From a virus, in the IMG/VR virus record IMGVR_UViG_3300028557_000085, positions 1 through 39,948 of that record: 39,948 bases of DNA; one strand, 5' to 3'. Every line of letters begins with the position of its first letter. The stretch's first letter is position 1. Positions 1 to 39,948 of the stretch are shown piece by piece. The notes beneath the pieces are model-generated. The model was not told where the DNA came from, searched no databases, and was given only the letters and a program-made list of their open reading frames with translations. A program made the translations under genes and the position numbers.

Positions 1-914
1 AATGCGCCACCGTCTAACGGCCTCCACATAGACCCGCCACTTATTGCTGTTGCCCCTAAACGAAGACCAAGTCCAGCAGCGTTAGCCGAAGAACGTGTTC
101 CTGTGTAAAACGCTAAAGACGGCCCAAATTTTGGGCCGCGATTTGCGGCAACGGAGGTTCCGCTGTTTACCAACTGCCACAAACCTAGCCCCTCCATGCC
201 AAACCAGTAAGTCGTCTGCATCTTCGTGCGCGGGTTCGCCAACTCTCGGCCGACCAAATCCCGAGTCATCAAACTCGCCGCACTATTCGCCGTCTGCGAA
301 GGCGCAATGTTGCCCACGCCGTTTAGGGTGGCGTTGCCGTCGATGGTGACGTTGGTGGAGAAGGTTGTGGGGTTTGTAAAATAGTTGTTTGTAAAGGCGA
401 TATTCGCTGCGGTTAACGTGCCGTTGATGGTGACGTTTGTCTCAAAAGTGGCGGCGTTACTGACTCCGAGGGTTCCGGTGGCCGTGATGTTGCCGAATGT
501 GACGGCGTTAGTTGTGCCGAGGCCGAGGTTCGTGCGGGTCGCTGCGGCGGCGGTGTTGGTGTTAAAGCTAATGCCGCTAGACGATACAATTACAGTGGTA
601 CCAAAAGCTGCCGTTTCGGCGTCTAATTCATTTACCGTGATATCATCAAAAATACTTGTGGCCGAACTCGCGCTGTTTGTCACAATTAAACCATCGCCTC
701 CGCCACTTGATAGATTGATTTTAACTGTGCGAAACTCCACATGGTTAGTCGTCCCAAGGCCGATGGCCGTAGCCGCCGCAGCAGCATTTGTTGCCGTGAG
801 CACCGCACGTCCGGTCGCCGTGGCGTCCGTGATATTGACCGAGGTCGGCGGGTTGTCGATCTGGCCGTAGGCGGTGCCGGCGGCCAGCAGTAAAATGGTG
901 AGCAGGCGGTTCAT
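1..914 (-). CDS. fibre-like protein with signal peptide, copy A (partial, runs off the left edge)
   Basis: The gene starts at ATG 914 and stays open for 304 codons to base 1, so its 3' end lies outside the window. The N-terminus (MNRLLTILLLAAGTAYG, then QIDN) is a Sec-type signal peptide without a lipobox cysteine. It is followed by Ala/Thr/Asn-rich repeats around TRTNLGLGTTNAVTFGNIT and two TNVTI(N/D)G units, then an MTRDL segment and a distinct C-terminal domain with TTYWFGMEGLG. Low-complexity N/T/G repeats followed by a variable C-terminus are typical of phage fibre or receptor-binding proteins. A signal peptide on such a protein is odd and might mean export or a host-surface role. The gene lies 2 nt downstream of the 105-aa gene. 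The first 38 residues and the central repeats match the complete gene at 37602-38765, but the C-termini are unrelated. Receptor binding is inference. Confidence 0.7.
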   Translation of the reverse strand, partial: MNRLLTILLLAAGTAYGQIDNPPTSVNITDATATGRAVLTATNAAAAATAIGLGTTNHVEFRTVKINLSSGGGDGLIVTNSASSATSIFDDITVNELDAETAAFGTTVIVSSSGISFNTNTAAAATRTNLGLGTTNAVTFGNITATGTLGVSNAATFETNVTINGTLTAANIAFTNNYFTNPTTFSTNVTIDGNATLNGVGNIAPSQTANSAASLMTRDLVGRELANPRTKMQTTYWFGMEGLGLWQLVNSGTSVAANRGPKFGPSLAFYTGTRSSANAAGLGLRLGATAISGGSMWRPLDGGA

Positions 915-916
915 TT

Positions 917-1234
917 TTAGATTCCTTCTTTGGCGACGAAGTCCTTGGCAGTGCTGCTGCAACGCAAAAACACTCGTTGCGATGGCACCCAGGCTGAATT
1001 AAACGTCACGCTGCCGCCGGGCTGCACTTGGATGCCGTTGAGTTCCGTGGCTGCTTCTCCGAAGTTGATGCGCATGAGCGTGTCGCTGATGTTCTGGAAC
1101 ACCAGATAGGTGCGCGACTCGTTGGCCGGCATGACCGACTGCACTCCGAGGGCGGCAGTGGTAACGGCGGTTTCGGTGCTGTGATCCAGCACATTGCCGG
1201 TGGATGGTTTAGTTTTTACGTTAGGGAATGCCAT
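917..1234 (-). CDS. small putative virion protein, copy A (105 aa)
   Basis: This 105-aa protein has no signal peptide or membrane segment. Its centre (RTYLVFQNISDTLMRI, then a PGGSVTF turn and a WVPSQ strand) looks like one small beta-sandwich domain, as in phage decoration or fibre-base proteins. It sits between the adaptor-like gene and the fibre gene, and its stop (TAA) is 2 nt before the fibre ATG, so the two are probably made together. The homologue at 38768-39085 is roughly 80% identical, with differences clustered in residues 14-35 and 57-68. No Shine-Dalgarno is visible; the start is preceded by AAACCT. The function is unknown; a virion role comes from context. Confidence 0.7.
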   Translation of the reverse strand: MAFPNVKTKPSTGNVLDHSTETAVTTAALGVQSVMPANESRTYLVFQNISDTLMRINFGEAATELNGIQVQPGGSVTFNSAWVPSQRVFLRCSSTAKDFVAKEGI

Positions 1235-1250
1235 AGGTTTTAGTAGTTGG

Positions 1251-1871
1251 TTAGTATTGCGAGACCTGCGCGGACCACCGGCGGGTTTGCTTTTGCTGGA
1301 AGGTGAATTTCTCGGTCTCCTTGACGATGCTCAGTTCGGCCCGGCCATACATGACCTGCGCTTTGTCGATTTGTCCGTCCTCGGTCAAAAGGTCGCCGGT
1401 GAGGGAGAATTTGAGGTAGTCGGCCAAAATCTGCGGGACCGTCTGCGCGAGGGCCGTGGCGAGCACGGTCGATATGACCGTGGCGGGCAGCCGGAAGCGA
1501 ACGTAGATGGTGTCGGGGCAGTCGCTCGGCAGGCGGATCTTGTCTAAGTCGAGGGAGAAGTGGATCTCGCGGGGGGCGGCGTGGGTGTGCGGGTTGTCTT
1601 GGTAGACCGAGAACACATCGCCGATCTCGGGTTTGTCGACCTGCGCCAGATCAAGATAGATGTCCTCGTCCACGCCGGTCTGGGTGGTCCGCTCTTCGGT
1701 GCGCGTGAGGTCGGGCCAATCGTAAAATTCCCACGCATCCCGAAGGTGCGAAGAAAGGTTGTCCACCATGATCGTCTTGGTGGTCGTGGGCAGATTGTCG
1801 ATGCTGCTGCCATCCAAGCCAGCGCGGCTGGCGGCGTTGGTCACGATGCTGGAGACGGTCACGGTTTTCAT
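1251..1871 (-). CDS. head-tail adaptor-like protein, copy A (206 aa)
   Basis: The start chosen is ATG 1871 (MKTVTVSSIVTNAASRAG), which overlaps the stop of the 92-aa gene as TAATG and matches the start in the second copy. An upstream extension in frame would overlap that gene completely and is rejected. The N-terminal helical part (SSIVTNAASRAGLDG, WEFYDWPDL), a beta middle and the helical end (LADYLKFSLTGDLL, QVMYGRAELSIVKE) resemble the adaptor/gatekeeper proteins that dock under the portal in short-tailed phages (T7 gp11 or P22 gp4 type). Its place a few genes after portal agrees. The assignment rests on pattern and context. It is nearly identical to 39102-39722 apart from patches near residues 70-110. 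Confidence 0.6.
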   Translation of the reverse strand: MKTVTVSSIVTNAASRAGLDGSSIDNLPTTTKTIMVDNLSSHLRDAWEFYDWPDLTRTEERTTQTGVDEDIYLDLAQVDKPEIGDVFSVYQDNPHTHAAPREIHFSLDLDKIRLPSDCPDTIYVRFRLPATVISTVLATALAQTVPQILADYLKFSLTGDLLTEDGQIDKAQVMYGRAELSIVKETEKFTFQQKQTRRWSAQVSQY

Positions 1872-2149
1872 TACGCGGCCTCCTTGATCACGATGATCTG
1901 CGCGGCCTTCCCGGCGAAGGTGTAGTCGCTGTCGCGGTTGACGTTGCCAGCAGCCGACCGGACGTAGACGCCGGGCGAATGCCGGTTGTAGAGCGGGATG
2001 CCGGAACCAGCCAGAACACGCCAAGCCGAGCCAACCGGCGCCGAGGAATCCAGCGGCAGGTCAGCGTAGGTGCCCACCTCGCGGGCCAGCGGCGCGGTGG
2101 CCGATGGTGCGCTGGGAGCAAAGCCGCCGGTTAGAGCGTTGTAGGTCAT
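1871..2149 (-). CDS. small virion-associated protein, copy A (92 aa)
   Basis: This 92-aa protein (MTYNALTGGFAPSAPS...) has a Pro/Ala/Ser-rich N-terminus. A compact domain follows (GTYADLPLDSSAPVGSAWRV, then GVYVRSAAG and DYTFAGKAA). This looks like the small beta domain that phages often encode beside head-fibre or adaptor genes. It starts 1 nt after the 77-aa gene ends and its TAA overlaps the adaptor ATG, so the genes form one translational unit. In the second copy (39719 to the window end) the stop is shifted by one codon, giving an extra Gln. No specific function is recognised. Confidence 0.65.
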   Translation of the reverse strand: MTYNALTGGFAPSAPSATAPLAREVGTYADLPLDSSAPVGSAWRVLAGSGIPLYNRHSPGVYVRSAAGNVNRDSDYTFAGKAAQIIVIKEAA

Positions 2150-2150
2150 A

Positions 2151-2384
2151 CTATGGCGAGGCCAAGCGGGTCACGGTGGCCAGCGGCGTGTTATCCACGG
2201 TCGGCGGTTGGGTCACATAAGTGAAAGTCACATAGGCAACGATGGTGCCGGTGCTGCCGCCTTCACGGTAGGTCACGGTCTGGGCGTTGTTGGTCGCGCC
2301 GTGGTAGGTAAAGGCGATGTAGTCGTGCTGCGGGATGTTTAATCCGGCGACATTTCGGACGGCGACGTTGGGGGAAAAGGCCAT
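2151..2384 (-). CDS. small hypothetical virion-module protein (77 aa)
   Basis: This 77-aa protein (MAFSPNVAVRNVAGLNIPQHD...) is rich in Thr, Val and Ala with alternating hydrophobic residues (TGTIVAYVTFTYVTQPP), suggesting a small all-beta fold. It starts 3 nt after the portal stop and ends 1 nt before the 92-aa gene. The unit MAF.PNV at its start is also seen at the start of the 105-aa protein, which may be a shared N-terminal signature. It could be a head-surface or adaptor accessory protein. The function is unknown. Confidence 0.6.
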   Translation of the reverse strand: MAFSPNVAVRNVAGLNIPQHDYIAFTYHGATNNAQTVTYREGGSTGTIVAYVTFTYVTQPPTVDNTPLATVTRLASP

Positions 2385-2387
2385 AGG

Positions 2388-4505
2388 TTAAGCCGCTGCC
2401 TGCGGACCTCCGAGTTGTTGCTCCTGCGCCATCTGCTGGAGCGCGGGCTGCGCGCCGACCCGGCCGATGACGGCGTTTTGCGACTGCTGGAGCTGGAAGG
2501 TGAATGCCTGCATGCGGGCGTCCAACATGCGGCGGAAGATTTCGTCCTGCTGGTAGCGTTGGCTGACGGCGGGGTTGCTTTGGATGATTTGCTGGAGAGT
2601 CTGCAAGCGGACTTGGGCGTTTTGGCCGCCCTCTTTCATTGGGGGCTCGGTGCCGGCGGCGATCTTGGCAAAGGCGCCCTGCTCGTCTTCGATCTCCTGC
2701 TGGGTCGCGGCGCCGATGTCTTGGACCAGCATGCTCGCCATGTTGGGATCGACGGCTTGGAACATGTATTTGATGAGGCCAACGCGGTCGATGACGCCGA
2801 ATGAATCCATCGGGACGAGGATCTTGGCGAGGTAGTTCAACTTGGCGCCGAGGGCTTCGGCATCGAGCATGCGGGCGTCGAATTCGGCGGTTATGTCAAA
2901 CCTGCCGCGGATGTCCTGCGGGCTGGCGTTAAAGGGGAGCTGGTTGCCGGTCACCCGGGCGACTTCCTCCGGCGACATATACTGCTGCGCAAGGGCCATC
3001 GTCTGGACAACGCAGAGCTTCATGTCGAGGAGCCAGGTGTCGATTAGCTCTTGGGTGTGCAGCATGGCGAGCTGGGGCGGGACGCCTTGGGACATGCGGC
3101 CGAAGTAATTGTCCACGTCCAGCCGGGTGGCGGCTTCAACTTCGATGCTGCCCTGGCTGACCCGCGGGGGCTCCATGAAGCTGACCTCACCTTGCCTCCG
3201 CTCGGGGATCTGGACGCCGGGGCCGAGGACGAGGTCGAACTTGCCGCGGTTGGCCGGCACGCGCACTGGGGGGAGCACGCTGAGGCTGGCGGCGTCTACG
3301 CGGAAGTCGCGCTGGGTCTTGATCTCGTTCTGAGCCGTCTGGCAGATCTCCGGCACGCCGCGGGACTCGAGGAGCGGGCGGGTGGTGCGCTCGCGGGCTA
3401 GCTCGACAAAAGGATAAAGGCCGTGGGCGTAGGGCAGGATCTCATGGCTGGCGACCGTGTCAGGGACGTGGAAGGACATGATGCTGCGCGTCACGCGGAC
3501 GGCGCCGGTCTTCTCGTCGATCTCTTTTCTGTAAACGTGCCAAACTTCTACCATGTCGCGCAGCTGCTCGTAGAGGTATTGGTCGGTGCGGTGCAGGTTT
3601 GCCGTGATCCGGCGCATCTCGCCCTTGTGCTTGCTGGTGCGCTCAACCCAGTCCTCGTCCCAGCCTTCGATCATGCCGCGCTCGCGCAGTTCAACCTCGG
3701 TGAGCAGTTCCCGGCGGGCCACGAAGGCAGCGCGCTGCAGGCTGAAGGTCTGGATTGGGAAGATGATGTCCTCGAAGGCTTCCAGGGCGGTCCACACCGG
3801 CTTGTTCTCAAAAATATAAGGGCTGTCCCACTCGACGACACCCTTCTCGCGCAGCTCGCGCACCTTGGCCGGCTTGCCGAGTTCCGGCACGATCTCACCG
3901 AGCAGCTGGGCGGCGAGTTCTTCCTGCAGAGGATCAAGGACAACCTCGATGAGGGCTTGGATGTTGGCCGCCTGCTCGGGGTCTTGCTGCGCCGCGGCCT
4001 CAAGCATACCCATGGCGTCGTCCAGCGTGAAGGTCTTGACCTCGGTGCGGGTGGTGGTCTGCCAGTCGATGGCCATGACGGCGAGGCCGTAGGTTTCCCG
4101 AAACTCAGCGGCTAGGCGGACCTCGCGCTGGAGGTCAGAGAGGCAATGCTGAAAGAGGAGCCATTTGAGCACAGCCTCCGCGGCGTTGCGCTTGTCGATG
4201 TCCATGCTTTCGACCGGCTGGACCTGCACGCGGGACTTGAAGAACGCGGAGGTCAGCATGGCGACGTGGTCGCGGACGATGTTGTCGCTGAGGAAGATCT
4301 TACAGTCGCTTGAGCCGTCCCAAGGGAATGGCTGGGCGCCGAGGCTGCCCTTGCGCTTGCGGCCGTCTTCGTTTTGCCCGGGCCAGATGCAGTAGCGGGT
4401 GTTCCAATTGCGCAGCTTGCGCTGGATGTAGGTGCTGGCGTCGCTGTCAGCCTGCTCAACCTCGCCGAGGATTTCTACGATCTTGTCGCGGTCGATGGGT
4501 TTCAA
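2388..4505 (-). CDS. portal protein (705 aa)
   Basis: The portal forms the dodecameric ring at the packaging vertex. The 705-aa length and the N-terminal signature FPWDGSSDCKIFLSDNIVRD (about residues 60-80), followed by an AMLTSAFFKSRVQV segment, match portals of podoviruses. A wing/stem region with long helices follows, and the C-terminus is Gln-rich (LQQIIQSN..., then LQQMAQEQQLGGPQ), as in portal barrels. The start codon is TTG at 4505 (TTG AAA CCC ATC), overlapping the TGA of the 111-aa gene as TTGA, which supports this unusual start by translational coupling. It lies after capsid and before the adaptor-like gene, the normal head-gene order. The identification is strong; the exact portal subfamily was not determined. 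Confidence 0.88.
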   Translation of the reverse strand: MKPIDRDKIVEILGEVEQADSDASTYIQRKLRNWNTRYCIWPGQNEDGRKRKGSLGAQPFPWDGSSDCKIFLSDNIVRDHVAMLTSAFFKSRVQVQPVESMDIDKRNAAEAVLKWLLFQHCLSDLQREVRLAAEFRETYGLAVMAIDWQTTTRTEVKTFTLDDAMGMLEAAAQQDPEQAANIQALIEVVLDPLQEELAAQLLGEIVPELGKPAKVRELREKGVVEWDSPYIFENKPVWTALEAFEDIIFPIQTFSLQRAAFVARRELLTEVELRERGMIEGWDEDWVERTSKHKGEMRRITANLHRTDQYLYEQLRDMVEVWHVYRKEIDEKTGAVRVTRSIMSFHVPDTVASHEILPYAHGLYPFVELARERTTRPLLESRGVPEICQTAQNEIKTQRDFRVDAASLSVLPPVRVPANRGKFDLVLGPGVQIPERRQGEVSFMEPPRVSQGSIEVEAATRLDVDNYFGRMSQGVPPQLAMLHTQELIDTWLLDMKLCVVQTMALAQQYMSPEEVARVTGNQLPFNASPQDIRGRFDITAEFDARMLDAEALGAKLNYLAKILVPMDSFGVIDRVGLIKYMFQAVDPNMASMLVQDIGAATQQEIEDEQGAFAKIAAGTEPPMKEGGQNAQVRLQTLQQIIQSNPAVSQRYQQDEIFRRMLDARMQAFTFQLQQSQNAVIGRVGAQPALQQMAQEQQLGGPQAAA

Positions 4506-4837
4506 GGGACGAGGATGGTGGTGTTGCGGGGTGTGTATTTAACGACCGTCTCGGGGTTCTTCTTCTTGAACCAATCGCGGAATCCCTTGTCCTGCCAGCA
4601 GCCGGGGTTGGTGCCGTGCCAAGCCCAGTAAGCGTCGGCGTCGATGCTCATCTCGCGGACGCCGATGCCTTCAATGGCGCAGTTCTCTAGACGGGCGTTG
4701 GCCTGGGCAATGCGTTGCTGGCGCGTGGCCGCTAGGACAGCGTCCGCATGCCAGCCGCGCAGCAATTCCTCCTTGACGAGGTGCTGCATCTCATCGCCCA
4801 AATCGGCGACAAGATCGCTCCAAAGTGTTTCAGCCAT
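4502..4837 (-). CDS. hypothetical head-module protein (111 aa)
   Basis: This 111-aa soluble protein starts MAETLWSDLVADLGDEMQ and is largely helical in its first half. The second half is Trp-rich (AYWAWHGTNPGCWQDKGFRDWFKKKN). It ends with a TTGA overlap into the portal start. Its place between the decoration-like protein and the portal suggests a morphogenesis role. No conserved family is recognised with certainty. Confidence 0.6.
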   Translation of the reverse strand: MAETLWSDLVADLGDEMQHLVKEELLRGWHADAVLAATRQQRIAQANARLENCAIEGIGVREMSIDADAYWAWHGTNPGCWQDKGFRDWFKKKNPETVVKYTPRNTTILVP

Positions 4838-4884
4838 CCTAACTGCTGCGGCCCCCGGAGGAGCCGCAGAGTGTTAGAACAGTC

Positions 4885-5343
4885 TTAGATCGCGGACAGG
4901 GAAACGATCTGCAGATAGACATGCAGCTCGCCCTGAGTGTGATCGGCCAAGCTGTCGCCCGCCGTGCAGGCGAAGGCGGCTTGGATGTATTTCGGCGAGG
5001 CGGAAGTGCCTGCGGCGAACACATAGGGGACCGTGGCTTCAACTTTGTAATCGACCACGGTGCCGCCCGGGTTCAGCTCTTGCGAGGTGATGAACTCGTC
5101 AGCGTCAGCTACCGTGTCGTTGTGGCCAACCTCAACGGTGGTCGAGATGGTCGCAGCGTCAGAGCTGTCGAAGTCGGTAACAACCTTGGTTGCGGCGGAC
5201 TTGACAACCGTGCCGGCGACAACCGGGATGAGGTTGATGGTCTGCGCAGCGTCGGTGTCGGTGAGGTCGTCGTGCGTGACGATAACCTTGTGGGTAAAGC
5301 CGGTGGCGGCTTTGGTTTCAGCGGGGAGTTCGTATGTTTTCAT
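4885..5343 (-). CDS. putative head decoration protein (152 aa)
   Basis: This 152-aa protein is encoded directly after the major capsid gene, the usual site of a decoration or head-stabilising protein. The sequence is rich in Thr, Val and Asp with short alternating strands (TINLIPVVAGTVVKSAATKVV and similar) and no membrane segment, which suggests an all-beta fold. The start MKTYELPAETK at ATG 5343 has an A/T-rich leader (AATATAATTCA) and no real Shine-Dalgarno. The function is inferred from position and composition only. Confidence 0.6.
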   Translation of the reverse strand: MKTYELPAETKAATGFTHKVIVTHDDLTDTDAAQTINLIPVVAGTVVKSAATKVVTDFDSSDAATISTTVEVGHNDTVADADEFITSQELNPGGTVVDYKVEATVPYVFAAGTSASPKYIQAAFACTAGDSLADHTQGELHVYLQIVSLSAI

Positions 5344-5367
5344 TGAATTATATTCTCTGGTTTACGA

Positions 5368-6378
5368 CTAGGAAGTCGCGGCGAACTTGGCCAAGCCTTT
5401 GGGGTTCATGCAGACGAGCGCGGCGATTGCATCGACGAGCGCACGTTTACCACCGCCCATGTCTTCCAACTCTTGGAAGCGGGGGCGACGGCCGTAACGG
5501 AGTTCGATCATGTCGGCGCTGAGGACATAGCCGCGGCGAAGCTGCGAGGCTTCGGCTTGGTCCTTGGCCAAGAACAGCGAGGGCACGATGTCGAGCACAC
5601 CGAAGTCGCCGTGGAAGCTGTCGATGGACGCCACAATCTTCTTCGACTCGGCGGACTGGCTGAAGGTGCGGATCGAGAGACCGGCCTTGTGGTCAGTTCC
5701 ACCCGCGAAGCGAGTGAAGTTAGTGAAGGCGCGCTTCAGTTCGGGACCGCAGACGAGCATCATGCTGCTCATGGTGCCGGTGACTTGGTACATGCTCTGC
5801 AGCACGGCCTGCACTTCGGTCTCGATGAGGGAGGCGGTGGCGGTCGTGTTGATGCTGGCGGCCGGCGTGCGGAACGCGGCAGGGACCGGGAGGTCAGTTT
5901 GCGCACTGTTGCTGATCCAACTGCCGAGACCGCGTGTGCGGTATGGGTTGGTGCTGGCCTGCTCTTGGCTGTCGCGGTCGGAACAGACGGCGGACTCAAT
6001 GTCGCGCTTCAGTTCGACGAGGCTCTTGGAAACGCTGTGCGCAAACGCTTTGTTCTTGCCGATGCCGGCGATGTCGGAGATCTGCGTGAAGTCATCAACC
6101 TTGATTGAGCGGCGGAACTTCATCGCGCGGCCCGAAAGCAATGCGCGGGTGGAAGAGGCGTCGTCAAACGTGGCAACGTCGGCGTTGGTGAGCACGCCGT
6201 CAAAGGACGGGTCTTTGTACTCATCGGCCTGCCAGGAGAAAACTCCGGGATTAGTGATGTCGGCGCCTTTGCGGGCGGTCGAGGTGACTGGGGTGTTTTT
6301 GTTATCAACAATGCTGATAACGTCCGCGAGGTCTTCGCGAAGTCCCGAGAAATTCGGGAATACTGTGCCTTGTGACAT
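5368..6378 (-). CDS. major capsid protein, SU10/DUF5309-like (336 aa)
   Basis: This is the main shell subunit with the HK97-like fold. The opening NFSGLREDLADVISIVDNK with TPVTSTARKGAD is characteristic of the SU10-type major capsid family. An early WQADEY strand, the long acidic helix (KSLVELKRDIESAVCSD) and a C-terminal R-P-R-F domain (ELRYGRRPRFQELEDMGG) follow. The length (336 aa) is normal. It lies between scaffold upstream and the putative decoration protein downstream. The leader contains AAGAAAGACC but no classic Shine-Dalgarno. The identification is strong by motif, length and neighbours. Confidence 0.88.
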   Translation of the reverse strand: MSQGTVFPNFSGLREDLADVISIVDNKNTPVTSTARKGADITNPGVFSWQADEYKDPSFDGVLTNADVATFDDASSTRALLSGRAMKFRRSIKVDDFTQISDIAGIGKNKAFAHSVSKSLVELKRDIESAVCSDRDSQEQASTNPYRTRGLGSWISNSAQTDLPVPAAFRTPAASINTTATASLIETEVQAVLQSMYQVTGTMSSMMLVCGPELKRAFTNFTRFAGGTDHKAGLSIRTFSQSAESKKIVASIDSFHGDFGVLDIVPSLFLAKDQAEASQLRRGYVLSADMIELRYGRRPRFQELEDMGGGKRALVDAIAALVCMNPKGLAKFAATS

Positions 6379-6408
6379 GATTGGTTGGTCTTTCTTGTTA
6401 GGGTTTCC

Positions 6409-7416
6409 TTACAAGAGCGCCGCGGAAACAAATGACTCAATGTCTTCCATCGAATCTCCCGTCAGTGCTCTCATCGCGCCTTTGGCGCTTTTGCTACTGG
6501 TGGAAGATTTCGTTGCGCTGACCGGCTTGGCGGGAGTGGGCGTTTTGGCGATTTCCTTCGACGAAGAGACTTTCTGTGCGGCCTTGGCCTTCGCGGCTTG
6601 AGCACCTTGCTTGGCCATGAGTGTCTGCTCTCCGAGAAGAGCAAGACCGACCCAGTATTCAGCCTGCGGGAGCTTCAGCAGCTCCGGCGCCTGCCTAACC
6701 GTGGCGGTGAACGCCTGGTGCATCTGGGTGCCTTTTTTGAAGATGTCTGGGAACAGGGACTTGGCGGATTCAAGCGCCGGCTGGCGTTGGGCAAGCCATT
6801 GCTGGCGGGCCGGCACGTACAGCGTAAGCACATCGTCGCTTTTTATGAGGTAGTCTTTGACCTGGTCGGCATCGAGGTAGACCTCTGTGCCGTCTGGGCG
6901 TTTGACTGTGGCGCCGTCCGTATTGCGCAGAGCCCATCGGCGGACCTCTTGGGCGGACTTGATTTTAGCATCAAGCGCCTCCTGCGTGTCCACGTCGGCC
7001 AGCGGGTTGTCGGCCGTGGGGGAGAGCACCGGGCGAGCGGCTTCATTGAGCTGCGCTTCGTATTCGGCGACCTTGGCCTTGGCCTCTTCCGCTTCAGCGG
7101 CTAGGGCGGTGGCTTTCTCCTCGGCGGACTTCCGGGCGGCGGTCAGCTTGTCGATGCGTCGCTGGACTTTCTCCCGCGGGACATCTTCGGCTTCCTCGTC
7201 CTGTTCTTCCTCGGCTTCTTCGGCCTCGGAAACATCTTCAGCCGGATCTTCAGTCTCCGGCTTGTCTTCTTCGTCTTGTGAAAGATCGCTATCGCTTTCT
7301 GATGCTTCGCTGTTGTCTGCCTTTGCCGGCTCGGGTGAAAAACCCAAGTCGCCTAGTGCGGACGACAAAACATCAACTTCTCCTGCCGATTGATCGGCAA
7401 CCGTAACTTCCTCCAT
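6409..7416 (-). CDS. scaffolding protein (335 aa)
   Basis: This protein guides capsid assembly and is lost on maturation. A very acidic low-complexity region (about residues 30-80, runs of Glu/Asp/Ser) is followed by a predicted coiled coil (about 80-130, VQRRIDKLTAARKSAEEK). A helical middle with QEVRRWALRNTDGATVKRP comes next, then a basic Ala/Lys/Ser-rich tail (about 270-320), as expected for capsid-binding. It is encoded immediately upstream of the major capsid. Unlike many genes here it has a good Shine-Dalgarno (GGGAGG, 8 nt before ATG 7416), and it opens a transcription unit after a long leader. Confidence 0.82.
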   Translation of the reverse strand: MEEVTVADQSAGEVDVLSSALGDLGFSPEPAKADNSEASESDSDLSQDEEDKPETEDPAEDVSEAEEAEEEQDEEAEDVPREKVQRRIDKLTAARKSAEEKATALAAEAEEAKAKVAEYEAQLNEAARPVLSPTADNPLADVDTQEALDAKIKSAQEVRRWALRNTDGATVKRPDGTEVYLDADQVKDYLIKSDDVLTLYVPARQQWLAQRQPALESAKSLFPDIFKKGTQMHQAFTATVRQAPELLKLPQAEYWVGLALLGEQTLMAKQGAQAAKAKAAQKVSSSKEIAKTPTPAKPVSATKSSTSSKSAKGAMRALTGDSMEDIESFVSAALL

Positions 7417-7483
7417 GGTCTAAACCTCCCAAGATGGTGCCAGGGTGAACGTCACCAAGACCGACCGACTAAAACAAACCACA

Positions 7484-7501
7484 GCCCCGACACAGCGGGG
7501 C
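7484..7501 (-). terminator. candidate intrinsic terminator upstream of the scaffold gene
   Basis: On the minus strand a perfect 6-bp stem GCCCCG/CGGGGC with a 6-nt loop is followed by TGTGGTTTGTTTT. The U-rich tail is interrupted, so termination may be partial. It would end or attenuate leftward transcription arriving from the terminase cluster. Confidence 0.45.
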
Positions 7502-7761
7502 ACTCCTTAATCGATAACCTGATTATGCGGCATAGCTGAACATTTGTCCAGCACTTATTTCGCTGGATAGAAAAGGCACTACTTGTGCGCAAGTGTTGCG
7601 CGAAAGATGCTTTTGGGATCTTTGGGGGGAATGATGCGCATTGCTTGCAAATGGCTTCCGAGGACATTTGGCGAGAATGGCTTAAAGGGTATGCTGTTTG
7701 TGCTGGCGGCCGGAGATCGACTGAGAGTTCATCTGGGGGTTGTAAATCAAACAGCGGATTG

Positions 7762-7797
7762 CTGGTGTAGCGCGAAGACTACACCAGACCGGTGTAG
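7762..7797. promoter_or_regulatory. mutually exclusive hairpins (CTGGTGTAG / CTACACCAG / GGTGTAG)
   Basis: A perfect 9-bp stem, CTGGTGTAG (7762-7770) with CTACACCAG (7779-7787) and an 8-nt loop, overlaps a second possible stem in which CTACACC (7779-7785) pairs with GGTGTAG (7791-7797). The two cannot form together, an arrangement seen in attenuators and in multi-site operators. Confidence 0.45.
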
Positions 7798-7816
7798 CGT
7801 TGCGTTCCCGAGCGGG

Positions 7817-7836
7817 ATGTCGGCTATACCCGACAT
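7817..7836. promoter_or_regulatory. 7-bp perfect inverted repeat ATGTCGG/CCGACAT
   Basis: ATGTCGG (7817-7823) and CCGACAT (7830-7836) flank a CTATAC loop. No U-tract follows on either strand, so an operator or RNA structure is more likely than a terminator. Confidence 0.35.
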
Positions 7837-7881
7837 GGTATAAAGCGGTCGGGCGGCGGCTTTTTATACCCGAGCTGGAAC

Positions 7882-8175
7882 CTACAGCTTCGCCGCCTCG
7901 GCCCTGCGCTGCTCAAGGTCGTCCCACAGCTCCTGCAAGGCATTCAGCTGGCCAGCGGCGTGGGCGACAAAGCCCGGCTCCTTCGCTGTCGCCATGGCGC
8001 TGACCAGCAAAACGGCATCGGCGATGCGGTCTTGGAGGGCGAGCATGACGGCCAGCCACGCAGCCGGCGCCTGCTCCCGCGGGAAGGCCAGCGCGGCGGA
8101 CGTGTCGAAATCCTCGGGGTTTTTATACATGTCCATGACGACATGTTTACGGCGTGTACATATGTTGATCTGCAT
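7882..8175 (-). CDS. small hypothetical protein (up to 97 aa)
   Basis: From ATG 8175 the product is 97 aa; an internal ATG at 8136 (MDMYKNPEDFDTSA) would give 84 aa and is possible. The C-terminal two thirds are helical and Ala/Leu-rich (LQDRIADAVLLVSAMATAKE, then AAGQLNALQELWDDLEQRR), probably a helical hairpin or short coiled coil. There is no signal peptide. It is the last gene of the terminase-proximal cluster before the leader. The function is unknown. Confidence 0.5.
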   Translation of the reverse strand: MQINICTRRKHVVMDMYKNPEDFDTSAALAFPREQAPAAWLAVMLALQDRIADAVLLVSAMATAKEPGFVAHAAGQLNALQELWDDLEQRRAEAAKL

Positions 8176-8208
8176 AGTTTTGGGTTAGTAGTTAAAGTGT
8201 GGCTTGAA

Positions 8209-8418
8209 CTATCGTGAAATTCGTATGCTGCGGAGCAGCTTGTCGGCGTTGATGACAAACGGCGCGCAGTCAATGCAGCACGGCCCCAGCTGCGGATCGC
8301 GGAGCCACTTGGGCGTAAGGGGCTGCTCACAGACCTGGCACAGCGGGTGGCCGCCCGGGGCGACCTTCCGGTCGTCCGGCGGTGGTGGCGGTGGTTGTCT
8401 GCGGTCGAGGGTTGTCAT
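8209..8418 (-). CDS. small cysteine-motif (zinc-finger-like) protein (69 aa)
   Basis: After a proline run (PPPPPPDD) the 69-aa product has CQVCEQPL, then CCIDC, four to five cysteines spaced like a small zinc-binding knuckle. ATG 8418 overlaps the stop of the 67-aa gene as ATGA. Nucleic-acid binding is plausible but unproven. Confidence 0.55.
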   Translation of the reverse strand: MTTLDRRQPPPPPPDDRKVAPGGHPLCQVCEQPLTPKWLRDPQLGPCCIDCAPFVINADKLLRSIRISR

Positions 8419-8618
8419 CGCTTCCCAAAGATTTGCGAGAAGAAATCAGCACCTCCGGATGTCGGCATTGACCGCGCTACGTTGTATCCGTGGTTCCACG
8501 CCTTGTCGTAGACCGCATCGAAAAACTTGCGCATGCTCTTGGGTGTAAAGTGGGGATCTTCCAGCAGGCGCGGGTTTTTGCGCGTTAGCTCGCTCCAAAA
8601 GTATTCCTTGTCGCTCAC
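8415..8618 (-). CDS. small hypothetical protein (67 aa, GTG start)
   Basis: This 67-aa protein starts at GTG 8618 (GTG AGC GAC AAG) and has a charged, helical sequence (SMRKFFDAVYDKAWNHGYNV). It overlaps the next gene by ATGA. Such small conserved proteins beside terminase genes are common in phages. The function is unknown. Confidence 0.55.
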   Translation of the reverse strand: MSDKEYFWSELTRKNPRLLEDPHFTPKSMRKFFDAVYDKAWNHGYNVARSMPTSGGADFFSQIFGKR

Positions 8619-8619
8619 G

Positions 8620-8664
8620 CTACCACTTCACCTTGTCCGCCATCTTGGCTTTGTCGGTTTTCAT
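8620..8664 (-). CDS. possible 14-residue peptide
   Basis: ATG 8664, 3 nt after the terminase stop, opens a 14-codon frame MKTDKAKMADKVKW ending 1 nt before the next GTG start. Tight spacing and the MKT start, common in this genome, are the only support. Confidence 0.25.
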   Translation of the reverse strand: MKTDKAKMADKVKW

Positions 8665-8667
8665 AAT

Positions 8668-10245
8668 TTAGTAGCTGCCGCCTCCGCGGGACTTCATGCT
8701 GCCGCCGTCGATGAACATCGCGTCGGAAAGGCAAATGTAGCGCAGCACGTCGATGGGATCTTTGGTCGGCGCCTTCTTGCCGTCCGCTCCGGTATAGGTC
8801 TGCAGCGCATAGATCGTGTTCTTGCAGTTCTCCGAGATGTAGAGCCGTGGCTGGTTGCGCGCGTCCACCGGCTGGTCCGGATTGTATGACAGCATGTCGT
8901 TAATCATCCCAACACCCTCGTCGATGGAGTCGCCCGGCGTGGCCGTGAAGAACATGTCCAAGGACGCCATCTCATCGATGAGCGTGGTCGGCGCCTCCTT
9001 GCCGAGCGTCTTCGAATGGCCATAGCGGCTGTCCATCCACCGCTCGAAGATGGGCTCGCCGGCCTCAACGCGCAGGATCTCGTCTTTGTAGCGCTCAAGG
9101 CCGAAGCCGAAGTCCTGCATGGCGGGACCGGGGCGGCCGTCCATGCGTTTGCCATCGGGCAGCGCCCACTCGCCGGCGTAGCCAATGCCTTCAATGTATT
9201 CGGTCTGGCTGGGCCACTCGCGGTAGACGATGGTGCGGCCCGCGGGGTCAAAGACGGTCCAGAGCATGAACCAGTTCTTGCCGGACGCCGGATCGACCCA
9301 GTGATAGCGGGTGCCGTTCGGTATTTCTGAATGGCGAATGACGTGCACCTTGGGATTGAACAGCGGAAAGCGGCCGGCGATGGCTTTGGTGGGCACACCG
9401 TAGGCGCGGGTGAGGATTTTCTCCCGGGTCTCAGACTGCAGCTCGCGCTTCATGCGGGACCATCCGGCCCAAGGGTTTGACTGCGTGTGAAAGTAGAGAA
9501 CTGGGCGGCCCTTGGGGTTGATCTGCTCGATGGGCACCTGCTCGTGGCCAATGACCTTGCCGTCTGCGTCTTTCCGCGGGAGAAGCTCGGCGTCGATCTC
9601 CTCCACGTTCTTGGCGCCGTTGAGGTAGTCGGCGACCGTGGGCGACCAGCCCTGCACCGGGGTGAAGGTCACGGCGAGCTTGCCGTTGCGGTCAACGAGG
9701 CGGAACCGGAGGGTTTCCAAAACATCAAGCGGCACCAACTCATCGCACCAGCACGCATCAATCTCGCCGCCTTCAATGGTGGACGGATCTTGGGCGTAAT
9801 TGCGGAAGATGCAGACCGCCTGGTTGGGCGCGACAAACTTGGCCTCGGTAAAACCGCCCTTAACGCTGTAGGTGATGTTGGTGACCTGTCCCTTGCGCGC
9901 ATTACGCCACTCCGGCGGCATGTACTTCCAGATTCGGGGCTGCTGCAACTCGATGGAGTTTGGCGCCGTGGTTTGGAAGCACCAGACGACCGATCCGGGC
10001 TTGGAATACATGGTCTTGATGACTTCTTTCGCCGCCCATTCGGTTTTGCCGCTGCGATTTCCGCCCATGACAAGCAACTCGCGGTGTTTTTCCAGTAGTT
10101 CGGACGCGCGGCGCCACACGGGAGGGATGAAACCGTGACGGAATGGGTCATTGGACTCGCGGGCGATTAATTCCTCGCGCTTTTTGAGGTACGCCCAGCC
10201 CTCCTCGGCTCCTAATGAAGCGAGATAGTCATAGTCAACCTGCAT
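8668..10245 (-). CDS. terminase large subunit (525 aa)
   Basis: This is the ATP-driven DNA-packaging motor and nuclease. Walker A is GGNRSGKTE (residues 61-69), Walker B is IDACWCDE, and a coupling-type motif KLAVTFTPVQGW follows. The C-terminal RNase H-like nuclease has acidic residues in HWVDPASGKNWF, MQDFGFG and RWMDSRYG. The start chosen is ATG 10245 (MQVDYDYLASLG) because longer versions would overlap the 90-aa gene upstream in a poor-quality segment; a TTG about 14 codons earlier is possible. The length is normal for the family. The small subunit is not obvious nearby. Confidence 0.9.
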   Translation of the reverse strand: MQVDYDYLASLGAEEGWAYLKKREELIARESNDPFRHGFIPPVWRRASELLEKHRELLVMGGNRSGKTEWAAKEVIKTMYSKPGSVVWCFQTTAPNSIELQQPRIWKYMPPEWRNARKGQVTNITYSVKGGFTEAKFVAPNQAVCIFRNYAQDPSTIEGGEIDACWCDELVPLDVLETLRFRLVDRNGKLAVTFTPVQGWSPTVADYLNGAKNVEEIDAELLPRKDADGKVIGHEQVPIEQINPKGRPVLYFHTQSNPWAGWSRMKRELQSETREKILTRAYGVPTKAIAGRFPLFNPKVHVIRHSEIPNGTRYHWVDPASGKNWFMLWTVFDPAGRTIVYREWPSQTEYIEGIGYAGEWALPDGKRMDGRPGPAMQDFGFGLERYKDEILRVEAGEPIFERWMDSRYGHSKTLGKEAPTTLIDEMASLDMFFTATPGDSIDEGVGMINDMLSYNPDQPVDARNQPRLYISENCKNTIYALQTYTGADGKKAPTKDPIDVLRYICLSDAMFIDGGSMKSRGGGSY

Positions 10246-10298
10246 CACGGGATGCGGAGCTGGCGTAAAGCGGGATTGGTGGGCGTTTTCCAAAGTAA

Positions 10299-10571
10299 TT
10301 AGGACGCCGAGCCGGTGCCCTGCGCCGGGCCAGCTTCCCCAAGCTGTTGTTGAGCCGTCTCGGCGTCCCAAGGTTGCTTCCCAACGATGTCCATCGTCGG
10401 GTTTTCTAAAACTGTCACTTGATCCGACCGGAAGTGCCGGATCTTGCCGCCGTCCTCGAGGACAACGGCGAAAATGTCATTCGACAGCGGGCCGCCAGAC
10501 TCAACGTAGAGCAGGCTGCCGTAGCCGACCGGTGTCTCCACTGGGACAATGCGCTGGAATTCGTGGATCAT
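10299..10571 (-). CDS. hypothetical protein upstream of terminase (90 aa)
   Basis: The start chosen is ATG 10571 (MIHEFQRIVPVETPVGYGSL), preceded by an A/T-rich leader ATTTTTA; an in-frame start at 10643 would add a low-quality segment over a CACACCACAT repeat. The first 60 residues look like a small beta domain (SLLYVESGGPLSNDIFAVVL, then KIRHFRSDQVTVL), followed by a Gln/Ala/Gly tail. It ends 53 nt before the terminase start. The function is unknown. Confidence 0.55.
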   Translation of the reverse strand: MIHEFQRIVPVETPVGYGSLLYVESGGPLSNDIFAVVLEDGGKIRHFRSDQVTVLENPTMDIVGKQPWDAETAQQQLGEAGPAQGTGSAS

Positions 10572-10689
10572 TAAAAATGTGACGGCGCGGAGGTTCGCTG
10601 CAGGCGCCTCCGCTCGCTCACACCACATGCTCTCGGCCGCCACACCACATCGCAGGCCGCTGCAGAGCGTTTGATGCCGTCAGATAAAT

Positions 10690-10845
10690 TCATCGGCGCG
10701 CTTTCTTCGCTGCCATTTCGGCACACAGAGCGTCGGCCTTTTTCTTGGCCGACTTGGCGACCATCGTGGCGCGCAGACCCTTGAGACGCATGATCTCGTT
10801 GTCGATGGCCTCAATCTCGGGTGTCATCGTTTTATATTTTTCCAT
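10690..10845 (-). CDS. small basic helical protein (51 aa)
   Basis: This 51-aa product (MEKYKTMTPEIEAIDNEIMR...) is a single long charged helix or coiled coil ending Lys/Ala/Arg-rich. It starts 4 nt after the upstream membrane-protein gene ends. A longer in-frame start would run over that gene and is rejected. The function is unknown. Confidence 0.5.
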   Translation of the reverse strand: MEKYKTMTPEIEAIDNEIMRLKGLRATMVAKSAKKKADALCAEMAAKKARR

Positions 10846-10849
10846 AAAG

Positions 10850-11005
10850 TCAGGGTTGGCCGGCGACGCAAATATAAAGGAATCCGAAATTCGCGAAGCT
10901 GTAGCCAAGGAAGGCGACGGAAAGACCGACGTTGCCCTCGCGGTAGAAGCCGGCGGCCGTCACCAGGTAACAGACGGTCGTGATGAGGAGGGGCGTGAAG
11001 GTCAT
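10850..11005 (-). CDS. small two-helix membrane protein (51 aa)
   Basis: From ATG 11005 (MTFTPLLITTVCYLVTAAGF) the product has two hydrophobic segments (about residues 4-18 and 29-48) split by REGNVG. ATG overlaps the stop of the zinc-ribbon gene as ATGA. Its place among packaging and replication genes argues against holin as first choice, but it cannot be excluded. Confidence 0.6.
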   Translation of the reverse strand: MTFTPLLITTVCYLVTAAGFYREGNVGLSVAFLGYSFANFGFLYICVAGQP

Positions 11006-11259
11006 TGGTCCCATCCTTCCCGCAGGTGCCCAAAGTCTCGCGGCTCCGTAACCTCGATGCCGCCGGTGCCGCACACGCCGCACCGCCCGATATGGTAGGT
11101 GGCCACGGACCTGCCCTCGGGGCGCTTGCCGTGCAGACGGCCGCACCGATTGCATATCCAGTCGGGATACTGTTTGGGTTTCATCATAAAAATTCCGTCC
11201 CAGTTGCGGCGAAAGAGGGTGCCATTCACCGCACGCGGGGTATCGCCTTTGCCGCTCAT
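11002..11259 (-). CDS. zinc-ribbon protein (85 aa)
   Basis: This 85-aa protein has two Cys pairs, CNRCGRLHG and CGVCG, about 25 residues apart, with WICNRCG...KRPEGRSVATYHIG between them and a VTEPRDFG tail. This pattern is common in small phage proteins of unknown role and fits a zinc ribbon. Both ends overlap neighbours by ATGA, indicating coupled translation. Confidence 0.65.
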   Translation of the reverse strand: MSGKGDTPRAVNGTLFRRNWDGIFMMKPKQYPDWICNRCGRLHGKRPEGRSVATYHIGRCGVCGTGGIEVTEPRDFGHLREGWDQ

Positions 11260-11501
11260 TTCTTTACGTCCTCCCAGAATACCTGCCGGTAGTGCTCCTC
11301 GATTTTCGCCACGTTCTCCAAGGCACCGGGCTCGGCAACGATGCTTTTAAGATCCCAAGACATAGGCATGTGCTTGAGACGGTTGCGGGCTTCGCGGCGG
11401 ACCTCGCTGGGCACCCGCTTGATCTTACCGGGCACGCACAGCTCCGACAGGAAGTGTCGGGCTTGCGCGATGGCTCGGGCTTGTTCAAGCGGGGTGCTCA
11501 T
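11256..11501 (-). CDS. BPSL0761-like small protein (81 aa)
   Basis: The start at ATG 11501 (MSTPLEQARAIAQARHFL) is fixed by an ATGA overlap with the HExxH gene. The helical core with RHFLSEL, then VRREARNRLKHMP resembles the small BPSL0761 family found in phages and proteobacteria, whose function is not known. It overlaps the zinc-ribbon gene downstream by ATGA. Confidence 0.55.
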   Translation of the reverse strand: MSTPLEQARAIAQARHFLSELCVPGKIKRVPSEVRREARNRLKHMPMSWDLKSIVAEPGALENVAKIEEHYRQVFWEDVKK

Positions 11502-11869
11502 GGTTGGTTTTTCGGTTTCTTGTTGAGGCGAAGCCACGCTTCGCGGAAAAGGTATTGCTGGATATAAGCGCCGGTCTCTTCGTCGTTGCTCTCGATGTGA
11601 CGGAGGACGTGGGCCGTGACGTGGTAGAGTTCATGCACAAGCGAGCCGATGTCTGTGGCGTCCTCGATCCAGACAACGGCGTGCGAGTTGAAGCACATGG
11701 CCCAGGCGGCGTCGCCTTCGTCCGGGGCGTTCTCCGGATCGTTGGGGTCAAGCTGAAGAAGCGCCACGCACCGCCGCAACGCCGTGCTCTGAGGGGTGCC
11801 GCAAAAGAACTCAACGGCTAGGCCGAAAGTCTGTTCGCGCACGGTGAAGCGGCGGGCGAGGCGTTTCAT
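11498..11869 (-). CDS. putative metallopeptidase-like protein with HELYH motif (123 aa)
   Basis: From ATG 11869 (MKRLARRFTVREQTFG) the product is 123 aa. Residues around SLVHELYHVTAHVLRHIE contain HExxH, the zinc-protease signature; the later ETGAYIQQYLFREAW helix could supply the third ligand (Glu). A strand FNSHAVVWIED precedes it, the order seen in minimal zincin-like proteins. It starts 1 nt after the nuclease stop and overlaps the next gene by ATGA. A catalytic role is inference. Confidence 0.55.
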   Translation of the reverse strand: MKRLARRFTVREQTFGLAVEFFCGTPQSTALRRCVALLQLDPNDPENAPDEGDAAWAMCFNSHAVVWIEDATDIGSLVHELYHVTAHVLRHIESNDEETGAYIQQYLFREAWLRLNKKPKNQP

Positions 11870-11870
11870 G

Positions 11871-12629
11871 CTAGGCGGCTTTCTTGAGGCGCGAGTTTGC
11901 GTAGTGCAGGAACAACCGCGCCTTGAAGACTTCCCAGTACGGCTCGGCGCTGAACATCCAGGCGATCTCAAAGTCATCTGGGCTCTCCTTGCCGATGCGG
12001 ACGATGCCGCGCCGCTGGATCTTCATGTCGGGCCGGTTCTCGTTCCACAGTTGCTCGTAGCCGGCGAGCTGCACCTTGTGGGCGCCCACGATGGCTTTGC
12101 TCGTCTTCCAGTCAAGAAGGACGATCTTGCCGTCGCGGTCGCGGCTCGGGGCGTCAATGGTGCCGCCGAAGAGGTAATCCTCGGAGACCAGCTGGACCTC
12201 GGGCTCAATGACCGTGAAGCCCTCCGCGTCCCACCACTTGCGGAAGTTGCCGAAGGCGATGTTGGCCTTCTCAATGTCCGCCGCGGAGAACTCGGCGAGG
12301 TCGGGTTCGTGATTGTGCAGGAAGCACTCGATCATGAAGTGGGCGGCCGTGCCGATGTCGGCCGCCTTGTCGCGGACCTTCCGGTAGTCTTGGCCTTCCA
12401 TGCCGAGCTTCCATGCCCAATGGATCAGCCCGCTGGTGTCCTCGCCAATCTTGGCGATGGTTGAGGCACCAGGAACGTCGGTGCCGTCTTTCAACGGATA
12501 CTTCTGGTGAGCGCGGGTCTTCTCAAGGCGGACGATTTTGCGTCCGTCCTCGGTGAAGCGGTCGGGCTCGGCGGGTTTAACCGCCTTGGCCTTGCGCGGA
12601 GCTGCCTTGCGTGGTGTTTTGGCAGGCAT
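11871..12629 (-). CDS. RecB/Cas4-like PD-(D/E)XK nuclease (252 aa)
   Basis: A Lys/Ala/Pro-rich N-terminus (about 1-30) precedes a nuclease core. This has VPGASTIAKIG, then GTAAHFMIECFL (the RecB-type GxxxH helix), EPEVQLVS, FGGTIDAPS and IVLLDWKTSK (catalytic D and ExK-like DWK), and a QLAGYEQLW helix. This matches phage exonucleases that act in recombination or DNA-end processing. It sits directly downstream of the SSB and resolvase genes, as in recombination modules. The C-terminus SRLKKAA has no extra domain. The fold assignment is strong; the precise role is not known. Confidence 0.8.
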   Translation of the reverse strand: MPAKTPRKAAPRKAKAVKPAEPDRFTEDGRKIVRLEKTRAHQKYPLKDGTDVPGASTIAKIGEDTSGLIHWAWKLGMEGQDYRKVRDKAADIGTAAHFMIECFLHNHEPDLAEFSAADIEKANIAFGNFRKWWDAEGFTVIEPEVQLVSEDYLFGGTIDAPSRDRDGKIVLLDWKTSKAIVGAHKVQLAGYEQLWNENRPDMKIQRRGIVRIGKESPDDFEIAWMFSAEPYWEVFKARLFLHYANSRLKKAA

Positions 12630-12634
12630 AGCGG

Positions 12635-13207
12635 TTACCAGCTGATCTCTTGGTCGTCGGTGCCGGTCTTGGTCGCGGGGGCTTTAGCCTCGCTCACGTC
12701 AAAGCCGTAGGCTTGCGCGCTGCCGCCGTCGCCCCAGGTGACGAGGTCGAGGACTTGGACCGCCTTCGGCTGCAGGGTGATGCCAGCGCCGAGGGACGCG
12801 GTGTACCAGCAGTAGGGAACTACGGCGACTTTGATTTTGGACCCGCCGCCGATGTTGTCGGTGATGGGCTGGCCGTCTGATCCGAAGAGCTTCGGCTGGC
12901 GGCTGAAGGTTTCGCCCTCCTTGTTCTTGCCCATGGCCTTGACCTTGAGCTTGAGCTGGGTCATGCCGTCGTTGTCTTCCCACGGCGCAGCATGGAGCTT
13001 GAGCTTGTCCTTCTTCAGTTCGCGCTTCTTGTCGTCGAGGAACTCGGCGAAGAGGGCTTCGATTTGTTTGATGAACGGCTCGGCGTCCTCGGAGGACATT
13101 TCGAGGTTCACTTTGTAGACGCCAATCTCGTCAAACTTGGTGTCGGCGCGATTGAGGCTGGGATAGCGGGCGATGCCCACGGGTGTCGTGATGGTTTTTG
13201 TTGCCAT
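12635..13207 (-). CDS. single-stranded DNA-binding protein, T7 gp2.5-like (190 aa)
   Basis: This protein coats single-stranded DNA and coordinates replication and recombination. The start (TPVGIARYPSLNRADTKFD), GVYKVNLEM, the middle LKLKVKAMGKNKEGETFSR and the signature IGGGSKIKVAVVPYCWYT with LQPKAVQVLDLVTWGDGG follow the T7 gp2.5 order. The C-terminus is acidic and ends in an aromatic residue (TDDQEISW), the protein-interaction tail typical of SSBs. The start is preceded by AAATAACATC rather than a Shine-Dalgarno. It lies between resolvase and RecB-like nuclease genes. Confidence 0.8.
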   Translation of the reverse strand: MATKTITTPVGIARYPSLNRADTKFDEIGVYKVNLEMSSEDAEPFIKQIEALFAEFLDDKKRELKKDKLKLHAAPWEDNDGMTQLKLKVKAMGKNKEGETFSRQPKLFGSDGQPITDNIGGGSKIKVAVVPYCWYTASLGAGITLQPKAVQVLDLVTWGDGGSAQAYGFDVSEAKAPATKTGTDDQEISW

Positions 13208-13211
13208 GATG

Positions 13212-13571
13212 TTATTTGGTTTGTGGTTGTGTTGTTGTTGGTACTAAGAAATCGGAGCGTCGAAGAATGGTGAGGAAGTCGGCCGCGCGGAGGGTGATGA
13301 GCCAGTCCTCGCCGGTGCGCTTGTGGGCAACGACCGGGAACAACTTGTCCTTGGCGTCGCGGATGGCCTGGGCGATCCAGTCTTTGACCTTGGTGACTTG
13401 GCAAAACTTGACCTCCCAGTGGATGTCCGGCAGGCAGGGGCAGACGACATCGGGGGAATCGCCGAGGCCCGAGAACTGCTGGCCGCGGCGGATGCCGGAG
13501 TCGCCGAATGCTTCGCGTAGTTGGTCGCGCCACATGCGTTCTCCGCGGGCTCCTTTTGCGCGGGAGTTCAT
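13212..13571 (-). CDS. Holliday-junction-resolvase-like nuclease (119 aa)
   Basis: The sequence SRAKGARGERMWRDQL, RRGQQFSG, DSPDVV and IHWEVKFCQ carries the E, D and ExK acidic/lysine set of small PD-(D/E)XK resolvases common in phages; VVAHKRTGEDWLITL follows as the core's last strands. It would cut branched intermediates before packaging. The start overlaps the helicase stop by ATGA, linking it to replication. The length (119 aa) is normal. Confidence 0.75.
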   Translation of the reverse strand: MNSRAKGARGERMWRDQLREAFGDSGIRRGQQFSGLGDSPDVVCPCLPDIHWEVKFCQVTKVKDWIAQAIRDAKDKLFPVVAHKRTGEDWLITLRAADFLTILRRSDFLVPTTTQPQTK

Positions 13572-14956
13572 TTGTAGAAGACCTCCTGCACTTGGCGCGA
13601 TGGTGCGTAGACGGAGTCGCCGCCGTCTGTGGTGCGGCCCCCGAGGGCGGCGTCTTGAAAGCGCGTGAGGCGCGGACGCCAGATCAGATTGACCTTGCCG
13701 GTGGCGCCGGCCCGATGTTTCGCAATGTGCAACTCGGCGTCTTGGGGATCGGGCTCAGTTTCTTGGTCCGCGGCGTAATACGCGGGGCGGTGGAGGAGAA
13801 GCACCAGGTCGGCGTCCTGCTCGATGCTGCCGGACTCCCGGAGGTCGGACATCTTGGGGCGATTATCGCTGCGGTCTTCGCTCTTGCGGTTGACTTGCGC
13901 GGCGGCGATGACCGGGACGCCCAACTCCATGGCCATGGCTTTGAGGCCGCGGGAGACGAAGCCGACCTCGTTCTCGCGGCTTTGGGCGCCGACATGCGAG
14001 ACGAGCTGCAGGTAGTCAACGAAGATGGCTTTGACGCCCCAGCGGCGGACGGCCAAGCGGGCACGGCCGCGGATGTCGAGCATGGTTAAGCCTCCGCGGT
14101 CATCCACGTATAAGGGCTCGCTGGCGAACTGGTCGGCGGCCTCGGTGATGCGGAGCTTCGATGCGTGGTCGAGGAAGCCGTTGCGAATGACTTCAATGTT
14201 GGTCTCCGCGCGCCCGAGGACGACGCGGCAGCCCAGTTCGTTGGCGGGCATCTCAAGGCTGAAATAGAGGGCAGGTACGCCGCGGCGGGCCATGTTTTCG
14301 CACATGTTGAGCATGAACGCGGATTTGCCCATCGCGGGACGGCCGGCGATGATGGTGAGCTGGCCTGGGCGCAGACCGCCGGTCATGAAATCGAAGGCTT
14401 TGAACCCGGTTTCAACGCCGAGCTTCTGCCCCGGGGTCATGAGTTTTTCCAACTCGTCAAGCAAGCCAGGCACGATGGCGCTGGCGGGGCGCATGCTGTC
14501 CGTGGATTGCCCGAGGGAGAGCGACAAGACGGACTCTCCGGCGTCCTGCAGCACGTCGTCGGCGGGTTGGGAAAGGTCACTGGCGGCAGACTGCAGGCGG
14601 CCGGCGGCAGTAAGGATCGCGCGGCGGGCGCGGAGGTCGCGGAGGGTCTGCACATGGTACTCCACTGCGGCGGGACCGCCGGCGGTGTGCGAGACCATGT
14701 CGGTGACGGCGCCGGCACCGCCGACAAACTCAAGGCGGTCGTGGCTGGCGAGCACCTGCGTGACGGCCACAATGTTCGGCACGCCGCCAGCCGCGCGGAT
14801 GTCGCGGATGACGCCGAAGACCTGCGCGTTGGCGGGGGTGAAGAAAAGGTCGGCGTTCAGACCGGCGATCTCGTCGATCATGTTGGGCTCGCTCATCAAA
14901 GCGCCCAGGACGGCGGATTCGACCTCGGGGGAGTTTGGTGTGACTTGCTTTTTCAT
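13568..14956 (-). CDS. replicative DNA helicase, DnaB-like (462 aa)
   Basis: This hexameric 5'-3' helicase opens the fork. The N-terminal domain (MKKQVTPNSPEVESAVLGAL to about residue 105) is DnaB_N. The RecA-like domain has AGRPAMGKSAFML (Walker A), LYFSLEMP, FVDYLQLVSH (Walker B) and DLRESGSIEQDADLVLLLHR. The length matches bacterial DnaB. With no phage polymerase or primase seen, it probably recruits the host replisome. A GGAGG lies 15 nt before ATG 14956, inside the tiny upstream gene. It is in one coupled run with resolvase and SSB. Confidence 0.92.
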   Translation of the reverse strand: MKKQVTPNSPEVESAVLGALMSEPNMIDEIAGLNADLFFTPANAQVFGVIRDIRAAGGVPNIVAVTQVLASHDRLEFVGGAGAVTDMVSHTAGGPAAVEYHVQTLRDLRARRAILTAAGRLQSAASDLSQPADDVLQDAGESVLSLSLGQSTDSMRPASAIVPGLLDELEKLMTPGQKLGVETGFKAFDFMTGGLRPGQLTIIAGRPAMGKSAFMLNMCENMARRGVPALYFSLEMPANELGCRVVLGRAETNIEVIRNGFLDHASKLRITEAADQFASEPLYVDDRGGLTMLDIRGRARLAVRRWGVKAIFVDYLQLVSHVGAQSRENEVGFVSRGLKAMAMELGVPVIAAAQVNRKSEDRSDNRPKMSDLRESGSIEQDADLVLLLHRPAYYAADQETEPDPQDAELHIAKHRAGATGKVNLIWRPRLTRFQDAALGGRTTDGGDSVYAPSRQVQEVFYK

Positions 14957-14957
14957 G

Positions 14958-15050
14958 TTAGGCTGCGCCTCCGTCGTTATTTTCCAAGATCGCTATGACA
15001 ATCATGGCCAGCACAATCAGCAGCAGGTAGGTTGTCAGCAGTGCGTTCAT
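14958..15050 (-). CDS. tiny membrane protein (30 aa) overlapping the next gene
   Basis: ATG 15050 opens MNALLTTYLLLIVLAMIVIA, a single hydrophobic helix, then LENNDGGAA and TAA 1 nt before the helicase ATG. It overlaps the end of the 71-85-aa gene in another frame. A clear transmembrane segment and exact spacing to the helicase support it. The function is unknown. Confidence 0.5.
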   Translation of the reverse strand: MNALLTTYLLLIVLAMIVIAILENNDGGAA

Positions 15051-15234
15051 CGCGTTTCCTCCGCAGCTCTGCGCGGCGCTTCAACCAGCGCTCGCACGCG
15101 GCGTCCACTATGGGGATGCTTTCTTCGGTGAATGGGTCGAGCCATAGGTGTGGTGCGGTTTCCGGTTGTGGTAGGTCGGCGAATTTTTCCATGGCACTAA
15201 AGGGACTGCGTGTGGTGTGCCGCGGTGTGTCCAT
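14977..15234 (-). CDS. small hypothetical protein (85 aa; 71 aa from an internal start)
   Basis: ATG 15234 gives 85 aa; ATG 15192 (MEKFADLPQPETAPHLWLD) gives 71 aa and starts the better-looking part. The body is charged and helical (CERWLKRRAELRRKRDER). The 3' end shares about 75 nt with the tiny membrane gene. The function is unknown. Confidence 0.5.
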   Translation of the reverse strand: MDTPRHTTRSPFSAMEKFADLPQPETAPHLWLDPFTEESIPIVDAACERWLKRRAELRRKRDERTADNLPAADCAGHDCHSDLGK

Positions 15235-15255
15235 GAGTGTCCCAAACCGTCCACG

Positions 15256-15489
15256 TCATGGCAAGAGTTTTTCTGCGGGCAGATCAAGATTTTCCGGGTC
15301 GGTCACGAGCAGGGCTTCGTGCTTCTCTTGGGCGGCCGCGGGGGTCAGCGCGGCGCAGCCTTGGAGGGCTTGCCGGAGCAGCCGGCGATGGCTCTTGAGG
15401 TCGGCGATCTTGGATTCCAAATCGCGGATCTTGATGGACTGAATGCTGGACTCCGCCTGGGCGGGGCCGAAGTTGATTTGGCCGAGCAT
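15256..15489 (-). CDS. small coiled-coil protein (77 aa)
   Basis: The 77-aa product from ATG 15489 (MLGQINFGPAQAE...) has a coiled-coil-like helix (IKIRDLESKIADLKSHRRLL) and a Pro/Leu-rich tail. ATG overlaps the upstream stop as TAATG. No family is recognised. Confidence 0.55.
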   Translation of the reverse strand: MLGQINFGPAQAESSIQSIKIRDLESKIADLKSHRRLLRQALQGCAALTPAAAQEKHEALLVTDPENLDLPAEKLLP

Positions 15490-15683
15490 TACGCGGCCCT
15501 CCTGCGCTTCTCCGTCGCTCCGTGGCCGTAGAGCCAGGCGGACTTGCGGAAGGTCGGCTCGGTGATGATGCCGCGGGAGGCCAAGAAGCGGTCGCAGGCT
15601 GCGTGGACTTCGAGGTGGCGTATGTAGGGGCAGCCCGGGGTGCCGTCTTCGATGACCTCCGTCTTGCCGTTTTTGGTCATCAT
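15489..15683 (-). CDS. small hypothetical protein (64 aa)
   Basis: The sequence MMTKNGKTEVIEDGTPGCPY with HLEVHAACDRFLASRGI, TFRKSAWLYGHG and a basic RRRAA end suggests a small DNA-associated helical protein. It is coupled at both ends (ATGA upstream, TAATG downstream). The function is unknown. Confidence 0.55.
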   Translation of the reverse strand: MMTKNGKTEVIEDGTPGCPYIRHLEVHAACDRFLASRGIITEPTFRKSAWLYGHGATEKRRRAA

Positions 15684-15850
15684 TGTAGTTCCTCCTTGAG
15701 GCTGATCTTTTCCCAGACATCTTGGAGGGCCATGAGGTTGGCGATGGTTTGCTCAAAGAGGTCGTCGATGGCCTCCGCGTTGATCGTGGGACGGCCGTTC
15801 TCGCGGGTGACCGCGGGGAGCTTTTTCTTGGTGGTTGCTTTGGTTTTCAT
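15680..15850 (-). CDS. small hypothetical protein (56 aa)
   Basis: ATG 15850 (MKTKATTKKKLPAVTREN) gives 56 aa; an in-frame TTG at 15862 would add 4 residues. The N-terminus is basic and the C-terminus forms one acidic helix (DDLFEQTIANLMALQDVWEK). The stop overlaps the next start by ATGA. The function is unknown. Confidence 0.5.
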   Translation of the reverse strand: MKTKATTKKKLPAVTRENGRPTINAEAIDDLFEQTIANLMALQDVWEKISLKEELQ

Positions 15851-15898
15851 ATAGGTGGTCAAATGTACAGTAGGGGGTGGGACATTGGCTGTCTTAGG

Positions 15899-16384
15899 CT
15901 ACAAGGGGTTTTGATTTGCGGTTAGGGCTTCTGCGACCTCGTCAAGGAGGTTCCAGTTGCCGGGCTGGCGGTGGCGGTCAGGGCTGTAGCGGACGGACTG
16001 CCGGTTGCGAACATGTTCAAACGACCAGAAAACGAACTGGTTGCGGTCCGGCAGGTAGGCAGCGAGGACATCGAAGTCGCCGGCAGCGTAAGGCCGGGTG
16101 GTTTCGCCGCCGCCGCGCTTGGTGCCGATGAGGTAGTCGCCGCGGTCGGTCAGCCTAGCCGTCTTGACCTGTACGGTCAGCCTAAAGGCTCCCCGGACGA
16201 GCACCCAGTCGGCGGTGTGGTCGTGGCCAAACGCCTTGAACGTCTCCCAGTCGTAGACGATGCAGCCGGCGATGAAGAGGGCTTCGGTGAGGTCGCCGCG
16301 GCGGCAGTTTGATAGGCTGCGGGCGGCAGCTTCGGGCACCGGGGCGTTGAAGCCCTCGCAGATGGCGAAGATTGCCTGGGTCAT
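15899..16384 (-). CDS. PD-(D/E)XK protein resembling group I intron-associated endonucleases (161 aa)
   Basis: After a helical start, GDLTEALFIAGCIVYDWETFKAF provides the conserved Glu, followed by HTADWVLVRGAFRLTVQVKTAR, a D-x(n)-VQVKT motif typical of the small PD-(D/E)XK group known from group I intron-associated endonucleases. DFDVLAAYLPDRNQFVFWSF forms the closing strands. No intron is seen around it. It starts with an ATGA overlap with the initiator gene, so it may act in replication or host-DNA breakdown. The motif is clear; the role is inference. Confidence 0.6.
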   Translation of the reverse strand: MTQAIFAICEGFNAPVPEAAARSLSNCRRGDLTEALFIAGCIVYDWETFKAFGHDHTADWVLVRGAFRLTVQVKTARLTDRGDYLIGTKRGGGETTRPYAAGDFDVLAAYLPDRNQFVFWSFEHVRNRQSVRYSPDRHRQPGNWNLLDEVAEALTANQNPL

Positions 16385-17208
16385 GCGGCTCCCTTCATGC
16401 GGTCAGCTTGCAGGGCTTCCAGGGCGAGCATGCGGCGTTCGGCCTCGGAGGGCTGCACGGGTCCGGTGCGGGGGATGTGGAGGACTTTGGGGGCGTCCTT
16501 GAGGCTGTCGAGGAAGACGCCGCGCCAGCCGTGCTTGACGGACTTGCGGAGGGCTTCGACGGCGTTGGCCTCGTTGACGGCGGCCAGATCGGCGACAATG
16601 CGCTGGGCGGCGGTTGGGGTTAGGGGAGCCTTGATCTCTCGGCGGTGTTGGGCAAACTCGGCCCAGGCATTGGCGAGGCCGGCGCCGTGGGGCAGGGAAA
16701 TGGTGGCGGGGTCGAACTTGGGCGGCTTTGGACGCGGAACTGCTACAGGGGAAGAAGAAGGGAGCGAAGGCTGCGAAGCGGCCGGAGCGGGCGCGTCAGC
16801 GTCATTACTCTTTCTTAATGTTGTCTTATAGTTGGGGTGACGCAGCGTCACCTGTACAGAGGACGCTGTGTCACCTGTACAAGGGACGCTGTGTCCTAGA
16901 TGACGCTCTGTCACCGGTGACGCTGCGTCACCCATACCGGTAAACTGATAGACGGCAGCCATGCGCATACCGTTCTTGATGCGTGCCGTATTGACCCTGC
17001 TGATGTAGCCGCCGGCGATCAGCCGGTTGAGAATGTCAGTGATGCGCCGGGTGCTGATGCCGGTCATTTCGTGGAGCTTGTTGCGGCTGGCAAAGACGCC
17101 GCGGTCCTTGGCTAGGTCTGCCAGGGCGACCAAGACAAACTTGTCGCGGGTTGGCAGCTTCTGCGCGTAGGCGTATTCGCGCTCCGGTTTTTGGCGCTTT
17201 GGTTCCAC
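16381..17208 (-). CDS. winged-helix replication-initiator-like protein (275 aa)
   Basis: The N-terminal winged helix (about residues 15-95: KFVLVALADLAKDRG, then ISTRRITDILNRLIAGGYIS) is like phage replication-initiator (lambda O/DnaT-organiser) proteins. A Pro/Ser/Ala linker (about 130-165) leads to a C-terminal helical domain (LTPTAAQRIVADLAAVNE, ALRKSVKHGWRGVF), the common FxxSVxxGWxG-type end of helicase-loading proteins. The start is GTG 17208, overlapping the upstream TAG as TAGTG. Five iterated repeats lie within the gene just after the winged-helix part, exactly as lambda's origin lies in gene O. It probably binds them and loads the DnaB-like helicase. Confidence 0.75.
   Translation of the reverse strand: MEPKRQKPEREYAYAQKLPTRDKFVLVALADLAKDRGVFASRNKLHEMTGISTRRITDILNRLIAGGYISRVNTARIKNGMRMAAVYQFTGMGDAASPVTERHLGHSVPCTGDTASSVQVTLRHPNYKTTLRKSNDADAPAPAASQPSLPSSSPVAVPRPKPPKFDPATISLPHGAGLANAWAEFAQHRREIKAPLTPTAAQRIVADLAAVNEANAVEALRKSVKHGWRGVFLDSLKDAPKVLHIPRTGPVQPSEAERRMLALEALQADRMKGAA
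16838..16930. repeat. five iterons around (T)GACGCxGxGTCa; candidate replication origin
   Basis: Repeat cores begin at 16839, 16862, 16885, 16902 and 16919, spaced 23, 23, 17 and 17 nt. The outer copies are perfect inverted repeats (TGACGC-A/T-GCGTCA, 16838-16850 and 16918-16930); the inner ones are diverged. The first two share a CACCTGTACA spacer. An A/T-rich stretch (16803-16833) adjoins one side, as expected of an unwinding element. The array lies inside the initiator gene. Confidence 0.7.
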
Positions 17209-17576
17209 TAGCTGCGCCTCCCAAATTTGTTCCGGTGGGCGCCCTTGGGGCCATCGAACTCGAGGACGCCGTCCGGGCGCACCCGCGCAAATCGAACCTT
17301 CATGCGGTCGTTGGTTCGCCAGTCCTTCTTCTCTTGGACATAGGTGACCGCGGGGCCGTCGAAGCTGGGGGGCAGGATGAAGAGCATCTTGGGGTGGGGG
17401 CAGGACTTCGCCGAGACGGCCGCGGTGACTTCCTCGCCCACGGCGTAGGGGGCGCCGGGAGGCTTGGGCGTGGCATCTTGGGCTGCTGCGGGTGGGGGCT
17501 CTGGGGCGGCTTCGGGTTGCGGGCTAGGTTGCCCCCTGAGGGTGTCGGTGGCTTTTTTGATTAGTTCGTTGATCAT
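17208..17576 (-). CDS. hypothetical protein (122 aa)
   Basis: The first half is a Pro/Ala-rich flexible region (about residues 15-45); the second is a small beta domain (GPAVTYVQEKKDWRTNDRMKV, RFARVRPDGVLEF). The end GAHRNKFG is basic. It is coupled to the initiator gene (TAGTG) and to the HNH gene (ATGA). The function is unknown; its place suggests a replication accessory protein. Confidence 0.55.
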   Translation of the reverse strand: MINELIKKATDTLRGQPSPQPEAAPEPPPAAAQDATPKPPGAPYAVGEEVTAAVSAKSCPHPKMLFILPPSFDGPAVTYVQEKKDWRTNDRMKVRFARVRPDGVLEFDGPKGAHRNKFGRRS

Positions 17577-18607
17577 AAGGGGCAGGTGGTTGTGCTGTGG
17601 ATGGTTAGGGGCAGGTGGAGTTGGGGCTCAGTGAGTTTGGCGCCCTTGCTCATGTTTTTGCGTGGCGCCAAAGGGCGCATGTTCTGCCAGTTGCAGGCGA
17701 CTTTGAGTTGCTCTGGATTGGCAAGATCCAAGGCGGCGAGGGGAACAATGTGATCGATGTGAAAACTGCCAGGGTTATCCCACGACATCTTGCCCTTAAA
17801 CTGCCGCTCAATGTGCTGGCGCAGGAAGTCAAAGGAACAGCCGATTAGTTCCTCGGTGCGGCCGGTCTTGGAGGCGCCGCCCTTTTGGATGGCTTGGTAA
17901 ACGCGAGCGCGGACCTTGTAGGCCAATGCAAACTGTGGGTCTTGGGCGTAGCGGCGCTTGACGTATGCCTTGGCAAGTTTATTCCGCCGGCCGGGATTGC
18001 GCGCAGCCCACTGGCGCTGCAGTTCCTTACATCTTTCTTGGTTGTTTTGCTGCCATCTGCGCGTCCTTTCGCGAATCTTGGCCACCCATGCGGGGTCATG
18101 CTTTAAGCGCTGATATCTATTTATTTCCGCTGCCCTTTTCTTTTCTGCAACTCCTGGGCGCTGCCTGTATTTCTTGGAGTAAGCGCGCCGCCGCTCTTTG
18201 TTCTCTGGCTTCTGCCGGCCGATCTTGGCGCGCTCCCTTCCCCGCTCAGACTGCGCCCACCTCTTCGTGGCTTGCGCCCGGTCCACGGCCCGTGCCTTAA
18301 ACGCCTCTCCGTTCATATATCGGGCGGCAACCAGCTTTTTCCATTCGCGCTGTGCGGCGTATCTCTGTAACGGCATCCAGCGCTCTCTGACATGAACACT
18401 GCCATCAACCCTCCTGTCGCGTTCGTAGCACCAGAAAATCGTTCCATCAGAAGGGTTTACATCGCCTCTTCGGAATCGTTTTTCTTTGGACAGTGTCGGA
18501 GCCGAATCGGTGGGGGTGTTTGAAGAAATTGAGAACACGCAACCCCCTCCCCCCCCATCCGACAGAGGAACATGCGTTGTGATGTTTAATTCTGAGTCAT
18601 TATACAT
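17573..18607 (-). CDS. HNH endonuclease (344 aa)
   Basis: The C-terminal HNH domain has FHIDHIVPLAALDLANPEQL, then NWQNMRPLAPRKNMSKG, giving the His-x(n)-Asn-x(n)-Asn/His metal site. A long basic, helical middle (about residues 110-240, many Arg/Lys/Gln) precedes a VRARVYQAIQKGG segment typical of phage HNH nucleases. The N-terminus contains GGGGGCVFS. Such genes are either free-standing homing nucleases or packaging-linked; no intron is seen and terminase is far away, so homing is somewhat more likely. The last 4 nt overlap the next gene as ATGA. Confidence 0.75.
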   Translation of the reverse strand: MYNDSELNITTHVPLSDGGGGGCVFSISSNTPTDSAPTLSKEKRFRRGDVNPSDGTIFWCYERDRRVDGSVHVRERWMPLQRYAAQREWKKLVAARYMNGEAFKARAVDRAQATKRWAQSERGRERAKIGRQKPENKERRRAYSKKYRQRPGVAEKKRAAEINRYQRLKHDPAWVAKIRERTRRWQQNNQERCKELQRQWAARNPGRRNKLAKAYVKRRYAQDPQFALAYKVRARVYQAIQKGGASKTGRTEELIGCSFDFLRQHIERQFKGKMSWDNPGSFHIDHIVPLAALDLANPEQLKVACNWQNMRPLAPRKNMSKGAKLTEPQLHLPLTIHSTTTCPL

Positions 18608-18624
18608 GATGGATCTTGTCTTTA

Positions 18625-18651
18625 GTTATAGTGTAAGTCGTTGCTAATCAA
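18625..18651 (-). promoter_or_regulatory. weak candidate promoter before the HNH gene
   Basis: On the minus strand TTGATT, 15 nt, TATAAC precedes ATG 18607 by about 17 nt. The spacer is short, so confidence is low. It lies across the end of the upstream HTH gene. Confidence 0.3.
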
Positions 18652-19243
18652 GGGTGATAATGTCACGATTGGTCACTATCGGTGCTGGAGGTAGGCTCGG
18701 CGTCTCTGTTTGTGGCGGCCGCTCCTGACCCTCGACCGGTATAAACGCCACATCCACGACCTCAGAGCCCTTCCGCAGGCCAGCCACGAATGTGATCCAC
18801 TCGTCAGCCGCTGGGGCCAGCACGTGTTCAACCCGCTGTGTTGCACCGCCGGACAGCAGCTCTGCCTTCTCGCTTGCCACAGCCGACATGATGACTAGGC
18901 CGTGGTCCTTCATATCCGGCACGCGGTCAAGAAGTTCTGCCGTGCCGACAGCCGCGAGGGTTTTCCAATTGTTGGCAGCCGTCTGGCGGGCCTTGTCTAG
19001 TGCCTCGGGACGGTTGCGGATGAGCGCAATGATGGTGTGGTAGGACGTGTTGTAGGCTCGGGCAATGCGCGTGGCTGGCATCCCTGAAACGTGCGCCGCG
19101 AGGATCTCAGCGACCTTGCCCGGGGGCACATCTTGGCCGGTGTGGCCCTGGACACTGACCAGTTCTTTGCCCTCGTCATCCTTGATGATCTTGACGCGGT
19201 GTCCGCCGGCCTTGGGCTTTGATCGTGTTTTAGGTCTCGCCAT
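18644..19243 (-). CDS. helix-turn-helix DNA-binding protein (199 aa)
   Basis: A basic N-terminus (MARPKTRSKPKAGGHRVK) precedes an HTH at about residues 52-80 (GMPATRIARAYNTSYHTIIALI). The helical segment WKTLAAVGTAELLDRVPDMK with VASEKAELLSGGAT resembles a part seen in small terminase subunits and related phage HTH proteins. A Pro-rich tail follows. It starts 4 nt after the gene upstream. It could be a small terminase subunit encoded away from the large one, or a regulator; I cannot decide. Confidence 0.65.
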   Translation of the reverse strand: MARPKTRSKPKAGGHRVKIIKDDEGKELVSVQGHTGQDVPPGKVAEILAAHVSGMPATRIARAYNTSYHTIIALIRNRPEALDKARQTAANNWKTLAAVGTAELLDRVPDMKDHGLVIMSAVASEKAELLSGGATQRVEHVLAPAADEWITFVAGLRKGSEVVDVAFIPVEGQERPPQTETPSLPPAPIVTNRDIITLD

Positions 19244-19247
19244 AAGG

Positions 19248-19508
19248 TTACCTCAAAATCCTCCCCTTGTGCCGCCTCAAGAGCGGCCTCACCGCTTCAA
19301 CCCCCTGGTCCGTCTCGAAAATGTTTAGGTGCGGCCCCCTGACCGCCCTCGCAATCTTCTTCATGCCCATGTCCAGCAGCACGCCACTAAGCCACGGGTC
19401 ACGGCTCTGGACATGCCAGTAGTCGCCGACTTGCCATGCGCATAAAGTGGACGTGCCGGGATTGGAACCCGGCGCGGGCTTAGGTTTGCGCTGCTGCACG
19501 GTGGCCAC
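19248..19508 (-). CDS. small hypothetical protein (86 aa from GTG)
   Basis: No ATG fits; GTG 19508, 11 nt after the HTH gene ends, gives 86 aa. The C-terminal half looks coding (DYWHVQSRDPWLSGVLLDMG, then KKIARAVRGPHLNIFETDQG) and ends LLRRHKGRILR 4 nt before the next start. The first 20 codons coincide with a tRNA-like element, so the true start is uncertain. Confidence 0.4.
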   Translation of the reverse strand: MATVQQRKPKPAPGSNPGTSTLCAWQVGDYWHVQSRDPWLSGVLLDMGMKKIARAVRGPHLNIFETDQGVEAVRPLLRRHKGRILR

Positions 19509-19512
19509 GTCC
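19448..19512 (-). other. tRNA-like element: matched acceptor stem and T-arm without a proper anticodon arm
   Basis: On the minus strand GGACGTG (19512-19506) pairs perfectly with CACGTCC (19455-19449), and a T-arm CCGGG-TTCCAAT-CCCGG abuts the 3' half. Only 33 nt lie between acceptor and T-stem, too short for normal D and anticodon arms, and T-loop position 57 is C rather than a purine. It may be a decayed tRNA, a tRNA mimic or chance. Confidence 0.3.
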
Positions 19513-19519
19513 GAATGAG

Positions 19520-19726
19520 TTAAGCCAGCGAGTAGCAAGCGAACCGCTTGCCGTTGCGTCGCATCATCCGGCTCTGCACACGGATGCCGGCTTCGCGCAT
19601 CTCCTCGATGCGTGCCGCCAGCCGCATGCACTTGAAGCGGGTGGAGGCTGACAGCGGCGTGATCCCGCGGCCGGTGCGCAGATAGCGCAGGATGCGGTTG
19701 GTCTGGTTCTTGGTGTTGGTGCTCAT
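19520..19726 (-). CDS. small helix-turn-helix protein (68 aa)
   Basis: The sequence NQTNRILRYLRTGRGITPLSASTRFKCMRLAARIEEMREAG is the phage HTH pattern in which 'R-I-L-x-Y-L-x-x-G-x-x-I-T' starts a winged-helix fold, ending with a wing RMMRRNGKRFACYSL. It is probably a small DNA-binding regulator. The start overlaps the stop of the 40-aa gene as ATGA. Confidence 0.7.
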   Translation of the reverse strand: MSTNTKNQTNRILRYLRTGRGITPLSASTRFKCMRLAARIEEMREAGIRVQSRMMRRNGKRFACYSLA

Positions 19727-19845
19727 GGTTTGGTCTTGGTTAGTTTGCTAAAGATCCGCTGGCACATGGCCATCAGCGCATCCACAGGGATGCATGGGCG
19801 TGTGCCGTGGTAGTTGCGGGCGTGGAGTTGGCTTGGGACGGTCAT
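19723..19845 (-). CDS. small hypothetical protein (40 aa)
   Basis: ATG 19845 (MTVPSQLHARNYHGTRPCIP) opens 40 codons that overlap the methyltransferase stop (ATGA) and the HTH start (ATGA). Coupling at both ends is the evidence; the short helical end is basic. The function is unknown. Confidence 0.5.
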   Translation of the reverse strand: MTVPSQLHARNYHGTRPCIPVDALMAMCQRIFSKLTKTKP

Positions 19846-21008
19846 GGCTGGTGCTCCATCAGCTCACTAACAAGAAGCCTAAACGCTCGCTCTGCGACGG
19901 CTGGCACAACGCCATTCCCGAGGAGTCGCAACTCGTCGGTGCGGTTGTCACAGGATTCACACAGCTGGGCATAGTCCAGCCCACAGGGAGACCCATCAAC
20001 GTCTCGACCCAGCGGGGGTTCAGCCTGCCGCTCTGCCGTCTCTCCACCATGTTCTTCGCCTTGCGGGCTTCCCAAGATTCTGCTGACTCGTCTTGCTGCC
20101 ACGGCGTCGGCGTTGCCCACTGCTTCTGATTCTCCAACATTGCTTTCACGTGCAGAAGGTTTGTGTGATTCCCTCCCTTCGCTTGGAACGGAGTTATACC
20201 GCTTTGTTTCCCATCCTGCATTGTTGGTGTCGGCCACTGCTTCTTTATCTCCTCCGCAAACACTTGATCCCCGGTAATGTGGTCGCGGGCTGTTGGGGTT
20301 CCGCATTTCGCTTCGGATGCTCGCGGGGTTCCCCACTGTTCTCGGCGGCTCCCATCCGTGCTGCTGCTCGCCTGGGCGGCTTGGCCAAACATCACACTCA
20401 CTGCTTGCCCAAGCGTCTGCTCCGACATATTCGGTCGGCTCGGTGGGTGTGTTCCGGTTATAGAATCCTTCCAGTCCCTTGCATTCGCGGTAGGCCAAGA
20501 TAAAGACCCGCTTCCTCTGGTGAGGCGCGCCGCATTCACGCGCTGACGCCACGCACCACGTCGGTCGGTAACCCAGTCCGACCAGGTCTTGCAAAACGTC
20601 GGGCAGCCCCAGCGAGATATGTCCTTCGACGTTTTCAAAGAAACAGACACCCGGTCGCATGAGAGCAATTCCGGCTGATATGTGAGGCCAGAGGTGTCTG
20701 GGATCTTCTTTGCCAAGCCGCTTTCCTGCTGTGCTGAAGGGCTGGCAGGGATAACCTCCAGAGAGGATGTCCACGCGGTCACGAAAGTCTGACCATGGGA
20801 AGGTTTTAAGGTCCGTCCAGATAGGCGCGCAGTCCAAGAGTCCCGCTTCCATCTTTGCGACCAGGTTCGCGCAGGCGAAGGCTTCGATCTCGCTAACAGC
20901 GATTGTGCGCAGATTTCGGATTGCTCGGTGGAGTCCGAGATCAATGCCTCCGTATCCGGCACAAAGGGAGACGTGTGTAACTGGCGAGGCAGAACCCACA
21001 TGGCTCAT
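19842..21008 (-). CDS. C5-cytosine DNA methyltransferase (388 aa)
   Basis: The enzyme methylates cytosine C5 with S-adenosylmethionine. Motif I SLCAGYGGIDLG (about 14-25), motif IV GGYPCQPFS (84-92, catalytic Cys88), motif VI ENVEG (125-129), motif VIII QRKRVFI (164-170) and the C-terminal motif LLGNGVVPAVAERAF are all present in order. The segment between (about 175-350) would hold the target-recognition region, so specificity cannot be read. The start ATG 21008 has GGAGG upstream and an ATGA overlap. No partner restriction enzyme is seen; protection from host restriction is the likely role. A second frame of the same strand is also open almost end to end (separate entry). Confidence 0.88.
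   Translation of the reverse strand: MSHVGSASPVTHVSLCAGYGGIDLGLHRAIRNLRTIAVSEIEAFACANLVAKMEAGLLDCAPIWTDLKTFPWSDFRDRVDILSGGYPCQPFSTAGKRLGKEDPRHLWPHISAGIALMRPGVCFFENVEGHISLGLPDVLQDLVGLGYRPTWCVASARECGAPHQRKRVFILAYRECKGLEGFYNRNTPTEPTEYVGADAWASSECDVWPSRPGEQQHGWEPPRTVGNPASIRSEMRNPNSPRPHYRGSSVCGGDKEAVADTNNAGWETKRYNSVPSEGRESHKPSARESNVGESEAVGNADAVAARRVSRILGSPQGEEHGGETAERQAEPPLGRDVDGSPCGLDYAQLCESCDNRTDELRLLGNGVVPAVAERAFRLLVSELMEHQP
19859..21001 (-). other. second open frame inside the methyltransferase gene with MTase-like C-terminal motifs
   Basis: On the same strand, displaced by one base, 380 codons are open. From about residue 169 this frame reads WPTANARDWKD, later WPTPTMQDGK, WATPTPWQ and LNPRWVETLMGLPVGWT (about 327-343). 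These are phrases I know from the target-recognition part of many phage C5-methyltransferases, where they lie in the same frame as motif I. Its first 160 residues look like shadow sequence. It could be dual coding, a frameshift product or an evolutionary frame remnant; translation is unproven. Confidence 0.4.
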
Positions 21009-21145
21009 GCGTCCTCCTCGTCGCCATCATCATAGGGATCGTAGGGCACGCCATAGGCCGCCATGCAGTCAGCCGAATGCGCCCGGCTGATGTCGGCCTC
21101 ACGCTGTTCATCGTCGCACCGGTCGTCGTAGTCGGGGTCGATCAT
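21005..21145 (-). CDS. small acidic protein (46 aa)
   Basis: The sequence MIDPDYDDRCDDEQREADIS to YDPYDDGDEEDA is strongly acidic, as in DNA-mimic or small regulatory phage proteins, though it is very short. Both ends overlap neighbours by ATGA; GGAGG near its end serves the methyltransferase. The function is unknown. Confidence 0.6.
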   Translation of the reverse strand: MIDPDYDDRCDDEQREADISRAHSADCMAAYGVPYDPYDDGDEEDA

Positions 21146-21267
21146 CGCCGGCCTCCAATCTTGTTGATTGCGTTGAGGGCGATGGAGCCGACGACGAGTA
21201 ACCCGACGAGCGACATGAAGGTCGCATCGGTGAGGTAGCTAAGGACGTCCAGTGGTGTGGGTGTCAT
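21142..21267 (-). CDS. small membrane protein (41 aa)
   Basis: From ATG 21267 (MTPTPLDVLSYLTDATFMSL) the 41-aa product has one hydrophobic helix (SLVGLLVVGSIALNAI) and a basic end KIGGRR. It is the first gene of the leftward operon after the divergent control region. A longer in-frame start is less likely because it runs into that region. Confidence 0.55.
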   Translation of the reverse strand: MTPTPLDVLSYLTDATFMSLVGLLVVGSIALNAINKIGGRR

Positions 21268-21302
21268 AGTTGTGAGGGCGAGATGGGCGCGCACCTGGGT
21301 GG

Positions 21303-21331
21303 ATAATTGCAGACATGCGCGGACAGCGCAA
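21303..21331 (-). promoter_or_regulatory. candidate leftward promoter
   Basis: On the minus strand TTGCGC, 17 nt, AATTAT lies about 36 nt before ATG 21267. The match to the sigma70 consensus is moderate. It would drive the methyltransferase/replication operon. Confidence 0.35.
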
Positions 21332-21368
21332 GACATATTTTTCACCACCCGTGGGGCCAAGACCCTAT

Positions 21369-21396
21369 TTGACAAATGTCCCGAAGTGTCCCTAAG
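21369..21396 (+). promoter_or_regulatory. tandem TGTCCCnAAG repeats beside a TTGACA box: candidate operator
   Basis: TTGACA (21369-21374) is followed at once by TGTCCCGAAG (21377-21386) and TGTCCCTAAG (21387-21396), a perfect 10-nt tandem apart from one base. No good -10 box follows at 17 nt, so it may be an operator next to or overlapping a promoter. Confidence 0.45.
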
Positions 21397-21404
21397 TGCA
21401 TTTT

Positions 21405-21578
21405 ATGAAAACCAACAAACGACGCCCTAGAAACCTGTCTAAAAAACGCAAAAACTTAAACACGTTGCTCGGCGTTTTTGCGGTAAAACAGGCCATTTTA
21501 CTCTGTAGGAAAAAAACTTTCAGAAAATTGATCTTTTTTCTTGCATTCCCCAGCGTCTGGCGTATAGTAGGGGAGTAA
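21405..21578 (+). CDS. possible small basic protein (57 aa)
   Basis: ATG 21405 opens MKTNKRRPRNLSKKRKNLNT, then a hydrophobic C-terminal part (KLIFFLAFPSVW). The TAA overlaps the next ATG as TAATG. Against it: it spans a 9-bp inverted repeat and a likely promoter and is A/T-rich, so it may be leader sequence. Confidence 0.35.
   Translation: MKTNKRRPRNLSKKRKNLNTLLGVFAVKQAILLCRKKTFRKLIFFLAFPSVWRIVGE
21447..21482. promoter_or_regulatory. inverted repeat CGCAAAAAC/GTTTTTGCG
   Basis: A perfect 9-bp inverted repeat (21447-21455 and 21474-21482) has an 18-nt loop. It sits between the leftward and rightward units and could be an operator or a leader hairpin. Confidence 0.4.
21541..21568 (+). promoter_or_regulatory. 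candidate rightward sigma70-type promoter
   Basis: TTGCAT (21541-21546), 16 nt, TATAGT (21563-21568). The expected transcription start is about 21575, only about 3 nt before ATG 21578, so the message would be nearly leaderless; the GGGGAG just before the ATG is too close for normal Shine-Dalgarno use. Confidence 0.55.
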
Positions 21579-21961
21579 TGAAAACACACACCACAACGGG
21601 CGCGGGGAATTCCGCCGCGCAAATCACCACCCGCTACACCAACGCCGGAAAAATGCCCGACGAAACTCAGTTTGACTACGTAATTGAGGTTTCCGCATGG
21701 GCGGACACCGGAACGGCCGGATATATCGGCGTCAGCGGGCAGCCCACGAACGATGACTTGAGAGCCATGCTCTCCGAGGAAGTGGCCGAGTTGCAGCGAT
21801 GGATCGATGCGGAAGCAAAAAAGGGGAACATGGACGAGCGCACCGACGAGCCGCAGGTCGCCGAGGTTCGTCAACGCCCCGCGTCCGCAGACGGCGATTG
21901 CCCGCCGTCCCATGAATGGCCGGTTGTCATTGCCGAACTCATGGCGAAGGAGGTCGCATGA
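21578..21961 (+). CDS. hypothetical protein, first clear gene of the rightward operon (127 aa)
   Basis: MKTHTTTGAGNSAAQITTRY begins a polar, likely beta segment (FDYVIEVSAWADTGTAGYIG), then an acidic helix (MLSEEVAELQRWIDAEAKKG). No signal peptide is present. It overlaps the next gene by ATGA. No family is recognised; in early phage operons such proteins often modulate host or defence functions, which is inference here. Confidence 0.6.
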   Translation: MKTHTTTGAGNSAAQITTRYTNAGKMPDETQFDYVIEVSAWADTGTAGYIGVSGQPTNDDLRAMLSEEVAELQRWIDAEAKKGNMDERTDEPQVAEVRQRPASADGDCPPSHEWPVVIAELMAKEVA

Positions 21962-22128
21962 ATCCGCCAACCACACCGGAGCAACGCGAGGCAATGCGGC
22001 GAGCCGATAGAATTGCTGCTGGTCTCATCAACTCCGAGAAACGCCGCGAAAGAATTGCCGATCGACTCAAGTCGTTCGGTCTGTCCGACGATCAAGTCTC
22101 CAGCGTCATGGAGATTGTCGCCTACTAA
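21958..22128 (+). CDS. small helical protein (56 aa)
   Basis: ATG 21958 overlaps the upstream stop (ATGA). MNPPTTPEQREAMRRADRIA followed by KRRERIADRLKSFGLSDDQV suggests two or three charged helices. The function is unknown. Confidence 0.55.
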   Translation: MNPPTTPEQREAMRRADRIAAGLINSEKRRERIADRLKSFGLSDDQVSSVMEIVAY

Positions 22129-22164
22129 CAAACAAACACACACGAACACACAAAAATACACACA

Positions 22165-22572
22165 ATGAAAACCGCCTACTACCAACACCACATGACGGGC
22201 GAGGAACTCAGCGTTGCCGTCGCTGCGATAAAAGAAACTAAAATGGAGCGTGCGCTCCGCCGTCTTCCGAATGGCTGGACACACTCATTTCACGACGACG
22301 GGAGCGACGGTTACCCAACCTACCGCTATAAGGCCGTCCCGGTATGGGGCGTGAGCATATACGACGAAAACGAGGTTCAGGTGGCGTATGCCAGCAAGCC
22401 CGAAAAAGGATCGCGGACGCGGACTCCGCACGGAGAACTTATGGCGGATGGAGAGCCGGCGGCCAAGCGCAATGCGGCGCGGGTCGCCGTTAACCGGTTC
22501 GCCGCGGCGATGTGGGGACAGCACCCTATTTGGGCCGCGAACTGTTATTTCACGGAAACGGAAAATGAATAA
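22165..22572 (+). CDS. hypothetical protein (135 aa)
   Basis: MKTAYYQHHMTGEELSVAVA starts a 135-aa protein with a compact middle (YPTYRYKAVPVWGVSIYDEN) and a helical end (AKRNAARVAVNRFAAAMWGQ) that resembles small phage proteins of unknown role. It is preceded by an A/C-rich leader ending ACACACA and no Shine-Dalgarno. It overlaps the next gene by 8 nt. Confidence 0.6.
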   Translation: MKTAYYQHHMTGEELSVAVAAIKETKMERALRRLPNGWTHSFHDDGSDGYPTYRYKAVPVWGVSIYDENEVQVAYASKPEKGSRTRTPHGELMADGEPAAKRNAARVAVNRFAAAMWGQHPIWAANCYFTETENE

Positions 22573-22732
22573 AGCCGCCCAAGCTCTCGGAAAACTCGCC
22601 GCTGGAAAGCCTAAAAACTTTTCTGCGGCTGAGCTGGCCCGCCGAAAGAAACGGCTTGCTGCCGCCCGCGCAAAACGCTGGCCCAAGAAAGACGCCAGTT
22701 CCTCGAACACAGACAAAGGACACACACAATGA
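22565..22732 (+). CDS. small basic protein (55 aa)
   Basis: MNKAAQALGKLAAGKPKNFS and ARRKKRLAAARAKRWPKKDA make a strongly basic helical protein, possibly nucleic-acid binding. It overlaps both neighbours in the operon. The function is unknown. Confidence 0.55.
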   Translation: MNKAAQALGKLAAGKPKNFSAAELARRKKRLAAARAKRWPKKDASSSNTDKGHTQ

Positions 22733-22809
22733 AAACAGAATCAGAGATCAAAGCCGCCCGCGAGCTGCACAAACGGCGGCGCTCACGCCAGTGCGAGGAT
22801 GCGGTATGA
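22729..22809 (+). CDS. tiny basic peptide (26 aa)
   Basis: ATG 22729 follows ACACACACA, the same leader as at 22165, and encodes MKTESEIKAARELHKRRRSR to DAV. It overlaps the flanking genes by a few nucleotides. It is small but fits the operon's pattern. Confidence 0.45.
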   Translation: MKTESEIKAARELHKRRRSRQCEDAV

Positions 22810-22988
22810 TGAAATGCCCCCACTGCAATAAAACCCTCCGCGCGCACATCGTGGACACCCGCGCCACCGGGAGCAAGGGCGGCAAAGTCAGGTCGCCGCT
22901 CAAAGCCCGCACCAGCGAGCAGGCCCGCGCGGCGGTCAATGCGCGCTGGGCCAAGGCTAGGTTAGCCGCTCGGCCAAATACTTTTTGA
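22806..22988 (+). CDS. small zinc-knuckle, basic protein (60 aa)
   Basis: MMKCPHCNKTLRAHIVDTRA has CPHC and a later KGGKVRSPLKARTSEQARAA segment with VNARWAK, a basic DNA-binding-like end often seen after small Cys motifs in phages. Only one Cys pair is visible, so any metal site would need His or a dimer. It overlaps the 26-aa gene as ATGATG. Confidence 0.6.
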   Translation: MMKCPHCNKTLRAHIVDTRATGSKGGKVRSPLKARTSEQARAAVNARWAKARLAARPNTF

Positions 22989-23028
22989 ACCGCGCCAACT
23001 CGCCGGCCGCAGCTTCACCGGCAGTGCC

Positions 23029-23163
23029 GTGCTCGCCCTGCGCCGCGCCTACGGCGAGCACCGCCTGCGGAATGCATGCTTGGCCCTCGACACGCTGCCC
23101 TATGATGACAACCTCAAAGCCATCGCCGACCGGTGCTATGAAGACGATCACGTTCCTTGCTAG
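23029..23163 (+). CDS. possible small protein (44 aa, GTG start)
   Basis: GTG 23029 opens VLALRRAYGEHRLRNACLAL with a protein-like end (DNLKAIADRCYEDDHVPC). It overlaps the start of the lipoprotein gene. The open frame extends upstream without a better start codon, so the start is uncertain. Confidence 0.35.
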   Translation: MLALRRAYGEHRLRNACLALDTLPYDDNLKAIADRCYEDDHVPC

Positions 23164-23509
23164 TCTCGCGCTCGCCGCCTGCGCCACAACGCCGGAGCCC
23201 AAGCCCGAGCCGCCTACCGCGCCGAAAGCTCGCGCCATGGCCGTCCACAGCGTGCCTACCGGCATGATGGTCGCGGTAGACAACGAGTGGGTCGGCATCA
23301 CGCCGTGCGTCATCATGCTCCCTGACGACGGCGAGGGCGGATTCAAGGGACCGCTGCTCACCGTCATCGAAGCCGTGCCAGTCACCGGCGGCCTGCAGTC
23401 CACTAAGATGTGGTGGCCGGGCCAGAGGATCCCTTCGAGGGTGGTCTTCACGCTGCCCTGGGCGCCGCAGCAGCCGGCGAAGAAGGCGGATCTGGTGGTC
23501 GCGCCGTAG
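23138..23509 (+). CDS. lipoprotein with PEGA-like segment (123 aa)
   Basis: The start at ATG 23138 gives MKTITFLASLALAACATTPE, a signal peptide with lipobox LAAC; the +2 residue is Ala, so outer-membrane sorting would be expected in a Gram-negative host. The stretch HSVPTGMMVAVDNEWVGITP resembles a PEGA domain (surface-exposed, small beta). It ends the rightward operon. It could alter the host envelope or exclude other phages (inference). A longer frame start is rejected because the signal peptide begins here. Confidence 0.65.
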   Translation: MKTITFLASLALAACATTPEPKPEPPTAPKARAMAVHSVPTGMMVAVDNEWVGITPCVIMLPDDGEGGFKGPLLTVIEAVPVTGGLQSTKMWWPGQRIPSRVVFTLPWAPQQPAKKADLVVAP

Positions 23510-23550
23510 CGTCCGCTGTGGGGGTATTGCCGGAAAATTCTCTGATTTGG

Positions 23551-23594
23551 CTACAGAGAGGAATTGCGGCGGTTCCGAGGTGCCCTCTCTGTAG
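23551..23594. terminator. 11-bp perfect inverted repeat between convergent genes
   Basis: CTACAGAGAGG (23551-23561) and CCTCTCTGTAG (23584-23594) enclose a 22-nt loop, between the lipoprotein gene (+) and the integrase remnant (-). No U-tract follows, so a bidirectional terminator is only one option; related CTACAGA and TTACAGAG strings at 23921 and 23935 suggest integrase arm sites instead. Confidence 0.4.
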
Positions 23595-23604
23595 GATTGT
23601 ACCG

Positions 23605-23898
23605 TTAATCCGGTAGTTCGACCCGCTGATCCATGGTCGCGTAGTGCCGCTCAGTCGTTGAGCTGGTCGTGTGCCCGAGGAACCTTGAGACGGTGCGCAG
23701 GACCGAGCTATCAAAAAGGGTGCCGTAAACGTCGGTTATTGTGTATAGCCATTGACGTTTCATAAATGCCGCGCGGCCCATGGCGAGGTTGGTCTTCTGC
23801 GAGGCCGGCGCCAGCTGTGTCTTGCGCAGGAAGTCCGAGACCAGCTTCCGGTTGAGGCGGGTGAGGGGAAGCGCGCGGAGTTTCTCCCGGTCGGTCAC
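23605..23898 (-). pseudogene. C-terminal remnant of a tyrosine recombinase/integrase (97 aa)
   Basis: Phage integrases join attP to attB through a catalytic Tyr. Here only a C-terminal piece is left. It ends with VSRFLGHTTSSTTERHYATMD, in which the LGH histidine and the nucleophile-position Tyr are visible. The N-terminal and central domains are missing (an in-frame TAG lies a few codons before GTG 23898), and the usual HxLR box is not recognisable (NLAMGRAAFMKRQW in that place). It is therefore almost certainly inactive. It lies beside a tRNA-Thr fragment, the normal setting of int next to its attachment site. This implies descent from a temperate phage. Confidence 0.65.
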
Positions 23899-23951
23899 AC
23901 GGACCCTTACAAGCGCCTACAGAACAGCCTTTACAGAGTAACTTTCCAGAC

Positions 23952-23990
23952 GCCGGTATAGCTCAGCTGGTAGAGCACCTGATTTGTAAT
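23952..23990 (+). other. 5' half of a tRNA-Thr(UGU) gene: relic attachment site
   Basis: GCCGGTA (acceptor), TA, GCTC-AGCTGGTA-GAGC (D-arm), A, CCTGA and the loop TTTGTAA with anticodon TGT follow the bacterial tRNA-Thr pattern for 39 nt. They stop one base into the 3' anticodon stem; no T-arm or 3' acceptor (TACCGGC) follows. The break in the anticodon arm is where many integrases cross over. Confidence 0.65.
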
Positions 23991-24224
23991 AAGCTGCTGT
24001 GCCCAGCATTCATGCGGGTCTTCGAGGGGCGTGGCTGGCGGTGTGGCAAGGCACTCCTCTGTATTCCGATCATGCAACGCCGCACGTCATTCTGCGCAAA
24101 TGTCCCGCGAGAACACTTAGTGGTAATGACGAAGCCCGCCGTAGCGGGCTCCGAGTCTCCTGCACCGCGCTTGGCGGGGGAGCGTTAAGCTGTCTCTGCT
24201 TCCAGCTCCCGGTCCAATGCCGTG
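23991..24224. other. non-coding stretch after the tRNA fragment
   Basis: No convincing gene is seen. It contains a 7-bp hairpin AGCCCGC-CGTA-GCGGGCT (24133-24150) that lacks a U-tract on either strand but could still end transcription of the large virion gene (minus strand). No tRNA 3' half is present. Confidence 0.4.
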
Positions 24225-27200
24225 TCAAAGCACGCCACCTTGTCCATGAGCTTGCCCTCGCGTCACCTTGCGCGTCTTTTTGCGGGCGCGGGCAGAGAAC
24301 TCGGAAGCTGTTTGCTGCTGAGAAAATTGTTTTTGCAGGATAAGGTTTTCTCCTTTTTTTGTAATTTGCGCTTGGAATATGCGAAAAACTCCATCTTCGC
24401 CCCTGTCTTCGGAAGACACCTGCTTAATTGTCGCCAAGCCACGCCTCTCAAGGGATTTCCAAACTCCAACCGCTTCTATTTGTGCAAAAGATTGCGTTGT
24501 TACACCTTTTTTGCCCATTGCCTTTGATGCATACAAAAGTTCCAAATATGCAGTTCTTCCGCTTCCTTTTTTAAAAGATTGGCTCCATTGAATAAACGGA
24601 TAAGTTTCGGCGTTTTGCAAAGCAAAACCGCCATTTTTAGTTTCAAAAATATCCATGTAGTCCGAAGAATCTCGGCCGCCATAATTTTTTGATTTGTTTT
24701 CTTTCCACAAAGACTTCGGATCTTTCGACACTCTTGGGTCAGGTTTTGCTAAATCGTCCACGCCGCCGAGGTAGCCTTGGTTCTCCTCGTACTCGCGGAG
24801 CAGGCGGTCGGTGTCGAGGGTGCGCACGGGGGCCACCTCCGGCATCGCCTGCCCGCGGGTGCGGCCTGTTGCTGCACCTTGCGGAGGTCTCGCCGCCGAC
24901 ACAAAGATGTCGTCAGGATTGTCCACCAGCCACAGCTTCTTGCCGTCAATGTCCATCGTCTTCGGGTTGCGCAGATACGCCTCGACGACCACCGGGTTGG
25001 CTGGCTCGTTGACCTGCTTGGCGGCGTCACGCAGGCGAGCGGCGAGATCCTTGGGGGTGCGCTTGGCGAGGTCATTGAAGTAGCTGGCCAGTTCGTCCAT
25101 GTCGTCCACATAGCGCACGTTGAACTCTGGCAGTTCGCTGACATCAGCAAACTCGCGCAGCTTTAGGCCAGCCTCCATGCGGGCGCCAAGGTCGCGCATC
25201 ACGTCATTGGCGCTGTCCACGGCAGCCTGCGCCGAGTCGATGGGCGCGGCAGCATAGCCGTCTGCGGAGGCGACATCGTCACTGAAAGAAAAGCCGCCGC
25301 GGGAAATGCCCGAGCTGCGGGCGCGATACTTGGGGTCGAACTTGCGTCCCTTGAAGTCGGGCGAGCCGTGGTAGACCGGGCCGACCAGCCCTCTGCGGCG
25401 CGCTTCGTCTGGCGTGATGGTGATGTCCGGCATAGCCTGTCCACGCACCTCCGGCATCGCCATGCCAGCCTGCGGGAGGGCGCTGGGCATGCGGTTGTTG
25501 TTGATTTTGTCGTAGTCGAAGAAGTAGCCGGTGCGGCCGGTCGGCTTGGCATCGTTGAGCCGGTCCACGCGCCAAGCACGGATGCTGCCGCGCGGGTTGA
25601 GGTCCGAGTACAGCGGGTTGGCTGTGCGCTGCACTGCGGTGCCGGTGCCGATGAGGCCGTTGAGCATGTCCCGCTTCTGCTGTCCGATGGTCATCTCGCC
25701 GGGCCTGCCGTTGCGGTGGTTGGCGAGGTAGGTCTTGAGGTCGGCCTCCACCTGCCGCATGTCGTTGTTGAAGAGCCCGAGGTCGCCCTTGTTGATCGCC
25801 TTCATGGCGGACGCGCGGAAGGCGTTGAGGTCAAGCGAGGCGGCGAGCAGGTGGTTGGCCTTGGTCACCTGCCAGCCAAACGGCACGGTCTCGCGCTGGA
25901 TGGCGCGCACGTTGCCCAGGTTGGTTACGCGGTAGCGTCCCGAGGCTCCGGTGCCGATGGCGTTGTAGTCGATGTCCCAGCTGCCGCCCTCGGCGCGGCT
26001 TTGCTCCATGGAGCGGGCAAACTCGCGGACGTGCTTGGGGAAGTTGGTGAAGAAGTCGAACTGCGGCGGCAGCACCGGCCCTCCGACCACCTCGCGGCCG
26101 TTGACCTTGCGTTTGCCGAACTCCTGCGAGTTGACCGGGACAAACTTGCGCGCATCGTAGAGCGTCTTGATCTGCGCGCTGCGGGCGTTCTCGGTGAGGT
26201 TGACCGTCTCCTGCGCCTTCATGGTGTAGGTGCCGTCTGGGCGTTGAACCATGAAGTCGTTCTCCAGGACTCCGTTGCCCTCATCGCGCAGCTTCACATG
26301 CGTGCTGCGGGCCAAGTCCTCCGGCTTGCTGCTGCGGGCCAGCTCCACGCCGCGCAGCTCCTTAGCCCCGGCTTCCTCGAGGCCGGCGAGGTACTGGTCG
26401 TAACTACGCACGTACTCACGCACCCGCTTCTGCATGATGCGGTCTTGGAAAAGAGGATTGTCGCGGAAAAGCACCGAGGGGCTGTCCATTAGCTTGCCGG
26501 TGCCCGGGTCAAGGCGAGCGCCCATGACCTCCAGAACGCGCCCGCCGGCCGACAGCATGGACTCGGCGAGGCGGGGGAACAGTGCGTCACGGCGGACGGC
26601 GCGGAAGTCGATGGCCGGAGCCTCGGAGGCGAACGTCTCGGCGATGATCTCGTCGCGTGCCCAGTCCAGCGCGTCCTCGCCCTTTTCGATGCTGCGCTGG
26701 GAAAGCTCTTCGACACGCTGGTCAATAAGACGCTGCCGCGCCTGCTCAGAAACCGGCTGACCCTTCAGCACGTCCGCCAGCGTTGTCTTGCCGCTGGATA
26801 CGTCATTGATCTGCGCCTCAGTCAAGTTGACCGGGGCGTCCTCGATGGCGCCGACCAGGATGTCATTGTCCACCAACCGCGTTGCATATTCCCTGCCGCG
26901 CGCCGCCACACCGTCCGTTGCATACTGCTGGTTGACTAGGTTTCGCAGGTCATTGCGCGGCTGACCACCGAGGATGTCGCTAGTTAGGATGGCGTGGCCG
27001 ATTTCGTGCGGGACAATGCGCGTGGGCGACAAGTCCTGCGCCAGTCGTTGGTTTGCCGACACCGTGTCTCCCGCCTTGACCAGCAGCCGGATGCCCTGTG
27101 GCACATGCGTTGAGTCCACCGTGCCGTCCGCCGCGGTGATGTCGATTACGTTGCCGCCCTTGTCCGCGTCCGGCCTTACAGACACCTTGCCGTCCACCGG

Positions 27201-29183
27201 AGCCGTGTGCCCCATGTTGACAAAGATCCTCGCCGATCCGTTTGCGTCCTTTTCGATGTAAAGGCCCGCCGCCGTCTCGCCGCCCTCCGCGCGAAGGTCG
27301 GTGTTGGCCCGGTAGTCCTGGCCGCGGAGCGGGATAAATTTGACCTTGTTGCGCAGCACGCCCTGCATGGCCGCCAACCGCGAGAGGCTGTCGTGCGAAA
27401 GGGACATGAGGGACGCCGCGTCGCCATTGCTTTCAGTCACATCGACCAGCATTCTGGCGATGTCGGCGTCCACTTCAGCCGGCCGCCTACCAAAAGCCCT
27501 TGTCGCCGTCCCCGCCAGCGTGCCCAGCATCACGGCGCCGCCCACAATCTGACCGCCCTGCTCGGCATCGGGAGCCACCAAGGCAAATGGAGCCGCCGTA
27601 AGCCCGGAGACCACAGCGGAACTGACAGCGTCATCCGCTAGCCGAAACGCCTGCGTTGCGCCCAAGTTGTTTGCCGTGCGCGACAGCCGGCGCAGCATCT
27701 GCGGATTCTCGGGGTCTTGCGCTACGCGCCGCAGGGTGCTGTCAGCAGACGCTCCGCCGGGCCGCATATGGCGGGCGTAACGCTGGGGGAAGGCACCACT
27801 GCCGGCCATCGCTTGCGCGGTTTCAGCGCCCGCAGCACCCGCACCACCGGCGCCCATCTCGCGCACGATGGCGTAGCCACCGCCTGCCGTTGCGCCAGTG
27901 CGCCTCAAGATCGCCCCGCCAAATTTCATGATGGGCAGGATCGAAAGCACGCCCGTGGCCACGCCGCCCAATGCCGCCGGCGCGCCTTGGCCCTGAGTGC
28001 TCAAATAGCCCACGCCACCCGTCAGGGCAGTCGCGGCCGCCGTCTGCTGCATCGCGTTCATTCCCGTCAAATCCTGCACCCTGTCCGTGATCCGCATCGC
28101 GCTACGCTGTAATGCGTCGGCGCCCGCATTGGCCACCTCCCCAGTCATCTTGAGCGGCACGCCCGTGATCGACGACAGGCGGCGCAAGATACGCACCTTG
28201 GATAGTGCGCCCGCACCGACCGGCAGCAAGTTGTCAGGAGCCAAAGCCATCGACCCTCCGGTCGCCAAAGCGCGCTGCGGCTCCATCACCTCGCCGGTGA
28301 TCGGATTAGTCGCCCGCGCCTCACTGCTCTCCTGCGTCACCGGCGTCTGGCCGATGCTAAAATTTCCTACGCCCGCAATTTCACGGTCAAAGTTCTTGCC
28401 GCGGCGGTAGTCTTCAAACGCCTGTTTGACATCGGCGTTCTCCTCCAGCGGAGTCGGCGCCGTCTCGCCGCGTTCTTTAGCTGCGGCAAACTCGCGATTG
28501 ATGATCTCGATGTCTCCGCGCAGGTCGCCCGACAGCTTTCCCTCGGCCTGCAGCTTTTGGGCGATGACGCTGCGCACCTGCTCCTGACGGCGAACGTCTG
28601 TGGCGTGATCGCGCGCCGTGTTGCCGATCCAGTCAACGAGTTTGGCGAACTCAAGGCCCGCCTTGCGGCCCGCCTCTTTGAGTGTGACGAAGTTCTGCGT
28701 AGCAAAGCGGTCTGGCCGATAGAAGTTTGAAGTGGCGTTGTCCTTCAGCTCTTGGCCCATCTCTGCAGTCAAAGACACCAGCCCTTGGCCAGCCGCCACC
28801 GCCCCATCCACAAAGCTGCCCACCGTATTCTTCTCCTGCTGCCTGCGCGCATGCACTGGAGCAAACTCCTCGAAAGGCATCTCGTAGGATGGATCGTAAT
28901 AAAGGTTGTCATCCTGCGCATTCAGCTCCGCATCTGTCAGCGGCTTGGGCGGCTCTCGGAAGTCTGCCTGCGGAGGCTGCGGCGCCGACTGTGGCATAGT
29001 CTTCTGGCCGAAAGGCGTGGCCTGCATGAGACTGTCTGACGTGGCGCGTTGATCCATCTGCGCGTCTGTCATCGGCACAGCGGCCGGCGACTCAAGCACT
29101 CTAGCGGCAGTTCCGTAAAGATTCTGCCGCGCCTCCATCTCGTCCATTGCGTCGAGCTGGGCGTCTGTTAAGCCTTTTGCCAT
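24225..29183 (-). CDS. very large internal virion/polyvalent protein with metallopeptidase and ADP-ribosyltransferase-like segments (1652 aa)
   Basis: This is probably an ejection-type virion protein delivered with the DNA. The N-terminus has short DAQ(L/M)DAM-type repeats (about 1-100) and a helical part. A Gly/Ala-rich hydrophobic stretch at about 310-460 could insert in membranes, as in internal virion proteins. RIVPHEIGHAILTSD (HEIGH at 726-730) is a zinc-metallopeptidase motif. VYHGSPDFKGRKFDPKYRAR and GGFSFSDDVASADGYA (about 1265-1320) match the ART-PolyVal type of ADP-ribosyltransferase, and GQAMPE/D linkers separate modules. The last part (about 1480-1625) is clearly A/T-richer than the rest. 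Combining peptidase and ART modules in one giant chain is typical of phage polyvalent proteins. Activity is inference. Confidence 0.7.
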   Translation of the reverse strand: MAKGLTDAQLDAMDEMEARQNLYGTAARVLESPAAVPMTDAQMDQRATSDSLMQATPFGQKTMPQSAPQPPQADFREPPKPLTDAELNAQDDNLYYDPSYEMPFEEFAPVHARRQQEKNTVGSFVDGAVAAGQGLVSLTAEMGQELKDNATSNFYRPDRFATQNFVTLKEAGRKAGLEFAKLVDWIGNTARDHATDVRRQEQVRSVIAQKLQAEGKLSGDLRGDIEIINREFAAAKERGETAPTPLEENADVKQAFEDYRRGKNFDREIAGVGNFSIGQTPVTQESSEARATNPITGEVMEPQRALATGGSMALAPDNLLPVGAGALSKVRILRRLSSITGVPLKMTGEVANAGADALQRSAMRITDRVQDLTGMNAMQQTAAATALTGGVGYLSTQGQGAPAALGGVATGVLSILPIMKFGGAILRRTGATAGGGYAIVREMGAGGAGAAGAETAQAMAGSGAFPQRYARHMRPGGASADSTLRRVAQDPENPQMLRRLSRTANNLGATQAFRLADDAVSSAVVSGLTAAPFALVAPDAEQGGQIVGGAVMLGTLAGTATRAFGRRPAEVDADIARMLVDVTESNGDAASLMSLSHDSLSRLAAMQGVLRNKVKFIPLRGQDYRANTDLRAEGGETAAGLYIEKDANGSARIFVNMGHTAPVDGKVSVRPDADKGGNVIDITAADGTVDSTHVPQGIRLLVKAGDTVSANQRLAQDLSPTRIVPHEIGHAILTSDILGGQPRNDLRNLVNQQYATDGVAARGREYATRLVDNDILVGAIEDAPVNLTEAQINDVSSGKTTLADVLKGQPVSEQARQRLIDQRVEELSQRSIEKGEDALDWARDEIIAETFASEAPAIDFRAVRRDALFPRLAESMLSAGGRVLEVMGARLDPGTGKLMDSPSVLFRDNPLFQDRIMQKRVREYVRSYDQYLAGLEEAGAKELRGVELARSSKPEDLARSTHVKLRDEGNGVLENDFMVQRPDGTYTMKAQETVNLTENARSAQIKTLYDARKFVPVNSQEFGKRKVNGREVVGGPVLPPQFDFFTNFPKHVREFARSMEQSRAEGGSWDIDYNAIGTGASGRYRVTNLGNVRAIQRETVPFGWQVTKANHLLAASLDLNAFRASAMKAINKGDLGLFNNDMRQVEADLKTYLANHRNGRPGEMTIGQQKRDMLNGLIGTGTAVQRTANPLYSDLNPRGSIRAWRVDRLNDAKPTGRTGYFFDYDKINNNRMPSALPQAGMAMPEVRGQAMPDITITPDEARRRGLVGPVYHGSPDFKGRKFDPKYRARSSGISRGGFSFSDDVASADGYAAAPIDSAQAAVDSANDVMRDLGARMEAGLKLREFADVSELPEFNVRYVDDMDELASYFNDLAKRTPKDLAARLRDAAKQVNEPANPVVVEAYLRNPKTMDIDGKKLWLVDNPDDIFVSAARPPQGAATGRTRGQAMPEVAPVRTLDTDRLLREYEENQGYLGGVDDLAKPDPRVSKDPKSLWKENKSKNYGGRDSSDYMDIFETKNGGFALQNAETYPFIQWSQSFKKGSGRTAYLELLYASKAMGKKGVTTQSFAQIEAVGVWKSLERRGLATIKQVSSEDRGEDGVFRIFQAQITKKGENLILQKQFSQQQTASEFSARARKKTRKVTRGQAHGQGGVL

Positions 29184-29186
29184 TAG

Positions 29187-30170
29187 TTATTGAACAGGGT
29201 TCCAGAGTCCGTCTTCACCCTTTTCGTAGGTGATCCCGCCAGAAACGCGCCGAGGCTTGGCCGGCGCGGACGGTTGTTGGACAATCTCGCCGCTCGTAGC
29301 GCGCTTCTCGGCCTTATCAAGGACCGACATAAAGTCATTCATCGATTTCTTGAAGCCCTCCTCACTCTGCGACTGCTGGGCGCGGACGATGGCCTGCGTG
29401 GCTTTCTCGCCCTCAACCTGGGTGATCTGCCCGCCGCCCTTGAGACTTTCAAACGCCTGCAAGAACGCAGCGCCCTGCACCTGCTCGAGCATCGCCTTGA
29501 AGTCCGCTTCCTTGGTGCCAGCCACAGGGTTGCTCTTCAGCCCAAACAAATAAGATGCATTCTTTGCCCCAACCGAACCGGAGAAGCCTGGATGGCTCGT
29601 CAGGTCATTGATCGTGCCGCGCATGCTGCCGATGGTGTCGAGCGCGGACTGCTGCTTTTGTGCTAAGGCTTTCCTCTGCGCGTCAGTTGCCGCCGTGTCG
29701 CGCTGGACCGATGCAGCGACTGCGGGATCAGACTGCCGCAGCTTGATTTTCTGCTCAGTCTGCAGACGCGCATTGGTCTGACCCAAGATAAACTCGGCCG
29801 CTGACTGCGGGGTGAACTGCACGCCGCGCTTCATTGCCTTGAGCAACTCTTTCTGCTCAACAGGCAGAGCCTTAAAATCTTCTTTGGTCTGCACGTTTAG
29901 GGAATTGAAATCAAACGCCATGCCAGTGGACGGAATTTCCATGGCCGCAACATCGTTGGCAACGTCCTTCGGAATAGGAGCGCCAGCATAAGGATCGGCC
30001 GACACGCCGTTCATCGCGTCCATGGCGTCCAGTGGAACTGTGTCAACAGCTGGAAGTGGCGTCATTGGGTCGTCTTGCATAGGAGACGGTAGCGTCTCTT
30101 CGTAGATGGCCTGACCAGTCTGCTGGTCGTAGCCTAAAACTTTTTTGCGAGGGGGCATATTATTCGTCAA
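29187..30170 (-). CDS. putative internal virion/ejection protein (327 aa)
   Basis: A Pro/Asp-rich N-terminus (about 1-80) leads to a long helical body. It contains SHPGFSGSVGAKNASYLFG, then KEADFKAMLEQVQGAAFLQA and SLKGGGQITQVEGEKATQAI, a domain I associate with phage tail/ejection proteins, and a C-terminal short beta unit (GGITYEKGEDGLWNPVQ). It is encoded just upstream of the giant protein (3-nt gap) and coupled to the 160-aa gene, suggesting co-assembly. It starts after an A/T-rich leader (GAATAAT). Confidence 0.6.
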   Translation of the reverse strand: MTNNMPPRKKVLGYDQQTGQAIYEETLPSPMQDDPMTPLPAVDTVPLDAMDAMNGVSADPYAGAPIPKDVANDVAAMEIPSTGMAFDFNSLNVQTKEDFKALPVEQKELLKAMKRGVQFTPQSAAEFILGQTNARLQTEQKIKLRQSDPAVAASVQRDTAATDAQRKALAQKQQSALDTIGSMRGTINDLTSHPGFSGSVGAKNASYLFGLKSNPVAGTKEADFKAMLEQVQGAAFLQAFESLKGGGQITQVEGEKATQAIVRAQQSQSEEGFKKSMNDFMSVLDKAEKRATSGEIVQQPSAPAKPRRVSGGITYEKGEDGLWNPVQ

Positions 30171-30649
30171 TTATCGTCAATTACGCTGGCGTTTACTCCG
30201 GGAGGAAATCCCCTATAGGTGCCGCCGCCGGCCGCGACTTGGGCTGCGGCGTTGATCTGCGCGCGCTGCGCTGGCACTCCTGCTTGGATCTGCTGCCCAC
30301 TCTGCTGCAAGCCCAACCTGTCCTGACCTAGCTGCAAGTTGATCAGCGACGGCAGAATCGGCATGAACGCCTCACTGGCGCGGAACCAGTCATTGTCATT
30401 TTTAAGCGATTCCGTGCCGACAACTTGGGCCAGCTTGTCTGTCGTCATGTTCAGTGCCGGCGCCAGGACATTGAACGTATTCTTGAAGGCGCGGCCCTTG
30501 GCTTTCCGTTCTTCTGCCTCCATGTAGGAGCCGGCGATGCTTCCCATCGCGCTCGTCACGCCTGCCATTAGGTTTTCAGCGCCCTGCTGTTGCATGTTGC
30601 GGTCGCTTTCGATCATGCGACCATACCATCCCATTGGGTCTTGGCTCAT
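30167..30649 (-). CDS. putative virion structural protein (160 aa)
   Basis: This 160-aa protein has a helical, Met/Gly/Ala-rich N-terminus (NLMAGVTSAMGSIAGSYMEA) and a Gln-rich C-terminal half (LGLQQSGQQIQAG, AQRAQINAAAQVAAGGG). This composition is common in the smaller ejection proteins of podoviruses. It overlaps the 327-aa gene by ATGA. The leader is AAATAACATT, repeated before other genes here. Confidence 0.55.
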   Translation of the reverse strand: MSQDPMGWYGRMIESDRNMQQQGAENLMAGVTSAMGSIAGSYMEAEERKAKGRAFKNTFNVLAPALNMTTDKLAQVVGTESLKNDNDWFRASEAFMPILPSLINLQLGQDRLGLQQSGQQIQAGVPAQRAQINAAAQVAAGGGTYRGFPPGVNASVIDDN

Positions 30650-30948
30650 AATGTTATTTCTTTCTGTTGTGTGATTCCTGCCGCTTGTCGCGCCTCAAGG
30701 CACAGCGCTGATCCCGGCACAAACGCGCGGCAGGCATTCGGTCGGTTGTTGTAAATTGAGCAGCCCACATCGCAGCCGACCCCGCCGGTCAGTGCCACGC
30801 ATCTGCTGTTGGTTGTCTTCATCAGTGGGTAGTCATCTCGCAGCATCCATTGCGGGATGCCAGCAGCGTCAGATCGGTCTCGTCGCAGGACAGGCCAGGA
30901 CCACTTGTGAGAGCAGCAGGCGCCGCATCGTTGGCAGTCGTATTCCAT
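30646..30948 (-). CDS. YkgJ-family cysteine-cluster protein (100 aa)
   Basis: The start MEYDCQRCGACCSHKW holds the CxxCxxCC cluster of the YkgJ (metal- or Fe-S-chelating) family. Further Cys follow in CVALTGGVGCDVGCSIYNNR with RPNACRAF, also family-typical. The start codon is fixed by the motif at residue 5, so its first 127 nt overlap the end of the PAPS-reductase-like gene in another frame. It is coupled to the 160-aa gene by ATGA. The biological role is unknown; pairing with the sulfur-chemistry gene suggests a shared function. Confidence 0.75.
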   Translation of the reverse strand: MEYDCQRCGACCSHKWSWPVLRRDRSDAAGIPQWMLRDDYPLMKTTNSRCVALTGGVGCDVGCSIYNNRPNACRAFVPGSALCLEARQAAGITQQKEITL

Positions 30949-31778
30949 ATTGGTTTGAAGCCCAGGTCGGGGAAGACCATGTCTTCATAGGGCGCGTGAT
31001 GACTTACGTTGCTGACGGTAGCCGCCAACTTTGGACAATGAACGTGCCGCCCTTGGTGCCGGTCCACGCAGTTGAAGCAGATGGGGTAAAAGTCAGCGTT
31101 GAGCGATTTGTCGGGATTGTTGCCCCAGCTGCCTTCGCGTTTTACATACCGCGTCGGATCAGCCGCCACTCCTTCGGTCTCCAAATATTCAAACACGTCC
31201 TCATCAGACCAGTCTCTGATTGGGTAAAGGCTGGCCGGCATTCCGTCCACGCAGCGAATATCCATTGCCAGCGGGATCTCGCCCTTGATGAGATCGGTGT
31301 CGCCGCCCTTGGTTCCGACAAACATTGCAGACCATGGAAAGTCAAACGTGCCGGTTGGCCGGCTGAGAAAGTCCTTGACGGCACAAAGGTATTTCCCGCT
31401 TTCTAGCTCAGACTCAGTGGGGCGCTCGGTGCCCAAGGTGAGGACCGTGGCGGCGCTTCCACACTGGTAGTATTTCAGCATGTCAAAGCGGACTTCTCCC
31501 GTTTCAACATCCGGGCCGTCCGCTATGGCAACCCTGGAGGGCGCGTAGTCATAAACCTCCAAGCCCCACTGCTTGATAAGCTCGTCGCTGTATGCGTAGC
31601 GCTCGCGGAATTTTGGCTCGCGGTATTGTATGACCGGCAAATCAATACCTGCCTTAAATTTGAGAACGTGCAGAAGCGCTGTTGAATCTTTTCCGCCACT
31701 CCACAAAACGGCAGAGTTTGGCCACCGTGCATGCCAAGCGCGCATCTTTTCTGCCGTCTTTAAGACAAGGTTTTTCAT
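30822..31778 (-). CDS. PAPS-reductase-like PP-loop ATPase (318 aa)
   Basis: SAVLWSGGKDSTALLHVLKF (about residues 22-41) has the PP-loop SGGKDS for adenylation. LPVIQYREPKF, then FVGTKGGDTDLIKGEIPLAM and LYPIRDWSDEDVFEYLE follow the PAPS-reductase/DndC order. Cys residues lie in YPICFNCVDRHQGRHVHCPK, perhaps for metal or Fe-S. Such genes in phages may serve sulfur metabolism or DNA phosphorothioation; no other dnd gene is present. The start overlaps the upstream TAA as TAATG. The last 42 codons overlap the YkgJ gene and may have been acquired by read-through. Confidence 0.75.
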   Translation of the reverse strand: MKNLVLKTAEKMRAWHARWPNSAVLWSGGKDSTALLHVLKFKAGIDLPVIQYREPKFRERYAYSDELIKQWGLEVYDYAPSRVAIADGPDVETGEVRFDMLKYYQCGSAATVLTLGTERPTESELESGKYLCAVKDFLSRPTGTFDFPWSAMFVGTKGGDTDLIKGEIPLAMDIRCVDGMPASLYPIRDWSDEDVFEYLETEGVAADPTRYVKREGSWGNNPDKSLNADFYPICFNCVDRHQGRHVHCPKLAATVSNVSHHAPYEDMVFPDLGFKPIWNTTANDAAPAALTSGPGLSCDETDLTLLASRNGCCEMTTH

Positions 31779-32557
31779 TAGGCGATAATCATGGCCCCGC
31801 CAATCGTCCCGGCTGCTGCAAGCCCGGCTCCTCCGATTGTTCCGCCGAGCATCATGTTCTGCCCTGCCGTCCCGGGGCTGCCACCAGAGTACATTGGGTT
31901 CATGCCCTGCGCCCCGCCCACCATAGACATGGAGTTCTGCGTAAGGTTGGCATACGGCGAACCCATGCCCATCGCCATGATGGCAGGGTTGGTGGACATG
32001 CCGAAGTTGTAAGCGTCCTGCCCAACGCCCATCCGCCGCATGCGCTCCTGCTCGGCGAGCTGGGCCGACTGGCCGAGGATGCCGAGGTCTTGCGCCCGGC
32101 GCTGCTGGACAAAACGGTCGCGGTTGAGTAGCTCGGCGCCGAGGCCAGCACTGCCGGTCGCCATGCCGCGTGCTGCCATTCCGGCGCGGGCCTGCTGCGT
32201 GGCGTCCCGGGCGTCCTGCGCGGAGAGCATGCCGGCCCGCTCGCCGACTGCACCTTGGAGCTGCTCCTGCAGCCTAGTGTATTCCGGAGCGGCTGATTGG
32301 GCGGCGTCGAGCTGACCGAGCAGGCTGGTGCGGCGGCGCATCTCGTCGGGCAGCGCTGCCTCGTAGCTGCTGCGGAGCCGCTGGTCGCCGAGCAGACGGA
32401 GGCCAAAGTTGATGTTGCGGCGGCTTTCCTGCCTTGAGGCGTTGCCGGCGGCGCGCGCCATGGCTGGCAGTTCCTCACGCTGGATGGCAAGCTGCTGCCG
32501 CAGCAGGCTTGAGGACTGTTCTAAATCGAGCGTTGGTGCTGTTGGTGATGATCCCAT
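31778..32557 (-). CDS. putative virion protein with Gly/Met-rich tail (259 aa)
   Basis: ATG 32557 (MGSSPTAPTLDLEQSSSLLR) is chosen for its good Shine-Dalgarno (AAGGAG). A long helical region (about 15-190, LQEQLQGAVGERAGMLSAQD) leads to a Gly/Met/Ala/Ser-rich C-terminus (MAMGMGSPYANLTQ, then GGTIGGAGLAAAGTIGGAM), which may be membrane-active. This helix-plus-Gly-tail form is common in podovirus internal virion proteins. Its neighbours are tail and ejection genes. The function is inferred. Confidence 0.55.
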   Translation of the reverse strand: MGSSPTAPTLDLEQSSSLLRQQLAIQREELPAMARAAGNASRQESRRNINFGLRLLGDQRLRSSYEAALPDEMRRRTSLLGQLDAAQSAAPEYTRLQEQLQGAVGERAGMLSAQDARDATQQARAGMAARGMATGSAGLGAELLNRDRFVQQRRAQDLGILGQSAQLAEQERMRRMGVGQDAYNFGMSTNPAIMAMGMGSPYANLTQNSMSMVGGAQGMNPMYSGGSPGTAGQNMMLGGTIGGAGLAAAGTIGGAMIIA

Positions 32558-32559
32558 AG

Positions 32560-32922
32560 TTACTCCTTTTGTCGCTGTGTTCGTTTCAAAATGTCCACGC
32601 ACCGGCGGGCGCGTATGCGGCCGTCGTTGCGGCGTTGCCACAACACGTATTCGTGCGGCTTGGCTGCCGAGCTAAGAAACCTTTCGTGCGCGTTGGTCCC
32701 GTCGCCGGCCGCTGCCAGCTGGACGTACCAGGCATTCGGCTCGCCCGGTGTAATGCTCCGCGCTGCCGCGTCCCAGTGGACCTCCTGGCCCATGACGAAG
32801 ACATCGTTGAACGAGACGACAAAGCCGTCTGGCCGCGCAATGTTGGCTGCCAGGGCGAGCCCGAAGTTTTGTCCAGGGAAATACTGGTCATACCATTGGT
32901 GTGCTTTTTCCCATGGCGTCAT
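32560..32922 (-). CDS. hypothetical tail-module protein (120 aa)
   Basis: Start ATG 32922 (MTPWEKAHQWYDQYFPGQNF) overlaps the upstream stop as ATGA; an earlier start would overlap by 34 nt. The core (RPDGFVVSFNDVFVMGQEVH, NAWYVQLAAAGDG) looks like an alpha/beta domain, with a basic tail. These GNAT-like-sized proteins are common between tail genes, but I see no acetyl-CoA motif. The function is unknown. Confidence 0.55.
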   Translation of the reverse strand: MTPWEKAHQWYDQYFPGQNFGLALAANIARPDGFVVSFNDVFVMGQEVHWDAAARSITPGEPNAWYVQLAAAGDGTNAHERFLSSAAKPHEYVLWQRRNDGRIRARRCVDILKRTQRQKE

Positions 32923-33755
32923 CGGATAAACATTGCCGTGACTAGCGGGCATGACGTGAGCTGTGATCCGCCGCCGGTAGCAGCTCTGATCACGCAAGCG
33001 TCTGCCGTCTTCACATCGGTGGACCTGGCCGTGACGATGCTGTCTTGGGCGGCTGAGCGGGCCGCAAGGCCAGAAACAGCATAGTCAGCGTCCGGGAGCG
33101 CTACTGCAAAGTTGACTGCAAATTCCGCGCTCGCCTCTGTGTCGTAGAGTGGAGACACGCAGGCGACGTTGCCAGAGGCGCGCACAGTCCTTCTGCGCAC
33201 CTCTCCCTGGCCGGTTGTATCTGAAATTTTAACATCACCAACGGCATTAAGCCTTGTGCTTTCCGGCCCCACCGCGGTCACCGTGTAAGCCCTGCTTGTT
33301 GGGCGCTGCGGCCCGCCGGTTGTAAACTCAAGGTAGACCACATGGCCAACTCTAAGACTGTGCGCCGATGCCGTGGTCACAAGGACTATTGTGCCGCTGG
33401 AATTTGTCGTGTAGTCGAAATTCAGATTGTTTTCCGATGCACCATTGATGTTCACCCACGCCCTGACCCCGTAGATCGGCGCCGTGCCGGTCTGTGCACC
33501 GCTCAACTTGGCAGGAGTGACAGACGCATCGACCATGTTAGCCGTGGTCACCGTGATCGCCGCGGGCAGGGCGCCGGTTGCCAGCTTGGAGAAGGCGATT
33601 GCGGCGCCGGACGATATATCGTCGTTGACGATACTTTCCGCGGTGAGTGCGACAACTGGGGTTTGTGCGGCGTTAAGCGTGGCAGGTGTGACGGTCTCGC
33701 CGGTGACAAATCCGTTCGGTGCGTTGTGTCCTTTTGTGACGGTAATGGTGGCCAT
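32919..33755 (-). CDS. putative tail fibre/tail-associated protein (278 aa)
   Basis: MATITVTKGHNAPNGFVTGE, TPATLNAAQ and VTPAKLSG are short phrases typical of phage tail-fibre repeats (the TPA(K/T)L unit). A beta-rich domain follows, with KISDTTGQGEVRRRTVRASG and SPLYDTEASAEFAV. A head-binding or tip role is possible. The leader is AAAACATT. It lies directly after the 666-aa tail gene. Confidence 0.6.
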   Translation of the reverse strand: MATITVTKGHNAPNGFVTGETVTPATLNAAQTPVVALTAESIVNDDISSGAAIAFSKLATGALPAAITVTTANMVDASVTPAKLSGAQTGTAPIYGVRAWVNINGASENNLNFDYTTNSSGTIVLVTTASAHSLRVGHVVYLEFTTGGPQRPTSRAYTVTAVGPESTRLNAVGDVKISDTTGQGEVRRRTVRASGNVACVSPLYDTEASAEFAVNFAVALPDADYAVSGLAARSAAQDSIVTARSTDVKTADACVIRAATGGGSQLTSCPLVTAMFIR

Positions 33756-33761
33756 AATGTT

Positions 33762-35762
33762 TTAAGCTGCGTGACGTGTTTCGGTTTGCGGGAGGCTGGG
33801 GATGGCGGCCTCGACCGAGATGTTGCGGATCTCGGGTCGGTTAGCGTTCGTTAAAATTTCCAGCTCGCAGTAATGCGCCTTGCGCCGGAGGGGCAACTTT
33901 AGGCTGTAGTCGTTGCCGGAGCCCGTGGTGTTTTCCAGCCCGGGCACTAAAGGTTCGGTCTTATCAGGGTTGCGCAGGTTGGCCGTCACGGTGATCGACC
34001 CGGTGCTGGGCAGCACGGCGTCGGCGAGGGCACGGGTGAAGCGCTTGCTAGACATCGTTCCCATGCCGTAGCGACGAGTGACGATCTTGCCCGGGACCGG
34101 CTCGGTGAAGTCAACCGTTGCATCCGGCGACTCGTCACCCTCCTCGACCTCGTCCAAAAGCATCAGCTTGCCCGCCTGGGAGCTGATCATCACGCGCCGG
34201 CGGTTGTTGATGTCTGCGACCAAGAAGTCGTTGACGCCGACTCCGTAGATGTCGCGGGTCTCCCACGCCTCATTGAGCTGGTTGTAGATGAAGACGCCGT
34301 TGTTGCTGCCTGTGCTGGTGGCCAGCGGGGCCGCGAGGAAGTAGCGGTTGTCGAAGTAAAGTGCCGTGGCGTACTCAAGCAAGTCGGCCCGCAGCCCCTG
34401 CAACTGGTCAGCAATGGGATCGCTCAAAGGCTTGGTCTCGCCGCGGAGTTTGAGGTCTAGCTTGGCGTCCAGCCGGTAGACGCCGGCGTCGGACAGGAAA
34501 TAGATGAACTGCCCGGCCGTGCAAATCGTCCGGCGGGCCGCGCAGCCGATCTCATCGGTCAACAGCTCAAGGCGGGTCACGGCGGTGTCTATGGAAAAGT
34601 CGCTGCCGTCCACCGCGGGGTTCTGCGAGATGGCGGCGATCCAGATGCTCTTGCGGCAGAAGACCAGGACGTTGTTGTCCACCCAAGGATGCACCGCCAC
34701 GATCCGGTCGTTGCCGCCTACACCCACGCGGAAGGACTGCCAGAACAAATCGTAAACATCGGGATCAAGCACGTCGCTCAGCATGACGTTCTGTTTGCCA
34801 TCGGGGATGACGAGGCGGTTGTTGATATAGCTGCCCCAGGGCGCCGAGCGCAGGCGCCGGAAGGTCACGCCAACGTCTGGGACGCCGCCCTCTGCGCGGA
34901 CAAAGCCGGTCGCGGGGTCGCCGGTCCAGTAAAGCGGTGCCTTGACCCGGCGGACCTTGATGTTGGCCGAGACGTCTGAGGGTGTGCCGGTCGGCACGGT
35001 GATGGTGAAGTCGTCGGCGTTTAGGCTGGCGGCCTCCACTTGAAACTCATGCCCATCGAAGGCCGCGCTGCTGCTGCCCTCGATGCGGACGCGGGCGCCG
35101 GCGGGGTAGTTGTGGCCGGTCACAAAGACTGTGGCGACCGTGCCGAAAACCGAGACGCCGCTCGCCGCGGTGTACTTCTGCTCGTAGCCGGTCTGCGAGG
35201 TGTCGGCCTCCCGAAAGAGGTACATACGGTCGAACGCCTGCACCATCGACACGTTGTCCGAGGGGTGGACGCTTTCACCGGCGGGGTAAATGAGCGAGGA
35301 CGGCAGCCGGGCGATGACCAGCTCTTCGCCGCCGCCGAGGTCAAGGTTGTCTGTGGCATCGATGGCCAAGACGCCGCTGGCCCAGGCCGCGGAAAACTGC
35401 AGGCTGCCGTCCGTCAGGTAAACGAAAGCACGGTCGGATGCCGCTAGTAGCGTGACCTCCATGCTGTTGGCCTCGTCCGGCGAGCGCATCACGGCCGCCG
35501 CGAAAATGCCGCCGTCGTAGCTGGTGCGCACGATGGGGCCGGGATCAGTCAGAACAAAGGGGACAGTCAGCGGCACCTGGCCTGGGGAAATGTCGTCGGC
35601 CAGCCGCTTGAGGCCACGCCGCGTCACGGCTACGCCACGGTCCAGCCGCATGTTCTCCGAGAGCTGGAGCATGCCGGCGGGCAAGGTGACAGGGTTCATC
35701 CGGCTGGAGTAGCCGATGAATCCCATGTCGCCGTCGCGCTGAACTGGACTTTCTAATGCCAT
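33762..35762 (-). CDS. large beta-rich tail (nozzle/stabilisation-like) protein (666 aa)
   Basis: The protein is almost all beta: repeated blade-like units such as QFIYFLSDAGVYRLDAKLDL, IAAISQNPAVDG, NGVFIYNQLNEAWETRDIYG and KLMLLDEVEEG, as in the beta-propeller nozzle/stabilisation proteins of podoviruses (T7 gp12, P22 gp10 type). The opening GFIGYSSRMNPVTLPAGMLQLSE with MRLDRGVAVTRRGLK is the conserved N-terminus of such proteins. The length fits. It overlaps the 117-aa gene stop as TAATG. The class is inferred from fold pattern and position. Confidence 0.65.
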   Translation of the reverse strand: MALESPVQRDGDMGFIGYSSRMNPVTLPAGMLQLSENMRLDRGVAVTRRGLKRLADDISPGQVPLTVPFVLTDPGPIVRTSYDGGIFAAAVMRSPDEANSMEVTLLAASDRAFVYLTDGSLQFSAAWASGVLAIDATDNLDLGGGEELVIARLPSSLIYPAGESVHPSDNVSMVQAFDRMYLFREADTSQTGYEQKYTAASGVSVFGTVATVFVTGHNYPAGARVRIEGSSSAAFDGHEFQVEAASLNADDFTITVPTGTPSDVSANIKVRRVKAPLYWTGDPATGFVRAEGGVPDVGVTFRRLRSAPWGSYINNRLVIPDGKQNVMLSDVLDPDVYDLFWQSFRVGVGGNDRIVAVHPWVDNNVLVFCRKSIWIAAISQNPAVDGSDFSIDTAVTRLELLTDEIGCAARRTICTAGQFIYFLSDAGVYRLDAKLDLKLRGETKPLSDPIADQLQGLRADLLEYATALYFDNRYFLAAPLATSTGSNNGVFIYNQLNEAWETRDIYGVGVNDFLVADINNRRRVMISSQAGKLMLLDEVEEGDESPDATVDFTEPVPGKIVTRRYGMGTMSSKRFTRALADAVLPSTGSITVTANLRNPDKTEPLVPGLENTTGSGNDYSLKLPLRRKAHYCELEILTNANRPEIRNISVEAAIPSLPQTETRHAA

Positions 35763-36115
35763 TAAGTGGCGATGAGGCCGAGGGTGCGCAGGCGCCCGAG
35801 CAGGTCATTCAGCCGGGCCTGCGTGCTGGCGGCGTCCGTGGCGTCGGCCACGGCGGCGGGCTGGACGACCGGCGTGGCGTTGTAGAAGCCGAGCTTTTGT
35901 GTCGTCGCCGTGCCGACCTTTGTTCCGGTCGTTGTTCCAAGCACTAGGTTGACACCGTCGAACACGGTCTTGTTGCCCGAGAGATTGAGCGCGGCCGATG
36001 CCAAGTTGCTGACCGAGATTTTCTTGGTCACACCGCCATCGGAAATGACCAGAAGGTCGGCTGCCTCCGGTGTGGCGGCGAGTTCGGCGGTGATCTGTGC
36101 GATTGTCTTGGCCAT
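35762..36115 (-). CDS. small tail/fibre protein (117 aa)
   Basis: MAKTIAQITAELAATPEAAD, then NLVLGTTTGTKVGTATTQKL followed by GFYNATPVVQPAAV is the familiar GT(T)xGTKIGTxxxQKLGFxxxTP unit of phage fibre and head-decoration proteins; a helical end follows (ARLNDLLGRLRTLG). A/T-rich leader, no Shine-Dalgarno. It lies between the lysis genes and the 666-aa tail gene. Confidence 0.7.
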   Translation of the reverse strand: MAKTIAQITAELAATPEAADLLVISDGGVTKKISVSNLASAALNLSGNKTVFDGVNLVLGTTTGTKVGTATTQKLGFYNATPVVQPAAVADATDAASTQARLNDLLGRLRTLGLIAT

Positions 36116-36119
36116 ATAA

Positions 36120-36707
36120 TTAGTTCAGTGCTGCTTTAAGTTTGCTGCGAAATAGTTCCGCATCCCCCGGCGAGATGTCGGTCTTCCGGGTCGGGCTGAC
36201 CTGCTGGTGGGTCACAACCATGTTCATCGGGATGCCCCACTTGCGCATGCGCGGAGCCAGCCATTCGATGGCGCTGGCCATGGCGTCATCGCCGAGCGGG
36301 TAGTCATAAGTGTTGCCCTCCCAAGCGAGCCCGAGGCTCCATGAGTTAAGGTCTTGCCGGCCGAACCAGTTGCTCTTTCCGGCGTGCCAGGCGCGGTCGG
36401 CGTCTTGGCAGAACACCGTGCGGCGGCCGTCGCGGGCGATGAGGACGTGGTAGGACACCTTAGATGCCGGGCTGGCGATCCACTCGCAGCCTCCCCGGTA
36501 GCTGCCGTCGCTGTGGTGCAGGACTACTGCCTCCGGCTTGATCGCCTGGTTGCCCTTGTTCGGCGTGAAGACTTTCCGCTCGTCGAAGCTCGTCAGCGGC
36601 GGCGCGACGGTGAAGCTCGTTGTGGATGCGGATGCAGAGTTCGGCGAGGCCGGCGCTGGGGTAACGCCGGACTTGCTGCCAAATAGTCTCTTGATCCACG
36701 TCCACAT
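36120..36707 (-). CDS. N-acetylmuramoyl-L-alanine amidase (endolysin), 195 aa
   Basis: The enzyme cuts the amide bond between MurNAc and the stem peptide to lyse the cell. A short N-terminal hydrophobic/low-complexity stretch (about 1-40) precedes the Amidase_2 fold. It has AVVLHHSDGS (first Zn His), SYHVLIARDGR, AWHAGKSNW, SLGLAWEGN and VVTHQQVSPTRKTDISPGD, where the His, Lys and Asp match the T7 lysozyme-type site. There is no clear cell-wall-binding domain. Start ATG 36707 is 3 nt after the lipoprotein stop, within the lysis cassette. Confidence 0.85.
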   Translation of the reverse strand: MWTWIKRLFGSKSGVTPAPASPNSASASTTSFTVAPPLTSFDERKVFTPNKGNQAIKPEAVVLHHSDGSYRGGCEWIASPASKVSYHVLIARDGRRTVFCQDADRAWHAGKSNWFGRQDLNSWSLGLAWEGNTYDYPLGDDAMASAIEWLAPRMRKWGIPMNMVVTHQQVSPTRKTDISPGDAELFRSKLKAALN

Positions 36708-36710
36708 TGC

Positions 36711-36851
36711 TTACTTTTTGTAACCTTTGTTCGGGTCAACCGTTACCGTGGCCTGCTGCTTGAGGAAGTCGTAGCCGACCGTCACGCAGCCGGGGAGCAG
36801 CAGGTAGGCCGCGAAGACCAAAGCGGCGGCGATGAACTTAGCCGCGAGCAT
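36711..36851 (-). CDS. small lipoprotein, spanin-like (46 aa)
   Basis: MLAAKFIAAALVFAAYLLLP followed by GC gives a signal sequence with a lipobox ending in Cys, then a short polar stretch (VTVGYDFLKQQATVTV). Size and position between holin-like and endolysin genes resemble Rz1/o-spanin lipoproteins, though it lacks the usual Pro-rich region. It overlaps the upstream membrane gene by 14 nt. Confidence 0.6.
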   Translation of the reverse strand: MLAAKFIAAALVFAAYLLLPGCVTVGYDFLKQQATVTVDPNKGYKK

Positions 36852-37011
36852 TGTTGTCCTTGGCCATGACCAAGCCCCAGGCGGCGGCGAGCGAGGCGGC
36901 GATCAGGCCGATGTCGGGCAGCGAGCCGGTGGAGAGAAATTCTTTGGCGCCGGTGGCCAATGCGATGAGCCCCGTGAGGACGCCGAGTGTAGTAGTTTTC
37001 CAGTTGTTCAT
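36838..37011 (-). CDS. small membrane protein of the lysis cassette (57 aa)
   Basis: From ATG 37011 (MNNWKTTTLGVLTGLIALAT) there are two hydrophobic helices (about 8-22 and 33-48) with a short loop and a charged tail (MAKDNNARG), a size and shape fitting a class II holin or its antiholin. The leader is AAATAACATT, as for other genes in this phage. It overlaps the lipoprotein gene. Confidence 0.6.
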   Translation of the reverse strand: MNNWKTTTLGVLTGLIALATGAKEFLSTGSLPDIGLIAASLAAAWGLVMAKDNNARG

Positions 37012-37015
37012 AATG

Positions 37016-37222
37016 TTATTTGTTCTCCTTCTGTTTTTTCCGCAGGTCATGGTAGACCGAAAGTAATGTGATCACGCCGACAGCGAGGCCGACGCATAGC
37101 CCGGCAACGCGTAAGTATAGTTCGACATGGGCGACCATAGAAACCGCCGCCGAGCCGAGGCTGGCAAACGTGCCGAGGGCGCCGCGCTCGACGGTCGTTA
37201 AATGTTGGTGCCAGTAGTTCAT
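37016..37222 (-). CDS. holin-like membrane protein (68 aa)
   Basis: Two hydrophobic helices (about residues 15-32 and 38-55: GALGTFASLGSAAVSMVAHV, LYLRVAGLCVGLAVGVITLL) are followed by a basic tail HDLRKKQKENK, the layout of a class II holin. It is coupled to the 128-aa gene (ATGA) and is followed by another membrane gene, a lipoprotein and the endolysin. Confidence 0.65.
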   Translation of the reverse strand: MNYWHQHLTTVERGALGTFASLGSAAVSMVAHVELYLRVAGLCVGLAVGVITLLSVYHDLRKKQKENK

Positions 37223-37605
37223 GGCATTGCGTCTATTGCGGTCCATGCCGCCAAGAGGCCGTCCCGCAGTTCGGTGGGCAGGCTCTCGCTGGAATAAACC
37301 ACGGAGCGCGACCCGGCGGCGGCGTGCGCGGTCACGGCGGCGGAGAGTTTGGGGCGGCTTGAAGTCACAGATTGTGATTCGTTGCCGTCGGCGTCCACCT
37401 GCGTCTCGTAATCCGAGTGCGTGCCGTCTGGTTCCAAAAACACTTGGCCGACTGACTCGCCTTCGGTGAGTTGCGATTGCAGCCATGACAGAAGGGTCTG
37501 CGCGGTGAGGGCCAGTTCGCCGTCAAGCGGGATGGCGGTGGTGGTGGCGTAGTCGCCGCTTTTGCTGTAGCGGGTTAGCTGGTTGTTGGAGAGTAGGAGT
37601 TTCAT
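37219..37605 (-). CDS. hypothetical protein between fibre and lysis genes (128 aa)
   Basis: MKLLLSNNQLTRYSKSGDYA has the N-terminal look of small phage tail or fibre-chaperone proteins. The middle is acidic, Ser/Thr-rich (TEGESVGQVFLEPDG), and the end is helical (SLPTELRDGLLAAWTAIDAM). It is coupled to both neighbours by ATGA. A fibre-assembly role is possible, unproven. Confidence 0.55.
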   Translation of the reverse strand: MKLLLSNNQLTRYSKSGDYATTTAIPLDGELALTAQTLLSWLQSQLTEGESVGQVFLEPDGTHSDYETQVDADGNESQSVTSSRPKLSAAVTAHAAAGSRSVVYSSESLPTELRDGLLAAWTAIDAMP

Positions 37606-38765
37606 GGGGCAAAAAACACGGCATTATTTAGTCCGACAATTTCAAAACTTCCGCCAGTGTTGGTGGAGAGGCCGACTAGTCCAAACGTAAAGCAGGTTTG
37701 GTTTGTCGAAGCAACCATAGGGCCGTTGCTATATGTGACAGTGGCGTTTGTTGGTTTCTGTAAGGCCGCGCTAGTTGCGGAATTTCTTTCGGCATAATAA
37801 ATGTCGCCCGTCCCGTTGGTTTTGTGGTCAATCCACAAACCGAAGCCTAATGGCGATGCCGAAGTGGTAATTGTGGCGGCGTTGGTTGTGACTACATTTG
37901 CCTTGGAAACTAGAACTTCAGCGTTGGTGGCATCAACCCAGTTAAGAGCAACCCAATGGCCATTGGTGGGCAGATCGTTGTCGCCTGCGCCAGCGCCAAA
38001 AACCAAAAAAGCGCGCGCAACGTTGTTGGTTACTTGGTTCTTGGCGCCCATAACAGCTAAACTCATTGGGCGAGACCAATCTATACCAAAGGTTCCCTCC
38101 GTTCCGTTCCACGGCCCTTGCCTGTTGACTCTGACCGAGGCAAAGCTGTTGGTGCTTCCATTTACAATCCTCACATTGATTCGACCTTCGGTAATGGGGC
38201 CAGCGTGGACAGCGGTTCCGGGGCCGCTTATATGCGAGGCCATAGCGTATGCCAAATCTCTAAACCGATTCGGCGCGTGCATAATGTAGTCAACCATGCG
38301 CGTGTCGGTTAAATCCCGCGTCATCAAACTGTCCGCACTGATCGCCGTCTGATGCGGTGCGATGTTGCCCACGCCGTTTAGGGTGGCGTTGCCGTTTATG
38401 GTGACGTTGGTGGCGAAGGTGGCGGCGTTACTGACTCCGAGGGTTCCGGTGGCCGTGATGTTGCCGAATGTGACGGCGTTGGTTGTGCCGAGGCCGAGGT
38501 TGGTGCGGGTGGTGGCGGCGGCATTGCCAGAAAACAGAATACTTCCCTCATCCACAAAAACCGTGCCAGCATCCACTTGGACAAACTGAACGTGATTCCA
38601 CTCCCCAAGGCCGATCGCCGTAGCAGCCGCCGCAGCATTGGTCGCCGTGAGCACCGCACGCCCGGTCGCCGTGGCGTCCGTGATATTGACCGAGGTCGGC
38701 GGGTTGTCGATCTGGCCGTAGGCGGTGCCGGCGGCCAGCAGTAGGATGGTGAGCAGGCGGTTCAT
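37602..38765 (-). CDS. fibre-like protein with signal peptide, copy B (387 aa)
   Basis: The start ATG 38765 begins the signal peptide MNRLLTILLLAAGTAYG; an upstream in-frame extension would overlap the 105-aa gene and is rejected. The same repeats as copy A follow (TRTNLGLGTTNAVTFGNIT, NATLNGVGNIAP), but one TNVTING-to-TNVTIDG unit of 28 residues is missing, and the segment near residues 45-75 differs. The C-terminal half is unrelated to copy A. It has FRDLAYAMASHISGPGTAVH, INVRIVNGST, LSLAV-type strands and GGSFEIVGLNNAVFF, a beta-rich fibre head. Two alleles with a shared base and swapped tips strongly suggest a receptor-binding protein. It ends with an ATGA overlap. Confidence 0.7.
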   Translation of the reverse strand: MNRLLTILLLAAGTAYGQIDNPPTSVNITDATATGRAVLTATNAAAAATAIGLGEWNHVQFVQVDAGTVFVDEGSILFSGNAAATTRTNLGLGTTNAVTFGNITATGTLGVSNAATFATNVTINGNATLNGVGNIAPHQTAISADSLMTRDLTDTRMVDYIMHAPNRFRDLAYAMASHISGPGTAVHAGPITEGRINVRIVNGSTNSFASVRVNRQGPWNGTEGTFGIDWSRPMSLAVMGAKNQVTNNVARAFLVFGAGAGDNDLPTNGHWVALNWVDATNAEVLVSKANVVTTNAATITTSASPLGFGLWIDHKTNGTGDIYYAERNSATSAALQKPTNATVTYSNGPMVASTNQTCFTFGLVGLSTNTGGSFEIVGLNNAVFFAP

Positions 38766-38767
38766 CT

Positions 38768-39085
38768 TTAGATTCCTTCTTTGGCGACGAACTTTTTGGA
38801 TGTGCTGCTGCAACGGACAAAAAGCTCCTGCGATGGCACCCAAGCAGCATTGAACGTCACGGAGCCACCGGGTTGCACCTGAATGCCTTCGTCGTCCGAG
38901 GCGGTTTGTCCAAAGTCGATGCGCATCAGCGTGTCGGAAATGTTCTGGAACACTAAGTAAGTCCGGCTTGCGTTAGCGGGCATAACTGATTGCGTGCCAG
39001 CGGCTGCCGTGGTGACGGCCGTGCTGCTGCTGTAGTCAATGACATTGCCGGTGGATGGTTTAGTTTTTACGTTAGGGAAGCCCAT
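38768..39085 (-). CDS. small putative virion protein, copy B (105 aa)
   Basis: This is the homologue of 917-1234 and the same length; MGFPNVKTKPSTGN, RTYLVFQNISDTLMRI and PGGSVTF are shared, while residues 16-33 and 57-68 differ. It lies 2 nt before fibre copy B. The function is unknown. Confidence 0.7.
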   Translation of the reverse strand: MGFPNVKTKPSTGNVIDYSSSTAVTTAAAGTQSVMPANASRTYLVFQNISDTLMRIDFGQTASDDEGIQVQPGGSVTFNAAWVPSQELFVRCSSTSKKFVAKEGI

Positions 39086-39101
39086 AGGTTTTAGTAGTTG
39101 G

Positions 39102-39722
39102 TTAGTATTGCGAGACCTGCGCGGTCCATCGGCGGGTTTGCTTTTGCTGGTAGGTGAATTTCTCGGTCTCCTTGACGATGCTCAGTTCGGCCCGGCCATA
39201 CATGACCTGCGCTTTGTCGAGCTGACCGTCCTCGGTCAAAAGGTCGCCGGTGAGGGAGAATTTGAGGTAGTCGGCCAAAATCTGCGGGACCGTCTGCGCG
39301 AGGGCCGTGGCGAGCACGGTCGATATGACCGTGGGCGGCAGCCGGAATTTGACGTAAATGGTGTCGGGGCAGTCGCTGGGCAACCGGATCTTATCGAGGT
39401 CGAGACTGAACGCGATTTCTCTCGGGGCTGCGTGTGTATGCGGATTGTCTTGAAACACGCTAAACACGTCGCCGATCTCAGTCTCGCTGGCTTGCGCGAG
39501 GTCGATATAAATGTCCTCGTCCACTCCGGTCTGGGTGGTCCGCTCTTCGGTGCGCGTGAGGTCGGGCCAATCGTAAAACTCCCACGCATCCCGAAGGTGG
39601 CTGGCAAGGTTATCCACCATGATCGTCTTGGTGGTCGTGGGCAGATTGTCGATGCTGCTGCCATCCAAGCCAGCGCGGCTGGCGGCGTTGGTCACGATGC
39701 TGGAGACGGTCACGGTTTTCAT
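39102..39722 (-). CDS. head-tail adaptor-like protein, copy B (206 aa)
   Basis: This is the homologue of 1251-1871 at exactly 37,851 bases' distance and equal length. Most of the sequence is identical; patches at about 70-110 differ (LAQASETEIGDVFSV versus LAQVDKPEIGDVFSV). ATG 39722 overlaps the TGA of the 92-aa homologue. Confidence 0.6.
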   Translation of the reverse strand: MKTVTVSSIVTNAASRAGLDGSSIDNLPTTTKTIMVDNLASHLRDAWEFYDWPDLTRTEERTTQTGVDEDIYIDLAQASETEIGDVFSVFQDNPHTHAAPREIAFSLDLDKIRLPSDCPDTIYVKFRLPPTVISTVLATALAQTVPQILADYLKFSLTGDLLTEDGQLDKAQVMYGRAELSIVKETEKFTYQQKQTRRWTAQVSQY

Positions 39723-39948
39723 TGCGCGGCCTCCTTGATCACGATGATCTGCGCGGCCTTCCCGGCGAAGGTGTAGTCGCTGTCGCGGTTGACGTTGCCA
39801 GCAGCCGACCGGACGTAGACTCCGGGCGAATGCCGGTTGTAGAGCGGGATGCCGGAACCAGCCAGAACACGCCAAGCCGAGCCAACCGGCGCCGAGGAAT
39901 CCAGCGGCAGGTCAGCGTAGGTGCCCACCTCGCGGGCCAGCGGCGCGG
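39719..39948 (-). CDS. small virion-associated protein, copy B (partial, runs off the right edge)
   Basis: The frame runs from the right edge to TGA 39719, reading PLAREVGTYADLPLDSS to KEAAQ, nearly identical to 1871-2149 except the extra C-terminal Gln caused by a TAA-to-CAA change. Its start lies outside the window. Confidence 0.65.
   Translation of the reverse strand, partial: APLAREVGTYADLPLDSSAPVGSAWRVLAGSGIPLYNRHSPGVYVRSAAGNVNRDSDYTFAGKAAQIIVIKEAAQ

Follow-up and report, generated by a model that had tools for sequence, protein, structure and literature searches.

Integration through the 5' half of a host tRNA gene is a known minority mode. Of about 3,900 islands catalogued by Islander, 3760 carry a 3' tDNA fragment and 159 a 5' fragment (PMC4383910), in agreement with the remark in a first-pass annotation of the locus described here that most phages hold the 3' half. 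The 5'-half arrangement is both rare and poorly explained, because it separates the host tRNA from its own promoter. T7-like cyanophages, whose integration does not lead to stable lysogeny, rely on the first half of tRNA-Leu, and integration in this group (P-SSP7, S-TIP37) needs both the integrase and attP (PMC8776855). A 5' half is also used by archaeal pTN3-like integrases, with expression of the restored tRNA from the integrase promoter, an arrangement described as seldom encountered in bacteria (PMC8371274).

The DNA analysed here (the window) is a viral record of 39,948 bases, in which 39 nt of tRNA-Thr had been noticed beside an integrase remnant (Table 1). This match proved to be exact; it is the sole one in the window to the 5' half of tRNA-Thr at three or fewer mismatches, and 100 dinucleotide shuffles produced 0 such matches. 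The half ends one base past the anticodon loop. It agrees at 38 of 39 nt with the complete, ARAGORN-called tRNA-Thr of contig L032 and diverges from it at the very next base (AAGC vs CAGG). The complete tRNA-Thr genes of L032 and L025 served as tRNA reference only, because the L025 copy adjoins host-like genes and the clade integrase was not detected there. When the 5' half from the window is joined to the 3' part of a host tRNA-Thr, a tRNA-Thr(UGU) is called, whereas the window alone yields no call. That the fragment might be an unusual complete tRNA was ruled out, as ARAGORN and Rfam detected no complete tRNA in the window; nor was any tRNA-Thr found that continues after the half with the 3' extension seen in the window.

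An intact integrase, which the first-pass annotation had suggested seeking in relatives, is indeed present there: scanning with the remnant as query retrieved six contigs (L003-L008) whose matching gene encodes a full-length protein of 364 aa, and no integrase match was obtained among 50,697 phage records. All six contigs have the tRNA half in the corresponding position, next to the int start but on the other strand, and its boundary falls between TTTGTAAT and AAGCTGCTG exactly as in the window. No complete tRNA was found in these loci, and we found no relative with an intact gene at this place that lacked the tRNA match. Whole-length comparison of three of the contigs with the window showed them to be collinear with it for the most part, at a nucleotide identity of 66-89%. 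The dN/dS values of the intact genes (0.07-0.21) indicate that these are functional genes under purifying selection. Since the six relatives share the intact integrase, the half and its boundary, the tRNA half is the ancestral attP, and the temperate ancestor proposed earlier is thereby upheld. The other origin proposed at the time, a junction captured from a host chromosome when imprecise excision brought a host tRNA fragment into the phage, would account for a half that matches a real tRNA-Thr gene, and specialised transduction is a known process; it is, however, practically excluded given what the six relatives share, given that halves of six other tRNAs occupy the equivalent place in cousins, and given that the phage DNA on both flanks of the half is common to free relatives. 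Judged from the sequences, namely the attP and int conserved in relatives, the deletions described below and one integrated junction at a tRNA-Arg gene, the window is very probably a recently broken member of a clade of 5'-half tRNA integrators, its attP core nearly intact and its recombinase gone.

Table 1. Features of the remnant integration module (positions in the window; contig names refer to relatives described in the text)
Feature	Position	Strand	Remarks
Remnant integrase ORF, 97 aa, GTG start, no functional recombinase	23605..23898	-	
Piece B: codons 336-364 and stop, with LGH box and catalytic tyrosine	23605..23694	-	
Filler at deletion junction, 74 nt, foreign	23695..23768	-	
Piece A: codons 112-154, core-binding domain	23769..23898	-	92% nt identity to L008:5001-5130
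Deletion junction 1	23899..23905	.	448 nt of L008 (4553-5000) absent from window
Retained phage flank immediately upstream of tRNA half	23906..23951	+	holds TTTACAGAGTAA element (23930-23941), clade-conserved
attP core: 5' half (nt 1-39) of tRNA-Thr(UGU)	23952..23990	+	exact; boundary as in L003-L008
P' side of attP	23991..24048	.	conserved in relatives
76-nt insertion, window lineage only	24049..24124	.	between attP and conserved inverted repeat

The open reading frame next to the half had been read as the last 97 residues of an integrase, a reading that has to be corrected: it is a composite of codons 112-154, the 74-nt filler and codons 336-364 of the 364-aa protein, and its Pfam Phage_integrase match is weak (E 0.17). 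A tblastn search of the window with an intact relative recovered codons 112-158 (94%, 4e-22) and 312-364 (4e-14). The copy lacks a complete catalytic domain, codons 155-335 being replaced by the filler, and the window holds no further copy of this integrase family. Compared to L008, the 448 nt missing at the first junction hold repeated GCCACA/GGCACA P-arm motifs, the int start and codons 1-111; the second gap comprises a further 542 nt (L008 5131-5672) and is the one bridged by the filler, 44 nt of which (23725-23768) match perfectly the first nucleotides of a 74-aa reading frame in phage L009. Altogether, the window lineage has lost about 990 nt, including the catalytic core, the arm-binding domain, the int start and the P-arm repeats.

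The surviving codons differ from those of relatives by 4-13 synonymous and 0-2 nonsynonymous changes (4-8.5 and 0-1.5, respectively, for piece A against five intact genes), and this near-absence of amino-acid changes places the loss in the recent past. Two deletions with filler DNA recently destroyed the integrase of this lineage. Almost undecayed codons would also fit a deletion that is an assembly artefact, the window population truly possessing an intact integrase, and the divergent copies at the window ends suggest that strains were mixed in the assembly. Against this, a second contig (L002; IMG record 3300027728) contains the same three pieces, filler and insertion and is 100% identical to the window over 13.9 kb, and the 44-nt filler match and the 76-nt insert are each specific events that the relatives lack; an artefact is accordingly improbable. 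It is less probable still that the 97-aa frame now encodes a small protein with a new role, such as regulation of a recombinase: the frame does stay open through the filler and its pieces show few amino-acid changes, but half a core-binding domain followed by foreign filler and a C-terminal tail corresponds to no known fold, and a recent loss explains the low divergence equally well.

Left with an attP core and no recombinase, the window phage cannot integrate by its own integrase, and its lineage would consequently have lost lysogeny, provided that no helper integrase is supplied in trans. A relative's integrase might act on the window attP in this manner, or the half might serve as a homology patch; relatives with the same attP core do exist, and DNA has been exchanged with other phages close by (see below). 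Nevertheless, the P-arm repeats disappeared together with int, so that the window attP is itself probably crippled, and we consider continued use of the module unlikely. The recent loss of a functional integration module remains the preferred reading. The retained flank with its TTTACAGAGTAA element is a candidate tRNA promoter or recombinase/accessory site. On the P' side, the window has one GCCACA repeat and L003, L007 and L008 have two; past the lineage-specific insertion, 76 nt (24125-24200) are identical to L008. Slightly further, 497 nt (24269-24765) are 98.8% identical to phage L009/G017, which is otherwise largely unrelated, and this match reflects a recent exchange with L009-like phages at this position. 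A 1652-aa protein without PHROG match is encoded at 24225-29183; in the related phages the corresponding place beside attP is occupied by long reading frames of 1465 to over 2300 codons.

As for the remainder of the genome, its P22-like parts comprise a major head protein, a scaffold, a terminase, a DnaB helicase, an O-like replication protein, an exonuclease and a Gp2.5-like SSB. Matches of the terminase and tail proteins are limited to phage C75C1 and distant environmental phages, and no repressor gene was identified among the window proteins scanned. The two ends of the window (1-2097 and 38311-39948) are divergent copies (86-92%) of one stretch. Since contig L002/G010 continues directly from position 39948 into about 2100, a circular or circularly permuted genome of about 37.9 kb is likely, the initial 2 kb of the window being a strain variant. 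A PAPS-reductase-like protein (30822-31778; PF01507, E 2.3e-6) is a possible auxiliary metabolic or DNA-modification gene. Within the replication-protein region lies a 21-nt inverted repeat (GGGTGACGCAGCGTCACC; 16835-16855 and 16913-16933; loop of 57 nt) that is itself palindromic; it is a candidate origin or operator.

The intact relatives match integrase families PHROG 1 (E 1.3e-18) and PHROG 216 (E 2.2e-9), and Pfam PF00589 with E 4.5e-4, a match that falls short of the cut-off for that family. An AF2 model of the intact protein (mean pLDDT 82.5) displays arm-binding, core-binding and catalytic domains. Its best Foldseek matches are Cre, lambda Int, XerA and Tn1549 Int, with a TMt of 0.67 for the catalytic domain of P2 Int; whole-chain TM values are low because domain placement is uncertain. 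Profile matches and predicted structure both identify these proteins as tyrosine recombinases. Across 28 divergent members (L047-L115), the Arg I motif reads G-M-T-P-x-E (GLTPKE in one) with T224 invariant, and GMTPxE aligns with the GVR of the more distant L030 integrase. From these alignments, a threonine appears to stand where the catalytic Arg I is expected, and the motif departs from G-x-R; the assignment is based on L030 and on motif reading, because lambda and P22 Int, when compared with the clade by profile, aligned over N-terminal pieces only. In the same 28 members R320, H343 and Y353 are invariant, and the Lys, Arg II, LGH and Tyr elements are retained. The HxLR box is absent from the window, as the earlier annotation stated, but the intact relatives, too, read YxLR at this place, with Tyr for the first His. 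Despite these Arg I and His substitutions, the Thr group has a low dN/dS.

Querying with the conserved C-terminal region recovered 71 viral contigs with related integrases. A tRNA 5' half lies beside int in 61 of the 69 loci examined; in most of the remaining eight, a contig end interrupts the sequence near the integrase. Reading of the anticodon loops assigned the halves to seven tRNA types: Thr(UGU), Thr(CGU), Phe(GAA), elongator Met(CAU), a second CAU tRNA (Ile2 or Met), Arg(UCU) and Lys(CUU). The L030 integrase likewise carries a Thr half. tRNA type tracks the integrase tree, with 9 changes against 28.4 in shuffles. Identity to the tRNA ends at positions 38-41, that is at or just past the anticodon loop, where recombination would presumably proceed through a 7-bp overlap. 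In L069-L072 the loop itself differs, the half reading TTTGTTCTCAGG and not TTTGTAATCAGG, which reflects either a different host tRNA or an altered overlap. In most clades, a conserved TTTACAGAG-type element, T-rich or TACAGAG-like, is located 10-22 nt upstream of the tRNA. Neither a clear -35 box nor a clear promoter consensus was found upstream of the half, which speaks against a sigma-70 promoter; because its inverse lies downstream of the half in some clades, the element may instead be a recombinase or accessory site.

One contig, L105, represents the integrated product. Beside its int, ARAGORN calls a complete tRNA-Arg(UCU), whereas only the half is present in the free phages L106 and L107; the homology of L105 to L107 ends precisely with the final base of the 5' half, after which the host 3' half continues, followed by antiporter and MFS-transporter genes (names read from translations). 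In the acceptor stem, the phage GCTCCCG pairs with the host CGGGAGC, so that the tRNA-Arg is rebuilt from a phage 5' half and a host 3' half. Only phage DNA lies upstream of this tRNA, with the int frame starting about 70 nt off; any promoter driving it would thus have to be phage-borne or situated within int. The IMG number assigned to L105 (2737471655) has a format that we take to denote, probably, an isolate or single-cell genome. This single contig, from a different subclade than the window and with one junction only, constitutes the evidence for integration. As regards the Thr clade of the window, two GTDB scans detected no prophage, an Erwinia match spanning only 15 residues, and 398 Pseudomonadota genomes scanned were also empty, a weak test that shows little. 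By extension from L105, integration of an intact Thr-clade phage would join its 5' half to the host 3' half to give a complete tRNA, which would then be transcribed from phage DNA, because its upstream neighbours are phage sequence and the divergent int.

More broadly, we propose, tentatively and at somewhat less than even chances, that the clade is committed to tRNA 5' halves and re-targets while keeping this polarity, that its lysogens put an essential tRNA under a phage promoter, and that its integrases need no canonical Arg I. Having at least seven tRNA targets and an example in the integrated state, the clade makes transcription of the rebuilt tRNA testable, and it also bears on how integrases change target while polarity stays. 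If Arg I is truly absent, the mechanism of catalysis becomes a puzzle. The window itself would capture a recent step from a temperate-capable to an integrase-less phage that has kept its docking site, and forms with its relatives a useful before/after pair.

Several described systems share part of this organisation. In the cyanophages attP is downstream of int and a single tRNA-Leu target is used, whereas attP in the window clade adjoins the int start and seven tRNA types are involved (PMC8776855); this comparison is made apart from the integrase sequences. The archaeal pTN3-type integrases have the use of a 5' half in common with the clade, but integration divides their gene into int(N) and int(C) (suicidal integrase), whereas here int stays whole beside attP. 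Mycobacteriophage anticodon-loop integrases are likewise tyrosine integrases with a crossover at or near the anticodon loop and a tRNA rebuilt at one junction; these phages supply the 3' half, of which the window clade, supplying the 5' half, is the mirror image (PMC10865867). In the tRNA-dependent lysogeny of Fionnbharth, a host tRNA gene is also the integration site, but the core is of ~10 bp, the tRNA is not rebuilt and a whole tRNA is carried by the phage (PMC10865867), whereas in the window clade a ~39-bp half rebuilds the tRNA and there is no phage tRNA gene. Within the literature searched, what appears to be new is a clade in which every complete locus examined follows the 5'-half mode, across seven tRNA types and with a non-canonical catalytic motif.
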